A stretch of 64,000 bases of DNA from Marinomonas sp. CT5 (GTDB taxonomy: Bacteria; Pseudomonadota; Gammaproteobacteria; Pseudomonadales; Marinomonadaceae). The notes below the pieces were generated by a model, which searched no databases, was not told the DNA's origin, and was given only the letters and a program-made list of their open reading frames with translations. Positions 1 through 64,000 of this stretch are shown here, in pieces (position 1 is the stretch's first letter; every line of letters begins with the position of its first letter). Position numbers and translations under genes: made by a program. The DNA lies in assembly GCF_018336975.1 (NCBI RefSeq), contig NZ_CP025572.1:1970495-2034494 (forward strand), given 5' to 3'.

Positions 1-581
1 ACCGTGGCATTGTTTTTCAGCAATACTCCGTCTTTCCCCATATGACGGTGTTGGAAAACGTGATCGCGGCGAAAGGCTTTCAAAAATCCTCCATCACTGG
101 CTATTTGTTTGGCAAAGAGAAAAAAGCGGCCAAGCAAGAAGCGACAGACATGCTAGAACAAGTGGGACTAGGTCATGCTTTGCATCGCTATCCACACGAA
201 TTATCGGGTGGTATGAAGCAGCGTCTTGCCATTGCCCAAGCGGTCATTTGCAAACCACGAATTTTGCTGCTGGATGAACCTTTTGGCGCACTGGACCCCG
301 GTATTCGTGCCGATATGCATTCCTTGGTGTTGGACCTATGGCGCAAGCATAAATTGACCATATTCATGGTCACGCATGACTTAAAAGAAGGTTTCTATCT
401 AGGAACTCGTTTATGGGTGTTCGACAAACTTCGTCACGACCCGCATTCCCCAAATGCTTATGGCGCCTCTATTACCTATGACTTACCTGTTGGTCATATG
501 CCTGAGCCACTTTTTGAAGAAATAGATCAACGTATTCGCCCTCTAAATCAGGGAGAGAAAACGCAGGAGCAATCAGTATGA
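1..581 (+). CDS. ABC transporter ATP-binding protein (5' truncated by window edge)
   Basis: Nitrate/sulfonate/taurine-type ABC ATPase energising uptake of a small nitrogen compound across the inner membrane. The reading frame is open from base 3, upstream of the first ATG at 42, and encodes the Q-loop region (VFQQYS), so the N-terminus with Walker A lies outside the window. Visible are the signature LSGGMKQR, Walker B LLLDEPFGALD and the H-loop VTHDLKEGF. The stop overlaps the next start by 4 nt (ATGA), indicating one operon with the DUF1989 genes, carboxylase and allophanate hydrolase. From this context the substrate is probably guanidine (or urea); the permease and binding protein would lie upstream. 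Confidence 0.9.
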   Translation, partial: RGIVFQQYSVFPHMTVLENVIAAKGFQKSSITGYLFGKEKKAAKQEATDMLEQVGLGHALHRYPHELSGGMKQRLAIAQAVICKPRILLLDEPFGALDPGIRADMHSLVLDLWRKHKLTIFMVTHDLKEGFYLGTRLWVFDKLRHDPHSPNAYGASITYDLPVGHMPEPLFEEIDQRIRPLNQGEKTQEQSV

Positions 582-1294
582 ATAAATATGAAACCATCAT
601 TCCAGCCGCCAGTCATTGGTCATTGCGCGTACGTCGCGGAATGCAAATGACCCTGACGGATATTGAAGGCGATGCCAATGTCGGCATGGTGTTTTATAAC
701 CCAGAAAACCTTTTGGAGCGTTACAACGCACCCGATACGCTAAAAGGTCAACACACTTTTAAACTCACCAAAGGTCATTGTTTGTATTCCGATATGGGGC
801 GCATATTTGCTTCCATCATTGAAGACACCGTTGGCTGGCACGAGACGGTCAATGGTAATAGCCATGCTTCACACATCGAGTCAAAGTGGGGGAAACGTGA
901 CTATCAAAATGATCGCAATGATTGGATGCAAAATGGTCACGATGCCATGTTGGTGGAAATGGCCAAATACGGTCTAACCAAAGCCGATATTGCTGCGAAT
1001 TTAAACTTGTTTAGTCGAGTTAGCACAGACAGTGAAGGTGTTATGTCATTGGTCAAAGGCAACAGTCCGGCAGGCTCTAGTATTACTTTGCGTTTTGAAA
1101 TGGACACCTTAGTGATGCTGCATACCTGCCCACACCCATTAAGCACAGCAAGCCAATACCCGAAAAAACCGATCTCCATTCTGCTGGAAAAAGCTGAACC
1201 TGTAGCAGACGACGACCTTTGCAAAATGTCGCGCCCAGAAAATCAGCGAGGCTTTGCTAATAATGCACTTTACTACTTTGGCGCGGAGGCCTAA
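578..1294 (+). CDS. DUF1989 protein, urea carboxylase-associated protein 1; probable carboxyguanidine deiminase subunit
   Basis: 238 residues, DUF1989 family, historically called urea carboxylase-associated protein 1 (UAAP1). Family knowledge: paired DUF1989 proteins beside such carboxylases form a carboxyguanidine deiminase (CgdAB) converting carboxyguanidine to allophanate and ammonia. Typical features are the N-terminal segment [30 protein letters not shown] and conserved Cys/His such as HTCPHPLS near residue 185. The start overlaps the stop of the ATPase gene (4 nt) and the next gene begins 2 nt after its stop, so the pair is translationally coupled. The guanidine assignment is inference from the family and from the riboswitch downstream. 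Confidence 0.85.
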
Positions 1295-1296
1295 TC

Positions 1297-1938
1297 ATGA
1301 TTAAAGAGAGCCAATTAACCCCAGAAAGCGCGAACACGACTTACCATATTGATGCAGGTGATTACTTTATTGGCGTAGTGAAAGCGGGCAGTACATTTCG
1401 ACTAGTCGACCTTGAAGGCAACCAAGCCGCAGATACCTTGTTCTACAATGCCAATGATCCGGCTGAGCGATACAGCGTAACGGATACCATTCGTGAGCAA
1501 GGCAAGGTGTATTTGACGGCTGGATCAGAGCTTCGTTCTAACGAGAACAATGTGATGATTGAGATTGTCGCTGATACTTGTGGTCGCCACGATACCTTGG
1601 GCGGCGCCTGTGCGACGGAAAGTAATACGGTGCGTTACGACTTAGAAAAACGTTGCATGCATGCTTGTCGAGACAGCTGGATGCTTGCGATTGCCGAAAA
1701 CCCAGAGTTTGGTTTGTCCAAGCGCGATATTAGTCACAACATCAACTTCTTTATGAATGTACCGGTGACTGAAGCGGGTGGCTTGACCTTTGAAGATGGT
1801 ATTTCAGCGCCTGGTAAATACGTTGAGATGGTGGCAAAAATGGACATCATCGTATTGATTTCGAATTGTCCTCAATTAAACAACCCTTGCAACGGCTACA
1901 ACCCGACGCCTGTCGATATGCTGGTTTGGAACGCCTAA
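1297..1938 (+). CDS. DUF1989 protein, urea carboxylase-associated protein 2; probable carboxyguanidine deiminase subunit
   Basis: 213 residues, paralogous to the preceding gene (both carry a D-x-EGN/D-x-A core followed by Y-N and ERY motifs). It is the UAAP2 partner expected to form a hetero-oligomer acting on carboxyguanidine. Conserved Cys/His residues are seen in [13 protein letters not shown] and [18 protein letters not shown]. The gene starts 2 nt after the preceding stop. It is followed by 109 bases holding the guanidine-II-type riboswitch and then the carboxylase gene, so the later part of the operon has its own post-transcriptional control. Confidence 0.85.
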
Positions 1939-1990
1939 CTGAGTCGTCTTATAAGGTTTTTTTAAACAAGTAATTAGTCTCATTTTAACG

Positions 1991-2034
1991 CAGTGGACGA
2001 CCACTGTTGTTTATCTCGCTCCGGGACGGCCCGG
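1991..2034 (+). ncRNA. Guanidine-II (mini-ykkC) riboswitch
   Basis: Two perfect hairpins lie in tandem. Hairpin 1 has arm CAGTGG (1991-1996), loop ACGA and arm CCACTG (2001-2006). Hairpin 2 has arm CCGGG (2021-2025), loop ACGG and arm CCCGG (2030-2034). The linker is 14 nt. Two stem-loops each closed by an ACGR tetraloop just upstream of a start codon are the defining consensus of guanidine-II riboswitches. The candidate Shine-Dalgarno AAGG (2037-2040) begins 3 nt after hairpin 2 and the ATG is at 2048, which fits control of translation initiation. The structural match is seen directly; ligand binding is inferred. Confidence 0.88.
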
Positions 2035-2047
2035 CCAAGGTTGAACC

Positions 2048-5000
2048 ATGTTTAACAAGGTATTAATTGCCAACCGTGGCGCCATCGCGACACGAATCAT
2101 TCGAACGCTCAATAAAATGAATATTGCCTCTGTTGCGGTATACGCTGAGTCGGATGCCAAAAGCTTGCATGTTAAGCGTGCAGATGAAGCTTTCTCCTTA
2201 GGCGAAGGCAACGCCACTGAAACCTATCTGGATATGGATAAAATCCTCAATATTGCCAAGCAGTGTGGTGCTCAGGCGATCCACCCCGGCTATGGTTTTT
2301 TGAGTGAAAACTCGACTTTTGTGCGTCGCTGTGAAGAAGAAGGTATCGCTTTTATTGGACCTACGGCTGAACAAATGATTGAGTTTGGCCTCAAGCACAG
2401 AGCGCGTGAATTAGCCGAAAAAGCCAATGTGCCGCTTTCTCCTGGTTCTGAACTACTGACCGATTTAGAGACAGCCTGCCAAACCGCCGATGGGGTTGGC
2501 TATCCTGTGATGTTAAAAAGTACCGCCGGTGGTGGCGGTATTGGTATGCACTTATGTCATAACGAAAAAGACTTACGAGAAAGCTTTGATTCCGTGCGCC
2601 GTTTAGGCGCCAACAACTTTGCTGACGATGGTGTTTTTTTAGAGAAGTTCATTGCTCGCGCCCGTCACATTGAAGTACAGATCTTTGCCGATGGTAAAGG
2701 TGGGGCATTGGCACTAGGAGAGCGTGATTGCTCTAGTCAACGCCGTAACCAAAAAGTGGTTGAAGAATGTCCCGCGCCAAACCTGACGGATGAGGTACGT
2801 AAGCAGCTGCATCGAACCGCAGAATTATTATTGTCATCGGTTCAGTATCGTAACGCTGGAACGGTCGAATTTATCTATGATATGGACACAGATAAATTCT
2901 ATTTCCTTGAAGTCAATACCCGTTTGCAGGTTGAGCACGGCGTGACGGAAATGGTCTACGCCGTGGACCTTGTAGAATGGATGATTCGTCTGGCTGCTGG
3001 CGAAGACCTTGCACTAGAAGAGAAACGTGCTTCGCTTAAAGCTCATGGACATGCGGTACAAGTGCGTTTGTATGCGGAAGATCCTTATAAAGATTTTCAG
3101 CCTTGTGCTGGCTTATTGAGTCAGGTGGCTTGGCCAGAAGAGGAAAAAAATGCCGCTGTTCGTATCGACTCTTGGATCGAAACGGGCATTGACGTCTCGC
3201 CTTACTTTGATCCTATGCTCGCCAAAGTCATCGTCCATCAAGAAGATCGCGATGCGGCCTTTGCTAAACTCAAAACAACACTGGAAAATTGCGTTTTATA
3301 TGGCACAGAAACCAATTTAGATTATCTCAAGCACTTGGTTGTTGATCCTCTGTTGCTGCGCGGAGAAGTGAGCACTCGTTACCTCAATTCGTTTGTCTAT
3401 CAACCGAAGCGCATTGATGTGTTAAGTGGCGGCACTCAAACCACTCTGCAAGATTTTCCTGGTCGTCAACATCATTGGAATGTTGGCGTACCGCCTTCTG
3501 GCCCATTCGATAATTACCATTTCCGCTTAGCGAATCGCTTGCTTAATAATCCGGATTCGGCGGCGGCTATGGAAATTACTCTGCAAGGCCCCAGCTTAAA
3601 ATTCAGCTTTGAAACCTGTCTTGTGGTTTGTGGCGCCGTGATTGATGCGAAAATTGATGGGCAAGCCATCGAGCAAAATACTGTGGTCACCATACAAGCA
3701 GGCGAAACATTGACCTTGGGGCGAATCAAAGAGCAGGGCGCACGAGCGTATTTAGCCGTGGCGGGTGGTTTCGATTGTCCTGATTATTTGGGCTCGAAAT
3801 CCACCTTCACCTTGGGGCAGTTTGGTGGTCACAATGGTCGAGCGATTCAAACGGGTGATGTCTTGCATGTGCTTGAGGCAGACGCGACTCAATTAAGCGG
3901 TTTGTCTTCTAAGCCAGTCCCTAAGGTACTTTTCGCGCAGATGGATCACACGGTAGAACTACGCGTGATTTACGGCCCACATGGTTCTCCTGATTTTTTT
4001 ACCCCAGAAGACATTGATATGTTTTTTGGTACAGAGTGGGAAATTCATTATAACTCCAGTCGAACGGGTGTTCGTTTAATTGGGCCTAAACCCAAATGGG
4101 CGCGTAACGATGGTGGTGAGGCCGGTTTGCATCCGTCAAATATTCACGATAACGCTTACGCCTTTGGTAGTGTGGATTTCACTGGGGATATGCCGGTTAT
4201 TTTGGGGCCAGATGGCCCATCTCTTGGTGGTTTTGTGTGTCCTGCCACTGTCATTACGGCCGATTTATGGAAGCTAGGGCAATTGAGAGCGGGCGATAAA
4301 ATCCGTTTTATTCCTGTGACCTTGGAAGACGCCGTGGCGTTAGAAGCGGCGCAAAATAAAGGCTTGGCTAATCTAACGGCATTTGAACAAGCTGTTCCAA
4401 CTTGTGAGTTTTCTTGTGAAGAGAAGACGCCGATTTTGAAAACCTTACCAGCCGAGCGTTTTGGCGATGAAATTGTTTATCGTGCCGCGGGCGATCATTT
4501 CTTGCTGGTGGAATATGGCGAGCAAATGTTAGATATCCGCTTACGTTTCCGCGCTCATGCCTTAATGCAATGGTTAGAGAAAAATCCATTAAAAGGCATG
4601 CGCGAACTGACGCCGGGTATTCGCTCTTTGCAAATTCACTATGACAGCCAGCAATTGAGCTACACCGATTTATTAGATCATTTGGAATCGGCTGAGCAAG
4701 CCTTGAGCAGTCAGCTTGATGAACTGACCGTGCCATCTAGAACGGTATATTTGCCATTGTCTTGGGATGATAAGGCTTGCCAAGAAGCCATCGACAAATA
4801 CGCGCAATCAGTGCGTTCTAATGCCCCTTGGTGTCCAAGTAACCTAGAGTTTATCCGTCGTATTAATGGTTTAGACAGCATTAATGATGTGAAAGACATA
4901 CTGTTCAGTGCCAGTTATTTGGTGATGGGCTTGGGGGATGTGTACCTTGGTGCACCCGTTGCGACCCCAGTCGACCCTAGGCACCGTTTGGTGACAACTA

Positions 5001-5674
5001 AGTACAACCCTGCTCGTACATGGACAGCAGAGAACTCTGTCGGTATTGGGGGCTCTTATCTTTGTGTGTACGGCATGGAAGGCCCTGGCGGTTATCAGTT
5101 TGTTGGTCGAACACTGCAAATGTGGAATCGCTATCGTCAAACAAGCGCGTTTACCAAGCCCTGGTTGTTGCGCTTCTTTGATCAGATTCGTTTCTATGAA
5201 GTGAGTCACGAAGAGCTGGATCAAATCCGTAAAGACTTCCCCCACGATAACTATAGTATTCGCATTGAAGAGAGCACCTTTTCTTTGGCTGACTACCAGA
5301 GCTTTATTGCTGAAAACCAAACCAGCATTGATGAATTTAAACAAGTGCGCAATCACGCTTTTGAGGCCGAGCTAGCCCGCTGGCATGCCAATGGTCAATT
5401 CCATTTCGATACCGACGAAGCGGAGGCGGTCGTAACCGACATCACTTGGAGCGAAGACGCTACCGTGGTGGATAGCCCAGTGTCTGGCAGTGTTTGGCAA
5501 ACCCAAGTGAAAGAAGGCGACCAAGTGCAAGCGGGGCAGTTATTGCTCATTTTGGAATCCATGAAGATGGAAATTCCTATCTATGCTCCCGCCGCAGGCG
5601 TGGTATCGGATTTGTTACTAAAAGACGGTAGCCGCGTTAATGCAGGGCAGGCAATTGTTGTTCTTGAAGATTAG
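2048..5674 (+). CDS. Urea carboxylase family protein; probable guanidine carboxylase (biotin-dependent)
   Basis: 1208 residues, full length for the family. Biotin- and ATP-dependent carboxylation of guanidine or urea. Order of domains: biotin carboxylase with ATP-grasp (about 1-450, glycine-rich TAGGGGIGMH near 160), KipA/KipI-like carboxyltransferase halves (about 455-1060, including GIGGSYLCVYGMEGPGGYQ), and a C-terminal biotinyl domain with ESMKM whose acceptor lysine is about K1173. Start ATG at 2048 follows AAGG and the riboswitch. Enzymes linked to guanidine riboswitches prefer guanidine over urea, so guanidine carboxylase is the better name here; sequence alone cannot exclude urea. The next gene starts 23 nt downstream. 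Confidence 0.93.
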   Translation: MFNKVLIANRGAIATRIIRTLNKMNIASVAVYAESDAKSLHVKRADEAFSLGEGNATETYLDMDKILNIAKQCGAQAIHPGYGFLSENSTFVRRCEEEGIAFIGPTAEQMIEFGLKHRARELAEKANVPLSPGSELLTDLETACQTADGVGYPVMLKSTAGGGGIGMHLCHNEKDLRESFDSVRRLGANNFADDGVFLEKFIARARHIEVQIFADGKGGALALGERDCSSQRRNQKVVEECPAPNLTDEVRKQLHRTAELLLSSVQYRNAGTVEFIYDMDTDKFYFLEVNTRLQVEHGVTEMVYAVDLVEWMIRLAAGEDLALEEKRASLKAHGHAVQVRLYAEDPYKDFQPCAGLLSQVAWPEEEKNAAVRIDSWIETGIDVSPYFDPMLAKVIVHQEDRDAAFAKLKTTLENCVLYGTETNLDYLKHLVVDPLLLRGEVSTRYLNSFVYQPKRIDVLSGGTQTTLQDFPGRQHHWNVGVPPSGPFDNYHFRLANRLLNNPDSAAAMEITLQGPSLKFSFETCLVVCGAVIDAKIDGQAIEQNTVVTIQAGETLTLGRIKEQGARAYLAVAGGFDCPDYLGSKSTFTLGQFGGHNGRAIQTGDVLHVLEADATQLSGLSSKPVPKVLFAQMDHTVELRVIYGPHGSPDFFTPEDIDMFFGTEWEIHYNSSRTGVRLIGPKPKWARNDGGEAGLHPSNIHDNAYAFGSVDFTGDMPVILGPDGPSLGGFVCPATVITADLWKLGQLRAGDKIRFIPVTLEDAVALEAAQNKGLANLTAFEQAVPTCEFSCEEKTPILKTLPAERFGDEIVYRAAGDHFLLVEYGEQMLDIRLRFRAHALMQWLEKNPLKGMRELTPGIRSLQIHYDSQQLSYTDLLDHLESAEQALSSQLDELTVPSRTVYLPLSWDDKACQEAIDKYAQSVRSNAPWCPSNLEFIRRINGLDSINDVKDILFSASYLVMGLGDVYLGAPVATPVDPRHRLVTTKYNPARTWTAENSVGIGGSYLCVYGMEGPGGYQFVGRTLQMWNRYRQTSAFTKPWLLRFFDQIRFYEVSHEELDQIRKDFPHDNYSIRIEESTFSLADYQSFIAENQTSIDEFKQVRNHAFEAELARWHANGQFHFDTDEAEAVVTDITWSEDATVVDSPVSGSVWQTQVKEGDQVQAGQLLLILESMKMEIPIYAPAAGVVSDLLLKDGSRVNAGQAIVVLED

Positions 5675-5697
5675 CACAGAGGATTGAGGAAGAAGTT

Positions 5698-7527
5698 ATG
5701 GGCATGCAACTAGAAGCACAAAACGGTTTAGATATGGGGTTCGCTGCACTGCGCAGCGCTTATCTGTCAGGGACTAGCACACCAGAAAGTGTCATGGCGG
5801 ACATTCGTGAACGGGCGGCGGATTATAAAGATCATAATATTTGGATTCACCTATTAACAGAAGCGGAACAAGCCGTTTGGTTAGACGCCTTGAAAGACAA
5901 AGACATGGAGACTCACCCTCTGTGGGGGATTCCATTTGCGATTAAAGACAATATTGATCTTGCGGGTATTCCAACGACAGCAGGTTGTGATGCCTTTGCT
6001 TATAAGCCAGAAGTCTCGGCTCAGGTGGTTCAGCAGTTAATTGATGCGGGGGCCATTCCCGTTGGTAAAACCAATTTAGATCAATTTGCGACCGGTCTAA
6101 ATGGTACACGTTCGCCTTATGGTGCTTGTCATAACTCGTTTAATTACGACTACATCAGTGGTGGTTCTAGTTCGGGGTCGGCGGTGGCGGTAGCGCTTGG
6201 CTTAGCCAGCTTCAGCTTAGGGACAGACACGGCCGGTTCTGGACGTGTTCCGGCTTGCTTCAATAATTTGGTAGGCGTGAAACCGAGTATTGGTTTGCTA
6301 TCGGCAACTGGGTTAGTGCCAGCCTGCCGTAGTCTAGATTGCATCACTATTTTTGCCTACAACACAGACGATGCCAATACTGCCTTGGCGGCGGCGGAAG
6401 GCTTTGATGCGCGCGATGGCTACAGTCGAGCGAACCCATTTGATAATCAAGCTCGTCACTATGGCTTGCGTACCGGTGAGTTAACGGTTGGGGTGATTCC
6501 AGCTCACCAGTTGCAATTTTTTGGTGATGAAAGTTATGAAAAAGCGTATTTGGAGACATTGGCGTTATTAAAGGATCAGGGTTTTTCGTTTCAAGAAATT
6601 GATTATGCGCCCTTTGATGAAATTGCTAAATTGTTGTACGAAGGTCCTTGGGTGTCTGAACGTTACATTGCTGCTCAACCCTTGATTGACGATAATCCAG
6701 AAGCGATTTTTCCTGTGGTACGAGAAATCATCGCACCTGGTGGCAAACCGCCAGCAACGGCTTTGTTTCAGGCGCAATACCGCATTCGTGATTTGCAACA
6801 AACGTGTATGCAGCAAATGGCCAACGTCGATTGTTTATTAACGCCCACAGCAGGTCGACATTTTACTATTGCAGAAATGTTGGCAGAGCCAATTAAGCGA
6901 AACAGTGAGTTAGGTTACTACACTAATTTCATGAACTTAATTGACTTGGCGTCGATTGCGGTTCCAACCGTGATGACAGATAACGATATGCCGTTTGGTA
7001 TCACACTTGTGGGGCCAACCTTTAGCGATCGTATGTTGATGTCGATTGCCAACCGCATCCAACAGGTTCTTCCTCTGAAAAAAGGCGCTTTGGAAGTGAT
7101 GGCAGCCCCAAGTACCACGTCTCCTGTGGGGAATAATCAATTTATTGATGTGATGGTTTGTGGCGCTCACTTAGCGGGTCAACCGCTTAATTGGCAGCTG
7201 ACTGAACGTGGCGCTCACCTGAAAACCACAACAACCACGGCTTCTACGTATCGCATGTATGCACTGGCTGGTGGTCCACCGCTTCGCCCAGGTTTGGTTC
7301 TTGATAAGGACAAGGGGGATGCCATCGAAGTGGAAGTTTGGTCTGTGCCTGCGCAACACTTCGGTAGTTTTGTTGCTGGTATTCCTGCGCCTCTTGGAAT
7401 CGGTAAAGTAATACTCGCCGACGGAAGCCAAGTGGCAGGCTTTATCTGTGAGCCATATGGTGTTGAAGGTGCGCAAGACATTACCCGCCTAAAAGGCTGG
7501 CGCGCGTATTTAGATTCACTGAAATAA
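5698..7527 (+). CDS. atzF: Allophanate hydrolase
   Basis: 609 residues; amidase-signature enzyme hydrolysing allophanate to ammonia and CO2, the last step of the urea/guanidine carboxylase route. The catalytic Ser-cisSer-Lys triad is visible as K124 (VGKTN), S157 (SGGSSSGSA) and S181 (DTAGSGRVP). The C-terminal 150 or so residues form the extra domain found in complete AtzF/DUR1 proteins, for example MYALAGGPPLRPGLVL. ATG at 5698 is preceded by GAGGAAGAAG. It lies 23 nt after the carboxylase stop and an intrinsic terminator follows, ending the operon. Confidence 0.95.
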   Translation: MGMQLEAQNGLDMGFAALRSAYLSGTSTPESVMADIRERAADYKDHNIWIHLLTEAEQAVWLDALKDKDMETHPLWGIPFAIKDNIDLAGIPTTAGCDAFAYKPEVSAQVVQQLIDAGAIPVGKTNLDQFATGLNGTRSPYGACHNSFNYDYISGGSSSGSAVAVALGLASFSLGTDTAGSGRVPACFNNLVGVKPSIGLLSATGLVPACRSLDCITIFAYNTDDANTALAAAEGFDARDGYSRANPFDNQARHYGLRTGELTVGVIPAHQLQFFGDESYEKAYLETLALLKDQGFSFQEIDYAPFDEIAKLLYEGPWVSERYIAAQPLIDDNPEAIFPVVREIIAPGGKPPATALFQAQYRIRDLQQTCMQQMANVDCLLTPTAGRHFTIAEMLAEPIKRNSELGYYTNFMNLIDLASIAVPTVMTDNDMPFGITLVGPTFSDRMLMSIANRIQQVLPLKKGALEVMAAPSTTSPVGNNQFIDVMVCGAHLAGQPLNWQLTERGAHLKTTTTTASTYRMYALAGGPPLRPGLVLDKDKGDAIEVEVWSVPAQHFGSFVAGIPAPLGIGKVILADGSQVAGFICEPYGVEGAQDITRLKGWRAYLDSLK

Positions 7528-7554
7528 TAAGCTGGTAGATACACAAGTAAACTC

Positions 7555-7589
7555 AAACCACTTCCTTAGAAATAGAGAAGTGGTTTTTT
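7555..7589 (+). terminator. Rho-independent terminator after atzF
   Basis: A 10-bp perfect stem, AAACCACTTC (7555-7564) with GAAGTGGTTT (7577-7586), has a 12-nt loop and runs into T residues. It ends the guanidine operon. Its sequence resembles the terminator at 18314. Confidence 0.9.
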
Positions 7590-7864
7590 GTTTATTAAGC
7601 CAAGTTGCTAATCATTGTTCATGATAAAAAAGCATCTATTTAGGAAAATTATGGGGGAAGTCTTTCAGCGGCGCGAGGTGTATTGAGCTTTTTGAGTTTA
7701 CTGATAAAGTGGATGATACTGTTAGTTATGGGCGCAGTTTTTTACTGTTTTAGCCTTTTTCATTCTAGGAGGAATTTTGTGTATATGGCACAATATTTTA
7801 AGTAAAAATCGCTCATTGTTCACACCCCTTAATACGTCGTTACTGATTAGACTTTGGAGGAAAT

Positions 7865-8350
7865 ATGTCAATGGAATTGAAAGCTTCATCATTAAAAGTA
7901 CAAGCTGTTTTGTCTCAGCATGGACAGGATTTTGTTGTTCAGCAAATGCCAAGTTCAACTCGAACTGCAAAAGATGCAGCTGAGGCTGTTGGTTGTTCTG
8001 TTTCACAGATCGCTAAATCATTAATATTTAAACATGGCGAAACGGGCGAGCCTGTTTTGGTTGTCGCATCAGGCACGAATATGGTTTGTAGCGATAAGGT
8101 CAAACAGGCAACAGGGATTGCATTAGAAAAAGCGGATGCTGCGTTTGTACGAGATAAAGTAGGTTACGCTATTGGTGGTGTTCCTCCTGTTGCGCATAAT
8201 GAGAAACTGACAACTCTTCTAGATAAAGATCTCTACCAATATACAGAGATTTGGGCAGCCGCAGGTACGCCGAACTCTGTATTCAAACTCAATCCACAAT
8301 ACTTAGGTGAGCTAACACAAGGTCAATGGATAGATTTAGCAAAAGTATAA
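7865..8350 (+). CDS. YbaK/EbsC-type aminoacyl-tRNA deacylase
   Basis: 161 residues, YbaK/ProX/EbsC fold. These proteins hydrolyse mischarged aminoacyl-tRNA (for example Cys-tRNAPro or Ala-tRNAPro) in the cytoplasm. Characteristic segments are the QIAKSLIFKH strand with its conserved lysine, DKVKQATG, the GYAIGGVPPVAH turn and WAAAGTPNSVFKL. The start ATG 7865 has a strong GGAGG at 7856-7860. It is a stand-alone gene, with 338 bases before the next gene. Exact tRNA specificity cannot be read from the sequence. Confidence 0.88.
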   Translation: MSMELKASSLKVQAVLSQHGQDFVVQQMPSSTRTAKDAAEAVGCSVSQIAKSLIFKHGETGEPVLVVASGTNMVCSDKVKQATGIALEKADAAFVRDKVGYAIGGVPPVAHNEKLTTLLDKDLYQYTEIWAAAGTPNSVFKLNPQYLGELTQGQWIDLAKV

Positions 8351-8414
8351 GCAGAGGTTTGCTAAAAAAGTGAGGTAGGAATTTCAAATATATGTTTTCG
8401 CATGAATCGTTATG

Positions 8415-8606
8415 ATGGCATTTAAAATATTAAAGTTAATGGACTATCGCCGCTTAAACTTTAGTGTGAGTTACAAGTGATATCGAATTGCTGATTTTCT
8501 GACTTATTATTTTATCGATGCGAATACAGAGTATTCTGTATTTTCTTTAGAATTGAGTAAACATATTACTATTTCACAAATGCAAGGGATTAAGATTGTT
8601 GATTAA
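8415..8606 (+). pseudogene. Possible decayed small gene (in-frame TGA)
   Basis: The 340-base gap between the YbaK and LysE genes has no intact gene. One frame reads from ATG 8415 for 63 codons to TAA 8604-8606 with a single internal TGA at 8478-8480. The second half reads like a protein (ADFLTYYFIDANTEYSVFSL and onward). I do not recognise a family. It may be a remnant with one nonsense mutation or a chance frame; AT-rich sequence makes chance readings plausible. Confidence 0.25.
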
Positions 8607-8690
8607 GTTGATATTTTTCAGTGTCGATAATTCTTTACATATTCCCTAATGAAGTACTGGTTTTTTATTGGATATGTATGGTGGTAAATC

Positions 8691-9326
8691 ATGTTTGGTG
8701 TCAATGATTTTTGGTTATTTGTTGTGTCAGGAATTGCGTTGAATTTAATACCTGGTCCTGACTCTTTATATATCATAGGGCGAAGTGCCAGTCAGGGCTT
8801 TCGAGCAGGTTCATCTGCTGCTTTAGGGATAGGTGCAGGTACCATGGTCCATATTTTGGCTGCCGCTTTTGGTTTGTCTGCAATTTTAGCGACATCTGCA
8901 ATGGCCTTTACAATAATAAAGGTAATTGGTTGTGTATATCTCTTTTATATTGGTTTTTCAATGTTACTTAATAAAGGCAGTAATAGTGCTGAGAAACCTA
9001 TAAATCAAAAAAAGATCTCTTTATTAAAAATATTCTATCAAGGTTTTTTAACTAATGCCCTAAACCCAAAAGTGGCTTTGTTTTTTCTTGCGTTTGTACC
9101 ACAATTTATTTCATATGATACACCAAATAAGGCTCTAGCATTTATATTTTTAGGTCTGGTTTTTAATATTAATGGGATGGTTTGGTGTCATATTTTAGCC
9201 TGGTCTTCATCATCTCTTAGTTTGAAAATAAAACATAACAAGCTCATCGCTAATGTACTCAGCAAGTTGGCTGGTAGCTTGTTTATTGGTTTTGGCATTA
9301 AGTTAGCCATTAGCAAGCAAAGTTAA
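8691..9326 (+). CDS. LysE/RhtB family amino-acid exporter
   Basis: 211 residues with about six hydrophobic segments, an inner-membrane efflux protein of the LysE/RhtB superfamily exporting amino acids or related small molecules. The family hallmark GIALNLIPGPDSLYIIGRS occurs near residue 20 and the mid-loop GFLTNALNPKVALFFLAFVPQF near residues 115-135. Length matches the family. It stands alone on the plus strand in an AT-rich stretch; the substrate cannot be predicted. Confidence 0.9.
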   Translation: MFGVNDFWLFVVSGIALNLIPGPDSLYIIGRSASQGFRAGSSAALGIGAGTMVHILAAAFGLSAILATSAMAFTIIKVIGCVYLFYIGFSMLLNKGSNSAEKPINQKKISLLKIFYQGFLTNALNPKVALFFLAFVPQFISYDTPNKALAFIFLGLVFNINGMVWCHILAWSSSSLSLKIKHNKLIANVLSKLAGSLFIGFGIKLAISKQS

Positions 9327-9446
9327 CTAATAACCATGCAGGGTTGGCCTTACGGTGATAAGTTTTGCCAAAATATCCCCATAGGTTGACTAAGCTGTGA
9401 ACTCGTCAAACGGATTTATCGTACTTAGTACTACATTGGAAAAAAA

Positions 9447-10391
9447 ATGAAATTTATCGCTATATCCTTAGTTTTACTCTTCTCTACGTTTACATTGAAT
9501 GCCAGAAATTTAACTACTCATACTGTAAGTAGGGGAGATAGCTCTAATATAATCTATTATCTTCTTAGTCAGTCAAATCAATCGCCAAGCGATACATTAC
9601 TGCTGATTCTTCAAGGGTCTGATTGCAATAGTGTGCAGAAAATAGAATCAATATTCGCTGATTATATGAATATTTGGCCGACAGCCGATGTTCTTCTCAT
9701 TGAGAAATACGGTATAGATAAGCAATTGAGTTACAGCTCCAATGCTGAACGACCTGATTGCCCTGTTAAATATCTTCAAAATGATAGCCCAGAGCAGCGT
9801 GTAGCCGACGTTGATGCCGTTATGGATACTGTGCTGAAAAATAATAATTACTCTAATGTTATTGTGCTTGGTGGTAGTGAAGGGGCTGTTATTGCTAACC
9901 TAGTTACGGCGAGGGGTCACTATATAAATACGACGATTTCTTTTAACGGAGGAGGACGTTACTTTATTGATGACGTTATACATAGTATTAAAAATGGCCC
10001 CGTAAATAATGATGCTGAAGTTGATGAGAGTATTAAGGGGTTTAGAGGTTTTGCTGATTATATACTAAATAGTGAACCAACAGAGCTTGCTGTAAGTGGG
10101 CATGGCTACGATTGGTGGTATCAAATGTTAACCATTGACCAGCTTGAAGTCCTTAAAAAAGTGAAAACACCTTTGCTTATTATTCAAGGCGGCAGAGATC
10201 TATCTGTATCTCCCCAAAAAGTTGATGAAATGATCCTAGCCCTTAAAGAATCAGAGAAACACAATATAGAATATCGAAAATACAAAGAGCTCAATCATGG
10301 GTTGAATAATATTGATGGGGAAAGTGAGCGTAAAGAAGTCGTGCAAGATATAAATGTATGGCTGAAATCAAAACTTAGCCTTTCTATGTAA
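9447..10391 (+). CDS. Secreted alpha/beta hydrolase
   Basis: 314 residues beginning with a signal peptide (MKFIAISLVLLFSTFTLNA), so probably periplasmic. The alpha/beta-hydrolase nucleophile elbow is GGSEG (VVLGG-like strand VIVLGGSEGAVIANL), the acidic residue lies in IIQGGRDLSVSP and the catalytic His in LNHGLNN near the C-terminus. Substrate unknown; dipeptidyl-peptidase-like or esterase activity are possible. Start ATG 9447 lies after a weak purine-rich stretch. It has no clear operon partners. Confidence 0.8.
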   Translation: MKFIAISLVLLFSTFTLNARNLTTHTVSRGDSSNIIYYLLSQSNQSPSDTLLLILQGSDCNSVQKIESIFADYMNIWPTADVLLIEKYGIDKQLSYSSNAERPDCPVKYLQNDSPEQRVADVDAVMDTVLKNNNYSNVIVLGGSEGAVIANLVTARGHYINTTISFNGGGRYFIDDVIHSIKNGPVNNDAEVDESIKGFRGFADYILNSEPTELAVSGHGYDWWYQMLTIDQLEVLKKVKTPLLIIQGGRDLSVSPQKVDEMILALKESEKHNIEYRKYKELNHGLNNIDGESERKEVVQDINVWLKSKLSLSM

Positions 10392-10481
10392 GGAGCTAGC
10401 TATTAAGTCATCTGTTTGAAGGGTGAGCTGATGGGAAGCAGGGTTATCTATATAATTTGATTAGAATGATTGGGAAAAACT

Positions 10482-11105
10482 ATGAATAAAAACTATATCG
10501 TTTCATCAGAAGAAGATCTGGAAGCTATTATTGGCCCACCTATGGATGTTAAAGCCAAGATATCTTCAAAACTAGATGACTTTATGAAAGAGTTTATTGC
10601 TAAATCACCATTGTTGTTTGTTTCAACGATAGATGCTAATGGTCATGTAGATGTTTCTCCAAAAGGTGACCCTTGTGGTTTTGTTGAAATTGATGCCGAT
10701 GGAAATTTACTTATACCTGATCGGCCTGGTAACCGATTGGTTATGGGGTTTCGAAATATTATTAGAAATGGAGAAATCGGATTATTATTTATCGCGCCAA
10801 ATCAAAAAGAGTCACTGCGTGTTAAGGGAACCGCTACGCTGACAAATGACCCGATCATCCTTAATAAAATGCAAGTTGATAACAAGCCTGCATTGCTTTG
10901 TACGCATGTTGAAGTTAAAGAATGTTTTATGCACTGTGGAAAGGCTTTAGTAAGGTCTAAACTTTGGCAGCCTGAGTTTTGGGATAATTCTAAAGAGTCT
11001 ATCGGAGCCAAACAGTTTGCCTCTGTATTTGGTGGTAGTTCTGTCGACTCGGTAGAGAAAACAAAGGAAGGCTTAGATAAAGCATACTCAGAAGCGCTTT
11101 ATTAA
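10482..11105 (+). CDS. Pyridoxamine 5'-phosphate oxidase-like FMN flavoprotein (MSMEG_1061-type)
   Basis: 207 residues from ATG 10482; an in-frame TTG 12 nt upstream (10470) is less likely. It is a split-barrel FMN-binding PPOX-superfamily protein. Typical segments are PLLFVSTIDANGHVDVSPKGDPCGFV, the nucleotide-binding DRPGNRLVMGFRNI and IGLLFIAP. It is probably a cytoplasmic flavin reductase or oxidase; the substrate is unknown. C-terminal segment CFMHCGKALVRSKLW is characteristic of this subfamily. It lies in a run of small same-strand single genes. Confidence 0.85.
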   Translation: MNKNYIVSSEEDLEAIIGPPMDVKAKISSKLDDFMKEFIAKSPLLFVSTIDANGHVDVSPKGDPCGFVEIDADGNLLIPDRPGNRLVMGFRNIIRNGEIGLLFIAPNQKESLRVKGTATLTNDPIILNKMQVDNKPALLCTHVEVKECFMHCGKALVRSKLWQPEFWDNSKESIGAKQFASVFGGSSVDSVEKTKEGLDKAYSEALY

Positions 11106-11200
11106 GAATTGTGATGCCTACTAAGCTAGGGAGCTCAAGTCGAGGGACTTTCCTGCGTACTTCGTGGTTTATTTAGGGGATATGTAAATGGAGGTTGAAT

Positions 11201-11710
11201 TTGTCTTCTATTCCAAGAAATAAAGATGAGTTGGAGTTAGCCATAAACTCAATATTTCCAAAACTTATGTCAGACTATCGTGCAGTTCCTGCAAACGAAG
11301 TACGCAAACTTGGGATAGAGGGAAATGTAAAAGGGAGTATCATAAGTGTGAGTGATACGCTGGCGTACTTGATCGGTTGGGGGCAACTTGTACTTAAATG
11401 GCATCGTTTGAAGTCTCAAAATCAGCCTGTTGATTTCCCTGAAACCGGTTATAAATGGAACCAACTCGGTTTGCTTGCCGAAAGCTTTCATCAGAAATAT
11501 TGTGACTGGAAATATGAGGATTTACTTGTTGAGTTTGAATCTACGGTTAGTGAGGTATTTTTACTCATTGCATCTTTAAGTGATCATGATTTGTATGGGG
11601 TGCCGTGGTATGAACAATGGACTTTAGGTCGCATGATTCAATTGAATACTTTATCACCCATGAAGAACATGCGAACAAAGGTTCGGCGTTTCAACCGAGA
11701 ATTTATCTAA
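11201..11710 (+). CDS. ClbS/DfsB family four-helix bundle protein (TTG start)
   Basis: About 169 residues, DUF1706/ClbS-DfsB family, related to DinB-like helical bundles; ClbS itself is a colibactin self-protection hydrolase, but most members are uncharacterised. Recognisable are the N-terminal SIPRNKDELELAI and the central SVSDTLAYLIGWGQLVLKWH. TTG 11201 is chosen as start because GGAGG (11190-11194) lies 6 nt before it; an in-frame TTG at 11195 directly abuts the GGAGG. The ATG at 11188 is in another frame and stops after 11 codons. The function here is unknown. Confidence 0.82.
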   Translation: MSSIPRNKDELELAINSIFPKLMSDYRAVPANEVRKLGIEGNVKGSIISVSDTLAYLIGWGQLVLKWHRLKSQNQPVDFPETGYKWNQLGLLAESFHQKYCDWKYEDLLVEFESTVSEVFLLIASLSDHDLYGVPWYEQWTLGRMIQLNTLSPMKNMRTKVRRFNREFI

Positions 11711-11780
11711 CAGTCATTTAATTGGGCAAAGCTACTACCTATCAGTTGACCTTGTATTGTGTATCTCAAGTTACATCAAG

Positions 11781-11882
11781 ATGGATTTTGAATACCATGT
11801 CTTTGAAAGGGAGCTTTCAAATGTTGAAATGCTTAATAATAAGATTCATCAAAGGGTTACTCTTTTCAACAACCTCACATAA
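11781..11882 (+). CDS. Possible 33-residue peptide
   Basis: ATG 11781 to TAA 11880-11882 encodes a charged 33-residue peptide (starts MDFEYHVFERELSNVEML). It ends 12 nt before the Nudix gene. It has no strong Shine-Dalgarno and no recognised family, so it may be a gene fragment or a chance frame. Confidence 0.2.
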   Translation: MDFEYHVFERELSNVEMLNNKIHQRVTLFNNLT

Positions 11883-11894
11883 GGCATCATCAAA

Positions 11895-12305
11895 GTGGAA
11901 TTAATTAGAAGTGTCGCTTGGTTACATGTAGAGAATGGCAAAGTGCTATGTGTTAGAACAAAGGGAAAGGATAAGTTTTATATACCTGGCGGAAAGATTG
12001 ACCAAGGAGAGTCAGCTAAAGCGGCATTGATTCGAGAAATACAGGAAGAGCTTGGAGTGTCTTTAGATGAAAACTCTATTGTACCTGCTACAACCATTGT
12101 CGCAGCGGCGCATGGTTTCAGCTCAGATCAAAAGGTTGAAATGCAGTGCTTCTACGCACAATATAGAGGTGTTATTGCTAAGCACTCAGAGATCGAAGAA
12201 ATACGTTGGGTGCAAGATGACTTTCCATTAATTTGTGCTCCTGCCGCCCAAATGGCGATAACATTTTTGGCACAATTGGATAAGATTTCTGTAGGACAAG
12301 TCTAG
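11895..12305 (+). CDS. Nudix hydrolase
   Basis: 136 residues. The complete Nudix box G-x5-E-x7-REUxEExGU is present, starting GGKIDQGESAKAALIREIQEE at about residue 33. It hydrolyses a nucleoside diphosphate linked to another moiety; the substrate is not predictable. The start is GTG 11895, with AAGG about 10 nt upstream. It sits among unrelated small genes on the same strand. Confidence 0.9.
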   Translation: MELIRSVAWLHVENGKVLCVRTKGKDKFYIPGGKIDQGESAKAALIREIQEELGVSLDENSIVPATTIVAAAHGFSSDQKVEMQCFYAQYRGVIAKHSEIEEIRWVQDDFPLICAPAAQMAITFLAQLDKISVGQV

Positions 12306-12348
12306 GTTGCTCAAAGGCTGCTAGATAAGGTTCTTATTAGGTGTGAGA

Positions 12349-12576
12349 ATGAAAACTGAATATCAATTACCAAAGGAGTCTGATTTTCCTCATGGGACTC
12401 AGTTCTATATCAAGGAATTTGATGTTCCTTTAGCACTCGAACCTGATAACAAATGGTTTAATTGGTTTGGTGGTGTTAGAAAGTCTTATGATGTCAGTGG
12501 TTTGAAAGTAGATAATAACTGGCAAGTTGAATCTTTTGCGGAGTGGTTAACCCTAGTGAAGAATTCTCTTAAATGA
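12349..12576 (+). CDS. Small hypothetical protein
   Basis: 75 residues from ATG 12349, preceded by AGGTG (12339-12343); an in-frame GTG at 12343 would add two residues. It is acidic/aromatic with repeated Trp (KWFNWFGG, FAEWLTLV). No family recognised and no signal peptide or membrane segment. Adequate ribosome binding site and placement between two real genes support expression. Confidence 0.6.
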   Translation: MKTEYQLPKESDFPHGTQFYIKEFDVPLALEPDNKWFNWFGGVRKSYDVSGLKVDNNWQVESFAEWLTLVKNSLK

Positions 12577-12615
12577 TGTTATATGTATCACGATTTTATG
12601 TCATGAGGAAATCTA

Positions 12616-13020
12616 ATGGTCAAGGACGTTAAAGGTCGTTTTGATGAGTATCCTGACATTGTTCGTGTACGATTGAATCAGGTGAGAGAGTTGGTCTTTG
12701 AAATTGTTACTGATTTGGCTTTGGGGAAAGTGGAAGAATCTCTTAAGTGGGGGGAGCCAAGTTATCGTGTCAAAACAGGTTCTCCATTTAGGATGGATTG
12801 GAAGCCTAAGTCACCGAATCATTTCTATCTCTTTTTTCATTGCCAAACGAAATTAGTGGATACATTTCGAGAGCTGTATGGCGATGTGCTGGAGTTTCAA
12901 GGTAATAGAGCGATTGTATTGTCATTATCTGAGCCATTGCCCGAAGCAAGCATTAAGCATTGTTTAGAGCTTGCTTTAACTTATCAAGATCGTAAACATT
13001 TACCTCTGCTTGGCGCATGA
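12616..13020 (+). CDS. DUF1801 (YdhG-like) domain protein
   Basis: 134 residues of the DUF1801 family, small cytoplasmic alpha/beta proteins of unknown biochemical role. Recognisable are EESLKWGEPSYRVKTGSP and FYLFFHCQTKLVDTFRELYG. The start ATG 12616 has an upstream GAGGA. It is a single gene; no functional inference from its neighbours. Confidence 0.8.
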   Translation: MVKDVKGRFDEYPDIVRVRLNQVRELVFEIVTDLALGKVEESLKWGEPSYRVKTGSPFRMDWKPKSPNHFYLFFHCQTKLVDTFRELYGDVLEFQGNRAIVLSLSEPLPEASIKHCLELALTYQDRKHLPLLGA

Positions 13021-13078
13021 ATAAAGTTCGTTTTATAAGATCAATATTTTAAAGGTCGTTATTTTTTGAGAGGGATGT

Positions 13079-13624
13079 ATGTTTATACTGGACGTTGAAG
13101 ACGACTTACAACTGGCTTTGGTTGAGCCAAGTTTTGCGCCCTTGTATTTTGATATTGTTTCAAAGCAGCGTGATTATTTGGGACAGTGGCTTGCTTGGCC
13201 GCCCCATGCTGGGGATGAGGCGTTTTTCCTGAAGTTCATCAAAAAATCTCTGCATGATTATGCGGATGGCAAGTCTCTTGTCTGTGCCATGTTTTACCAA
13301 AATGAGCTGGTTGGGAATATTGGATTCAATGAGATAAACCATGATTTGCAGACAGTGGAAATAGGCTATTGGCTTGCCCATGATTACCAAGGAAAGGGAA
13401 TTGTGAGCAAGTCTGTTGCAAAATTGATTGAGTTCGCTTTCATAGAACTCAAGATGCAAAAAGTGCAAATTTCAGCGGCAGTGGACAACCTTCCCAGTCG
13501 AGCTGTGTGCGAGCGACTTGGCTTTCAGTTGGAAGGTATTTTGACTCGGGCTGAGAATCTAAACGGCAGGGTTGTTGATCATGCGGTTTATGGTCTTAGT
13601 TTTGAAACTTGGAAGACAATATAG
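13079..13624 (+). CDS. GNAT family N-acetyltransferase (RimJ/RimL-like)
   Basis: 181 residues. Acetyl-CoA-dependent N-acetyltransferase fold: beta4 EIGYWLAHDYQGKGIVSKSV contains the Q-x-x-G-x-G/A pyrophosphate-binding loop (QGKGIV), followed by the RimL-type AAVDNLPSRAVCERLGFQLEG. Acceptor may be a ribosomal or other protein N-terminus, or a small amine. It is the last gene of the small-gene run; an 860-base gene-free region follows. Confidence 0.9.
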   Translation: MFILDVEDDLQLALVEPSFAPLYFDIVSKQRDYLGQWLAWPPHAGDEAFFLKFIKKSLHDYADGKSLVCAMFYQNELVGNIGFNEINHDLQTVEIGYWLAHDYQGKGIVSKSVAKLIEFAFIELKMQKVQISAAVDNLPSRAVCERLGFQLEGILTRAENLNGRVVDHAVYGLSFETWKTI

Positions 13625-14487
13625 CGAATTTCTAAGGCCGATTTACATTCTGTTCCAATGTTGTTTTTTATCGTTTTAAACATTTACGGAATAACAATGT
13701 AGGTTAGGTAATAGTGTTGCTCACTATCTAACACGGCTTAATCTACGTATTACAGTAATCATTGATAGTTTCCTGAAACAAGGCATAGCAATTCAACCAT
13801 AGGTCTGTTTCACTCTATTGTATTTTTCTACAACGCATTCAACTCCGCTTTGTCCTCATACAACAGCTTTAAAGCAACTAAGCATAAGTCAAATTGACAT
13901 AACGTGCGCTAGCAACTGGTTCGTTTCATCATGAACTTGCATTAAGTCAATGCCGTTACTTAAAACCACAGATAAAATGAGCGCTCTGAGTTCGATTATG
14001 ATTGAGCCGATTCGCTCTTTTGATCGGAAAAAGAAAGAATTTTAAGAAGCTAATTGAGGGTTAGTGAGTTCTAATTATTTAGTTTTTCATTAACTTTAGG
14101 AAGAATGTCAGTGGTATAACGGCAAGTACTAAGTGAGGAATATTTACAGTGAGTAATGATATGTAATTTTTCATAAAGATATCATATCACTCATTGTGTA
14201 AAAAAAAACAACTGTTATGCTGTTTGGAAATTGAATCAACAGATAGTAAGTAAAATAAGTCTGAAGTATTAATATTATTAATAACATCATGAATTAGTCA
14301 AGCCATTGGGTGACGTTAGAAATATGATGTTCCTAGTTAGTAAACAGGACTACGCATTTTCTTAAATATCAGAATAGGTTAATAACTTGGATTTTTAGGC
14401 TGTTTAAGTCTTAGTTATTAATGGTTTTGGATGAGTAAGAAAGTTAGTTAATAAATTGTTCTAAGTTGCTGAATTTCGGAGAAATAT
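13625..14487. other. Gene-free AT-rich stretch with hairpins and debris
   Basis: No intact gene is visible in these 863 bases. They hold an imperfect hairpin at 13703-13732 (GTTAG...CTAAC with a 3-nt bulge), a second bulged inverted repeat at 14150-14193 (TGAG/TGATATG against CATATCA/CTCA), and probable gene debris on the minus strand at 13828-14041. The promoter of the binding-protein gene should lie near 14400-14480. Confidence 0.5.
13828..14041 (-). pseudogene. Frameshifted gene remnant
   Basis: On the minus strand, an open stretch 14041 to 13889 reads through RIGSIIIELRALILSVVLSN and IDLMQVHDETNQLLAHVM before a TGA. Directly continuing in another frame is FDLCLVALKLLYEDKAELNA ending at TAG 13828-13830. 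The two pieces look like the C-terminal part of one helical protein broken by a frameshift. Family not recognised; no start or ribosome binding site is seen. Confidence 0.3.
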
Positions 14488-16059
14488 ATGTGTAGATCAT
14501 TTTTACGCAACACATCTTCATTAGTTTTTATCTTTTTAATTTTAACCTTTTTACCTGCTGTTAGTGCGGCACCATTAAAAGGTTCACATGTTAAAATATA
14601 TGTATCAAGTCTTCCTTATCTTTATACCTCTCATGCTGTAAATGGTTCACTTCTTAGACCTGCAAATAACGAACGTGGTTGGGAATATTATATGGCCACA
14701 TCTCATTCGCAAATTAGTGATACCGTCTATGAATTTAAATTACGTGAAGGTGTTAAATTTCAAGATGGAACGCCATTTAATGCAGATGCTGTCATTGAAA
14801 ATATGGAGTACTTTAAAAAGAAACCTTTTTTGTTTAGTAAAATTAATACCGTATATGACCATACAGAAAAAGTTGATGATTATACAGTCAGGTTTTATTT
14901 AAAAGAAAAGTATGGGACATTTCTCAATGATGTAATCTGGATTCAATTTTACACAACAAAATACCTCGAGAAATTCGGCTGGAATGGTAAAGCGACCTGT
15001 CCGAATCTAGCTGAAGCCGGTCCTTATGGATTAGGTCCTTATATGCTTAGTGAAGGTTATATAGAAGGTGATCGAAAAACGGATAAAGCAGTGTTGACAG
15101 TTAATCCTTATTACTATGATAAGGATTTAGCAAAAGTAGAAAAATTCACGATTTATACAAAACTAGACCCAAAAGTTGCATTGTCTGATGTTATTGAATC
15201 CGAAGGTTTTCTAGATATTATGTCAATTGCATTTTCTGACGTAAAACTGGTCAGCTCCTCTCCTTATGCCAGATTAGTAACAGGACCATCAACAGATAAT
15301 ATAGCCATTCATATAAATATGGTTAATGGTAATGAGAAATTAAAAGATAAAAATGTTCGTCTTGCTCTAAATAGAGCGATAGATCAGCAGCAGTTATTAA
15401 GTTATGCATTCTCTGGCTATGGTCAAATAAAGCCTACATTAGCTTCACCTAATTTCCCTGGCGTAAAAGAGGCTGTAAAAAATCTAAAAGCCTATTCAGA
15501 AATTGAGTCGCCAAAAGAAATACGCAAAGAACTCAAGAGTATTTTAGGCGGGCTAAAACTTAAAGTGTTAACACAACAGAAGTTTATGTTTCTTTGGCGT
15601 TCAATTGATCGAGACTTACGCAAAGTTGGTGTAGAGCTGGATTTTGAAATTGTTGATGAAACAACCATTTTTGGACAAGTTCTGTCTACTAATGCAGGTA
15701 AAAATACAAAGTCTTGGGATTTAATTGTGTGGGGTGATGATGATTGGTACTTCAATCATCCTTGGGCTGCGGTCTTTGTTTATCAACCAAATAGTGTTTG
15801 GAGTACTATGCCTGCAGATCCTCAAATGGGTAAGTATATTGATGATATGTTTAAGGCCGCTGCTAACACACCACAATTCAGTGATGTGATGACACAAATG
15901 ATTAATCATGTCTACGAAAATGCTTATATGCTTGTTGTACCGGCTCCTAACAAGGTTGTAGCAGTCAATAAGAAGGTTTCTTACACCCCATTACCAATGG
16001 CTTCTCTTCCATTATGGGAAATTGAAGTGAGTGAAGACCACTGGTCGGTAAAACAATAA
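14488..16059 (+). CDS. ABC transporter substrate-binding protein, family 5 (peptide/nickel type)
   Basis: 523 residues; SBP_bac_5 fold, normal length. The N-terminus has a signal peptide (about 1-27, ending VSAA). Typical sequence: VYEFKLREGVKFQDGTPFNADAV and KNVRLALNRAIDQQQLL. It binds a peptide, nickel chelate or opine-like ligand in the periplasm. No permease or ATPase gene is nearby; instead a chemoreceptor gene begins 58 bases downstream on the same strand. It may therefore act as a sensory binding protein as well as, or instead of, a transport component. Confidence 0.9.
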   Translation: MCRSFLRNTSSLVFIFLILTFLPAVSAAPLKGSHVKIYVSSLPYLYTSHAVNGSLLRPANNERGWEYYMATSHSQISDTVYEFKLREGVKFQDGTPFNADAVIENMEYFKKKPFLFSKINTVYDHTEKVDDYTVRFYLKEKYGTFLNDVIWIQFYTTKYLEKFGWNGKATCPNLAEAGPYGLGPYMLSEGYIEGDRKTDKAVLTVNPYYYDKDLAKVEKFTIYTKLDPKVALSDVIESEGFLDIMSIAFSDVKLVSSSPYARLVTGPSTDNIAIHINMVNGNEKLKDKNVRLALNRAIDQQQLLSYAFSGYGQIKPTLASPNFPGVKEAVKNLKAYSEIESPKEIRKELKSILGGLKLKVLTQQKFMFLWRSIDRDLRKVGVELDFEIVDETTIFGQVLSTNAGKNTKSWDLIVWGDDDWYFNHPWAAVFVYQPNSVWSTMPADPQMGKYIDDMFKAAANTPQFSDVMTQMINHVYENAYMLVVPAPNKVVAVNKKVSYTPLPMASLPLWEIEVSEDHWSVKQ

Positions 16060-16117
16060 AAAAGATGTGTAGCCACTTTCTCAAATATCTAACATTCCTT
16101 TTTATCGAGATAGTAAT

Positions 16118-18232
16118 ATGAAAATAAAACTAAAACTTAGAAGCCAATTGTTACTTATTTTTTCTTTAATAGGGATATTGCCAGTTGCTATTGTAGCTAC
16201 CATTTCAATAATGAAATCGAGTTCTGCATTGGAAAGTGATGCATTAGATCAGTTGATAAGCTCGCGAGATGTTAAGGTTAACCAAATAGAAAGTTACCTT
16301 AGCAGCGCAAAAAAAGACATTTCTATTTTATCAACTAGTAGAGATATATATGAGTTGTTTCGAGCACTGCAAGTGTATCAAGAGTTAGAAGAAATTTTTT
16401 CTGAAAACGATGAGTTTGGTGTTGATAATATAGATTATGAAGGGATATGGAAAGAAAAAAGTGAAAATCTATTAAAATACGTTGATGTTTTAGGCTATCG
16501 TGATCTTTTATTATTATCTGCTGATAAAGGACATATTATCTATAGTGTCCAAAAAGGTTCGGAGCTTGGTTTAAATGTAAAAAAGAACTTCAATGAAAAG
16601 AACCCAGTCTCTGTTTTATGGAAAAAAGTTTTAGAAACAAAAGGAATAGCATTTCAGGATTTCACAACTTATAGCTATCGAAATAATAAGCCGAGAGCTT
16701 TTATTGGTGCCCCTGTTTTTAATTTACGGGGGGATGTAACCTCTGTCGTTATTTTAGAACTGTCCGGAGACGTCATTAATGACATTATGTCTCAGCGTTC
16801 AGGGCTCGGAGAAACAGGCGAAACCTACCTCGTGGGCAAAGACGGTTTAATGCGCTCTAATTCGTATTTGGATAGCGCTCGCTATTCTGTTACTAATGCA
16901 TTTGCCAGTCCAGAAAGTAATAAAGCAACCAGTATCGCAATTAATGCTGCACTGTCGGGCGAAACAGGTTCAAAATTGATTGATAGTTATTTAGGTGATG
17001 AAGTGTTGTCAGCCTATGCGCCCATAAAATTTGAGGGGGTAACTTGGGCAATTGTGGCAGAACAATCTCGTGAGGAAGCCTTTGCCTCGGTGAGTGCAAT
17101 AAAGTGGGTAATTATATTTTCAATGCTAGTTACCGCTGCCATTATTATTGTAATAGGGGTTGTATTGAGTCGCTCCATTACCAATCCAATTCTTAAAATG
17201 ACAGGCTTTGTTAATCAATTGGCGAGTGGTAATGTCCGTGAGAGAACAGACGTAAAACGCTCCGATGAACTTGGCGATATGGCATCGTCATTAGATAATT
17301 TTGCAGAAGAGTTGGAAACGGTTTTTGTTAGTAGCTTAGCAAAAATATCAGAAGGTGATTTAACAAGTAATTTAACGTCTAACGGTCAACAAGATGTTAT
17401 TACCAATGCACTGATTAAAACCAATGCTGATCTGAAAAGTATCGTGACGGATATTTCAGGCTATACCAATAGTATCGTTGAGCAAAGTAATAAGGTCATG
17501 CTTTCCAGCGAGACAATATTGTCTAATACGGCCAGCTCTGAACAATCAATACAGTCGATTTCTGCAGCGATAGTTGAGGTAAATGAGCAAGTCAAAATTA
17601 CGGCCAATACGGCTAAAGAGGCTGATGAACTGGGGCAAAAAGCACAACAGTCGGCTATGATTGGGAGTGATTTGGTTAGTAAAACCGTGTCAGCTATGAA
17701 TGATATCAGAGAGGCGAGCAGCAATATTTCTTCTATTCTTTCTGCGATAGAAGACATTGCAAATCAAACCAATTTGTTAGCCTTAAATGCGGCGATTGAG
17801 GCCGCTAGGGCTGGTGAAACAGGTAGAGGCTTTGCCGTGGTTGCTGATGAAGTTCGTGCTTTGGCCGCACAAAGTACAAAAGCTGCAAATGAAACCGCTA
17901 AGTTAATTGAAATTGTGGTTGAAAAAACGCAAGTTGGTGCCGAGATTTCTGAAAGCTCGTCTGAGAGTCTCAAAGAAATCGTTGATTCTATCGAAGTGGT
18001 TTGCAATTTGATGGGTAATATTGCTATTGCTTCTGATGAACAGGCTAGAACCATTGATGATACGAGTAATAATTTAAATCGTATAGCGGCTAAAAATGTT
18101 GAAACAACATCAGAAGCTAAAGAGGGTGCCGGCACTTCTCAAAAATTAACAGAGATGTCGTCTGGACTGAAAGGAATTGTAGAGAAATTTACTCTCAGTC
18201 CCGAATCTACTCATTCTAGCCGTAGGTCGTAA
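16118..18232 (+). CDS. Methyl-accepting chemotaxis protein with periplasmic Cache-type sensor
   Basis: 704 residues. TM1 is at about 11-33, followed by a roughly 290-residue periplasmic dCache-like sensor (including [20 protein letters not shown]), TM2 at about 328-352 ([20 protein letters not shown]), HAMP at about 353-405 and the cytoplasmic signalling helix. The conserved tip starts at about residue 545 ([20 protein letters not shown]). No CheR/CheB-tethering pentapeptide at the C-terminus (ends STHSSRRS). It follows the binding-protein gene by 58 bases, suggesting a sensory pair. A terminator follows. Confidence 0.93.
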
Positions 18233-18313
18233 GATTTTTTCTCAAAAAATAAGGTTGTAATTAATTTTGTGCTATTAACATCTCTGACTAAATTAATAAA
18301 TCAGAGATAAACG

Positions 18314-18350
18314 AAAACCACTTTTCTAGAAATGGAATAGTGGTTTTTTA
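18314..18350 (+). terminator. Rho-independent terminator after the chemoreceptor gene
   Basis: Stem AAAACCACT (18314-18322) pairs with AGTGGTTTT (18339-18347), then T residues. It shares stem and loop sequence (ACCACTT, TAGAAAT, AGTGGTTTTTT) with the terminator at 7555-7589. Confidence 0.85.
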
Positions 18351-18494
18351 TAGACCATATAAACCCTTTAGCTGATAAAATTAATTTTAGCGAAAGGAAC
18401 CGTACATAGGTTTTTTTTATCATTCGGTTTGTGGTCTTGTTAGCTTGTGTGTAGTGATTAAAAATAAAGTAGATGTTAGAAAATGGAGGTTCAG

Positions 18495-18962
18495 TTGAAA
18501 AAAAAATTACTAGTATCGTTGTTATTTGCTGTATTCATTTCGAGTGCTCATTCTGAAGTGTTGTGTAAGACGCAGGAAACGGTTTCGTTTTCTTGTGGTT
18601 TTAAGAGTAAAAGCGTTTCTGTGTGTCGTAATGACGAGGATGCCTTAATTTATCGCTTTGGTAAAAAAGATAACATTGAGCTTGAATTAGAGTCGGATAT
18701 TCACTTTAGTCGCACGGCATTCAGTGGTGGTGGCGAGGGGAATTTAACCTTCCATAATGGGAAGTATAAGTATGTGATTTACTCCAGTATCAGCAATGGC
18801 GATTGGCGTGATGATGGAACAAGAGAGAAAATCGAGCGGGCTGGTATTTATGTCGTTAAAGGTGAGAAATTACTGAAGGATATTCAATGTCAGAGCTTCT
18901 CTGGTAAATCGTTTATACATGATTTACCAGCCCATAACATAGAAGAGTTTACTTACTATTAG
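18495..18962 (+). CDS. Secreted hypothetical protein (TTG start likely)
   Basis: 155 residues from TTG 18495; an ATG at 18483 in the same frame overlaps the GGAGG (18485-18489), which is ideally spaced for the TTG. The N-terminus is a clean signal peptide (KKKLLVSLLFAVFISSAHS). Mature protein has several Cys (VLCKTQ, FSCGF, VCRND, IQCQSF), so disulfides in the periplasm are likely. No family recognised. Confidence 0.7.
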   Translation: MKKKLLVSLLFAVFISSAHSEVLCKTQETVSFSCGFKSKSVSVCRNDEDALIYRFGKKDNIELELESDIHFSRTAFSGGGEGNLTFHNGKYKYVIYSSISNGDWRDDGTREKIERAGIYVVKGEKLLKDIQCQSFSGKSFIHDLPAHNIEEFTYY

Positions 18963-19102
18963 TTACTGCTCTGATGGTTTGGCGTAACGACTAATATGGT
19001 TCACACAACTGAGCGTCATGATAAGAAAAATGACAGCTCGAATTCTCTTGTTGATGCTCAATTATGTGACTATCTGACCTGGCAAACGATTTGTTTTGCA
19101 AG

Positions 19103-20560
19103 TTATGTGTTTTGAAGATAGTTATTAATCAGATGAATGACTTGATCAACGGCTTCCACATGACCATCGAAGGGGTTTTTTGGGTCGAATACCTGCAAGT
19201 AGTAATCTGGCGGAATGCCATCTCCCTCCCAAAGGTTGCCTGCGAAGTCTATGTAGATCTCGTTTGATAGATCAAGGGTCCACCCATTCGGTAATGTTTT
19301 AGTGAGTATGTCAGATAACGCTCCGCGGGTATTTTCACCGAAATGGGTAACATTCGGTAATGCCCTCAAAGCTAAAACGACTTCCTCTCCACCGCTAACC
19401 GTTGTATTGGCTGAAAGTAAGTAGACAGGACCATGAAATTGGCTTTCAGGTGAGCGTTTTTCTGGGGCAACATACTCAGGAAAGAAATTTTGATCCCTAG
19501 CATCGTAAGCCAGTTTATAAAAAACAAGCTGCTGTTGTGCGGCGAATCGGTTTGCGAGATCGATAGCGGGAAAGCTGTAGCCACCTACATTGACGCTTAG
19601 GTCTATGATCACGGCTTTGACTTTTTGTTCGTTGAATTCATCTATTGCGTCATCCAGCACAGACATTAATATTGACCTGTCTTCTATGTCATGTCCCACG
19701 CCAGCCCCAGCGTAGTTGTATGTACTCATTAACGCTAGGTAGCCAATGGCTTGTTTATCGTTATTAAGGTCAATGACACCATACTGTATCCAACCATTTG
19801 CCGCGACTTCGCCTTTATTTTTTAAAATAGTGTCGCGTATGTCCTTTTTATATTGTTTAAAAAAGGTTTTGTTCATGCTGCGATGACTCGTGCCTTGTTG
19901 TTTGGCTAATTCTGCGTTGGCTTTACTCACTGTGCTGTGGTCAGGCTGGAAGCGTTTAGTTTGACCATCTACGTCGCCTATTAAAGCAAGGTGAGCATCT
20001 TTTAGAGGCTTGAGCATGGAGGAGAAGAGATTAAACAACTCAACATCACTCATATTATTGTCTACCTGGCTCTTGGCTTCATGTACTGTTTTTTGCCAAT
20101 CGACCCCGTAGAGTTTAAAAAATGCATAGTGTGTTTGCATATAATCTGCGAAAAATTCGAAATTGGTTTTCGGATCGTTTTGTACTGACGCTAGGCATCT
20201 ATGTGGCATGTTACCCAGTCGCATGAATTCAATCGGGTAGGTTTCAAAGGGCTCGATATAGATTAATGTGTCACGATCTGTCTTTTTTAGTTTGAAAACG
20301 GCATCGGAAATCTCTCCAGCGGCCAGCTTTGAAAATAACGTCGAACCTTCTTCATTGTATTGGCATCGCTCTTCGGTGATGTCGTAAAAGCGTACATCAT
20401 TCGGTTGAATATCTAATAGGTAACCGTAGCCATTTGATTGCCAAATACCGTTTAAAGAGGAGCGTAAGCTGGTGTTTTCTGATTTATGACTAGGACTTTG
20501 ACAGCCCGATAAACTAAGCAGAATTAGGCCTAAAATAATTAACGCTATGTAATATCGCAT
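19103..20560 (-). CDS. S41 family peptidase, lipoprotein
   Basis: 485 residues with a lipoprotein signal (LILLSLSGCQ, lipobox LSGC, Cys at residue 19). The C-terminal half is a tail-specific protease/S41 domain: IIDLSVNVGG and the nucleophile region NTTVSGGEEVVLALRALPN with S389, then GENTRGALSD. The N-terminal part is a family-specific extension of unknown role. It is expected at the membrane on the periplasmic side, processing proteins or peptides. It lies 124 bases downstream of the membrane AraC gene on the same strand and may share its transcript. Confidence 0.85.
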   Translation of the reverse strand: MRYYIALIILGLILLSLSGCQSPSHKSENTSLRSSLNGIWQSNGYGYLLDIQPNDVRFYDITEERCQYNEEGSTLFSKLAAGEISDAVFKLKKTDRDTLIYIEPFETYPIEFMRLGNMPHRCLASVQNDPKTNFEFFADYMQTHYAFFKLYGVDWQKTVHEAKSQVDNNMSDVELFNLFSSMLKPLKDAHLALIGDVDGQTKRFQPDHSTVSKANAELAKQQGTSHRSMNKTFFKQYKKDIRDTILKNKGEVAANGWIQYGVIDLNNDKQAIGYLALMSTYNYAGAGVGHDIEDRSILMSVLDDAIDEFNEQKVKAVIIDLSVNVGGYSFPAIDLANRFAAQQQLVFYKLAYDARDQNFFPEYVAPEKRSPESQFHGPVYLLSANTTVSGGEEVVLALRALPNVTHFGENTRGALSDILTKTLPNGWTLDLSNEIYIDFAGNLWEGDGIPPDYYLQVFDPKNPFDGHVEAVDQVIHLINNYLQNT

Positions 20561-20654
20561 AATAAATCTTCCAAAAAATTGATGGTGAGATTGTTACCTA
20601 AAATCATCATTAGCGTGTCTTCGCACGAAAGGAAGGACGAAGTATTAGTGCTGG

Positions 20655-20685
20655 AAGTGTCTTTCTATTGTATAGAAAGACACTT
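20655..20685 (-). repeat. 14-bp perfect hairpin touching the AraC-gene stop codon
   Basis: AAGTGTCTTTCTAT (20655-20668) pairs perfectly with ATAGAAAGACACTT (20672-20685) around a 3-nt loop. Its last base belongs to the stop codon of the AraC-type gene. No T-run follows in the direction of transcription, so it may be a factor-dependent terminator or a 3' end stabiliser. Confidence 0.6.
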
Positions 20686-21869
20686 TAAGAGGTTTCTGGA
20701 TGTGCCTGTGACCGGTAGGCTGATGGTGTCATGCCTGTTTCTCGCTTAAAACTCTTGTAGAAAGAGGATCTTGAGTTAAAGCCTACACTGTATGCAATAT
20801 CGAGAAAGGTGTTATCACTGTTTAGGATTTGTTGCTGTGCTTCTTTTACTCGCCACGCATTCACAAAGTCAAAAAAGCTTTGCCCTATGTGTCCATTTAA
20901 TGTCTGAGATACATAGTTTGCTGGCTCCGACACCGCTCTCGCTAAATCGCTAAGAGATAGGTTGGGGTTGAGGTGCAGCTTTTGTGTTTCCATTAATTCC
21001 AGAATGCGCTTTTCGATGCGGCTAATGTGCTGTTCTGTTAAAGGTGAGCGTTCGTACTTAGCGCTACTGGCTTCTGTTTCAGCCAGAGGAATAGTGTTCA
21101 CTTCCTGTTCTTTTATTTCTGACTGAAGAGCAATCTGCTGCCTTAGGCCCCAATGAGATAACACTGAAATGAGTATGAGATCAAAAATGTCTACGATAAA
21201 TTGGAACGGGTCGATAAGTGAAAAGAAGATATTTAACACTGACAGCACTAAGGTAATCACCAGTAGTGAGGCAACCGTGTATATCCACATGAGTTCCCTG
21301 TGTTCCGTGCTTGAAAATACCTGTTTTAGGTGGTGTTGGTGTTTGAGTAAGCGGCGAATGATAACGACAAGATAAAAGCCACTTTGCACAGCCCAAAACA
21401 CCATAGTGAAAAATAGTATTCCCGTGGCCATCATAAATAATGGAGTCTTTGGGCCTTCTAGGCGTCCAACCATTTGTTCAAATAGGTTTGTTGGTAGTGA
21501 TAATAAAAACGCGCCAACAAGAAGACCAATACCAAAGGGAAAAAAGTGCCAAAAGTCTTCATAAAAAGGCGGATTGGGGCGGTTGCTGGTGATGTTCCTT
21601 AAGTAAATCCAGAGTGCTGGTGATAGGACCAATAAGCCTATGAAGGACGAAATTTCAAAGAAATTGTACCAAACTGCGCCACTGCTTTCGGGTATAAATA
21701 GGGCTAAGCAGGTAGTGAGAAAATTAAGTGAGAAGAACGCAAAAAATACAATGAGAGGGGCATAAATTTTATGAGGGTCTTTTCTTACTAAAAGTAGACT
21801 GATGGACAACAGGCATTGCCCCAATGAAGCCGCTGCTAACATGGCGGCAATCGTTGTTGAAAAAATCAT
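20685..21869 (-). CDS. AraC family transcriptional regulator with N-terminal membrane domain
   Basis: 394 residues. The first 240 residues hold about seven hydrophobic helices (for example FFTMVFWAVQSGFYLVVII), the last about 100 a double HTH AraC domain (NLSLSDLARAVSEPANYVSQ, then DIAYSVGFNSRSSFYKSFKR). This is a membrane-anchored one-component regulator that likely senses an envelope or extracellular signal. It is divergent from the MipA/OmpV gene; repeated ACATGA half-sites lie between them. The S41 lipoprotein gene follows it on the same strand. Confidence 0.9.
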   Translation of the reverse strand: MIFSTTIAAMLAAASLGQCLLSISLLLVRKDPHKIYAPLIVFFAFFSLNFLTTCLALFIPESSGAVWYNFFEISSFIGLLVLSPALWIYLRNITSNRPNPPFYEDFWHFFPFGIGLLVGAFLLSLPTNLFEQMVGRLEGPKTPLFMMATGILFFTMVFWAVQSGFYLVVIIRRLLKHQHHLKQVFSSTEHRELMWIYTVASLLVITLVLSVLNIFFSLIDPFQFIVDIFDLILISVLSHWGLRQQIALQSEIKEQEVNTIPLAETEASSAKYERSPLTEQHISRIEKRILELMETQKLHLNPNLSLSDLARAVSEPANYVSQTLNGHIGQSFFDFVNAWRVKEAQQQILNSDNTFLDIAYSVGFNSRSSFYKSFKRETGMTPSAYRSQAHPETS

Positions 21870-21927
21870 GAATAGGTTGACGTCCTTTTTTATACTTTCC
21901 GTTTACGGTTTTCAATTCTCAGTACAC

Positions 21928-21983
21928 ACATGACTTTTCATGTAGGAAAGGACAGAAGGTGTTGTACGCCCAGACATGAAAAG
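21928..21983. promoter_or_regulatory. Inverted repeats between AraC-type and MipA/OmpV genes
   Basis: ACATGA (21928-21933) is followed after 4 nt by its complement TCATGT (21938-21943). CTTTTCATGT (21934-21943) is also a perfect 10-bp inverted repeat of ACATGAAAAG (21974-21983). Three related half-sites in a divergent promoter region suggest an operator, possibly for the adjacent AraC protein, or a leader hairpin of the downstream gene. Confidence 0.45.
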
Positions 21984-22058
21984 ACGATCTATTATCCATC
22001 AGCATTTAGGATCTCTTCAATATTTATTGTGACAATGTGTGTCGTATCTGGAGAGATA

Positions 22059-22811
22059 ATGAAAAAGAAAATCATCGGATTATTGTGTTTAGGCTTGGGT
22101 TCTAGTGTTTCTTATGCCGGTTTTCAAAATGTTGGTGAAGCCATTGGTTGGCGTGTAGGCGTTGCAATAGAGAGCGAATATGCGGGCTATGGAAAAACCG
22201 ATCAGCCAATGTGGAATGTGTCTCCCTATATTTCCTATGATTGGGAGAACTTTCATTTAGGTGCTGATGGGCTGTCTTATCAATTTTTTAAACAGGAAGG
22301 ATTGTCTTTGGCAGCCGAAGTCTCTCCAAGATGGCCGAGCATAGAGGAAAGTGACTCTCCATTATTGACTGATATTGATAGGGATACTGCTTTAGAGGCA
22401 GGATTAAGTGGGAATTATGCAATAGGTCGTTTTTATGTGAATGGTGCGATAAGAGCCGATATTTCAGATGTTCATAATGGTCATGAATTTACTCTTAAAG
22501 TCGGGCGGTCTATGGAGTTTAGAGGCATCAATTTGGACTTGGCTGTTGGAGCATCCTATTTAGATGAAAAACTCAACGCTCATCTTTATGGGGTAAAAAA
22601 CAATGAAGCAAATGTTAGTCGGCCAGCATTTTATCCAAAAGACTCATCTGTTACATTTATTGAAGCAAAAGCCTTCACCCTTGTCGGAAAAAATACCCAA
22701 TTACTCGCCATTGTTGGTTATAAGTCTTATAGCAGCGAAATAAAGAAAAGTCCGTTGATCAGGCATGATGGTGAAGGAAGTGTTACGCTTGCTATTATTC
22801 AGCCATTTTGA
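22059..22811 (+). CDS. MipA/OmpV family outer-membrane protein
   Basis: 250 residues from ATG 22059 (GGAGA upstream); longer in-frame starts lack a signal sequence. Signal peptide KKKIIGLLCLGLGSSVSYA, then a beta-rich sequence with alternating aromatic residues (APYISYDWENFHLGADGL-like) ending in Phe, as expected of an outer-membrane barrel. MipA/OmpV proteins are linked to murein hydrolase scaffolding or to antimicrobial responses; the role here is unknown. Divergent from the membrane AraC gene, which may regulate it. Confidence 0.85.
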   Translation: MKKKIIGLLCLGLGSSVSYAGFQNVGEAIGWRVGVAIESEYAGYGKTDQPMWNVSPYISYDWENFHLGADGLSYQFFKQEGLSLAAEVSPRWPSIEESDSPLLTDIDRDTALEAGLSGNYAIGRFYVNGAIRADISDVHNGHEFTLKVGRSMEFRGINLDLAVGASYLDEKLNAHLYGVKNNEANVSRPAFYPKDSSVTFIEAKAFTLVGKNTQLLAIVGYKSYSSEIKKSPLIRHDGEGSVTLAIIQPF

Positions 22812-22878
22812 TAAGCCGAAAATCTTTTCAGCTGTTATGAAAGTAAAGTACATTCTACTGTAGAAAAGGTGATTAACC

Positions 22879-22916
22879 ATATTGAGCGTTTAAGATACAT
22901 TTCCGGCGCTCAATAT
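22879..22916. repeat. 10-bp inverted repeat after MipA/OmpV gene
   Basis: ATATTGAGCG (22879-22888) and CGCTCAATAT (22907-22916) form a hairpin with an 18-nt loop, 67 bases after the stop. No T-run follows; it could be a weak terminator or an operator for the next gene. Confidence 0.45.
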
Positions 22917-22965
22917 TCTGAATGCCTGATATTTTTAGAAAAAATTGTCTATTGAGAGGGGCATA

Positions 22966-23568
22966 ATGGTAGGGATTTTATTGCAAGGATTGTCTGGTGT
23001 AATTATTGGTTTAGGGCTTTTTTATTTATTGGGGTCGATGCTATTAAAGCAATGGATACGTTTAGATGCCTATCAACTTACATTATCAATGGGCGTTACT
23101 TTTTTGGTTGCGATTGTCTGCGAAATTAGTATTGATAGACTTTATTTTTCGATAATGGACAAACCACTTTGGCTATATCATGTATGGCCAATTCATCAGG
23201 GTTATACTTCTGGGTTGAACTTCATTGTTTGGCCCGCATACGGTTTTTATTTGTATCTTGTGCATAAAGTACTGGTTTCAAAAAGAGTATTGTTACGTCC
23301 GCGTTGGCTGCATGGTTTATTGTCTGGGATCGATGGTCCTTTATTAGAAATTCTGGCTAATGGTTTCTTTTTGCTATTTTATGGCACTTTCTATTTTTAC
23401 TATTTGCCTGATGATATGGGGCACTATTCCTCTATCCAAGTAATTCCTATTTACATGCTGGTGGGAGTGGTTTTATCGCTGATTCTTGATTACCTACGTC
23501 GTTATCCACGTAATTGGCTGTATCCAAGTGTTTCCTATGTGATGGCAGTTGGAGTTATGTTTGTTTGA
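22966..23568 (+). CDS. Integral membrane protein of unknown function
   Basis: 200 residues from ATG 22966 (GAGAGGGG upstream). About six hydrophobic segments, for example ILLQGLSGVIIGLGLFYLLG and the C-terminal LYPSVSYVMAVGVMF. Acidic and aromatic residues sit near membrane interfaces (CEISIDRLYF, WPIHQGYTSG). I do not recognise a family. It lies between the MipA/OmpV and epimerase genes on the same strand. Confidence 0.7.
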   Translation: MVGILLQGLSGVIIGLGLFYLLGSMLLKQWIRLDAYQLTLSMGVTFLVAIVCEISIDRLYFSIMDKPLWLYHVWPIHQGYTSGLNFIVWPAYGFYLYLVHKVLVSKRVLLRPRWLHGLLSGIDGPLLEILANGFFLLFYGTFYFYYLPDDMGHYSSIQVIPIYMLVGVVLSLILDYLRRYPRNWLYPSVSYVMAVGVMFV

Positions 23569-23675
23569 GCTAGTAAGTAACATGCTGATTTTTATTGCCA
23601 TCTTTTGGTGAATATTGTGTTATCAATCAATAACGTCGTCTTTCAATAATAATTAAAAACAATGGAGAATACGGT

Positions 23676-24584
23676 ATGACAGCGAAGCGTATTTTATTTA
23701 CGGGTGGATCAGGGAAAGCAGGCAAGCATGTGGTGGCTTATTTGCTTGATCAAGGGTATCGGGTGCTGAATGTGGATTTAACGCCTTTGGATCACCCACA
23801 AGTAGATAACCTTATTGTAGATATTACGGACTCTGGTCAGGTGTTTAATGCCATGACATCTTATGCCGATTTTGATGAGTTAGAACCGGGGAACGGAGTG
23901 CCAAAATTTGATGCCGTGGTGCATTTCGCTGCGGTTCCTAGAATCCTGATTCATCCCGATAATGAAACGTTTCGCGTCAATACTATGGGGACGTACAACG
24001 TGATTGAGGCCGCTGTGAAGCTAGGTATTAAAAAAATTGTGATTGCTTCATCAGAGACTACCTATGGTATTTGCTTTTCCGATGGTCAAACCGACCCGAA
24101 TTCTTTGCCTTTAGAAGAAGACTATGATGTTGATCCTATGGACAGTTATGGTTTGTCTAAAGTACTGAATGAGAAAACGGCTCGTAGCTTCCAGCGTCGT
24201 TCAGGCTTTGATATTTATGCGCTGCGCATTGGTAATGTGATTGAGCCCCATGAATACGCAGAACTGTTTCCGCATTATTTTAAACACCCTGAAGTACGCC
24301 GTCGGAACGCTTTTTGTTATATCGATGCGCGTGACCTTGGTCAGATAGTGGACTTATGTTTGCAAAAAGACAGATTGGGCTTTCAGGTGTTCAATGCGGG
24401 GAATGATCATAATGGAGCGACGATTCCAACGAAAGAGTTAGCAGCACGTTTTTTTCCAAATGTGCCATTTACTCGAGAGATGGGTGAGCATGAAGCCTTG
24501 TTTTCGAATCGTAAAATAAGAGAAGTGCTGGGATTTAAAGAACAGCATAATTGGCGTAATTATGTTGACTCACTAAGTGACTAG
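23676..24584 (+). CDS. NAD(P)-dependent epimerase/dehydratase (extended SDR)
   Basis: 302 residues. Rossmann glycine motif TGGSGKAGKHV at the N-terminus, catalytic Tyr-x3-Lys in DSYGLSKVLNEK (with a Ser in IASSETTYG), and a substrate domain at the C-terminus. The arrangement is typical of UDP-sugar epimerases and uronate dehydrogenases; the exact substrate is uncertain. ATG 23676 follows AATGGAGAA. It converges on the MocR gene, with only 10 bases between stops. Confidence 0.85.
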   Translation: MTAKRILFTGGSGKAGKHVVAYLLDQGYRVLNVDLTPLDHPQVDNLIVDITDSGQVFNAMTSYADFDELEPGNGVPKFDAVVHFAAVPRILIHPDNETFRVNTMGTYNVIEAAVKLGIKKIVIASSETTYGICFSDGQTDPNSLPLEEDYDVDPMDSYGLSKVLNEKTARSFQRRSGFDIYALRIGNVIEPHEYAELFPHYFKHPEVRRRNAFCYIDARDLGQIVDLCLQKDRLGFQVFNAGNDHNGATIPTKELAARFFPNVPFTREMGEHEALFSNRKIREVLGFKEQHNWRNYVDSLSD

Positions 24585-24594
24585 CCTTAGTTGC

Positions 24595-25959
24595 TTAGCG
24601 ACAAAAAATTTGACCTAAGGTTCTTATCGCTTTTGATGAGTCTTCGTTTAATCCGAAGCCGAAATTGAATCTTAGGCAATTGTCATATTCGCCATTAGAG
24701 GAAAAGAAATAGCCGGGAATGAAGTAATTTCCGAGTTTGAGTGCCTCTTGTAGTTTGTTCGCTTTGTTAGGTAAATGCTCAGGTAGGCTCACCCATAAAA
24801 CAAATCCGCCTTGAGGTTTAGAGACCATGGTTCCTTTTGGAAAGCTTTCTAGTATTTCATGACGTACTTGATCTCGAAAGAAGGCTAATGTGGCTCTAAG
24901 CTTTCGCATGTGGAGGTCATAACCACCTGAGCGCAAAAATTCTGCGATAGTGGCTTGTGGGTATTCAGCGGTAAATTTCGATGTGGTTTGTTTGAGGTCT
25001 TTGATCTGCGTAGCACTTTTGGATCCAGCTACCCAACCAATTCTTAGACCTGGAGCGATCGATTTTGTAAAACTATTACAGAGAATAACATCAGATGAAT
25101 AGGCGCGAAGTGGCTTAGGGCGGTTATTCGTGAAATAGATATCGCCATAAACGTCATCTTCAATGATAGTAAAATGATAATCCTTTGAAAGCTCAACCAG
25201 TTGTTTTTTTTGCCTTTCACTGAGCAAAACGCCATCTGGGTTGTTGAAGTTTGCGTTATAGACAATGACTTTAATAGAGTGGTTTGCTAGCGCCTGTTTA
25301 ATGTCATCAAACGTTTTTACGCTGACACAGTTTAATCCTAATTCAGAAACAAACTTTAGGGTGTAAAAGTATGTTGGTGACTGAACTAAAACCGTATCTC
25401 CTGGGGAAGTGGTTGCTCTTAAAGCCAGTGACAAGGATTCAAGCCCACCATTGGTGATGCATATTTCACTTTTTGCGAATGAACAGCCATACTCAATTGA
25501 TCTTCTTATGATCTCATCTATTAGCAATTCATATCCGTGTCCAGAGATATTTCCACCGAGTAAGTCCGGGTTGCGATATATCTGTTTGCGCATGATCTTA
25601 CTGATTTTTTGAGTAGGATAAAGGTCAATGTGTCCATTTGATAACGACAGTCCTGTGTCGTTCCTAGAAGAAAGCAGTGAATATAATTGTTCTTTTTCGT
25701 TTTGTTTCCCTTCACGCTTGGAGTGGGAATTCTTTGCTTGAAAAGAAGCTTTAACAAAGTATCCCTTTTTAGGTACAGCGTAAACAACGCTTTCATTTTC
25801 GAGAAAACGCATAGCATTCAGTGCTGTAAGATTGCTGACTTCATACTCTTTGGCTAACTTTCGTACAGAAGGAAGTTTTGTGTCTGGAGGAATGTCTCCC
25901 TCAGATATTGAGTGAATGATATTGTCTGCAACGATCCTGTAAATGGGCTTTCTATCCAT
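24595..25959 (-). CDS. MocR-type transcriptional regulator (GntR wHTH fused to aminotransferase)
   Basis: 454 residues. GntR winged helix in the first 70 residues (LPSVRKLAKEYEVSNLTALNA) followed by a fold-type I aminotransferase domain with the PLP lysine at about K299 (NSFTKSIAPGLRIGW). Such regulators (TauR, PdxR, GabR) use PLP and an amino-containing effector. It is divergent from the thiol dioxygenase operon, which is its probable target; two palindromes lie in the 118-base shared promoter region. An effector related to cysteine or taurine is inference. Confidence 0.93.
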   Translation of the reverse strand: MDRKPIYRIVADNIIHSISEGDIPPDTKLPSVRKLAKEYEVSNLTALNAMRFLENESVVYAVPKKGYFVKASFQAKNSHSKREGKQNEKEQLYSLLSSRNDTGLSLSNGHIDLYPTQKISKIMRKQIYRNPDLLGGNISGHGYELLIDEIIRRSIEYGCSFAKSEICITNGGLESLSLALRATTSPGDTVLVQSPTYFYTLKFVSELGLNCVSVKTFDDIKQALANHSIKVIVYNANFNNPDGVLLSERQKKQLVELSKDYHFTIIEDDVYGDIYFTNNRPKPLRAYSSDVILCNSFTKSIAPGLRIGWVAGSKSATQIKDLKQTTSKFTAEYPQATIAEFLRSGGYDLHMRKLRATLAFFRDQVRHEILESFPKGTMVSKPQGGFVLWVSLPEHLPNKANKLQEALKLGNYFIPGYFFSSNGEYDNCLRFNFGFGLNEDSSKAIRTLGQIFCR

Positions 25960-25985
25960 GACTTCATCTTTTTTAACAATTTAAA

Positions 25986-26001
25986 TCTGTTATACAACAG
26001 A
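25986..26001. promoter_or_regulatory. Palindrome in MocR/dioxygenase intergenic region
   Basis: TCTGTT and AACAGA flank a 4-nt centre, about 27 bases upstream of the MocR start and 77 bases upstream of the dioxygenase start. Candidate operator. Confidence 0.35.
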
Positions 26002-26044
26002 ATCTTCATAACTGTATATATTTTGGCAGTGAATTACCCGTTAT

Positions 26045-26072
26045 CTTAATTTCATACTGGTATGAAATTAAG
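26045..26072. promoter_or_regulatory. Perfect 28-bp palindrome overlapping the ribosome binding site
   Basis: Arms CTTAATTTCATAC (26045-26057) and GTATGAAATTAAG (26060-26072) are exact inverted complements around TG. The right arm contains the AAG of the Shine-Dalgarno AAGGAG, 5 bases before ATG 26078. It may be an operator for the divergent MocR protein, or an RNA hairpin that masks the ribosome binding site. Confidence 0.6.
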
Positions 26073-26077
26073 GAGAA

Positions 26078-26581
26078 ATGGCAACAATGGATCATGAACT
26101 AAAACCAATCTTGCAGAAATTGAGTTTATGTCGAGACATGGAATCACTCAAAACTACTTTCGCCATGATACCGGCAGACACAAGTCAGCTCTTAAAGTAC
26201 ATTCGGTTTGATGCTGAAAGCTATACAAGAAATAGAGTTATAAGAACTGATAAGTTTGAAATTCTTGTTTTATGTTGGAAGACTGGTCAGGAAAGTAAAA
26301 TACACAATCATGAGGATAGTACTTGTATGTTTATGGTTGTTGAAGGGGAATTAACAGATACACACTTTGTCCGGAATAGTGACCAGTTGATAAGTATTTC
26401 TGTTAATGAACTTTCCTATGGTCAACGTAGTCTGTTATTCGGCGAGAACTACTATCACAAAATTTCCAATAACAGTAATGTCGATGCAGTTTCCATACAC
26501 TTATATTCACCTCCTTTGGGAGAATATCAAATAATTGATAATGAATTTGTCGAAGATTGGCAAACCGAGGTGATAGTGTGA
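26078..26581 (+). CDS. Cysteine dioxygenase family thiol dioxygenase
   Basis: 167 residues, a small cupin. Iron ligands of the three-His type are H76, H78 (KIHNHED) and H127 (NYYHKIS). C83 sits where the Cys of the Cys-Tyr cofactor lies, and the S139-H141-Y143 catalytic trio is present (SIHLYSPP). Y49 and R51 (SYTRNR) match the carboxylate-binding Tyr-x-Arg of cysteine dioxygenases, rather than the Gln of 3-mercaptopropionate dioxygenases. Expected reaction: oxidation of cysteine or a similar thiol to a sulfinate. Start ATG with AAGGAG. It overlaps the next gene by 4 nt. Confidence 0.9.
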   Translation: MATMDHELKPILQKLSLCRDMESLKTTFAMIPADTSQLLKYIRFDAESYTRNRVIRTDKFEILVLCWKTGQESKIHNHEDSTCMFMVVEGELTDTHFVRNSDQLISISVNELSYGQRSLLFGENYYHKISNNSNVDAVSIHLYSPPLGEYQIIDNEFVEDWQTEVIV

Positions 26582-27786
26582 TTCAAACATTTAAACTTGA
26601 TAGTAACTTTAAACGCATTATAAATAAATATATCAATTTGCATTTGAATGACATCAATCCATACAGCAGTGAGCAGATTGATGCAGAGTCTTTAAGTCGA
26701 TTCATGTATGAAACATTGAAATCAAGCATTGATGAAGAAAGTCAGAGGTTATATAGACTGATTAAACTGATTCAAGAAAGACCTCTTTTTCCAGTGCCAA
26801 CCGTTCATATAAAAAATATTGTTGAAGAACCTTCGAATACATTGCTTCCACCAAGAACCCCAAGAGGTTTTGATTATGGTAGTAACCCTCATGATCGAAT
26901 GAAGCTTCATTTTAATACTGAGTGGGTGTCATGGGCTTTAGCTCTGTTGTTGCGTCATACCAATATTATTCATCCTTCTGAACATGGTGGTAAAAACCGT
27001 TTCCATATGGTGTCACCAATATCTGATGTAGACCTTCGGTCGGTTAGTGCAAGTACTGGTGGCGGCGAATTTCTTCAACATAATGACGCTACAGTATATA
27101 CCTCAATAAAGACGCTAGATGAACTTGAAGAGCATCTTCGTAAGCTTGGCACATCAATTTCAATGTCAGCAAATATATTGGGGTTATCTGAAGATAAATT
27201 TGTGTCACAAGTACTTTGTGGAAAATATTCTAGAGTCGATGCAACCATGCTCACAGGAATTGTTAACAAAAACACAAAGACATTAATAACGCTTCCTGAA
27301 ATGTTACAGACATATCTTACTAAGAAATCTTTCAGTAAAGAGGATTTAAAAATTTTAGCAAAAACGCCTATTGCACACATTGCTGGACCAGCTGATGGTG
27401 AAATATCTGGTTATGTTGGAAATATCACAGCGCCTATTTTAATGAATGAATCAGGTGATATTACAGGAACATGTATTAATTTAGCTCCGGGGCGAATGGT
27501 ATATGTAGGGGACAATGAGAAAGAAAAGTCATTGTTTGATAGGTTTTGTACGAATGTTAGAAATTGCCCAAATATCGAAATTTTAGTTGAGACATCTGAT
27601 ATTTTGTTTTTTCCTAATTTAGCATTTAGTGGACAGCCTAATGTGACTCATGGACGACAGAAAATCGCGACAGAATCTTTCAATATAGAAGTAGACGGGG
27701 TGACATTGAGGCGAAGTCTTTGTCGGCAATACCTTGTTCGTAACGACCCCATCATATTAAAGGAAATGAATTATGGAACTTGCTAA
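26578..27786 (+). CDS. Fe(II)/2-oxoglutarate-dependent oxygenase, TauD/clavaminate synthase-like
   Basis: 402 residues from GTG 26578, which overlaps the previous stop (GTGA) and is preceded by GAGGTG. The double-stranded beta-helix iron facial triad is H168-x-D170 (FLQHNDATVY) and H358 (NVTHGRQKI), with an Arg-rich strand RRSLCRQYLVR supplying the 2-oxoglutarate-binding Arg. Between the HxD and distal His is a long mostly helical insert (about 180-265), larger than in TauD. The substrate is unknown; clavaminate-synthase relatives hydroxylate free amino acids. Strict coupling to a thiol dioxygenase suggests a sulfur amino acid or its sulfinate. Confidence 0.8.
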   Translation: MIQTFKLDSNFKRIINKYINLHLNDINPYSSEQIDAESLSRFMYETLKSSIDEESQRLYRLIKLIQERPLFPVPTVHIKNIVEEPSNTLLPPRTPRGFDYGSNPHDRMKLHFNTEWVSWALALLLRHTNIIHPSEHGGKNRFHMVSPISDVDLRSVSASTGGGEFLQHNDATVYTSIKTLDELEEHLRKLGTSISMSANILGLSEDKFVSQVLCGKYSRVDATMLTGIVNKNTKTLITLPEMLQTYLTKKSFSKEDLKILAKTPIAHIAGPADGEISGYVGNITAPILMNESGDITGTCINLAPGRMVYVGDNEKEKSLFDRFCTNVRNCPNIEILVETSDILFFPNLAFSGQPNVTHGRQKIATESFNIEVDGVTLRRSLCRQYLVRNDPIILKEMNYGTC

Positions 27787-28525
27787 TGAGATTCTGCTGT
27801 TTTTGTTTATGGCTGCGGTTGTCGCTGGCTGTATCGATGCATTAGCTGGTGGTGGCGGACTTATTACCATTCCTGCAATGTTAATGTGTGGAATACCTGC
27901 GGTTTCTGCCATTGCAACGAATAAGCTAGGCGGTGTTGGAGGCACACTGTCAGCGTCTTTGCATTTCATTAAAACTGGAGAGGTTAATATTAATGAGATG
28001 AAGTGGATGATGCTGACGACATTCGTAGGGTCATTTGTGGGAGGGATGGCCCTAACCATGATTAATAGCGATTTCCTTGCATCTATAGTGCCGTTTCTAT
28101 TGATTTGTTTTGCGCTGTATTTTCTTTTCGCTCCCAATTTAGGTGAAGTCAATCAAGAGAATAAAATATCGCCTTATGCGTATACCTTTGTTATTGCTAC
28201 CGCGATTGGTTTTTATGATGGTTTTTTTGGCCCAGGCACAGGGTCATTTTTTGCAATATCCTTAGTTTTCTTCTTGGGATTTAATTTGGTTAAGGCAACA
28301 GCACACACTAAGCTATTAAATTTTTGCAGTAACTTGGCCGCCTTATTGTACTTTGTTTACGATGGCGCCATCATCTGGGACGTTGGCCTACTCATGTTTA
28401 TTGGGCAAGTCGTTGGTGGTCAAATTGGAGCAAGGCTGGTTTTATCCAAAGGCAAGCAGCTTATTAAGTTCACAATGATTGTTGTAAGCATTGGGATTTC
28501 GGTCAAGATGCTGGCCTTCAGTTGA
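27773..28525 (+). CDS. TauE/SafE family sulfite/organosulfonate exporter-like permease
   Basis: 250 residues, about eight hydrophobic segments, with the family hallmarks GCIDALAGGGGLITIPAML near the N-terminus and YDGFFGPGTGSFF in the middle. TauE/SafE proteins export sulfite, sulfoacetate or related anions. ATG 27773 lies inside the end of the oxygenase gene (14-nt overlap), so the three genes are co-translated. In context it probably exports a sulfur-containing end product. A bidirectional terminator follows. Confidence 0.9.
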   Translation: MELANEILLFLFMAAVVAGCIDALAGGGGLITIPAMLMCGIPAVSAIATNKLGGVGGTLSASLHFIKTGEVNINEMKWMMLTTFVGSFVGGMALTMINSDFLASIVPFLLICFALYFLFAPNLGEVNQENKISPYAYTFVIATAIGFYDGFFGPGTGSFFAISLVFFLGFNLVKATAHTKLLNFCSNLAALLYFVYDGAIIWDVGLLMFIGQVVGGQIGARLVLSKGKQLIKFTMIVVSIGISVKMLAFS

Positions 28526-28628
28526 ATTTGCGTTTTTTCTTTATCCGGCTTTGATCTGACATGTTGGGTATGTAAGGCTTTGTTATTGATTTTTAAGGTT
28601 CGGGATAGGCGTGATTGGCGCAATAACG

Positions 28629-28662
28629 AAAAAGCGGCCTCTATTACAGAAGCCGCTTTTTT
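28629..28662. terminator. Bidirectional intrinsic terminator
   Basis: AAAAAGCGGC (28629-28638) pairs with GCCGCTTTTT (28652-28661). The stem has A and T tails on both sides, serving the exporter operon (+) and the convergent glutaredoxin-like gene (-). Confidence 0.9.
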
Positions 28663-28699
28663 AATGCGTTAGCAAGTACGTGATTGGCCACTATAGATA

Positions 28700-29080
28700 T
28701 TAAGCAAAACGTTTTTCTAGGTAGTTGATGATTTCTGAGGATTCGTACATCCACTCAACTTTTCCATCTTGTTCAATGCGTAAGCATGGAACTTTTACTT
28801 TACCGCCGCCTTCTAGCAATTCTTCACGATGTTTGGAGCCTGCTGGCGCATTACGCTTTTCAATTGGTAGGTTTAACTTGTACATAGCGCGGCGTGTTTT
28901 TGTACAAAATGGGCAGGCAGCAAATTGATATAGCGAGAAATTTTGAAGCTCTTGGTTAATCTGTTGTTGCTTTTCAGGAGCACGTTTTTTCTTAGCACCG
29001 CGAGTCAGAAGGTCAACGGCGATGATGATATAACCAAGAAGGTTTCGGATGAAATTTATAAATATTTTCATGTAGTGCAC
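28700..29080 (-). CDS. Glutaredoxin/GST N-terminal domain protein, membrane-anchored
   Basis: 126 residues. An N-terminal hydrophobic segment (IFINFIRNLLGYIIIAVDLL) anchors a thioredoxin-fold domain with the redox motif CPFC (AACPFCTKTRRAMY), cis-Pro VPCLRIEQ and a final helix SSEIINYLEKRF. It is probably a thiol-disulfide exchange protein facing the cytoplasm. An ATG three codons inside is an alternative start. Confidence 0.85.
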   Translation of the reverse strand: MHYMKIFINFIRNLLGYIIIAVDLLTRGAKKKRAPEKQQQINQELQNFSLYQFAACPFCTKTRRAMYKLNLPIEKRNAPAGSKHREELLEGGGKVKVPCLRIEQDGKVEWMYESSEIINYLEKRFA

Positions 29081-29246
29081 TCACTTGTTCTGAGAACGTA
29101 ATTCAAAAAGGAATAATTCGATGGGCGCCATTCTAACGGGAAAGTGTCCATCATTTAAGGGTTAGATATAAATGATTTTAATTTGTGCTCAGATGTGTGT
29201 CATTATCAAGTGTGTTGAGTTAAACGAAGCATCAACTGGAGTAAGT

Positions 29247-29438
29247 ATGAATAATAAAATTATCGGTATTATCTTAGTGATCGCTGGTGCGGCTTTAGCT
29301 CTATGGGGTTATAACATTTACGATGCAGCCAGTTCACAAGTCACTCGTGCTATCAGTGGTGATACGCCAATAGAAGCTTGGATTGGCATGGTTGGTGGTG
29401 CTGTATGTGTGATAGTGGGTTTAACTAGACTGAAATAA
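29247..29438 (+). CDS. DUF3185 small membrane protein
   Basis: 63 residues from ATG 29247, preceded by GGAG; a longer in-frame start at 29172 has no support. Two hydrophobic helices (IIGIILVIAGAALALWGYNI and WIGMVGGAVCVIVGL) separated by a short polar loop, typical of DUF3185. Inner membrane; function unknown. Confidence 0.8.
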   Translation: MNNKIIGIILVIAGAALALWGYNIYDAASSQVTRAISGDTPIEAWIGMVGGAVCVIVGLTRLK

Positions 29439-29487
29439 AGCTCAAGTTTTAATAAATAACGATTTGAATAACTAAGTTGAGGTTATC

Positions 29488-29952
29488 ATGGAAGAGCGAA
29501 GTGAAGCGTATTTAGAGGCTTACCTCCATTCTTTACCGCTGGAAATTGCTAAAAAATACACGTCTTTTAGTGCAGATTACTTTTGCGCTGATGAGTACAA
29601 CGCTAACGTTTGTGCTGATTTAATTGTACGAGGCGAAAAACAAGCTTCGTGTAGTATGAAGCGTTGGTATAGCCACGAAGGGGAAGAGATGCCAGAGATT
29701 GGTCATTTGCAAGTGGTGACTAATTGGGATGGCATTCCCGTGTGCATCATAGAAATAACTTCTGTGACCGAATGCCGATATTGTGATGTTGACGCTGAAT
29801 TTGCCGCAGCAGAAGGCGAGGGTGATAAATCCTTGGCTTGGTGGCGCGATGCACACTGGGCATTTTTTTCTGCTGAATGTGAAGAGCTGGGGATTGAGCC
29901 AACGGAAGATATGTTACTTGTATTAGAGCGATTTAAGGTTGTTTATCTGTAG
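29488..29952 (+). CDS. ASCH domain protein
   Basis: 154 residues, ASCH (PUA-like) fold, proposed RNA-binding; some members are amidohydrolases acting on acetylcytidine. Family features: CADLIVRGEKQASCSMKRWY, VCIIEITSVTECRYCDV and the acidic EGEGDKSLAWWRDAHWAFF. Stand-alone gene converging on the EAL gene with 14 bases between them. Confidence 0.85.
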   Translation: MEERSEAYLEAYLHSLPLEIAKKYTSFSADYFCADEYNANVCADLIVRGEKQASCSMKRWYSHEGEEMPEIGHLQVVTNWDGIPVCIIEITSVTECRYCDVDAEFAAAEGEGDKSLAWWRDAHWAFFSAECEELGIEPTEDMLLVLERFKVVYL

Positions 29953-29966
29953 ACTGGGGTCATAAG

Positions 29967-30728
29967 TTAATCCCAATTGATCTCTGCCAAGGATTCAAAG
30001 CTTGGACGAGCGAAGTAATAACCTTGAAAGAGTTTAATCCCCATGTCTTCTAATGCATGGTATTCTCCCCGTGTTTCAACGCCTTCTGCGACCACTAACA
30101 TGTTCAGCTCGTTAAATAAGTTCACTAGGTTTCGTACAATAACTTGGCGCTTTTTATCTTTATCAATGTTTTTAATAAGCGCCATATCAATTTTTGTAAT
30201 ATCGGTTTTCAGGTCTGCAAGATGGTTTAGCCCATTGAAACCTGATCCAAAATCGTCTGTGGCGGTTAAAAAACCTTGTTCTTGATAATGCAGAATAATC
30301 GACTCTAGGTGCTTGCTGTCTGTGACTTGTTCATTTTCAGTGAATTCAAAAATGATCTTTTCTTTTGGGAACTTGTATTCATCCGCCGCGTTTAGTGTAG
30401 TCCGAATGCAAAGCTCGGGTTTGTACACCGCGTTGGGTAAGAAATTGATACTGAGTAGGCTTTGTTTGTCTATCTCAAGCTCAGCGGCTAGCTTGATGGC
30501 TTTTACACGGCAACTTTGATCAAAGCGGTATCGATTTGTTTGATCTACATTTTGAAACACCTGAAATGCACTTTCTTGGTTTAACCCTCGGACAAGGGCT
30601 TCTTGGGCAAAGATGGTTTTGGTTTGGCTATTAATAATGGGTTGGAACGCCATGGTGAAATCAAAGCCTAAATCGCAGCCAGTTGAACATTCCGCGCAGC
30701 CTAGTTTTCGAAAGTCCTTCTGTTTCAT
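29967..30728 (-). CDS. EAL domain cyclic-di-GMP phosphodiesterase
   Basis: 253 residues, a single EAL domain. Catalytic motifs are present: EALVRG, the ENEQ metal-binding segment in FEFTENEQ, DDFGSG, KIDMALI, AEGVET and QGYYFARP, so activity in hydrolysing c-di-GMP is expected. The N-terminus carries a Cys cluster CAECSTGC before the FDFTMAFQPI strand, which could bind a metal or sense redox. No membrane segment. Confidence 0.92.
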   Translation of the reverse strand: MKQKDFRKLGCAECSTGCDLGFDFTMAFQPIINSQTKTIFAQEALVRGLNQESAFQVFQNVDQTNRYRFDQSCRVKAIKLAAELEIDKQSLLSINFLPNAVYKPELCIRTTLNAADEYKFPKEKIIFEFTENEQVTDSKHLESIILHYQEQGFLTATDDFGSGFNGLNHLADLKTDITKIDMALIKNIDKDKKRQVIVRNLVNLFNELNMLVVAEGVETRGEYHALEDMGIKLFQGYYFARPSFESLAEINWD

Positions 30729-30967
30729 ATTGCGATTCTCTTGATTTGTGCTTGAGTCAGCAGGAGATGAGTTGATGCTTATTATACATATAATCTCCTA
30801 TCATAATGATTTCTATAGGGTATTAAACAATAGAGTGTTCAAGAATAATTTACCAGAGGTAGGCCATTTCTTTCAAAGATTTGTTATGGTATTGGTTTTA
30901 CTCGATCTTTTTGTGGGTAGAGGCTGACGAAGCATTTGATGGTAATGATTTTTATGGGTGGTTGGTT

Positions 30968-31627
30968 ATGAAGATTTTGATGTTCCTTGGGACGGTTAGA
31001 GACAGCACGCCACCGCGGCCTGCTCGATTAGGTGAAAGAGTAGCAAAAGCCTGTTTTGCAGGCTTTAATAAGCAATACAAGGATGATGAAATAGAGCTTG
31101 TAGATGTTTTGGATTATCCTTTAGAGCCAGTTTTTAAGCCTCATTTTTCCTATTCGACACGTCAGGTTCCAGCTGAGTTAGATAAACTCGCTGATAAAAT
31201 TGCCTCTGCAGATGGTTATATAATGGTGAGTCCAGAATACAATCATTCTATGAGCCCAGCGCTGGCGAATCTCTTAAACCATTTTGGCAGCTCTTTATTT
31301 TCCTATAAGCCAAGTGCCATTGTGACCTATTCAGCAGGGCAATGGGGAGGCATGCGTGCCGCAATGGGAATGCGTACTTTCTTATCAGAATTAGGTTGTT
31401 TGCCTGTTTCGTCTATGATCCATGTTCCAAAAGCGCAAAACCTTCTTTCAGAAGATGGACACTTTATTAAAAGCAATGATGAAGCTGAATGGTTTGATTA
31501 TTTTGGACGTACTTTTAGTCAGCTTGTTTGGTGGACTCAAGCGGCGTCTAACCACAAAGAGCAGGTTGATCCACTACAAATAATTGCGCCTTTCACTCAA
31601 GATCCTTCTCAGAGAAATGCTCCTTAG
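30968..31627 (+). CDS. NADPH-dependent FMN reductase family protein
   Basis: 219 residues from ATG 30968; a longer frame from 30881 adds an atypical hydrophobic extension. Flavodoxin-like fold: KILMFLGTVRDSTPPRPARLGERV at the phosphate-binding loop, MVSPEYNHSMSPALANLLNHF and YSAGQWGGMRAAMGMRTFLSELG. Probably an NAD(P)H:flavin or quinone reductase in the cytoplasm. Confidence 0.85.
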   Translation: MKILMFLGTVRDSTPPRPARLGERVAKACFAGFNKQYKDDEIELVDVLDYPLEPVFKPHFSYSTRQVPAELDKLADKIASADGYIMVSPEYNHSMSPALANLLNHFGSSLFSYKPSAIVTYSAGQWGGMRAAMGMRTFLSELGCLPVSSMIHVPKAQNLLSEDGHFIKSNDEAEWFDYFGRTFSQLVWWTQAASNHKEQVDPLQIIAPFTQDPSQRNAP

Positions 31628-31756
31628 ACTGTTTGATTAACCAAGCTGTAATTATTTCTACATAGTCAGAGGCGTTTAGTATATTTGGCTCTGTTGTTTT
31701 TTTAATTTGCCTTAGTCTAGTATCTCATTGTAACGATTAGACTTAACGAGGGTTCT

Positions 31757-32128
31757 ATGCAATCAGTAAAGGTAATTTTTCATATCGATGAAGTGGAGAA
31801 GTGGCCGTTGCTTCTTGCCAATGTTAGAAATTTGGTAAAAGTGGTGGATGTAAGTGCTTCTTGTATTGCAGTATTGGTGAACTCAAAAGCGGTCATTATT
31901 TTTGATGAGCAAAATAGTGCTTCTTCACCGAAGGTAGCGCTAGCCAGTCATAGCGACCTTATCCAAGAATTAGTCGAGCAGGGAGTTAAATTTAAACTGT
32001 GTCAGAATTCGTTAAAGGGTTTTGGTATAGCAGCTGAGTCCTTGTCTGATGATTTGGAGGTAGTTCCTGTGGGGGTGTTGGAGCTGATCGAGAAACAAGC
32101 GGATGGCTTTGCCTATATAAAGCCATAG
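31757..32128 (+). CDS. DsrE family protein
   Basis: 123 residues, DsrE/YchN-like fold: HIDEVEKWPLLLANVRNLVK, then VLVNSKAVIIF and a Cys in VKFKLCQNSLKGFGI, followed by LEVVPVGVLELIEKQADGFAYIKP. Members are small sulfur-handling or unknown cytoplasmic proteins; the single Cys matches the position used in the sulfur-relay branch. Followed by a terminator. Confidence 0.85.
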   Translation: MQSVKVIFHIDEVEKWPLLLANVRNLVKVVDVSASCIAVLVNSKAVIIFDEQNSASSPKVALASHSDLIQELVEQGVKFKLCQNSLKGFGIAAESLSDDLEVVPVGVLELIEKQADGFAYIKP

Positions 32129-32152
32129 AGTTCCTTGTGTCGCAGAACGAAG

Positions 32153-32181
32153 AAGGGTCACCAAATAGTGACCCTTGTTTA
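32153..32181. terminator. Intrinsic terminator between DsrE and symporter genes
   Basis: AAGGGTCAC (32153-32161) pairs with GTGACCCTT (32168-32176), loop of 6 nt, then TGTTT. It serves convergent genes. Confidence 0.8.
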
Positions 32182-32210
32182 AATCCATATTTTACAATCA
32201 AGCGGTGTGA

Positions 32211-33725
32211 TTATTTGTCAGCTGCTTTTTCTGCTTGCTGTTTGTCGTAACGTTTTTCCCAGAATTCCGCTCCTTTGATTCCAAGTGCTTTTGGGTTAAA
32301 AGTGTATTCAGTTACGCCAGACGATTTTTGCTCTTCATAATCACGCAATGTTTTCATGGTCGGTTTTGCCATAAAGAAAATAGTGATAATTCCAACAATG
32401 TTTAGCCAAGCCATCAGGCCTACACCAACGTCACCTAGGTTCCAGATGTAACCAGCCGTATTTACTGTACCGTAAGCCACCATGAACATAATAAGAAGCT
32501 TAACGAAGGTTAAAGAAACATTGATGTTCAAAGTACGGCGCAGGTATGCGACATTGGTTTCTGCGATGTAGTAATAGGCCAATATAGTGGTGAATGCAAA
32601 GAAGAACAGAGCGATACCGACAAAAACAGGACCAGAATGCCCGAACACACTTGCTAGTGCCATTTGGGTGAAAGCAGGAGACGCAATAATCGTAGACGCA
32701 TCAACATTTTGTACAATGAATTGACCGTCAGCCAAGGTGCCTTGTACGTTGTATTGTTGCGTGATTAGAATCATCAAAGCCGTTGCTGTACAGATGAATA
32801 ATGTATCCACGTAAACAGAAAAAGCTTGAACAAGACCTTGTTGTGCTGGGTGCTGTACTTCTGCGGCAGCGGCTGCATGAGGCCCAGTACCTTGTCCCGC
32901 TTCGTTAGAGTAAACTCCACGTTTAACCCCCCAGCCAATGGCAGCACCAAAACCTGCCTGCGCTGTGAATGCGTCAGAGAAGATCATGCCAAAGATTCCA
33001 GGTACTTTGTCTAGGTTTAGGAAAACCACAATCAGCGCCATCACTATGTAACCTAATGCCATGAATGGAACGATGATTTGAGTGAAGTTTGCAATGCGCT
33101 TTATGCCACCAAAGATAATGAAAGCCAATACCACTAAGATAACAGCCAAAGCCACTAATTTAGTTGAACCTACTTCACCAAAAGAACTTGAAACAACAGT
33201 CCCTTCGCCGAAGATTTGTACTACCGCGTTACCAACTGAATTGGCTTGGATGCCTGGTAAGAAAATACCACAAGCAATGATGGAGGAAAGGGCAAACAAG
33301 ACACCTAACCAGCGCCAACCAAGGCAGCGTTCAAAGTAGTATGCTGGACCACCACGGTATTGACCATTTTCGCTGACTTTATACAGCTGACCTAGTGTGG
33401 ACTCTGCATAAGCAGTGCTTGCTCCCAAGAAGGCCACAACCCACATCCAGAAAATTGCACCTGGACCGCCAAAGCCAATGGCAGCAGCCACTCCTGCTAT
33501 GTTACCTGTACCAACTCGACCAGAGAGAGACACGGCGAGTGCTTGGAAAGAAGAAATGCCTTTGTCAGAATCGTTGGAATTGAGCAAAAGTGAGCACATT
33601 TCCTTGAAATGACGAACTTGAGCAAAACGCGTTAGTATTGAATAAAACAAGCCAGCGCCTAGGCATAGATAAATTAGGGCAGGGCTCCAAATGACTCCGT
33701 TTAAGAAATCAATGAATGCTTGCAT
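32211..33725 (-). CDS. Alanine/glycine:cation symporter (AGCS family)
   Basis: 504 residues, about eleven membrane segments. The AGCS signature SGRVGTGNIAGVAAAIGFGGPGA is at about 68-90 and GWGVKRGVYSNEAGQGTGPHAAAAAEV near 262-290. Na+-coupled uptake of alanine or glycine at the inner membrane. C-terminus is polar (FWEKRYDKQQAEKAADK). Single gene, divergent from the secreted-repeat protein gene. Confidence 0.93.
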   Translation of the reverse strand: MQAFIDFLNGVIWSPALIYLCLGAGLFYSILTRFAQVRHFKEMCSLLLNSNDSDKGISSFQALAVSLSGRVGTGNIAGVAAAIGFGGPGAIFWMWVVAFLGASTAYAESTLGQLYKVSENGQYRGGPAYYFERCLGWRWLGVLFALSSIIACGIFLPGIQANSVGNAVVQIFGEGTVVSSSFGEVGSTKLVALAVILVVLAFIIFGGIKRIANFTQIIVPFMALGYIVMALIVVFLNLDKVPGIFGMIFSDAFTAQAGFGAAIGWGVKRGVYSNEAGQGTGPHAAAAAEVQHPAQQGLVQAFSVYVDTLFICTATALMILITQQYNVQGTLADGQFIVQNVDASTIIASPAFTQMALASVFGHSGPVFVGIALFFFAFTTILAYYYIAETNVAYLRRTLNINVSLTFVKLLIMFMVAYGTVNTAGYIWNLGDVGVGLMAWLNIVGIITIFFMAKPTMKTLRDYEEQKSSGVTEYTFNPKALGIKGAEFWEKRYDKQQAEKAADK

Positions 33726-34082
33726 AGATAGTCCTCGATAAGATTTGCTCTGTGAGCTTTATTAAGTTGTTATGTTTGTTACTAAGGTGCTGTGAGAGGC
33801 GGGTTGTCGCCATTATTTTGCGGAATGTCTTTGTGAGGAAAGGTATATTGCGCATAAAAAGTGCACCGTAGTGGGGCGAATTTATCACGAAAAAGAAATG
33901 AGATCCATTTGTAAGTCGAATCATTGCAATGAATTTTATGAAAAAAACGCTATTTCCCCCTTTATCTATTTGACTGATTTTTTATTTTTAAAATTTTTTA
34001 TATCCATTGCATCCAAAAGAGTTATTTCCTTCGTCTTCTTTTATGTAAGAGCAATTAAACTAAGACAAGTCGGAGTATCAAA
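33726..34082. other. Divergent promoter region, no gene seen
   Basis: 357 bases between divergent symporter and secreted-protein genes. No supported gene, riboswitch or clear operator; the right half is strongly AT-rich, consistent with promoters. Confidence 0.5.
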
Positions 34083-34457
34083 ATGAAATTACAGTATAAA
34101 GCAGTCGCAATGGGCGTAGCGGTTTTATTAGCACCAGTAATGAGTTCAACTGCTTACGCAGCTAATTTATTAACAGATAAATCTGGGATGACGCTTTACA
34201 CCTTTGACAAAGATTCAGAAGATAAATCTAACTGTTATGATGTCTGTGCTGCTAAATGGCCACCTTTCATTGCAAACAAAAATGCTAAAGGTAAACAAGG
34301 CTTTGGCGTGATTGACCGTGAAGATGGTACTAAGCAATGGACATATAAAGGACAGCCACTATACACTTGGTCTGGTGATAAGAAGAAAGGTGACACAAAG
34401 GGAGATGGTCTTGGTGGTGTATGGCATATAGCAACTAAACCATCTAGTTCTTATTAA
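34083..34457 (+). CDS. Secreted repeat (COG4315/Lipoprotein_15) protein
   Basis: 124 residues with signal peptide (YKAVAMGVAVLLAPVMSSTAYA). Two units of the family repeat are seen: DKSGMTLYTFDKDSEDKSNCYDVCAAKWPPF and KQWTYKGQPLYTWSGDKKKGDTKGDGLGGVWHI. Two Cys could form a disulfide. Periplasmic or extracellular; function unknown. Such proteins recur beside ECF sigma/anti-sigma pairs, as here. Confidence 0.88.
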   Translation: MKLQYKAVAMGVAVLLAPVMSSTAYAANLLTDKSGMTLYTFDKDSEDKSNCYDVCAAKWPPFIANKNAKGKQGFGVIDREDGTKQWTYKGQPLYTWSGDKKKGDTKGDGLGGVWHIATKPSSSY

Positions 34458-34520
34458 AAGTCTAGGCAACATATAAGCGACTATTCGCGTTTATATTTTT
34501 CTTTCTGTATGTATTAATAG

Positions 34521-34552
34521 ACAGCGTTTCCGGACTCGGAGCGCTGTTTTTC
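34521..34552 (+). terminator. Intrinsic terminator between secreted-repeat and sigma factor genes
   Basis: ACAGCG (34521-34526) pairs with CGCTGT (34542-34547), with an inner TCCG-CGGA stem and a T-run (34547-34551). It separates the secreted protein from the sigma/anti-sigma transcript, or attenuates read-through. Confidence 0.75.
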
Positions 34553-34608
34553 TGTTGCATCTTTCTATATGGGTGTTATTTCATAGTAATGAAGCAAAAG
34601 GTTAATTA

Positions 34609-35148
34609 GTGGATAAAATCGAGTGGGGTCATGAAGTTGATGTTTTGTTGTATCGTGTGCAGGCACAAGATAAACAAGCATTACAGCTTTTGTATGAATT
34701 AACCAGTAGCAAGTTATTGGGATTAATTTTTCGTATCGTTAAAGATGAATCCGAGTCGGAAGACGTATTACAAGATGTTTTTATAAAAGTTTGGCTACAA
34801 GCTAATCAATTTAATGGTAAGGGCAGTGCTTGGGGCTGGTTGTGTGTCATGGCTCGTAATAGCAGTCTAGACCGATTAAGAAAAGTGCAAAGGCATCCGA
34901 GCGTTTCGACTGATGAGGATGAAGCATTACTTGACTCACTTGTTGAAGAGTTTGATGGGGCTACCAATATTGCTATTAATCGCTGCTTGATGACGCTAAA
35001 AGAACAAGTAAGAAAAAGTATCTTGATGTCCTACCTTCATGGTTACAGCCATACTGATTTAGCCGACAAGATGGCTATTCCCTTGGGGACTATGAAGGCT
35101 TGGTGTCGTCGAGGCTTGAAGGAGTTAAAATTATGTCTGGAAGCTTAA
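34609..35148 (+). CDS. ECF RNA polymerase sigma factor
   Basis: 179 residues. Region 2 has ESEDVLQDVFIKVWLQANQF with AWGWLCVMARNSSLDRLRK; region 4 is RKSILMSYLHGYSHTDLADK with MAIPLGTMKAWCRRGLKEL. GTG start at 34609 with AAAAGG upstream. Its 3' end overlaps the anti-sigma gene by 16 nt, so they are coupled. It likely drives its own operon and perhaps the secreted-repeat gene. Confidence 0.93.
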   Translation: MDKIEWGHEVDVLLYRVQAQDKQALQLLYELTSSKLLGLIFRIVKDESESEDVLQDVFIKVWLQANQFNGKGSAWGWLCVMARNSSLDRLRKVQRHPSVSTDEDEALLDSLVEEFDGATNIAINRCLMTLKEQVRKSILMSYLHGYSHTDLADKMAIPLGTMKAWCRRGLKELKLCLEA

Positions 35149-35921
35149 GATATAAAGACCCAATTATTTGTGATTATTTGGCAAGTCAGTATGTAATGTC
35201 AGTTCCAACGCCACATGTTAAAGCTAGGATTGAGTATCTACGCCAGCAAATTCCTGAGTTAGATGATGCGATTATTAACTGGTCAGAAAGTGTTGCTAAT
35301 ATCCATAAACAGATACCTGGAAAACAACCTTCTGTTAAAGTTTGGAAAAATATCGATAACTCTATTACGCAGCCGTCATATAAAACGAAACACCCGACTG
35401 CGGGGAGTTCATCTTGGTGGAATAATTTACTTTTTTGGCGCTTGACGGGAATTGGGGCGAGTGTTGCTTCACTTGGTTTGGCTTTAGTTTTGTCCGTTGA
35501 TATTCAAAAAGCGAATGTAATCGCTCCTTTGATTAGCTCAGCGCCAAGTTATACCGCTGTTATGTCCCCTATTAATGATGGTATTAAGAACAGCGATGAT
35601 ATTCGTTTTGTTGTGAATGTTTACCGAAAAACTGAGACCAAACCTTCTAGATTGTTTATACAATGGTCAGAAAGAAAGCCTCGCATGAATATGACGGAGA
35701 TGCATGTATGGGCGCAAGAACAGGCTACCGGTAAAATGGCCTATATCGGTGTGGAGACAAATGGTGCTCAGAGTTTGTCCCTAAACAAAGCGACTTGGAC
35801 CGCTGTATCAAATAGTAGCCACCTTATTTTTACTACTGATACGAATAAACCTAACTCTGAAAATACTTTATTCTCAGGGCCTTGTATTCAGCTATCTAGT
35901 TGGAAAAAGAATTCTATTTAA
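35133..35921 (+). CDS. Membrane anti-sigma factor (RskA-like)
   Basis: 262 residues from ATG 35133 (GGAG 8 nt upstream, inside the sigma gene). Cytoplasmic N-terminal domain with helices binding sigma (CDYLASQYVMSVPTPHVKAR), one membrane helix about 100-120 (FWRLTGIGASVASLGLALVL), and a periplasmic C-terminal domain of the RskA type (RLFIQWSERKPRMNMTEMHV). No HxxxCxxC zinc motif, so not a ZAS anti-sigma. Confidence 0.85.
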   Translation: MSGSLRYKDPIICDYLASQYVMSVPTPHVKARIEYLRQQIPELDDAIINWSESVANIHKQIPGKQPSVKVWKNIDNSITQPSYKTKHPTAGSSSWWNNLLFWRLTGIGASVASLGLALVLSVDIQKANVIAPLISSAPSYTAVMSPINDGIKNSDDIRFVVNVYRKTETKPSRLFIQWSERKPRMNMTEMHVWAQEQATGKMAYIGVETNGAQSLSLNKATWTAVSNSSHLIFTTDTNKPNSENTLFSGPCIQLSSWKKNSI

Positions 35922-36036
35922 TCGATAGGGCGTTGTCATTTGTTGCATTGCTTTTTGATAGCAAGACATTGGTCATATGATATGCTGAATAATAGTTCAC
36001 ACATCAAATCTAAGTAATGGAGCCGGTGGCTTTGGC

Positions 36037-36077
36037 AAAAAAAATCCCGATGCAATTCAATGCACCGGGATTTTTTC
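36037..36077. terminator. Bidirectional intrinsic terminator
   Basis: AAAAAATCCCG (36039-36049) pairs with CGGGATTTTTT (36066-36076); TGCA repeats extend the stem inside. Lies between the convergent anti-sigma and TctA-TctB genes. Confidence 0.9.
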
Positions 36078-36085
36078 TACGTCTT

Positions 36086-38047
36086 CTAGATGAAACGGTT
36101 AATTGTACCTAGTAGGTATGGATCAAAGATGCCTTCTGGGAAGTCTACGTTCATGACTTTACCAATGGTGACAAGAAATATGACCAAACAAACCGCAATC
36201 GTAGTGGATTTCACATAAGTTGCTGCGGCGATAAATCGCAAGAATAAAAGTGAAAACACAAAGGTTGTGGAAATAAAGCCAAATAGGTAATAGCAATAAG
36301 CAATCACAAAAAAGCCCAAAATATACACTAAGTTAGGTGTCAAGCTTGCTGCAATTTTCTTGTGAGGCTCTTTAATGTAACCACGTATTACCATTATCAC
36401 CGACAGTAAAACAATGGCGATAGCAATAATGGGGAAGGCTTTCGTTAATGTAGACGAATCCCAGATATCGATTAATGCATACGTACCTGAAATAGCAAGA
36501 GTAGCAATAATTGCCCAGTCGGCCCAACTTACTGTTTTGACATGTGTGTCTTCGTTTTCGTCTTTCAACTGTTCTGGTTTTTCTTTTAACTTTTTCTTTT
36601 TCAGAATAGGTGGTAAGACAAATCCAACAATAATCAAAGCTGCAATAATGATTACGCCAGGACGAGTGAACCAAGAGTAGCCATAGAACTGGATGCTTTG
36701 GAAGAAATAGTTTTCTGCACCCGAAGACAATACAAAGCCGATCAAGAAAGCTGGTCTAGGCCAATTTGCGCCTTTCATCATTACGCCAATAGCGGCCACA
36801 ACACCTAATAGGAGGAAGTCTCCAAGGCTGCGCGTTGCTTGATAAGCGGCAAACAAGATCAATGTCAAAATAATTGGAGTTAATACAGAAAACTTAATGT
36901 AGGTTAGTAGCGAAATAGGGCGTGTGAAAAGAATACAGAACATAGCCCCAAGAATATTGGCTAAGGCAAGTGACCAAATAATGGTGTATGTCAGATCAAG
37001 GTGAGTCGAAATCATTGACACACCTGGTTGAATACCAAGCAGCAACATACCACCAAGGAACACAGCCGCCGAACCGGAGCCAGGTACACCGAATAGAATC
37101 GTTGGAATCATACTGCCTGATGCACAGGCATTATTAGCTGATTCTGGTGCAATAACACCACGGATTTCACCTTTACCAAATTGCGATGTGTCTTTACTTG
37201 AGTTTATGGCGAAACTGTATGTCATCCAATCCACAACAGAACCGCCTAAACCTGGAATGGCACCAATTAAACTACCAAAAACAGAGGACTTGCCAACCAA
37301 GGGTAAGTTTGCAAAAACGTCTTTAAAACCTTGTTTTAAACCATGCCCCAATTTATTGGGTGACGATGCAATCGCACGATTTTGAACCAACAGGCTAATG
37401 ATTTCAGGTAAAGCAAAAATACCCAAACCAACAACAACAAGAGGAACACCATCGTAAAGGTAATCAATTCCCAAGGTAAAACGGAACTCACCTGTTGCAG
37501 GTGCGCCGCCAATAGCACCAATCAAAAGACCAAAACCACAAGCGGCGAGGCCTTTAAACACATTAGCACCTGATAAGGCGGCAACAACACTAAGGCCCAG
37601 TAGCGTTAACATAAATAGTTCAGCGGAAGAGAAGGCTAATACGATTGGGCGTGCTACGAGAATGAACACACTTAATACAATCGCACCAACCACTCCACCT
37701 ATCATGGAAGATAGAAAAGCGGCAGATAAAGCTCGCGCCGCTTGTCCTTTTTTCGCTAGTGGAAAGCCGTCCATAACTGTCGCTTGCGAAGAACTGGAAC
37801 CAGGGATACCCATTAGCACTGAGGTAAAGGTATCACCTGTAGGTATTACTGCAACGAGCCCCATCAGCATACCAAGACCAACGGAAGGTTCCATTCCATA
37901 TAAAAATGGTAAGAGTAACGACATGCCGGCAATACCGCCAAGTCCGGGAATAATGCCAACCACTAGACCAACTAGTACACCTGTAATCAGGTAGGCTAGG
38001 TGGGCCACTGACATTATTTGATCTAGGGCGCTGAGGAACTCAATCAT
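36086..38047 (-). CDS. Tripartite tricarboxylate transporter, fused TctA-TctB permease
   Basis: 653 residues from ATG 38047 (AGGAGA upstream; TTG 38053 is possible). The first 500 or so residues are the TctA large permease: GIIPGLGGIAGMSLLLPFLYGMEP and GAIPGLGGSVVDWMTYSFAI. After a charged linker (KKKKLKEKPEQLKDENED) come four more helices of the small TctB subunit, usually a separate gene. Imports carboxylates with the Na+ or H+ gradient together with the adjacent TctC binding protein, 24 bases upstream in the operon. Confidence 0.9.
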   Translation of the reverse strand: MIEFLSALDQIMSVAHLAYLITGVLVGLVVGIIPGLGGIAGMSLLLPFLYGMEPSVGLGMLMGLVAVIPTGDTFTSVLMGIPGSSSSQATVMDGFPLAKKGQAARALSAAFLSSMIGGVVGAIVLSVFILVARPIVLAFSSAELFMLTLLGLSVVAALSGANVFKGLAACGFGLLIGAIGGAPATGEFRFTLGIDYLYDGVPLVVVGLGIFALPEIISLLVQNRAIASSPNKLGHGLKQGFKDVFANLPLVGKSSVFGSLIGAIPGLGGSVVDWMTYSFAINSSKDTSQFGKGEIRGVIAPESANNACASGSMIPTILFGVPGSGSAAVFLGGMLLLGIQPGVSMISTHLDLTYTIIWSLALANILGAMFCILFTRPISLLTYIKFSVLTPIILTLILFAAYQATRSLGDFLLLGVVAAIGVMMKGANWPRPAFLIGFVLSSGAENYFFQSIQFYGYSWFTRPGVIIIAALIIVGFVLPPILKKKKLKEKPEQLKDENEDTHVKTVSWADWAIIATLAISGTYALIDIWDSSTLTKAFPIIAIAIVLLSVIMVIRGYIKEPHKKIAASLTPNLVYILGFFVIAYCYYLFGFISTTFVFSLLFLRFIAAATYVKSTTIAVCLVIFLVTIGKVMNVDFPEGIFDPYLLGTINRFI

Positions 38048-38071
38048 TAACAATTTCTCCTAATCTCTATA

Positions 38072-39154
38072 TTACAGATTGTAATCGAATTTCGTTTTTA
38101 GCCAGTTAGAAATCCAAGAATACATCTCAGGAGAAACTGTGATGGCATCATTCAGATATTGAGCGGCATCAATGCCCATAACGTTTTGGTATGGCCCTAT
38201 TTGTACTTTAGAATCTTTAATGAAAGCAGGGTCCTTCAGCATTTTTTGAATGCCTTTTTGATATTCAGAAATAATATCGCTAGGTGTATCTGCAGGAATA
38301 AAGATGACTTTCTGGAAAGCAAAACCAGCAGCTAAGAATTTTCTGTAAGCTTTGTATTCCATACCTGATGGCGCTTTACCAAATTTCTTCGCATACACTT
38401 CTTCAAAAGTAGGAAGGTCTGGGAATGCAGGGTCTCTAACGATGTTACCTTCGTTATTAAGAATTCCTAGAGAGAAAAGTGGCACGGCTTTGTTGTTTTG
38501 AACAAGATCGACCACTGAGTTCATATAAGCAGAAGAGGTTTGGAAGTCGATTTTCGCTTCGCCGCGCTCGAAAGCAAGACGACCAGCTCCGCGACTTTTC
38601 ATACCAAAAACTGGCTTGATATCTAGATCAAGCATCTCAAACGCTAGGAATACTGGTAGCTCTAAGCCCGTTGGGCTTTGAGAGCCAAAAGGTAAAGTCA
38701 CACCGTCTAATTTTGCAATGTCATCTGCAGATGACACACCAAACTCTGGCTGAATATAAACGACACCACCTGTTGGGCTTGCCATTAACGGAATCCATTT
38801 ATCAAAGTTATAACGAACACGTTGATCGCCTAACATAAATGGGAAAAGAGTTGATGCAGATGTACCAAGGATGTCTTCACCATTACCTTTAGCGCGTTTA
38901 TAGAACAAGTTTGTTCCAGTAATCGAGCCGCCACCAGGTTGGTTTTTGATAACTACCGTTGGGTTACCTGAGATGTTTTTGGTTAGATTTGGGGCAATAA
39001 AGCGAGCCCAAACATCTGTACCACCACCAACACCAAACGGAATGGTCCAGTTGATCGTCGATGGAACTTCGGCTGCTAGAGTTTTAGCTGGTAATGCCAT
39101 TAAGCAACCAAAAGTTAGGACAGAAGCGCCAATGATTTTAGAAATTTTTTTCAT
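38072..39154 (-). CDS. Tripartite tricarboxylate transporter substrate-binding protein (TctC/Bug family)
   Basis: 360 residues from ATG 39154, preceded by AAAGGTG; GTG 39163 is less well spaced. Signal peptide with ALPAKTLAA cleavage area. Bug-fold hallmarks: PFGVGGGTDVWARFIAPNL and NQPGGGSITGTNLFY. Periplasmic capture of a carboxylate for the fused TctA-TctB permease. It lies between the isomerase and permease genes; likely substrate is an aromatic-catabolic or aconitate-like acid. Confidence 0.9.
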   Translation of the reverse strand: MKKISKIIGASVLTFGCLMALPAKTLAAEVPSTINWTIPFGVGGGTDVWARFIAPNLTKNISGNPTVVIKNQPGGGSITGTNLFYKRAKGNGEDILGTSASTLFPFMLGDQRVRYNFDKWIPLMASPTGGVVYIQPEFGVSSADDIAKLDGVTLPFGSQSPTGLELPVFLAFEMLDLDIKPVFGMKSRGAGRLAFERGEAKIDFQTSSAYMNSVVDLVQNNKAVPLFSLGILNNEGNIVRDPAFPDLPTFEEVYAKKFGKAPSGMEYKAYRKFLAAGFAFQKVIFIPADTPSDIISEYQKGIQKMLKDPAFIKDSKVQIGPYQNVMGIDAAQYLNDAITVSPEMYSWISNWLKTKFDYNL

Positions 39155-39213
39155 CGATTTCACCTTTCTTGTTTTTATGAATCTTCAATACTTTAATATT
39201 GCTATATTGAAAG

Positions 39214-40275
39214 TTAGTTTAGATAAACCGTACCTGACATTATTTTTTTAGCTGTTCGAATTACCGATACACTATTTAATGCAGATGGGTCGTCCTCCTT
39301 GCGTTGAACGCTTAGCTCTATTTTTCCCGAAGGATGTTCAAGCGTGAAAAAAGGCTCAGAACCTTTATTTCCTATAAGCTTGGCTGCTACCGTACCTGGT
39401 CGGCAGCATGCTGTTACAATAGCGATACTTCCCGTCACAGCTAAGGCTTTGTGGCATTTGTGTGGAACAAAGTAGCGGGCATTGATAGCCCCATCAAAGC
39501 GAGCTGGAGAAAGTAAAATAGGTTTTGGAATGACGGACTTTGACACATCGCCCATGCCCATAAGTTTGCCAGCCTGAAGGCGAATCACTTCTAAACGAGC
39601 CATGAATTCTACGTCGCTGTCTAATTCTGCTGGCGTTTCGTATCCTGTTTTTCCAAGATCGCTTGCTTGGATTAAAATAACCGGAGTCGCAGCATCGATA
39701 CAGGTTACTTCAATGGACTCGATAATGTCGGATACGTTGCCTGTTGGAAGTAGGTGGCCTGTTTTAGCTCCTTCAACATTGTAGAAGGTAAGTTCAATTG
39801 GGGCGCTTGGAAAATTTGCTCCACTGATAATGGTGTCACCAGCGTAATTGACCTTGCCATTTGGTGTTTGCACAGTAGAGTGAATGATTTTTCCTGTATT
39901 AAGGTTGTGAATTCGTACCGTTGTTTTGCCTTCGCTAGCCGGAAATAATCCTGTTTCGATTGCGTAAGGAGCTACGCCAGCCAACATGTTGCCGCAGTTA
40001 GGTGAGAAATCGACAGACTTTTCAGTGATAGCAACCTGAGCAAACAAGTAATCAACATCAGCGTCTGGGTGGGTGGATTTGCCTACCATGGCAACTTTAC
40101 TGGTTAAGCTATTTCCGCCGCCAATGCCATCTAGTTGAAGTTCATGGCCGGATCCCATGATTTTCATTAAAACATCAGCGCAAGCATCTCGATCTTGTGG
40201 AAGATCAGATATCTGCAGGTAGGGCCCTCTAGAAGTGCCGCCACGCATGATGATGCAAGGTATTGTCTGTGACAT
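39214..40275 (-). CDS. GalD/PrpF family isomerase (4-oxalomesaconate tautomerase-like)
   Basis: 353 residues, diaminopimelate-epimerase-like PrpF fold. Family markers: CIIMRGGTSRGPYL at the start, LDGIGGGNSLTSKVAMVG, and FSPNCGNMLAGVAPYAIE with the active-site Cys; second Cys in VTACCRPGTVA. Relatives tautomerise 4-oxalomesaconate (gallate pathway) or isomerise trans-aconitates. First gene of an operon with TctC and TctA-TctB; divergent LysR regulator. Which tricarboxylate is used cannot be told from sequence. Confidence 0.88.
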   Translation of the reverse strand: MSQTIPCIIMRGGTSRGPYLQISDLPQDRDACADVLMKIMGSGHELQLDGIGGGNSLTSKVAMVGKSTHPDADVDYLFAQVAITEKSVDFSPNCGNMLAGVAPYAIETGLFPASEGKTTVRIHNLNTGKIIHSTVQTPNGKVNYAGDTIISGANFPSAPIELTFYNVEGAKTGHLLPTGNVSDIIESIEVTCIDAATPVILIQASDLGKTGYETPAELDSDVEFMARLEVIRLQAGKLMGMGDVSKSVIPKPILLSPARFDGAINARYFVPHKCHKALAVTGSIAIVTACCRPGTVAAKLIGNKGSEPFFTLEHPSGKIELSVQRKEDDPSALNSVSVIRTAKKIMSGTVYLN

Positions 40276-40393
40276 TTTTAGTAAACCTTTATTGTTGTAA
40301 TATCTTGTCGCTAAAGTCTCATAATTTGTATTCGTGCATCAAATGCAAAGATAAGTCATAATTGATAACTAAAACGTATCAATGGTGGTGGGA

Positions 40394-41290
40394 ATGCATC
40401 AAATAGAATTTAAAGATTTAGTCATATTCATACGTATTGCGGAGACCGGAAACTTTCATGATGCCGCTGAATTAACCTTTTTATCTCAGCCTGCCTTAAG
40501 TCGAAGAATGCAAAAATTAGAAGCGATATTGGGGGCGCCTTTGTTTGAGAGAACCACTCGAAAAACATGGTTGACTTCTGTCGGACGTGAATTTTTACCG
40601 AAAGCGCGGCGGATGGTGGAAGAATTCGAGCTGTCTGTGTTGGGGATAAAAGATATGGCGTCTCAACAAAAGGGAAAAGTGACCATAGCTTGTATTCCAA
40701 CTGCTGCCTTCTATTTCTTGCCCAGTGTTATCAATGTTTTTAATGAGCGTTATCCTGGAATTCGGATTCAAATTTTAGATGAGAGTGCCAACCATGGATT
40801 GGAGTCAGTAATTCGTGGCGATGCAGACTTTGGTATCAATATGGCTATTGCCCAACATCCAGAGGTGTCTTTCACGCCACTACTCGACGATCCATTTGTG
40901 GTGTGCTTACGTAAGGATCATCCATTATGTGAGTTGGAAGAGGTTTCGTGGAAGGATATGGAGCCGTATAAATTGATTAGTGTTGGGCGTGCTAGTGGTA
41001 ACCGAATTTTGCTGGATAAGTCCTTAGCAAGAGATCAAGTGCAGCTCAATAGTTTCTATGAGGTCCAACATTTATCCACTTCTCTGGGGTTGGTTGAAAT
41101 GGGATTGGGAATATCCATTGTCCCCAAACTGGCTATGCCATTAAGTAGTGCATCTGTATTAACTTCTAGGCCGCTTAAAGGGCAGAAAATAGATCGTTCC
41201 ATTGGGCTTGTTAAGCGAAGCTCAACCTCTGTTTCCTCTGCTGCCGATCTATTTATCAATATATTGTTGGAACACTGGTCGGCGAATTAA
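40394..41290 (+). CDS. LysR family transcriptional regulator
   Basis: 298 residues from ATG 40394 (GGTGGGA just upstream; ATG 40382 possible). N-terminal winged HTH (AELTFLSQPALSRRMQKLEA), C-terminal periplasmic-binding-like effector domain (DADFGINMAIAQHPEVSF). Divergent from the isomerase/tricarboxylate transporter operon, 106-118 bases apart, which it presumably controls. Confidence 0.92.
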   Translation: MHQIEFKDLVIFIRIAETGNFHDAAELTFLSQPALSRRMQKLEAILGAPLFERTTRKTWLTSVGREFLPKARRMVEEFELSVLGIKDMASQQKGKVTIACIPTAAFYFLPSVINVFNERYPGIRIQILDESANHGLESVIRGDADFGINMAIAQHPEVSFTPLLDDPFVVCLRKDHPLCELEEVSWKDMEPYKLISVGRASGNRILLDKSLARDQVQLNSFYEVQHLSTSLGLVEMGLGISIVPKLAMPLSSASVLTSRPLKGQKIDRSIGLVKRSSTSVSSAADLFINILLEHWSAN

Positions 41291-41427
41291 TTTATCTTTC
41301 ACGATCGTGGAAATAGGCATTTTAAAAATGCTATGAACTAAACTTAGGTAATTACGCTCAATAAGACTAGTATGGGGACTTAGCTTAATAGCGTTCGCTA
41401 TTAACGCATACCCATTCAAGGACTGTT

Positions 41428-42093
41428 ATGTCTCGTTTTCGAGTTCGTTATCAAACGCTTGAGTTTGATAAGACCGATATTCATGTACGTACATTACGTG
41501 ATAATCAAGAGTTTTCTGATGATAATGATGTTGCTTTAAATTTAGGTATTTCACCTGCTGTATGGCCTTTGTTTGGCGTAATTTGGCCATCAGGTGAAGT
41601 CCTTGCTCATCTAATGTTTAAGCATGAAATAGAGGGGCTAAAGATACTGGAAGTCGGTTGTGGGATTGGGCTTGCAAGTCTGATTCTGAATCATCGGCTT
41701 GCAAATATTACGGCAACAGATTATCACCCAGAAGCGGGTAATTTTCTTAAGGAAAATGCACTGTTAAATGGCGACCAGCCAATCCCTTTTATCAGAGCAA
41801 GTTGGCAGGATACTAGTACTGATCTGGGCAAATACGATTGCATTATTGGCAGTGATATTCTGTATGAGCGTTTTCATGTTGATCTTTTATCGGCGTTTAT
41901 TGAAAAACATGCTGCCGAAAATTGTTTGGTTATTTTGGTAGATCCTGGGCGAGGTCATCATGCGCCCTTCAGTAAAAAAATGGTGGCTTTAGGTTATACG
42001 CATACTCAGCGTAAGCCTGACAATATTGATTATTTGGAATCTACTTTTAAGGGGCAAATATTGAGTTATCAAAAGGGAATTGCAAAAGTTTAA
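41428..42093 (+). CDS. Class I SAM-dependent methyltransferase (METTL21/NNMT-like)
   Basis: 221 residues. SAM-binding motif I ILEVGCGIGLASLIL, motif II TATDYHPEAG and the acidic post-II DCIIGSDILYER. The layout matches lysine methyltransferases of the METTL21 type that act on proteins; the substrate is unknown. Single gene ending in a terminator. Confidence 0.85.
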   Translation: MSRFRVRYQTLEFDKTDIHVRTLRDNQEFSDDNDVALNLGISPAVWPLFGVIWPSGEVLAHLMFKHEIEGLKILEVGCGIGLASLILNHRLANITATDYHPEAGNFLKENALLNGDQPIPFIRASWQDTSTDLGKYDCIIGSDILYERFHVDLLSAFIEKHAAENCLVILVDPGRGHHAPFSKKMVALGYTHTQRKPDNIDYLESTFKGQILSYQKGIAKV

Positions 42094-42119
42094 TAGGGTT
42101 TATGATAAAAGAGCGAGAT

Positions 42120-42155
42120 AAAAATGCCGAGTATTATGCTCGGCATTTTTATTTA
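42120..42155. terminator. Bidirectional intrinsic terminator
   Basis: 12-bp perfect stem AAAAATGCCGAG (42120-42131) with CTCGGCATTTTT (42139-42150). Lies between the convergent methyltransferase and sulfatase genes. Confidence 0.93.
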
Positions 42156-42162
42156 AGTGTTA

Positions 42163-44127
42163 TTACTCAGTATCAGGAATATTGTATTTTTTTTGATTAT
42201 ATAACCATGTGCCGAGTAGAGGATGAGCAATTGCTCGGTTAACTAAATCTATTCCTACATCATTACTGGGTAATAAGGTTTTGTTTTCATAGATAAAGGT
42301 TTTTGCCGGTTTGTTGGGTTGTAATACTACTACTTTATTACCCCTCATATAGGCTTGATTTTGATTAAACTGCATGATGGCGCGGCCAATATAATTATCA
42401 CTTGCTTTGGTCATATCTTGTCCAATCATAGGAGTGTTTGAGTCTATGCCCATTAATGATAAAAGTGTCGGTGCTAAATCGATTTGGCTGGCAATTCGAT
42501 TGTCTTGTTTGGGTTTAATTCCGTCTCCTAAGATAAGTGCCGGAATGTGGAAGCTAGTAATTGGCACTAGCTCAGGGTGTCGGGTTCTAGCATCATGATC
42601 CGCAACGATTAAGAATATAGTGTTCTTCCAATAGTCTTCTTGTTTCGCTAACTTGAAAAAATGTCCGATGGCGTGATCTGCGTATTTAACAGCATTTTCG
42701 CGAGTGGCTTTCGGGGAGTTGTATAACTCGATTTTATTATCGGGAAACTCGTACGGGTCATGATTTGATGAACTGAATACTAGGCTAAAAAAAGGCCTGC
42801 CTGTTTTTGATTTTTCAACAAAATCTTGGTTTGCTTTGGTGAAAAGGTCTTCGTCACTTACTCCCCAAGAACCTACGAATTCTGGGTTAACAAAATCTTT
42901 TTCCTCGATGATCGATTGAAAACCATTACCCAAGAAGAAGGATTTCATATTGTCGAAATGAGCTCCGCCACCATAAATGAAGTTACTGTCGTAGCCTTGT
43001 TGCCCCAGTAATTTAGCCAGAGTAAAAAAGTCTGTTTGTGAGTTTGGGAGCTTTACAGTACTGCGTGCGGGTGTGGGAACAAATCCTGTTACGACCGCTT
43101 CAATGCCTCGTACAGAGCGTGTTCCTGTAGCATAGAGTTGGCTGAAAGACCAACCTTCAGGAACTAATTTATCGTATTCTGGGGTTAATGGAAGACCACC
43201 TAAGCTGCCAACAAATTGTGCACCTAAGCTTTCTTCAAGAATAATGACAAGGTTTTTTGGGCGCTCAAAATGTTTTGTGGCTATTTGCTTGTGTAAGGTT
43301 GGATATTCTGTTGAAGGGAATTGTTCTTGAGTCATTCCCATGGCTTGGTGAATTTCGGTAATGATTTGCTCTTGTTGCATCTTAGGATAAAGCTCGAAAG
43401 AACTCACTTCATCGGCGATCTCGCTGACGGCATACAACAATGAATATGTGGAATTAAGGGTTAAACTATTAACCAAAGGATCATTAGTAAAGGCGGTGTA
43501 GCTAGGGTTAATTGCTCGATGTTGTAAACTGGATCTAGCACCAAGGAAAGCAAGTAAAAAAACAATTACCATCAATATGGGGCGTTGATACCATTTGGGT
43601 TGTGGTCGATGAAAAATATGCTGTTTTTTAAAAAATTTATACGATAAGACCACCGTAATGATAGTAACCAATGAGGTTAAAAATAAAGTCAGTTTATGGC
43701 CTTCGGCCAACATAGAGAAAACTTCTTTTGGATATATTAGGTATTCTACAAAAAGTCGATTGGGTCTTAAGCTGTATTCGTCAATAAAAGCGGGAGTAGA
43801 TGCTTCCATGAAAATGAACATGATAAAGGCTGCGGTTAACCAAATTCGAGTAAGCACATCCCAAACTTTGTTGATATAAGGTATGCCTGAGATTAATAAG
43901 CTAATCGCGGCCGGTATACCAACAATAAAACATATAGATGCGACATCAATTCGTAAGCCAAAGCCTAATAATGTTATCCAGTTATCTGTGCTGCCTACTC
44001 GATCAGACTGCCAAATCATTAGTAGAAGTCTACTTAGGGTTAGGCAAAAGAGGGTAATGGTGAAAAAAAACAAATACGGTTTGAGTGGTGACAGGGCTCG
44101 TCTCCACAGGTTGTTGTTTTGCAGCAT
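42163..44127 (-). CDS. LTA synthase family sulfatase, inner-membrane
   Basis: 654 residues from ATG 44127 (in-frame ATG 44169 adds 14 residues without benefit). Five hydrophobic segments in the first 210 residues, then a periplasmic alkaline-phosphatase/sulfatase domain: VIILEESLGAQFVG (metal Glu), TGTRSVRGIEAVVTGFVP (nucleophile Thr region), FSLVFSSSNHDPYEFP and IFLIVADHDARTRHP. Probably transfers phosphoglycerol or phosphoethanolamine to an envelope glycan or lipid. Gram-negative homologues make osmoregulated glucan substituents. Confidence 0.88.
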   Translation of the reverse strand: MLQNNNLWRRALSPLKPYLFFFTITLFCLTLSRLLLMIWQSDRVGSTDNWITLLGFGLRIDVASICFIVGIPAAISLLISGIPYINKVWDVLTRIWLTAAFIMFIFMEASTPAFIDEYSLRPNRLFVEYLIYPKEVFSMLAEGHKLTLFLTSLVTIITVVLSYKFFKKQHIFHRPQPKWYQRPILMVIVFLLAFLGARSSLQHRAINPSYTAFTNDPLVNSLTLNSTYSLLYAVSEIADEVSSFELYPKMQQEQIITEIHQAMGMTQEQFPSTEYPTLHKQIATKHFERPKNLVIILEESLGAQFVGSLGGLPLTPEYDKLVPEGWSFSQLYATGTRSVRGIEAVVTGFVPTPARSTVKLPNSQTDFFTLAKLLGQQGYDSNFIYGGGAHFDNMKSFFLGNGFQSIIEEKDFVNPEFVGSWGVSDEDLFTKANQDFVEKSKTGRPFFSLVFSSSNHDPYEFPDNKIELYNSPKATRENAVKYADHAIGHFFKLAKQEDYWKNTIFLIVADHDARTRHPELVPITSFHIPALILGDGIKPKQDNRIASQIDLAPTLLSLMGIDSNTPMIGQDMTKASDNYIGRAIMQFNQNQAYMRGNKVVVLQPNKPAKTFIYENKTLLPSNDVGIDLVNRAIAHPLLGTWLYNQKKYNIPDTE

Positions 44128-44337
44128 ATCATGTCCAGTGAATAGATTAAGCGTGCAAATATATAACAATATAAGTAAAAATAAAGTAAAAAATAAGTTT
44201 CTACAATCAAGTGGCCCTTATTCTAGAAGTTTTATGTCAAGTGTGATTAATTTGAAGACTACGCTTACAGCCTGCAATTTAAGTAATAAAAACGGTAAGC
44301 GTTTGTTTTATTACAATGTAAAAGCCAGTTTTGTTTT

Positions 44338-44508
44338 CTAGTCTTTTTTCTCTATCGTAATTTCAAGGTTTTTAGTGGTACCGGCAAACCATTTTTGTAC
44401 ATACAAAGTTCCCATGATCGGCGCTTTTCCTTCTTCTGGTACTTCCTGATAACGCACGCTATTTTTGGTTTCTTTCTCGTACTCAAATGTGATGATTGTT
44501 TTCGTCAT
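44338..44508 (-). CDS. Small conserved-looking protein, 56 residues
   Basis: Reads ATG 44508 to TAG 44338. Sequence begins MTKTIITFEYEKETKNSVRY and ends KNLEITIEKKD, with a central GTLYVQKWFAG; predicted beta-rich and soluble. AAGGA lies about 8 nt before the ATG, and the gene starts 19 nt after the stop of the rRNA methyltransferase gene, so the two form an operon. No function known to me. Confidence 0.7.
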   Translation of the reverse strand: MTKTIITFEYEKETKNSVRYQEVPEEGKAPIMGTLYVQKWFAGTTKNLEITIEKKD

Positions 44509-44526
44509 AATATGATCCTTAATGGG

Positions 44527-45477
44527 TTAATTTGGGGTGGAGGTATTTTTGAATATGAGGGCTTTCAAACCGCTTTCGATATCGATATCCATAAACTCTG
44601 GAGGATTGTCGAGTCTATATTGAAACTCTAAGCAGGGTGCTTCTTCACGCATGCCATCAATTAAGAATTGAGCCGGGATGCTTGGGTCGTTGACACAGGC
44701 TAGCACTTGACCGTTTTCAGTTAGTAGCTCTGGAAGGCGTCTTAATATTTTCTGATAGTCTTTGGTTAAAGCAAAGCTTCCGCGTTGGAACGTCGGAGGA
44801 TCAATAACAATGAGGTCGTATTGACCATATTTTTTTATCTTTCCCCAAGATTTGAAAATGTCATGGGCGAAGAATTTTACTTTGTTTGTGTCATGTTGAT
44901 TGAGGCGATGATTTTCTCTGCCTCGACTCAGCACAGATTTTGCCATATCAAGATTTACAACAAAGTCCGCACCGCCTGAAATGGCGGCAACGGAGAAGCC
45001 GCAGGTATAAGCAAAGAGATTCAGCACACGTTTGTTGCGACTGTTTTCTTTTACCCAACGGCGGCCATATCTCATATCTAGAAAAAGCCCAGAGTTTTGG
45101 TTTTTACCTAGATCAAGCTGAAAAAATAAGCCGTCTTCATTCACAACTTGCTGTTCTTTAAAGTCACCCCATAGACACTCTGTTGGACTTTGCTCTCTGC
45201 TTCTGTGCTGAAGGAGTACAGATCTGGCTTTAGCAGTATGCCACTCCGTTTGTATCGTCCATTTGATAATTTCATTATTTAATTTATCTAATGCTTCAGC
45301 GGAAGGTTCTTTAAAAAGAGAGATGAGTATTTGGCCATCTAGCCAGTCGACAGTGATTTGCTCAAGGCCTGGAAAGCAACGGCCACGTCCATGGAAAAGG
45401 CGTTGGACCCCTTGAGGTGCTTCCGCTAGCTTGATTAAGACTTGTTCAGAAAGTGTTTCGAGAGACTGCGTGTCCAT
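44527..45477 (-). CDS. Class I SAM-dependent rRNA methyltransferase (RlmI/RlmK-like)
   Basis: 316 residues. C-terminal Rossmann domain: LNLFAYTCGFSVAAISGGAD motif I, NLDMAKSVLSRGRENHRLN, and catalytic-type DLIVIDPPTFQRGSF. N-terminal region contains the FFQLDLGKNQNSGLFLDMR strand typical of RlmI/RlmK relatives. Probably methylates a base in 23S rRNA. Followed by the 56-residue gene. Confidence 0.88.
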   Translation of the reverse strand: MDTQSLETLSEQVLIKLAEAPQGVQRLFHGRGRCFPGLEQITVDWLDGQILISLFKEPSAEALDKLNNEIIKWTIQTEWHTAKARSVLLQHRSREQSPTECLWGDFKEQQVVNEDGLFFQLDLGKNQNSGLFLDMRYGRRWVKENSRNKRVLNLFAYTCGFSVAAISGGADFVVNLDMAKSVLSRGRENHRLNQHDTNKVKFFAHDIFKSWGKIKKYGQYDLIVIDPPTFQRGSFALTKDYQKILRRLPELLTENGQVLACVNDPSIPAQFLIDGMREEAPCLEFQYRLDNPPEFMDIDIESGLKALIFKNTSTPN

Positions 45478-45594
45478 AAAGTCGATGTTCTAATGCTAAT
45501 AAATAAGACCACGTATTTTACTGATAACCATACAAGAGGCCAGAAAAAGCCTGAAAATAAGACTGGTCGAGCTGAAAAGTGGGGAGAGGAAATG

Positions 45595-45625
45595 CTCATC
45601 GAGCCAAGCACTTTGGCTCGATGAG
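45595..45625 (-). terminator. Hairpin downstream of PepSY gene, probable terminator
   Basis: CTCATCGAGCCAA (45595-45607) pairs perfectly with TTGGCTCGATGAG (45613-45625). In minus-strand direction it is followed by only a short T-rich stretch, so termination is likely but not certain. Confidence 0.6.
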
Positions 45626-45639
45626 GTTGGTGCGGTTGA

Positions 45640-47031
45640 TTATTGAAGCTTCCAGCGGTAAGCATCAATCAACAAAAAGACCACTAGGCTCACTCCCATG
45701 ACGGGTAAGCTGAATCCCAGCGCAATGGCAATGACTGTTGTGATGACTTTTTGAAGTGTAGAGAGTCTTGACCATGCTTGAAGCAAAGGTTTTGAGGTAG
45801 AGCAAGCCTGTGGGCGACGAATCCACCACATTCTGTATCCCCAAATGATCATGAAGCATAGAGATAAACCAAATGCTGCAAGAATGATTTGGTTTGCCAA
45901 CCCGAATAGGATTCCCATGTGACCATCGATTCCCCAACGAATCAATTTAGCAACAATAGGGAAGATGGCAAAGTCAGCGCGGCTGGTTACTGTCATTGTG
46001 CTAGCGTCGACAGCAACACTGTCTACTTGTGTAGGCCAAGAGCGATCGATCTCTCGAACGAACCAAGCTTTATCTTTTGTGCTAGAGGGTTTGATTTCGA
46101 GCTTATTAGCGTCGATACCTGCCTTTCTTGCTGCATTTAATACGCCATCAAAAAGTAGGTCTGTGTTTTCAAACTTTTCGGCTGGTTGTTTTGCTTGTGC
46201 ATGTTTGTGACTTGGGTGATTTAAATGATCAGCGTGCTCATCCGAAGTCATGGTTTTGTGGCTGCTTGCGCTTAAATCTCTATCAACAGAAGGCGTTACC
46301 CAACCGATACTTGAACGCAGGGTGCCAATATTTGCACCAGCCCACTTAGACCAGGTTAATCCGGTTATCGAAACGAATATCAGTCCTAGAAAAATACATA
46401 AACCGACTTGGTAATGGCGTCTACGTTTGCGTAGATGTTCTGTTCTACTGGCAAATTCCGCTTTATTTTTCTTGCCACCTTTGTACCAAAGGAAAAGGCC
46501 ACCTAGTGCCGCAATCCAAAGCCAAGAAGCCGCAAGTTCGCTGTAATAGCGGCCGAATTCTCCCAGAAGTAACTGGCGATGCATAAAGTCGATGGTTGTT
46601 CTAAGGGGAAGAATACCACTTGTACCGTATACGGCGAGGTTTCCTGTCACATTTAGAGTGACTGGATCAATGAAAATGGCTCTAGCCCCAGAATGCTGTG
46701 CACTTGGGTCCAAGAACATAACTCGGGTGGTGTCACCCTTTTCTGGAGCAGGGCGTACAGCGAAGAGCGTTAAGTCACTTTTCAGGTAAGACCTTGCAGC
46801 GGCAATTTGCTTAGCAAGAGACTGATTTTCACCAACACTTTGCGTTGTTAATACATCTTTATAGATGATGTTCTCAAGCTGTGGGGTTATGACATAGATA
46901 GTTCCAGTAAGCGCCGCTACAAAAATGAAAGGCGCAACAAAAAGACCAATATAAAAGTGCAATCTGGTAATGAGAAGAAGCATAGCGTTTGAAGAAGATT
47001 CAGATGCTTTGCTTTTAGTTTGTGTCGACAT
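45640..47031 (-). CDS. PepSY-associated TM helix domain protein (iron-uptake-associated type)
   Basis: 463 residues with four to five membrane helices: LHFYIGLFVAPFIFVAALTGTIYVI near the N-terminus, a PepSY-like periplasmic part, WLWIAALGGLFLWYKGGK, a His-rich loop (SDEHADHLNHPSHKHAQAKQ), then LRWGIDGHMGILFGLANQI and FCMIIWGYRMWW. Such proteins occur with siderophore or copper uptake genes and may reduce or handle metals at the inner membrane. The DUF2946 gene lies 149 bases upstream on the same strand. Confidence 0.88.
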   Translation of the reverse strand: MSTQTKSKASESSSNAMLLLITRLHFYIGLFVAPFIFVAALTGTIYVITPQLENIIYKDVLTTQSVGENQSLAKQIAAARSYLKSDLTLFAVRPAPEKGDTTRVMFLDPSAQHSGARAIFIDPVTLNVTGNLAVYGTSGILPLRTTIDFMHRQLLLGEFGRYYSELAASWLWIAALGGLFLWYKGGKKNKAEFASRTEHLRKRRRHYQVGLCIFLGLIFVSITGLTWSKWAGANIGTLRSSIGWVTPSVDRDLSASSHKTMTSDEHADHLNHPSHKHAQAKQPAEKFENTDLLFDGVLNAARKAGIDANKLEIKPSSTKDKAWFVREIDRSWPTQVDSVAVDASTMTVTSRADFAIFPIVAKLIRWGIDGHMGILFGLANQIILAAFGLSLCFMIIWGYRMWWIRRPQACSTSKPLLQAWSRLSTLQKVITTVIAIALGFSLPVMGVSLVVFLLIDAYRWKLQ

Positions 47032-47180
47032 ATTTTATTTCTCGTTCCATAGAAAAGGGCAAAACAACGCCTCTGAGTAAGATCACTCACTTTTCTATTG
47101 TCATGAAAGACGCGCGCAAAAACGCTGGCACTGGTGTGTCAGGAGCGCTGGCGTCGATTTTGTTTAAACTTAAATGAAGA

Positions 47181-47681
47181 TCAAGAGGTTGCTGGAGGCG
47201 CTCTAGGCTGTATTGAGGTAATAGGCACATCGTATTTGTGCGAAAGGATAATCGTGACGATATTTGGGTAAGGGCTTGGTATTAGTGGTATAAGCTCAAA
47301 GGTTTTGGCATCAATCCAGTTTAAATGGAATAGGAGTGAACAATAGCCACAGGCTTCTAGTAGGTTCGCGTTTTCGCCATGGTTGTGATGTCCATGATGT
47401 CCAGCATGAACAGGACTCTCTTGTGATGTTTGATGATGTGAATGCTTTGCAAGCATCTTATCATGTATGTGACTCGACATTGGCATGTCCATAGACATGC
47501 TTCCCATGGGCATCATAGTCGAGTGAGGAGAGAGGGCGTTGCTAATCTGTGAGAAAAGTGGGGCAAAATAAATAAGAAAAACGGCAAATAAGCAAACGCA
47601 GACGGCAAATCGCGTAAGCATATTTCGACGAGTTTTTAATTTTCTGCCTTCTAATGGAAGGCTTTTTAATTGAAAATTCAC
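47181..47681 (-). CDS. DUF2946 His-rich membrane protein
   Basis: 166 residues, GTG start 47681. One N-terminal membrane helix (LTRFAVCVCLFAVFLIYFAPLF) then a Met/His-rich periplasmic segment (STMMPMGSMSMDMPMSSHIH, then HHGHHNHGENANLLEACGYCSLLFH). Cys pair in EACGYC. The composition suggests copper or other metal binding. Same direction as the PepSY gene and probably co-regulated. A later ATG (47621) would remove 20 residues. Confidence 0.82.
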   Translation of the reverse strand: MNFQLKSLPLEGRKLKTRRNMLTRFAVCVCLFAVFLIYFAPLFSQISNALSPHSTMMPMGSMSMDMPMSSHIHDKMLAKHSHHQTSQESPVHAGHHGHHNHGENANLLEACGYCSLLFHLNWIDAKTFELIPLIPSPYPNIVTIILSHKYDVPITSIQPRAPPATS

Positions 47682-47711
47682 TGCGCGTTTATCTTAAATA
47701 AAAAAGTGAAA

Positions 47712-48080
47712 TTAGACTTTTAAATCGGCTGCGTGTTCTTCTGCAGAAGATACGATGCATTCCCCAGCAAGATTGGGTGCTACGCCGACAGAGAAGCCGT
47801 CATTTTGCATGCCTGGTAGCCACTTTTCCGCCCAAGCTTCGGGGGTGATCTCTAAACAGGTAAAGCCTTGATAGTCCTTATCTGCCCAAGCCAAAGCCAG
47901 CTGCGCAGCAGGCCAAATAGGCAATACTTTGTCGCTACCTAGGTTGATAATTAGGCAGCCCTCAGTATCAGCAAGCGTCCATAATGATGAGCCTTTTTTA
48001 ATAAGATCAATTACATGATCGTAGCGTTGGCTGCTTGGTAAGCGGTAGAAAGTATCATCAAGAAGGATGGTGTTTGACAT
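47712..48080 (-). CDS. DUF2750 family protein
   Basis: 122 residues, small acidic cytoplasmic protein. Family markers RYDHVIDLIKKGSSLWTLAD, VLPIWPAAQLALAWA and AWAEKWLPGMQNDGFSVGVAPN. Function unknown. Single gene. Confidence 0.85.
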   Translation of the reverse strand: MSNTILLDDTFYRLPSSQRYDHVIDLIKKGSSLWTLADTEGCLIINLGSDKVLPIWPAAQLALAWADKDYQGFTCLEITPEAWAEKWLPGMQNDGFSVGVAPNLAGECIVSSAEEHAADLKV

Positions 48081-48114
48081 GAATGGAACTCAGGCTGATA
48101 AAAAAGCAATCTTA

Positions 48115-48170
48115 ACACATTGACCAAAAAGAGTGATGAGTTCTATTCGGCTTTTTTAGTCAATGTGTTG
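48115..48170. repeat. Long inverted repeat near deaminase 3' end
   Basis: AACACATTGAC (48115-48125) pairs with GTCAATGTGTT (48160-48170), with an inner AAAAAG-CTTTTT stem. It lies just past the deaminase stop and before the DUF2750 start; likely terminator or processing signal. Confidence 0.5.
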
Positions 48171-48183
48171 GAGGTAACGTGCG

Positions 48184-49191
48184 TTAGGCAAACAGGGTGT
48201 TTAGCTCTTTAAGGTGGTGCTCTTTTTGTTGGTCTGCCATCCAGCTGCCTAAAATACCGTTCTTAGCCAGTTGAAATAGCTCTTCTTTCGTTATCTTTGT
48301 ATTCTTGATCAGTGATTGGTAGTTATCATTCATATAACCGCCAAAATAGGCTGGATCATCTGAGTTTACTGTTGCGTGAAGGTTAAGTGCGAGCATGCGT
48401 TTGATAGGATGGTCTTTCATGTCATCCACAACGCAAAGCTTTAGGTTTGAAAGAGGGCAAACAGTGAGTGTTAAATTACGCTGTTTGATTTCGTTAATGA
48501 GCTTGTCATCTTCCAATGCTCTATTGCCGTGGTCAATTCTATCTACGCCGATCTGCTCAATTGCTTGCCACACATAGTCTGGTGGACCTTCCTCTCCAGC
48601 GTGCGCGGTTACTTTCAATCCAAGCTTCTTAGAGGCTTCAAAGACGTTTAAAAACTTTTCTGGTGGGTGTCCAACCTCTGAGCTATCTAGCCCAACAGCA
48701 TCAATCCAGTTTAAATAAGGTTTGGCGAGTTCTAGGGTTTCAAACGCGCTCTCTTCACTTAGGTGTCTTAGAAATGACATGATAAGTTTTGATGTCATTC
48801 CCCATTGTGTCTCGGCATCTTTGAGAGCGTTATAAATGCCTTTAATTTGGGTTTCAAAGCTGACACCGCGAGATAAATGGCCCTGTGGGTCAAAAAAGAT
48901 CTCTACATGAACCACATTTTCACTGTGTACTTTCTTTAAATACGCCATGGTTAGGTCATAGAAGTCGACTTCATGAAGAAGTACAGACATGCCTTGATAA
49001 TAAAGGTCTAGAAAGTCTTGAAGGTTGGTGAATTGGTAGGCAGCTTTTAGCTCTTCGACCGTGTTGTATTTTAGTGACACTTTGTTGCGCTGTGCTATGG
49101 CGAACATCTGCTCTGGCTCAAAGGTGCCTTCAATATGTAAGTGAAGTTCGGTTTTGGGCATTTTTTGGGATAATTCGATCAGTGTTTCCAT
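48184..49191 (-). CDS. Adenine deaminase (adenosine deaminase superfamily)
   Basis: 335 residues, amidohydrolase TIM barrel. Zinc ligands HLHIEGT (HxH), HAGEEGPP and NSDDPAYFGGY are present. The motifs VGLDSSEVGHPPEKF, HAGEEGPPDYVW and DPAYFGGYMNDN are those of the bacterial/fungal adenine deaminase branch (related to PA0148), rather than true adenosine deaminases. Predicted reaction: adenine to hypoxanthine plus ammonia in the cytoplasm. It follows a BMP-type purine/nucleoside importer operon on the same strand, 154 bases after it, behind a probable terminator. Confidence 0.88.
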   Translation of the reverse strand: METLIELSQKMPKTELHLHIEGTFEPEQMFAIAQRNKVSLKYNTVEELKAAYQFTNLQDFLDLYYQGMSVLLHEVDFYDLTMAYLKKVHSENVVHVEIFFDPQGHLSRGVSFETQIKGIYNALKDAETQWGMTSKLIMSFLRHLSEESAFETLELAKPYLNWIDAVGLDSSEVGHPPEKFLNVFEASKKLGLKVTAHAGEEGPPDYVWQAIEQIGVDRIDHGNRALEDDKLINEIKQRNLTLTVCPLSNLKLCVVDDMKDHPIKRMLALNLHATVNSDDPAYFGGYMNDNYQSLIKNTKITKEELFQLAKNGILGSWMADQQKEHHLKELNTLFA

Positions 49192-49302
49192 AGGATTGCC
49201 TTATGCTGCTTTGCCTTTCATTTTTAAATATAACGATAAATACGAAGATGAAAAAGAATGAGTCGTTGTGTTTAGAGTATAGCTCTTAGAAAAATCGGCA
49301 GA

Positions 49303-49331
49303 ATATACAGCCAGCATGGCTGGCTGTATAT
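49303..49331 (-). terminator. Hairpin after nucleoside-transporter operon
   Basis: ATATACAGCCAGC (49303-49315) pairs perfectly with GCTGGCTGTATAT (49319-49331), 3-nt loop. In minus direction a T5 run comes about 8 nt later. Probable terminator or 3' stabiliser between the binding-protein and deaminase genes. Confidence 0.6.
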
Positions 49332-49345
49332 AGATAATGAAGGGA

Positions 49346-50413
49346 TTAGTGAGGAATTTCGTCTGTAATGCCTTCAACGTACCAATTAACTTGAGCAAGC
49401 TCTTTATCTGTTAATGAATGATTGGCAGGAACAGCGATGTTGCCTTTGTTGTCTTTAATAGGACCTGTGAATGGTTTGAATTCACCCGATTTGATGGACG
49501 CTAATGTTGCATCGATTTTAGCTCGAACGTCTTTAGGCAGGTTCGGGTTAATAGACGCTAACGTTAGCATGTCATCTTGAAATCCACCCCAGAAATCTTT
49601 AGGTTTCCAAGTGCCATCCATAACGGCTTGAACCTGTTTGATGTAGTAGGGCGTCCAGTTGTCACGTACAGAAAAAATGTGAGCGTTAGGAGCAAACTTG
49701 CTTTGGTCTGAAGCTTGGCCGATAGCGCGTAAGCCACGTTTTTCTGCTGCAATAAGTGGTGCAGGGCTGTCTGTATGTTGAAGCATTACATCCACGCCTT
49801 GGTCCATTAAAGCGTTTGCCGCATCGGTTTCTTTACCTGGATCATACCAAGTGTTTGCCCAAACAATTTTCATTTTTACGTCTGGATTAACACTCTTTGC
49901 CCCCATGTAGGCGGCATTTATATCGCGGATAACCTCAGGAATTGGGAAAGAACCGATATAACCTATAGTGTTAGTTTTGGTCATCATGCCCGCAGTTACG
50001 CCTGAAATGTAACGACCTTCGTAGGTGCGAAGAACATAGGTTCCAAGGTTTTTAGAGAGTTTGTAACCTGTGGCGTGCTCAAATTTTACTTTAGGAAAGC
50101 GTTTCGCCACTTTCACTGTCGGGTTCATAAAACCAAAAGACGTTGTGAAAATGAGATCGTTGCCAGCTTTGGCTAGTTGAGTAATGACTCGTTCAGCATC
50201 GGCGCCTTCAGGTACATTTTCAACATAAGTAGTTTTTACTTTGTCACCAAAATATTCTTCTAAGCCTTTTCGTCCCATGTCGTGCTCGTAACTCCAGCCA
50301 AGATCTCCGACTGGACCAACGTAGACAAAACCCACTTTTAGCGGTTCTTCTGCTTGAACAAAACTTGCTCCAGCTAAAAGCCCAACACCGACTAACAAAC
50401 TTTTCAGTTTCAT
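49346..50413 (-). CDS. BMP family ABC transporter substrate-binding protein (PnrA-like)
   Basis: 355 residues, signal peptide SLLVGVGLLAGASFVQA. BMP/PnrA fold: VGFVYVGPVGDLGWSYEHDMG, then IFTTSFGFMNPTVKVAKRFP and WYDPGKETDAANALMDQGVDV. Binds purine nucleosides or bases in the periplasm. AAGGAG upstream of the start. Last gene of the importer operon. Confidence 0.9.
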   Translation of the reverse strand: MKLKSLLVGVGLLAGASFVQAEEPLKVGFVYVGPVGDLGWSYEHDMGRKGLEEYFGDKVKTTYVENVPEGADAERVITQLAKAGNDLIFTTSFGFMNPTVKVAKRFPKVKFEHATGYKLSKNLGTYVLRTYEGRYISGVTAGMMTKTNTIGYIGSFPIPEVIRDINAAYMGAKSVNPDVKMKIVWANTWYDPGKETDAANALMDQGVDVMLQHTDSPAPLIAAEKRGLRAIGQASDQSKFAPNAHIFSVRDNWTPYYIKQVQAVMDGTWKPKDFWGGFQDDMLTLASINPNLPKDVRAKIDATLASIKSGEFKPFTGPIKDNKGNIAVPANHSLTDKELAQVNWYVEGITDEIPH

Positions 50414-50471
50414 TGCTTGCTCCTTTTGCGCCCGAAGGCTTTTTATTTAATGTGATTAAAGTGATTTTAAA

Positions 50472-51404
50472 TTAGGCCATTTGTCTCGGGTCGAAAGATT
50501 TACCCAGCGATCTTGGGGCCAAGAGTTTTTCTTTGAATTTGTCGGCGCTGATAATGACCATCACTATGACAGTGGCGACATATGGCAGCATAGCCAACAA
50601 GTTTGGGGAAATAGACCAGCCTAAACCTTGCAGAACCAGGTGCATAATACTGGCTAAACCGAATAAATAGGCGCCTAACATGATTCGACCAACACGCCAT
50701 GAGGCAAAAACAACAAGAGCAAGGGCAATCCAACCTCGTCCTGCTGTCATATTTTCTACCCACATCGGCGTATACACCAAGGACATGTAAGCACCAGAAA
50801 TGCCAGCCATGATACCGCCGAACATTACCGCTAAATAGCGCACTCTGAGTACCTTTATACCAATTGCATTCGCTGCGTGAGGATTTTCACCTACCGCTTT
50901 TAGCGTTAAGCCAATACGGGTTTTGTTGACTATAAAGATAAGCGCAAAGGTCATTATGAAAGAGCTGTACACCAAAATGTCATGACTAAACAATATACGG
51001 CCAAGAAAAGGAATGTCTGATAGCAATGGAATGGCAATAGGTTGAAAGCCCTGAATGGTTTGACCGACAACCCCAGAGCCAATGAAAGCGCTTAACCCTG
51101 TACCGAAGATGGTTAGAGCAAGTCCAGTTGCCACTTGGTTTGCTCCAATATGGAGGACAAGCACTGCAAAGATAAGGCTCATTACACAACCCATGATCAT
51201 AGCGGCAAGTACGCCTAGGCCTGCGCTTCCCGTACTATACGCGGCTAAAAAGCCTACTACTGCGCCCATGAGCATCATGCCTTCTTGGCCAAGATTTAAT
51301 ACTCCTGACTTTTCACAAATGACTTCTCCCAAAGCAATAAAGAGTAACGGTGTGCCGGTTTTTACAGCGGCAAATAAGATTTGTATGATTAGATCTGAGT
51401 CCAA
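50472..51404 (-). CDS. Purine/nucleoside ABC transporter permease
   Basis: 310 residues, about eight to ten helices, branched-chain-amino-acid/BMP-type permease. Family segment GEVICEKSGVLNLGQEGMMLMGAVVGF at about 26-52 and the coupling region TRIGLTLKAVGENPHAANAIGI. Pairs with the upstream permease to form the channel. Starts 9 bases after the preceding permease stop. Confidence 0.92.
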   Translation of the reverse strand: MDSDLIIQILFAAVKTGTPLLFIALGEVICEKSGVLNLGQEGMMLMGAVVGFLAAYSTGSAGLGVLAAMIMGCVMSLIFAVLVLHIGANQVATGLALTIFGTGLSAFIGSGVVGQTIQGFQPIAIPLLSDIPFLGRILFSHDILVYSSFIMTFALIFIVNKTRIGLTLKAVGENPHAANAIGIKVLRVRYLAVMFGGIMAGISGAYMSLVYTPMWVENMTAGRGWIALALVVFASWRVGRIMLGAYLFGLASIMHLVLQGLGWSISPNLLAMLPYVATVIVMVIISADKFKEKLLAPRSLGKSFDPRQMA

Positions 51405-51413
51405 AATAGGCTC

Positions 51414-52481
51414 CTAATTTGTCGCTTGATTAGAAAAGGCGAGGCGATTATTGATGAAAAAATCACATGCCAGTAGAAAGAAGAGTAAAACGCCTTGAAA
51501 CATACTGACTACGGCAACTGGAATGCCCATTTCAATTTGTGCTAAATCTCCTCCCATATAAAGTACCGCCATAAATACAGCTGCAATAATTGCCCCCAGA
51601 GGATGTAAGCGACCTAAATAGGCGACAATGATAGCTGAGTAACCGTAGCCCGGTGAGACATTAGGAACCAGTTGCCCTATTGGTCCAGTTGTTTCACTGA
51701 CGCCAGCTAGGCCCGCTAAGGCACCAGCAAAAAGCATGACAACCCAGCTGAGCTTTTTGCCGCTAAAACCAGCATATTTCGCTGCTGGCTCATCAGCACC
51801 GAAAACTCTAATTTGAAAACCAAGGTGTGATTTACTCAAAATGAACCAAGCAACAAACGCAGCAATGATTGCGAATACAATGCCAAGATGAATTCGGCTG
51901 CTTTCAAATAGGGTTGGTAGTAGTGTGGCATCTGAGAACATGGCAGATTCAGGGAAGCCAAAACCTTGTGGGTCACGTAAAGGTCCGTGTACCGCCCAAA
52001 TAAGCAGATACAAGGCGATATAGTTAAACATGATAGTGGTTAGGATTAAGTTTGAATTAAAACGTAATTTTAAAAAGGTAGGAACCGCTGCCCAAATCAT
52101 GCCAGATGCGATACCTGCTAATAGAGTAATCGGCAGGGCAAGAGCGGATTCTGAATTGACAAAATAAAGCGCCATGGCTGATCCGCCTAGTGCCCCCGCT
52201 AGAAGTTGTCCTTCAGCGCCTATGTTCCACATATTAGCTCGGTAGCATAAAGAAAGACCGACCGCGCAGAGCAGTAATGGCCCCATTTTGACGAACATTT
52301 CTCCAATGTTGTAACTGTCTGATAGTGGAGCGATCAATAATACATGTAAGGCCTGTGATGGAGATTTACCTATAGCAGAAAATAGAATACTGCCAAAGAT
52401 TAAGGTTAATGCGATAGCAAGTAGCGGGGAGGCCACTTTCATTAATGAGCTTGGCTCGGTACGAGCTTGAATGCGTATCAT
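51414..52481 (-). CDS. Purine/nucleoside ABC transporter permease
   Basis: 355 residues with about nine helices. Markers: ANMWNIGAEGQLLAGALGGSA, the coupling loop SHLGFQIRVFGADEPAAKYAG, and GYGYSAIIVAYLGRLHPLGA. The start overlaps the ATPase stop by 4 nt. Second permease subunit of the BMP-type importer. Confidence 0.92.
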   Translation of the reverse strand: MIRIQARTEPSSLMKVASPLLAIALTLIFGSILFSAIGKSPSQALHVLLIAPLSDSYNIGEMFVKMGPLLLCAVGLSLCYRANMWNIGAEGQLLAGALGGSAMALYFVNSESALALPITLLAGIASGMIWAAVPTFLKLRFNSNLILTTIMFNYIALYLLIWAVHGPLRDPQGFGFPESAMFSDATLLPTLFESSRIHLGIVFAIIAAFVAWFILSKSHLGFQIRVFGADEPAAKYAGFSGKKLSWVVMLFAGALAGLAGVSETTGPIGQLVPNVSPGYGYSAIIVAYLGRLHPLGAIIAAVFMAVLYMGGDLAQIEMGIPVAVVSMFQGVLLFFLLACDFFINNRLAFSNQATN

Positions 52482-54037
52482 GCCTGGGCCTCTTGTTCTT
52501 GTGAATGAGCGGACGTGTCATTAATAAACGTTCCCGCCATCCATTGTCCTATTTGATCTATATTGGTTGTTTGAGTTTTTACCACAGGAGATAAGTAGCC
52601 ATCACAAACCGCGGCCATACGATCAGCTAACAGAAAAAGCTCATCTATATCTTCAGAAATAAGAAGGATAGCTGCACCTTGATCTCGAAGTTCTAACAGG
52701 GCTTGGTGAATAGCAAGGGCCGCACCCACATCGACCCCCCAAGTTGGGTGTGCGCATATAAGTACTTTGGGGTTTTGACCAATTTCGCGTCCCATAATAA
52801 ATTTCTGTAAGTTGCCGCCACTTAAGCTTTTGGCTTCAGAAAATTCACCATGACATTTTACTTTATACTTGGCGATGAGTTGGGCGGTATAGTCTTTGAT
52901 ACTTTGCCATTCAACAAGACCGTTTTTGACAAAACCATCACTGTGCGTTAGCAAAGTATTTTCCGTTAAACTCATTTCTGGAACAGCGCCTCGTCCCAAT
53001 CTTTCTTCGGGCACATAGGCCATACCGAGCTTGCGACGAGCGCCAGCGTGTAAATGACCAATGTGAAGATCGCCAAGTGATAAGCTTCTATTTACATTAC
53101 GATCATCTTCACCGCTTATTATCGCCATTAATTCATCTTGACCGTTGCCGGCAACGCCAGCAATACCAAGAATTTCTCCGGACTTTAACGAAAAATTAAT
53201 GTCTTTAAGCGATGTTCCAAAGGGTTGCTTGGCTGGAAGTGATAGATTGTCAACGGTAAAAACGTTTTCCGTGCCTTCTCTTTTTACGTATCCAGCATCT
53301 TGCTCGGCAAGATCTCCTACCATCATTTTTGCAATTGAGGCGGGGGTTTCTTCATGAGGAACACATGTATCGACGACTTTTCCACCACGTAAAATAGTGG
53401 CTTTATGACAAATTTCAGTAACTTCGTGAAGTTTGTGGCTAATGAATAAAATGCTGCAACCTTCGCTAGAAAGTGTGCGCAAAACACCAAATAGGCCTGT
53501 GACTTCTTGTGGGGTCAAAACAGAGGTTGGCTCATCTAAAATGAGCAGTTTTACCGACTGAACAAGGCAACGCATAATTTCAACACGTTGTCTTTCACCT
53601 ATCGACAGGGAGTGGACATATCGGCTTGGGTCGACGTTTAATCCATACTCTTTAGAAAGCTGAGTGATTCTTGCTGACAAATCGCCTATTTTATTTAATT
53701 GGACTTTACTTAAGCAAAGCTCAATATTTTGGCTAACGGTTAGTGTTTCAAATAAAGAGAAGTGTTGAAACACCATGCCTATACCTAAATCACGGGCAAT
53801 AGATGGAGATTTAATACTGACTTCTTTCCCATCCCAAATAATGTCGCCTTTATCAGGAGCAACGACACCATAAATGGTTTTTACCAAAGTGCTTTTGCCT
53901 GCGCCATTTTCACCCAGCAAAGCATGGATCTCTCCTGGCATTAGAGTCAGGCTAATATTGTCATTAGCAAGGCAGCCTGGGTACTGTTTGGTAATGCTGT
54001 CAAGTTCTAGGCGTGATACCAAATTGTGTTTATTCAA
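52478..54037 (-). CDS. Purine/nucleoside ABC transporter ATP-binding protein (duplicated ATPase)
   Basis: 519 residues with two ABC cassettes. First: Walker A GENGAGKSTLVK, signature SIGERQRVEI, Walker B LLILDEPTSVL, H-loop ISHKL. Second: degenerate Walker A GVAGNGQDEL, signature LSGGNLQKF, and ICAHPTWGVDVGAA. Asymmetric cassettes are normal for RbsA/MglA/NupO-type ATPases. First gene of the importer operon; 500-base promoter region upstream. Confidence 0.92.
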   Translation of the reverse strand: MNKHNLVSRLELDSITKQYPGCLANDNISLTLMPGEIHALLGENGAGKSTLVKTIYGVVAPDKGDIIWDGKEVSIKSPSIARDLGIGMVFQHFSLFETLTVSQNIELCLSKVQLNKIGDLSARITQLSKEYGLNVDPSRYVHSLSIGERQRVEIMRCLVQSVKLLILDEPTSVLTPQEVTGLFGVLRTLSSEGCSILFISHKLHEVTEICHKATILRGGKVVDTCVPHEETPASIAKMMVGDLAEQDAGYVKREGTENVFTVDNLSLPAKQPFGTSLKDINFSLKSGEILGIAGVAGNGQDELMAIISGEDDRNVNRSLSLGDLHIGHLHAGARRKLGMAYVPEERLGRGAVPEMSLTENTLLTHSDGFVKNGLVEWQSIKDYTAQLIAKYKVKCHGEFSEAKSLSGGNLQKFIMGREIGQNPKVLICAHPTWGVDVGAALAIHQALLELRDQGAAILLISEDIDELFLLADRMAAVCDGYLSPVVKTQTTNIDQIGQWMAGTFINDTSAHSQEQEAQA

Positions 54038-54534
54038 TGTTCCGGCACCTTATTATTAAGCGTTAGATGAAAGAACGCATTTCTTATTTGTATGCGTATT
54101 GGTACTAGTTGGTTCTAATTTTTATGTCTCATGCACCAATTTGGACTTAATGTTGCCTTTTTTGGTGCGAAAAATTAGGTGCTTTTAGATAACTTTGACC
54201 GATTAGTTAATGTTTTTGATTCGTTTCTAGTTATATAATATGCAGTTATCAATATTCATGCCAAAAAGCAGATTGCACGATGGCGCGTAGAATACGGAAT
54301 AATTGTTAGATTGTCTTTAACCCTTAGTTTTTTTCTAACGATACTTTTATAAAGAGGTATTTTTTGCGGGAAACTTGCTTATGGTTTTAAGCAATAGGAA
54401 AAAAGTGGCTGGTTATGTAGAATGTGCGGCTTGCCAAGGTCTACATTTATTATGCTGCATTATTTTGCCAATATGAGTTCGTGAATATTGGCATTTAGCT
54501 GGTTTATCTTTAAACACCTATAATAAAGTATAAA
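54038..54534. other. Divergent promoter region with candidate operators
   Basis: No gene is seen. It contains TGCACCAA (54132-54139) and TTGGTGC (54162-54168) as separated inverted half-sites, a related AGGTGC (54177-54182), and a 9-bp inverted repeat at 54466-54493. Promoters for the importer operon (-) and the diguanylate cyclase gene (+) must lie here. Confidence 0.5.
54466..54493. promoter_or_regulatory. Inverted repeat upstream of diguanylate cyclase gene
   Basis: TGCCAATAT (54466-54474) and ATATTGGCA (54485-54493), perfect, 10-nt spacer. It lies 42 bases before GTG 54535. Candidate operator, or a leader hairpin. Confidence 0.45.
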
Positions 54535-55644
54535 GTGCGAGGCACTGTGTTTTCATTCATGAACAATATGATTAAAAGGCTTCTAACTTTGGGCTTTGAT
54601 GACCAATATGGAAATGACCTCAATCAAAAACATGTGGTGAACTTTTTCTACATGATGTTTGCTGCTTTCTCTGTTTTGATGCTGGTTATTTTTGTCTTTC
54701 GTCAGATGCCTTATATGGCTCTTTTTTGCGTCGTATGTTTAGTCCTTGCTTTTGTTGGTCTTCGTTACAACTACATGGGGATTTTCGACCGTGCTCAGTT
54801 GATCATACCTATTCTCCTGATGATTCAAATCACAGTTTTTAGCGTGCTTTATTTTAGCGCTGAGAGCGCTTTCCATTGGTTATATATCAACGTAATTGTT
54901 TATGCTTTTGTGGTGTTTAGCACAGAGCAGCGTTTTATAAAGTATTGTGTTGTTGCTGCCGCTATTATTTTGTTTTTGTGTTGTGTTTTGCTTCAGATGG
55001 ATAGTATTTATCTAACTTTGTTAGATCAAAGAGCCATTCGTATCTTGGTTTTCTTTAGTATCGCCTTCAATTTTTCTATGGTGGTGAGCCTGGTTATGAA
55101 GCGATTGAAGTCGGTTAATCAGCACTTGCGAGCGTTAGCTGAAAAAGATGAGTTAACAGGGTTGGCTAACCGTAGAAAAGTCTTGGCTGATGCGGTGAAT
55201 ATTTTTGCTGACTCGGTAATGAACCGAGAGTCATGTGTTTTTGCGATTGTGGATTTGGATCACTTCAAAAAAATTAATGATACTTTTGGTCATGAAGCTG
55301 GGGATTTAGTTTTGGCCAATGTGGCTGAGCTTATGGCCTCTGTCATGCGTCCCCATGATAAAATTGGCCGCTATGGTGGAGAAGAGTTTATTGTTATTAT
55401 GCCTGGCACGACGTTAAATGAAGCGGAAAAAATCATGGAGGATATGAGGCAAGCGGTAGAAGATATGCTGATAGAAACTGATCACGGTATTGTTATCCCT
55501 GTGACGGTAAGTATTGGTTTAGCGGCTATTACTTCTAGTATTTCCCGTTATGAAGAGATATTGGCTCAAGCAGATAGAGGTTTGTACATGGCTAAGCGAA
55601 ATGGGCGAAATCGCTTGGCTATGCAGGCAGAATACCAATCATAA
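54535..55644 (+). CDS. Membrane diguanylate cyclase (GGDEF)
   Basis: 369 residues from GTG 54535; ATG 54559 (361 residues) is an alternative start. Five or six membrane helices in the first 190 residues, then GGDEF: DELTGLANRRKVLADA, DLDHFKKINDTFGHEAGD and the active-site GGEEF (about 273-277 from 54559). An RxxD inhibitory site (RPHD) lies five residues before it. Synthesises c-di-GMP from GTP with product inhibition. The N-terminus senses an unknown membrane signal. Confidence 0.93.
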   Translation: MRGTVFSFMNNMIKRLLTLGFDDQYGNDLNQKHVVNFFYMMFAAFSVLMLVIFVFRQMPYMALFCVVCLVLAFVGLRYNYMGIFDRAQLIIPILLMIQITVFSVLYFSAESAFHWLYINVIVYAFVVFSTEQRFIKYCVVAAAIILFLCCVLLQMDSIYLTLLDQRAIRILVFFSIAFNFSMVVSLVMKRLKSVNQHLRALAEKDELTGLANRRKVLADAVNIFADSVMNRESCVFAIVDLDHFKKINDTFGHEAGDLVLANVAELMASVMRPHDKIGRYGGEEFIVIMPGTTLNEAEKIMEDMRQAVEDMLIETDHGIVIPVTVSIGLAAITSSISRYEEILAQADRGLYMAKRNGRNRLAMQAEYQS

Positions 55645-55770
55645 GCAAAGAAATTCTTAAAAAATGGAATATATTTTCTTTTCTATGTTGACATATGAGT
55701 TGTCCACTTTCTCTGTGGATAACCTTGTTGGCTAATCTATTTTTCCTTTATTTTACGTGATGAGGCTCAC

Positions 55771-56442
55771 TTGCTGCAGATACTTTTTCAGTGTTCTGAT
55801 TATTGGATTATTAATAAACCCCAAGGAATGAGCTTTCATGCTGAGTCAGAAGATACTGGAGTAATGCAGTTTCTTGCTTTGGCTTATCCTGAGCAAACTT
55901 TTTACCCTGTTCACCGACTTGATAAGATGACCTCCGGTTTACTAGTCGTCGCTTGTCATTCGGTGGCGGCATCTATATTTGGAAAAATGTTCGAGAAACA
56001 TGAAATGGAAAAGCGTTATTTGGCTTTATCCACTAAAAAGCCGAGGAAAAAACAAGGTACCATTGCTGGTGGTATGTCCCCAAGCCGAAGGGGTCAATGG
56101 AAATTAACTCAAAATACTGAAAATATGGCCATTACCCAGTTTTTTTCTACATATTTTCAAGGGCTTAGGTTATTCATTATTAGGCCTTTGACGGGGAAAA
56201 CTCACCAGATAAGGGTTGCCTTAAAGAGTCTTGGTGCGCCAATCTTAGGCGATCTTAGATACGGTGGGGAGCAAGCAGATAGAGGCTATTTACACGCATA
56301 CGCTTTGCAGTTTAGTTGGCAAGGAGAAGTAAAGCGTTATGTCTGTTTTCCTGAGTTTGGAGTCCATTTTTCGTCAGCGTTGCGTGATTTTGTTGCCGCT
56401 CAATACGATGAGTCGTTACTAAAATGGCCTGCTAAAAAATAA
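55771..56442 (+). CDS. RluA family pseudouridine synthase
   Basis: 223 residues, shorter than RluA/RluC/RluD because it lacks an S4 domain. Catalytic motif HRLDKMTSGLLV with the nucleophilic Asp, plus RPLTGKTHQIRVALKSLG. Probably isomerises uridine in an rRNA or tRNA. TTG start 55771 is preceded by TGAGG. It is followed 46 bases later by rlmM. Confidence 0.88.
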   Translation: MLQILFQCSDYWIINKPQGMSFHAESEDTGVMQFLALAYPEQTFYPVHRLDKMTSGLLVVACHSVAASIFGKMFEKHEMEKRYLALSTKKPRKKQGTIAGGMSPSRRGQWKLTQNTENMAITQFFSTYFQGLRLFIIRPLTGKTHQIRVALKSLGAPILGDLRYGGEQADRGYLHAYALQFSWQGEVKRYVCFPEFGVHFSSALRDFVAAQYDESLLKWPAKK

Positions 56443-56488
56443 ATTAATATAACTCAGCAGGGTTTGTTCTGGCTGAGAAGGAATTTGA

Positions 56489-57541
56489 ATGAAAAATGTT
56501 TTGGTTTATTGCCGACAGGGGTTCGAAAAAGACTGTGCGGCAGAATTATCGGAAGTGGCTAGTAGCAAGGGATTTTATGGATATGCAAAAGTTGTTTCTG
56601 ATGCAGGATATGTTGTGTATAACTTTGATCAGGCGGATGCTGGCGAGGCATTGATTCAACAACTTGATTTTAATCGCCTTATCTTTGCTCGTCAGATTAT
56701 TGCTGTAAATGATGTGATTGAATTAGAGCAAGGCGGTCGTGTTGAATCCTTGCTAGAGGCGGCTCGTGAATTGCCTCTAGCGGAAGAAATTTGGATTGAA
56801 ACGGCGGATACTAATGAGGCTAAAGCACTTTCCGGTTTAATCAAAAAATTAGAAAAGCCGTTGCGAGAAGGTTGGAAAAAATCAGGTGTGCTGCGTAATA
56901 AAGCGATTGGTGTTCGACACCATGTTTTTATGTTGGATGGTGGGGCAGCCTATTTGGGAGTGTCTTATGCCGTTTGTCGTAGTGAATTTCCAATGGGTAT
57001 TCGGCGTTTGCGCTTTCCGGCGGCAGGCCCGAGTCGTTCTACATTGAAGTTAGAAGAAGCTTTTTTGCAGTTTGTTCCAGAAAAAACGCGTGAAGCTGAT
57101 TTGACTGAAGGAATGACGGCGGTTGACCTTGGTGCTGCACCAGGCGGTTGGACCTATCAATTCGTGAAAAAAGGCATTCAAGTGATTGCTATTGATAATG
57201 GCCCAATGCAAAAAGAGTTAATGTCTACGGGGTTGGTTGAACATGAGAAGGCTGACGGCTTCAAATATGAGCCGCCTTATACGGTCGATTGGCTAGTATG
57301 TGATATGGTTGAAAGGCCTATTAAAGTGGCTGAGCTGATGGCTAAATGGCTATCAAGTGGCTGGACAAGAAGGGCGATTTTTAACCTAAAATTACCAATG
57401 AAAAAACGTTACCAAGAAGTGACCTTGTGTTTGCAAGCCATTGAAGACTTATTGAGAAAATCCGGCGTTAGTTATCATTATCAGATAAAGCACCTCTATC
57501 ATGATCGAGAGGAAGTTACGGTCTGTATTATGGTTAAATAA
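56489..57541 (+). CDS. rlmM: 23S rRNA (cytidine-2498-2'-O)-methyltransferase RlmM
   Basis: 350 residues, matching the family. N-terminal THUMP-like region (VLVYCRQGFEKDCAAELSE), then a Rossmann methyltransferase: DLGAAPGGWTYQFVKKGIQVIAIDNGPM for SAM binding, VDWLVCDMVERP and FNLKLPMKKRYQEV. Modifies C2498 of 23S rRNA. A strong bidirectional terminator follows. Confidence 0.95.
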   Translation: MKNVLVYCRQGFEKDCAAELSEVASSKGFYGYAKVVSDAGYVVYNFDQADAGEALIQQLDFNRLIFARQIIAVNDVIELEQGGRVESLLEAARELPLAEEIWIETADTNEAKALSGLIKKLEKPLREGWKKSGVLRNKAIGVRHHVFMLDGGAAYLGVSYAVCRSEFPMGIRRLRFPAAGPSRSTLKLEEAFLQFVPEKTREADLTEGMTAVDLGAAPGGWTYQFVKKGIQVIAIDNGPMQKELMSTGLVEHEKADGFKYEPPYTVDWLVCDMVERPIKVAELMAKWLSSGWTRRAIFNLKLPMKKRYQEVTLCLQAIEDLLRKSGVSYHYQIKHLYHDREEVTVCIMVK

Positions 57542-57558
57542 TTTTTCTCTTGATGTTG

Positions 57559-57597
57559 AAAAGGCCCCATAAACAAGTAGTTTATGGGGCCTTTTGC
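57559..57597. terminator. Bidirectional intrinsic terminator
   Basis: 15-bp stem AAAAGGCCCCATAAA (57559-57573) with TTTATGGGGCCTTTT (57581-57595); between convergent rlmM and L,D-transpeptidase genes. Confidence 0.93.
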
Positions 57598-57638
57598 GTT
57601 TCATTGGTATTATTCTAGCCAATAAAGGTCGCTCTTTA

Positions 57639-59309
57639 TTAAATGGAATCCCTAGCTCGAATAGGAGAGTAGCCCATAGCTTCTTCCATTAGGCTGTCTC
57701 TATCATAGATGTCATTACGGAATTCCAACATGCCATTTGCATTTGGGACGACAGTAAAATATACCAAGTAAACTGGGATATAAGTTGGCAGAGTGATGAC
57801 CGTATTGCTGCCTTTTTTGAGAGAGTTGTTCATTTCATTGTATTGCTTAGTGCCTTTGGTTATGGCTCTAGCAAACTCCATTGGTTTTTCTAGTCGAACA
57901 CAGCCAGAGCTAAAAGCGCGGTCTTTTTCGCGGAATAGATGTTTGGATGGTGTATCGTGTAAGTAGATTTCGTTTTTGTTAGGGAACATAAACTTGAATT
58001 GGCCAAGAGCATTGCCTTCATCCGGCTCTTGTTCAAAGCGGTATGCCAGTTTATTTTCACTAATGGCTTTCCAATCTATTTTGGTTGAGTCTAGTTCTTT
58101 CGCACCTATGCTCCAGCTTGAGTAAACTTTATAGCCATGTTTTATAAGATAGCTTGGATCAGCTTGTAGCTTAGGTAACAAATTTTCACGTGCGATACGG
58201 TGTGGAACTCTCCATGTCGGATTCGTGACCATATAAGTCATTAATCCTTTGAACACAGGTGTTTTTCTATCAGGCTTACCTATCACCGCCTTCATTGAGG
58301 TGTGTTCGCCGTTTAAATGCATATCGACTGTGTAATTAGTTAGATCGACCCAGACTCGGTTTGCTTCGAGTTCGCTTGGTAGCCAGCGCCATCTCTCTAG
58401 GTTGTAAGCAATTTGCTTGGCGCGCGTTTTGAGCGGCACATTCAGCATTTCAATGGTTTTAGAACCTGCCGCGCCATCAGCTGTGATGTGATGCCGACGC
58501 TGAAAACGAACAAGAGCGTCTTTTAAGCGTATATCAAATTGTTCTTCATTTACTTTTCGGGTAGAAAAACGAATATCGCCTAGCTGTACTAATCTGGCTC
58601 TTAGTTGAGCCACTCGCGGACCCTCGTCTCCAAATGACAGTGGTACGCCAGCGGCTACGAATATGTCATTTTCTTTTGCTGCGAGGTCTTGGTAATACAC
58701 TAACCATTTTTGTAAGACCTGATATTGCGGACTACGTGGTGCTAATAAAGGCAACGAATTGACCATATCCGTTACAGAGTCCAGATAGAGCAAATCTTTC
58801 CAATTATTATTTGGAGCATCAAGTTGCCAATTAGGGTCAATAAGCAAAGGTTCATATCGGCCATTACTCAAGTCGTGGGCGTAACTGGTTAAAGCAATAG
58901 TGGTTATTACATCCATTTCAGCGAGCTGCTGAGGTGTCGGTTGTTTCAACGCCAAATATTCTTTGATGATATTGGTATGGTAATGAATTGGGTTGAGGCC
59001 GTGAGAGTGAGATTGCTCAAGAATGTCGATCAGTTTATAAATAGACAGACTGATCTTTTTGTCCTTGATCCACATTGGTTCATAACCACGAGCTTGGTAG
59101 GCTTCAAGTACGCTATTATTTGGCAATGCTTGACCAGCAACAGGAGTGAAAGCATTTAATGTCAAAGATACTTGATCTTTAACGCTACTTTCCATTTGCG
59201 ATTCACTTGGAGGTTCGACAATAAATTGTTTATTTGAGCTAGTAGTTGAACAAGCACCTAATAGTAAACTCACACAAAGTAATGGAAGGAATTTTTTTGC
59301 GGATGTCAT
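57639..59309 (-). CDS. L,D-transpeptidase family lipoprotein (YcbB/LdtD-like)
   Basis: 556 residues from ATG 59309 (AAGGA upstream), which overlaps the stop of the YkgJ gene by 4 nt. Lipoprotein signal [15 protein letters not shown] peptidoglycan-binding domain ([14 protein letters not shown] and [20 protein letters not shown]), then a YkuD catalytic domain with [12 protein letters not shown] and the nucleophile Cys470 in [11 protein letters not shown]. Forms 3-3 crosslinks in murein or attaches proteins, in the periplasm. Confidence 0.92.
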
Positions 59310-59593
59310 TGATGTTTCCTTTTTAATGAATCGATATCTTTGGGGCTTGTGTTGTTTTCTAATAATGACAAAATGTTGATTGCTTCCTCTCGGCTGTTTC
59401 CGCAAATGTAATTTTCAGCGGTAAAGTCGGAGCAAACTTTTGGTCTTGATGGGTCATTGAATATGGCACAACGATAATCGTCCAAAAGTTGGATGCAAGG
59501 CTCTCCCGCTGCCTTGCCGTTAGGCATTCCTGGTATGGGAGATGATATGGAAGGTGAAGTGCAGCAAGCACCGCAGCCTGACCGGCATTGCAT
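59306..59593 (-). CDS. YkgJ family cysteine-cluster protein
   Basis: 95 residues. N-terminal [15 protein letters not shown] and later [36 protein letters not shown]-like (ENYICGN): eight Cys likely binding a zinc or iron-sulfur centre. Cytoplasmic. Its stop overlaps the L,D-transpeptidase start (ATGA), so the two are translationally coupled, an unusual pairing. Confidence 0.88.
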
Positions 59594-59772
59594 AATTAAT
59601 AACCTTTAAAGACAGAATGATAAGTGTAATGCTTAAATTGTCGCTTTACTGTTTTTTTACAAATGATCAAGAGAAGCTGTATTTTAGAGTATCGGTATCG
59701 TCGCTCATAGGGGATAATCAAAAAAATATGTTCGAAAAAGTAATGAGCTACTTTTTAAAATAGGATTTTTGA

Positions 59773-61002
59773 ATGAATGTAGTGAGAAAAATTTTAGTGG
59801 TCGAAGACAGTCCTGTTGTGCTTAAGGTGCTTGACCATTTGCTCTCTCAAAATTCAACTTTCACACCGGTTTTATGTGCTACCTATCAAGAAGCTGAAGA
59901 TCAGTTGGAAGGAGGTAATGAAGCCTTCTTTGCCGCTATCGTCGATCTTAATTTACCGGATGCGGAAAATGGCGAAATTGTTGATCTTGTCCTGTCCAAT
60001 AAAATTCCTTGTGTGGTATTAACCGCAAATTTTGATGACGACTTACGCCTTAAACTTTTACATAAAGGTGTATTGGATTACATCGCTAAAGATAGCCGCT
60101 ACTCCTTCAATCATGTGATTAAAGTGATTGAGCGTCTGAGAAAAAATCAAGGTATAAACGTTTTAGTGGCAGAGGATTCTTCCACCAGTCGCCTCTTTAT
60201 TAGAGTGTTGCTTGAGCAGTATTGCTTTAATGTCATTGAAGTTGAAAACGGGCAAGAAGCACTTGCTATGTTGGAGAAAGACTCAACTATTAGCATGTTG
60301 ATTACCGATTTCAATATGCCCTTGGTGAACGGTTATGACTTAGTTCGTATGTTAAGGCATAACTCACGATTCCAAGACTTGGTGATTATAGGCCTGTCTG
60401 CTGAAGGTGATAACTCATTGTCTGCAAAATTCATCAAAGCAGGAGCCAATGATTTCCTTAAAAAACCTTTTTATCATGAAGAATTTCATTGTCGGGTGAT
60501 TCATAGCCTAGAAGCGCAGGAGATGCTCGAGGCTATTCGAGACTTGTCATGCATTGATCCTCTGACCAAGCTGAAAAATCGACGTTATTTATTTGAAGAA
60601 GGGGAGAAAATATTCCTTAGCTCAAATAAAGACATCTCTTTGGTGATGCTCGATTTAGATAGGTTCAAAGAGATAAACGATACCTATGGCCATTTAGTGG
60701 GTGATAGCTTATTAACTTTAGTAAGCCAAGAAATGCAGACCGCATTTTATGATGAGTTGGTTTGTCGATTTAGTGGAAAGAAGTTTTGTATCTTGTCTGA
60801 AAGCGGGCTTAATCTGAAAAGTAAAGTAGAGCATTTTTTGGCGGATATAAAGTTGAAAGAATTTACCGAAGCCAAAATTTCAATCTCTTTTAGTGCAAGC
60901 TTATATTCGCAATCGACGGAACATTTTGAAGACTTGGTGCGTAAAGCGGGTCAGCTTTTGCGGCAAGCAAAACAAACCGGCCATGATGTATTCGTTTTCT
61001 AA
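59773..61002 (+). CDS. Dual-receiver response regulator with degenerate GGDEF domain
   Basis: 409 residues. Receiver 1 is at about 5-120 with phosphoacceptor D58 (AAIVDLNLPD) and receiver 2 at about 128-245 with D179 (LITDFNMPLVNG). The GGDEF-type domain keeps DPLTKLKNRRYLF and LDLDRFKEINDTYGHLVGDS, but the active site reads SGKKF (334-338) where GGDEF should be, so it is probably not a cyclase. It may bind GTP or act through protein contacts in a surface-sensing or chemotaxis-like pathway. No sensor kinase is nearby. Confidence 0.9.
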   Translation: MNVVRKILVVEDSPVVLKVLDHLLSQNSTFTPVLCATYQEAEDQLEGGNEAFFAAIVDLNLPDAENGEIVDLVLSNKIPCVVLTANFDDDLRLKLLHKGVLDYIAKDSRYSFNHVIKVIERLRKNQGINVLVAEDSSTSRLFIRVLLEQYCFNVIEVENGQEALAMLEKDSTISMLITDFNMPLVNGYDLVRMLRHNSRFQDLVIIGLSAEGDNSLSAKFIKAGANDFLKKPFYHEEFHCRVIHSLEAQEMLEAIRDLSCIDPLTKLKNRRYLFEEGEKIFLSSNKDISLVMLDLDRFKEINDTYGHLVGDSLLTLVSQEMQTAFYDELVCRFSGKKFCILSESGLNLKSKVEHFLADIKLKEFTEAKISISFSASLYSQSTEHFEDLVRKAGQLLRQAKQTGHDVFVF

Positions 61003-61143
61003 ACAACGTTATTTTTATCAATAATGCTCATCGAATATCCAGTAATTATGCAAACTGTTTATTTGGGCTTTTATCCTAGTGTGATGTCCTTATAGTTGTT
61101 TACAAGGCTTTATTAAGTTTTGATTCCTGAAAGGAGAAAGACA

Positions 61144-61782
61144 ATGAGTAAGACGCTAATTATTGGTGCGAGTGGTCAAATTGGTCAGATGGTTACAAAA
61201 ACCTTAGCTGAAACTGATGAGGCCGTTCGAACGCTTGTTCGTGACAAAAGCAAGTTGAATCATATTAAGAGTAGTGGGCTTGATATTGTAGAAGCTGATT
61301 TAGAAAATGATTTTAGTCAAGCTTTTGAAGGTGTTGATACTGTTATCTTTGTCGCTGGATCAGGTGTTTCAACGGGGGCTGATAAGACGTTATTGGTTGA
61401 TCTATGGGCCGCTAAGAAAGCTGTAGATTATTCGAAACAAGCGAATGTTAAGCATTTTATTATGTTGAGTAGTATTGGTGCTGATGACCCTGATGCAATA
61501 GCGTCTGATATTAAGCCCTATCTCGTAGCGAAACATATGGCAGATCAATATTTGATGGTGTCTGGTGTACCTTTTACTATTGTGCGTCCTGGACCATTAA
61601 CGAATGATGAAGGTCAAGGTAAAATTACCATTAGACGGCCTGATAATTTAGAAGAAATGTCGATTCCTCGGTCTGATGTGGCTAAATCTACATTATTTAT
61701 TCTAACTAGGGACGACCTAAACGGAAAAATATTTGAACTCTTTGGCGGCACTTATGATGTAGATACTGTGCTGGTTTATTAA
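61144..61782 (+). CDS. NAD(P)-binding oxidoreductase (atypical SDR), stop codon remade by IS630
   Basis: 212 residues from ATG 61144 (AAGGAG upstream). Rossmann motif IIGASGQIGQMV, then DTVIFVAGSG and IVRPGPLTN; related to YwnB/NmrA-like flavin reductases and sugar-nucleotide-like enzymes. The last codons read GTT TAT TAA, where the TAA belongs to the left end of the inserted IS630. Without the element the frame would read GTT TAA, so the insertion adds one Tyr. Expected to remain functional. Confidence 0.88.
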   Translation: MSKTLIIGASGQIGQMVTKTLAETDEAVRTLVRDKSKLNHIKSSGLDIVEADLENDFSQAFEGVDTVIFVAGSGVSTGADKTLLVDLWAAKKAVDYSKQANVKHFIMLSSIGADDPDAIASDIKPYLVAKHMADQYLMVSGVPFTIVRPGPLTNDEGQGKITIRRPDNLEEMSIPRSDVAKSTLFILTRDDLNGKIFELFGGTYDVDTVLVY

Positions 61783-61816
61783 CCTGGCGGCAAGAATTAT
61801 CTGATATAATTACCAA

Positions 61817-62044
61817 ATGAACGAAAAAATAGCCCCCCGAAAACTGAGCACTTTCGAGCTTGCTAGACTACGAAAGCAAGTTGTTAAACTGCGTGATAAA
61901 GGTTTTTTGTTGAAAGAAATATCAGAAGTGACTGGAGTCCATATCGACACCGTTGGTCGTTGGTATAGAGACTACTTGAAACGTGGAAAAGACAGCTTCG
62001 AGTATAAGAAGCGTGGCCGCGAAGAAGGGGGGGGCGCAGCTTAA
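61817..62044 (+). CDS. IS630 transposase, N-terminal HTH part
   Basis: 75 residues. Helix-turn-helix DNA-binding domain (KEISEVTGVHIDTVGRWYRD) ending in a poly-Gly stretch coded by the G8 run at 62027-62034, then TAA at 62042. The matching downstream frame lies -1 and would give the normal IS630 sequence GRSLTKAQEARIQQEITDK. Expression of the whole transposase needs frameshifting or transcript slippage in the G run; otherwise this is a mutated copy. Confidence 0.85.
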   Translation: MNEKIAPRKLSTFELARLRKQVVKLRDKGFLLKEISEVTGVHIDTVGRWYRDYLKRGKDSFEYKKRGREEGGGAA

Positions 62045-62088
62045 CCAAAGCACAAGAAGCTCGCATCCAGCAAGAAATCACAGACAAA

Positions 62089-62880
62089 ATGCCGGATCAG
62101 TGTAAGTTGAATTTTGCTTTGTGGACGCGGCGGGCAATCCAACAACTCATCAAGCAATTGTGGGGAAAGAATATGCCCATTAGAACGATAGGAGACTATC
62201 TAAAACGCTGGGGTTTTACACCACAAAAGCCGTTGAAAAAGGCTTACGAGCAGAACACACAAAAAGTTTCAAAATGGCTTGAACAAGAGTACCCTTTAAT
62301 CAAGGAAAGAGCGGAGAATGAAGGCGCGGAGATACATTGGGGTGATGAAACAGGCACTCGTAACGACTGTCAGCATGGTCGTCGTTTCGCTCCCAAAGGC
62401 AAAACACCAGTCCAAGTTATTCCAGCGAAGCACTGCCGTCTCAATATGATCTCTTCTGTCACAAACCAAGGAACGCTTCGATTTATGACCTATTCCGATA
62501 CGATGACCGCTAAGGTATTAATTCGCTTCATGAAAAGACTCATTTCCTCGTCGAAGAAAAAGATTTTTCTGATACTCGATAACCTTCGAGTCCATCATGC
62601 AAAGTTAGTAAAAGAGTGGTTGGCTAAGCCAAAAATCAAAAATCAAAAATCAAAAATCAAAGAGCAAATAGAAGTCTTTTATTTGCCAGCATACTCACCT
62701 GAACTTAACCCAGATGAATACCTAAATTGTGATCTAAAAGCAGGTATCCACACTGGTGATGCGCCAAAGAATGAACAAGCTTTAAAAGGAAGAGTGATCT
62801 CACATATGAGAATGTTACAGAAGCATCCAGATCGAGTTAAAAAGTACTTTAAGCATAGATCAATTTGCTATGCTGCTTAG
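62089..62880 (+). CDS. IS630 transposase, DDE catalytic part
   Basis: 263 residues from ATG 62089, but the frame is open back to the G run and the family sequence continues upstream (KAQEARIQQEITDKMPDQCK). DDE residues: IHWGDETGT, FLILDNLRVHH and SPELNPDEYLN. A (AAAAATC)4 tandem repeat (62631-62658) adds an unusual lysine-rich segment KPKIKNQKSKIKEQ just before the final catalytic motif. Confidence 0.88.
   Translation: MPDQCKLNFALWTRRAIQQLIKQLWGKNMPIRTIGDYLKRWGFTPQKPLKKAYEQNTQKVSKWLEQEYPLIKERAENEGAEIHWGDETGTRNDCQHGRRFAPKGKTPVQVIPAKHCRLNMISSVTNQGTLRFMTYSDTMTAKVLIRFMKRLISSSKKKIFLILDNLRVHHAKLVKEWLAKPKIKNQKSKIKEQIEVFYLPAYSPELNPDEYLNCDLKAGIHTGDAPKNEQALKGRVISHMRMLQKHPDRVKKYFKHRSICYAA
62631..62658 (+). 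repeat. Heptanucleotide tandem repeat (AAAAATC)4
   Basis: Four perfect copies of a 7-base unit within the IS630 transposase frame. A change of one copy would shift the frame. Confidence 0.9.
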
Positions 62881-62907
62881 CAGATATAAAAAACCGCTGG
62901 GTTAATA

Positions 62908-63562
62908 ACTTTAATATTGCTTACAAATGTAAGCCCCAATAATGAACTGACCACATAATGTTTTTTATTGGGGCTTAACTCTTAGCTATGCTTAGAAGGT
63001 GGCTAAACAAAGAGGCGAACCATCATGTTTACTATTAAAATCATTGGAATCGATTTAGGCAAATCTTCTTTTCATCTTGTTGCTCATGATCATGCTGGAC
63101 GAGAACAATATCGAAAACGACTTACACGATTTAAGTTGGTAGAATATCTTGCGAATATACCCCCAACCATTATTGCAATGGAGTCTTGCGGAGGCTCTCA
63201 TTGGCTGGCACGTCAGTGTCAAAAATTTGGCTATGAGGTCAAACTCATCCCTCCTCAGTACGTAAAACCTTACGTAAAGACCAATAAAAATGACTACATT
63301 GATGCGGACGCCATTGCAGAAGCTGCGATGCGGCCTAGCATGCGTTTTGTGAGTATCAAAACAGAATCGGCCTAAGTGATCTCGGTGATTCAAAAAATAC
63401 GTTTGGACTATATCAAAGAGCGAACAGCCTGCATGTCTCGAATAGGCACTATTTTATTAGAGTTTGGACTCAGTTTTCCGGCAGGTCATGGCAAAATAAA
63501 GTCTGTGTTCCAGTGGCTGGCAGAGAAAAACGCCCCATTGCCTAATGCTGTTCACTTAAGCT
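62908..63562 (+). mobile_element. IS110 family remnant, interrupted by IS4-like element
   Basis: Contains the 5' non-coding end and about 180 codons of an IS110 transposase. The remainder is absent, because the coding sequence runs directly into the end of the IS4-type element near 63561. The exact left boundary is not determined; 62908 is the first base after the IS630 target duplication and is only an outer limit. Confidence 0.65.
62930..62977. repeat. 13-bp inverted repeat before IS110 transposase
   Basis: TAAGCCCCAATAA (62930-62942) and TTATTGGGGCTTA (62965-62977) form a hairpin with a 22-nt loop, 47 bases before the IS110 transposase start. No T-run on either strand. It is probably part of the IS110 left end. 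Confidence 0.6.
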
Positions 63563-63564
63563 AA
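63025..63564 (+). pseudogene. IS110 family transposase, nonsense codon and 3' truncation
   Basis: The frame from ATG 63025 shows the DEDD RuvC-like domain: IIGIDLGKSSFHLVAHD, AMESCGGSHWLARQ and KNDYIDADAIAEAAM. After VSIKTESA a TAA (63373-63375) interrupts, then the same frame continues with the normal family sequence VISVIQKIRLDYIKERTACM and ILLEFGLSFPAGHG. Most likely a CAA to TAA change. The frame ends early at 63564 inside the border with the IS4-type element; the C-terminal half (with the serine) is missing. Confidence 0.85.
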
Positions 63565-64000
63565 ATAGCATTACGAGATACCGGATATCTTGTCTTTGAT
63601 TGCTTTACCATACGAGGCCTACTAGGCCTCGCTTTCTTTGATTCCAAAAACAAATTACATATCCCTGATCTTAGGTCTTTAAGCCGCATTCCAGTCTTTG
63701 ATTCCGGCTTTGCCGCCGTCATTACGATTAAATTCGAAGCAATGTAAGTAAAAGCCATCTTAAAACGTATCTCACTTGCGCGCTGACCATGTGTTGCTGC
63801 TGTATGGCTCGCTTCTCGGCGTACAACATTGTAGGCCAATAACATTCCCCACATTTCCTGGTAGATTAAGTCAACGGTCTTACTGCGTAGCGTAATGGCG
63901 TTATTAAGCATCGAAGATTTGATATCGCGGAACCCTAACTCAATTTCCCAGCGTTGCTGATATAACAGAGCGATTTGGTCGGCTGTGTAATCACTATGAG
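63561..64000 (-). mobile_element. IS4 family element, partial (continues past window end)
   Basis: The 3' part of an IS4-type transposase gene fills this stretch and reaches the window edge. Its end lies within the IS110 remnant, indicating that it inserted into it. Terminal repeats and target duplication cannot be defined from one end. Confidence 0.7.
63561..64000 (-). CDS. IS4 family transposase, C-terminal part (5' end beyond window)
   Basis: The open frame enters from the window edge (about 146 codons visible). The IS4 signature Y-(2)-R-(3)-E-(6)-K is complete in YQQRWEIELGFRDIK (63962-63918), containing the catalytic Glu, followed by SSMLNNAITLRSKTVDLIYQ and ending SRNAI with TAG at 63561-63563. 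The first ATG inside the window (63911) is internal and not the true start. Confidence 0.85.
   Translation of the reverse strand, partial: HSDYTADQIALLYQQRWEIELGFRDIKSSMLNNAITLRSKTVDLIYQEMWGMLLAYNVVRREASHTAATHGQRASEIRFKMAFTYIASNLIVMTAAKPESKTGMRLKDLRSGICNLFLESKKARPSRPRMVKQSKTRYPVSRNAI

Follow-up and report, generated by a model that had tools for sequence, protein, structure and literature searches.

A predicted guanidine-II riboswitch inside a probable guanidine-assimilation operon that carries guanidine-I at its head

What does a guanidine sensor do in the middle of an operon? In the 64,000-nucleotide stretch of DNA analyzed here (hereafter, the window), two small hairpins stand directly upstream of a carboxylase gene. 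An earlier note, made from the sequence alone, took them for a guanidine-II (mini-ykkC) riboswitch, and read their operon-internal place as a sign that carboxylase and allophanate hydrolase are tuned separately from transporter and deiminase.

The element occupies positions 1991-2034 of the forward strand, on which all window features given below lie. It is composed of a P1 hairpin at 1991-2006 (CAGTGG-ACGA-CCACTG, loop ACGA at 1997-2000), a 14-nt linker at 2007-2020 and a P2 hairpin at 2021-2034 (CCGGG-ACGG-CCCGG, loop ACGG at 2026-2029). A Shine-Dalgarno sequence, AAGG (2037-2040), lies 2 nt after the end of P2 and 7 nt upstream of the carboxylase ATG at 2048, which is 13 nt from P2. The two perfect stem-loops, their spacing and their place before the Shine-Dalgarno sequence are as first described. 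Both hairpins are present in the minimum-energy fold of 1985-2060; the fold of this region as a whole is unexceptional (z -1.54, and z -0.78 for 1939-2080). A covariance-model search, which had been proposed as the check, gave a significant RF01068 match with both ACGR loops at exactly 1991-2034, scoring 32.5 bits against a gathering cut-off of 32 in a cmscan of the window (E-value 0.011 for the window against 4227 families, and 1.9e-4 for RF01068 over the whole genome). It is the sole match above cut-off in the 4.76-Mb genome; a single further site was listed at E up to 10, with a score of 13.2 bits. Like other members of its class, the element has two GC-rich hairpins with ACGR loops, a short linker and a nearby ribosome site, here that of a guanidine-metabolism gene (whose substrate is taken from the literature); the differences seen are limited to linker and stem length. 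With a narrow margin of 0.5 bit the score is marginal by itself, and identity as guanidine-II is settled by position and covariation.

Covariation was analyzed in an alignment of 43 distinct guanidine-II sequences, the window's included, in which 96.4% of cells are paired. Double-change cells in the stems number 99, compared with 31 in shuffles (reached by 0 of 500), and fall in 7 of the 11 pairs, compared with 5.2 in shuffles (reached by 11 of 500). Compensatory changes occur in both P1 and P2, and sliding the partner strand gave much lower pairing values. It is very improbable, then, that the hairpins are GC-rich stem-loops formed by chance, or a weak terminator. This explanation could draw on the small margin of the score and on the appearance of P1 in a list of terminator-like sites, but that list holds 11 sites where 9.7 are expected; chance hairpins are rejected in view of homologues in the order and covariation, and the paired loop motif recurs in nearly all of the named loci described below. 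Judged from sequence and comparison, the element is a guanidine-II riboswitch, as the earlier note had proposed.

The operon to which it belongs begins outside the window. About 2.2 kb upstream of window base 1, at the operon head, a guanidine-I riboswitch (RF00442, 96.9 bits, L003:7654-7762) lies 62 nt upstream of the start of a binding-protein gene, which is followed by a permease gene and by the gene for the ABC importer ATPase, whose end (3-581; start upstream of the window) opens the window. The two DUF1989 genes come next, UAAP1 at 578-1294 (TIGR03425, 319 bits; PF09347) and UAAP2 at 1297-1938 (TIGR03424, 330 bits; PF09347), which the literature identifies as carboxyguanidine deiminase subunits; they confirm the place given to the element in the note. 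Downstream of guanidine-II are the 1208-aa carboxylase (2048-5674; 1843 bits with TIGR02712, a model named urea carboxylase), probably a guanidine carboxylase, and allophanate hydrolase (5698-7527; TIGR02713, 767 bits). A likely intrinsic terminator, recognized by eye at 7555-7589, ends the operon; its loop is too long for the terminator scan used. Assignment of these enzymes to the guanidine carboxylase pathway follows the available portions of PMC12186494 and PMC12508155. With the promoter motif discussed below, the order of parts is [sigma-54-like promoter motif] - guanidine-I - binding protein - permease - ATPase - UAAP1 - UAAP2 - guanidine-II - carboxylase - allophanate hydrolase, i.e., guanidine-I at the head and the importer, deiminase, carboxylase and hydrolase genes in the order expected of a two-switch operon. 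We regard it as very likely that the operon serves guanidine assimilation and that 1991-2034 acts as a guanidine-II riboswitch on its polycistronic mRNA. The source is probably a Marinomonas; the nearest relatives among the named genomes are Marinomonas species, with carboxylase identity of up to 92%.

With guanidine-I at the operon head, a guanidine sensor precedes the importer and deiminase genes as well as the carboxylase gene, and guanidine-II is a second sensor, of an unrelated class, for the same ligand inside the operon. The idea of separate tuning survives in part: guanidine-II would place an extra gate on carboxylase and hydrolase, but with guanidine-I at the head both blocks sense guanidine. 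An extra translational gate on the carboxylase would be the better reading.

The stronger form of that idea, in which a promoter just upstream of guanidine-II makes carboxylase and hydrolase a separate unit, comes near the original proposal and appears quite unlikely. It would agree with the 52 nt from the UAAP2 stop codon to the aptamer in the window, and with longer gaps in some loci (up to 656 nt by automatic measure). However, the median gap between the preceding stop codon and guanidine-II is 23 nt, and 40 nt or less in 32 of 48 loci (G084, without a stop call, was left out); no sigma-70-like match was found in 1939-1990, with 10 matches in 1-8000 compared with 10.8 in shuffles; and a sigma-54-like site was seen in none of 54 loci within 200 nt upstream of guanidine-II. 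A variant with the promoter inside UAAP2 is conceivable. Because gaps are short and promoter motifs absent, we infer one transcript running through guanidine-II, and separate transcription of the carboxylase block finds no support.

The situation is different at the operon head. A sigma-54-type motif, TTGGCATGTTATCTGCT, is located outside the window, 68 nt upstream of guanidine-I (L003:7586-7602, corresponding to G000:C1:1968086-1968102), and the genome has rpoN and ntrC matches above their cut-offs. When the motif was defined as -24/-12, GG-N10-GC, with 11 or more of the 13 positions of the general consensus, within 200 nt upstream, guanidine-I was preceded by it in 42 of the 64 loci of the order, 39 of the 42 at 63-95 nt, compared with 0/64 on the reverse strand, 14/1280 dinucleotide shuffles and 13/1273 intra-operon pieces of 200 nt. 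The threshold was missed in 22 of the 64 loci, and 6 lack any GG-N10-GC. Such a motif points to a link between guanidine use and nitrogen shortage. We found no paper that connects sigma-54, RpoN, NtrC or nitrogen limitation with guanidine carboxylase or with guanidine riboswitches, which is weak evidence, as subscription papers were mostly outside the search; within that scope the putative promoter motif before guanidine-I was not found in print. Between motif and riboswitch, a perfect 8-nt inverted repeat, GATGTTCG / CGAACATC (L003:7611-7618 and 7633-7640), was noticed by eye.

How common is this layout? A sample of 244 genomes of the order contained 87 matches of the carboxylase family; guanidine-II matches below cut-off were accepted at E up to 0.01. 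Guanidine-II within 150 nt together with guanidine-I within 12 kb was found at 45 of the 87 carboxylase loci; the others had guanidine-II close without guanidine-I (4), both with guanidine-II further up (5), guanidine-I only (14) or neither (19). In 49 operons, the window's included, guanidine-II lies 14-48 nt upstream of the carboxylase match; guanidine-I is in reach in 45 of them but not in the other 4. Of these guanidine-II elements, 35 score above cut-off and 14 below; including one of the 5 others, 15 of all 54 guanidine-II matches counted are below cut-off. The two-sensor layout, known from few species, proved to be the commonest among the sampled riboswitch-linked loci: the exact part order of the window occurs in 38 of 68, its own locus included, and a further 5 of the 68 have the same gene order with guanidine-II upstream of UAAP1 instead. 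Among the named genomes, 15 loci had a full-length carboxylase (11 from Marinomonas), and 9 of 24 with a biotin domain match only were left out. Guanidine-I was above cut-off in all 15. Guanidine-II was above cut-off in 8/15, compared with both ACGR motifs by pattern in 14/15, so the curated RF01068 cut-off seems, from these sequences, to miss true members.

Several other arrangements were observed. Two guanidine-II elements are present in one operon at L079 (G152), before UAAP1 (25.4 bits, below cut-off) and before the carboxylase, with no guanidine-I found. At L041, L048, L089 and L099 (G025, G061, G191, G231), two guanidine-I elements lie upstream of one carboxylase, each before a binding-protein or permease gene. 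Of the 93 guanidine-II matches in the order, 38 have no carboxylase match within the next 12 kb downstream. With TIGR02712, 15 of the 19 riboswitch-free carboxylases in the order reach 1917-1958 bits, compared with 1899 at most for riboswitch-linked ones; the high-scoring group may be genuine urea carboxylases. The split does not hold outside the order, where riboswitch-linked carboxylases of G563, G369, G603 and G261 score 1911-1953.

The presence of guanidine-II follows the arrangement of the importer genes. We designated operons as fused when importer genes lie between head and enzymes, and as split when guanidine-I directly precedes UAAP1-UAAP2-carboxylase. Of 59 fused operons in the order, 57 have guanidine-II (39 above cut-off, 18 below), compared with 0 of 9 split loci, a relaxed scan of all nine included (Fisher p about 1e-9, which ignores relatedness of loci). 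G084 was counted as fused though its contig ends before the importer, and when guanidine-I was required in the same stretch the count became 53/55; in G192, guanidine-I is present only as two pieces below cut-off. The relaxed scan revealed guanidine-II below cut-off (24-27 bits) just before the carboxylase in 3 of 5 fused operons that seemingly lacked it (G023, G232 and, with an estimated start, G214), and recovered none in G076 and G090, of which G090 keeps, by eye, a P2-like hairpin only. The contrast is also seen within one genus, where G019 is fused and has guanidine-II; the split operons of G060, G093 and G146 lack it, and their permease and ATPase genes lie elsewhere, behind their own guanidine-I.

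Outside the order, in a thinner sample of the class, the tendency is weaker, with guanidine-II in 9/12 fused and 0/2 split operons. Here, 31 carboxylase matches were obtained and 29 considered, G000 and G073 being already in the order sample. Guanidine-I and guanidine-II were both present in 9/29 (guanidine-II of G435 and G244 below cut-off; importer genes taken from distance only); G299, G333 and G480 have guanidine-I and importer genes (tblastn) without guanidine-II; G268 and G454 are split without guanidine-II; G563 has guanidine-I and another gene between, without guanidine-II; 7/29 have guanidine-II without guanidine-I in reach, and 6/29 neither. G361, with a partial, broken carboxylase match, was left out. 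Within literature on guanidine-II riboswitches and guanidine carboxylase, this putative fused/split rule was not found in print.

The same counts bear on the possibility that the internal element is a relic, left when two separately controlled units were joined, so that guanidine-II adds nothing and guanidine-I gates the whole mRNA. The strong guanidine-I at the head is compatible with such a history. So are the absence of a complete guanidine-II from fused G076 and G090 in the order and from the three of 12 outside it (G299, G333, G480), and the state of the element in Marinomonas rhodophyticola (L129, just upstream of 7001), where by eye P1 is intact and P2 apparently broken by base changes. 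Yet compensatory change keeps both stems over the 43 distinct sequences, and the element is retained in nearly all fused operons of the order; we judge the relic explanation unlikely.

If guanidine-II works as a gate, how would it act? According to the available text of PMC12186494, PMC9094411 and PMC9561414, guanidine-II switches are held to unmask the ribosome site and so to control translation, and guanidine binding with kissing loops has been measured for relatives (PMC12508155, PMC5486947, as far as available). By analogy, guanidine, perhaps also methylguanidine, would cause the two ACGR loops to kiss, the ribosome site would be left free, and translation of the carboxylase would be turned on, together with that of allophanate hydrolase via the same mRNA. 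Searches for the masking partner used 46 of the 49 loci (L054, L060 and L066, with unmatched loop pattern, were left out). No shared flank-to-flank anti-Shine-Dalgarno helix was found (mean z 0.2), ensemble folding gave no common partner for the ribosome site, and forcing the aptamer left the site equally accessible in the model (mean unpaired 0.45 free versus 0.46 forced). In the window, the modeled probability of ribosome-site pairing is 0.29 with the linker and 0.20 with the coding start. Positions 2010-2016 could pair weakly with 2038-2045 and are, by eye, a candidate anti-Shine-Dalgarno. A predicted 7-bp hairpin around the start codon (2040-2056) was given no weight because it varies, by eye, within the genus.

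The guanidine-I leader lacks an intrinsic terminator in 49 of 60 fused leaders, that of the window's operon included. Terminator-like sites are present in 11/60 fused versus 7/9 split leaders (Fisher p 7.6e-4, ignoring relatedness), counted with lenient criteria and automatic start codons; several matches are weak in fused and split leaders alike, and G192, whose guanidine-I is broken up, enters the 60 twice. They also occur in 3/3 guanidine-I leaders before separate permease-ATPase units, so a simple rule that importer heads lack terminators does not fit; absence of an intrinsic terminator from the head guanidine-I of fused operons appears to be a tendency only. For V. boliviensis guanidine-I, a terminator is presumed in the available part of PMC12508155. 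Complementarity to the guanidine-I strand GGTTACAC recurs in a leader element of some loci, with z below -1.5 in 16/58 fused and 1/9 split leaders (two guanidine-I matches without the strand motif were left out); it could not be developed into a switch of known sign.

Taken with the translational gate proposed for guanidine-II, these observations may be joined into a scheme of three gates: nitrogen supply would control the promoter, and guanidine would be sensed twice, first at the head, where it would govern import and deiminase, and once more in front of the ATP-using carboxylase. If head control is itself translational, a further translational gate for the remote enzyme genes would be reasonable. 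As a tentative design rule for these Gammaproteobacteria, on which we would not insist, guanidine operons may have a sigma-54, nitrogen-controlled start; in fused operons, the head guanidine-I, mostly without terminator, would act mainly on neighboring genes, with an additional guanidine sensor of unrelated class kept at a border before enzyme genes; this additional sensor would be absent where guanidine-I lies directly before the enzymes. The analysis raises a testable question: why should a single ligand be sensed by two unrelated RNAs in one operon?

The two-switch layout itself is already published, and the window contains a known element in a known type of operon. What was not found in print, within the scope given above, is comparative, i.e., the fused/split rule and the sigma-54 motif. 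One inference of the earlier note is corrected, in that the operon head is probably guanidine-controlled too. According to the available text of PMC9481103, none of the four guanidine classes was seen in tandem arrangements; this refers to neighboring aptamers in one leader, and the present layout does not contradict it. In three enterobacteria, studied by in-line probing (PMC12186494, available portion), the same split occurs, guanidine-I being associated with importer and deiminase genes and guanidine-II with carboxylase and hydrolase; here the likeness is one of layout. The closest described counterpart is Vreelandella (Halomonas) boliviensis, for which the accessible text of PMC12508155 reports in-line probing of both switches (KD of 44 uM for guanidine-I; for guanidine-II, 93 uM with guanidine and 83 uM with methylguanidine) and induction of the operon proteins in proteome data. 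As in the window's operon, guanidine-I is at the head, an ABC importer is encoded, and guanidine-II separates the second deiminase gene from the carboxylase gene. The two differ in that V. boliviensis carries mgdH and mgdL, two methylguanidine genes, between its carboxylase and hydrolase genes, whereas in the window the hydrolase gene directly follows the carboxylase gene, 23 nt downstream.
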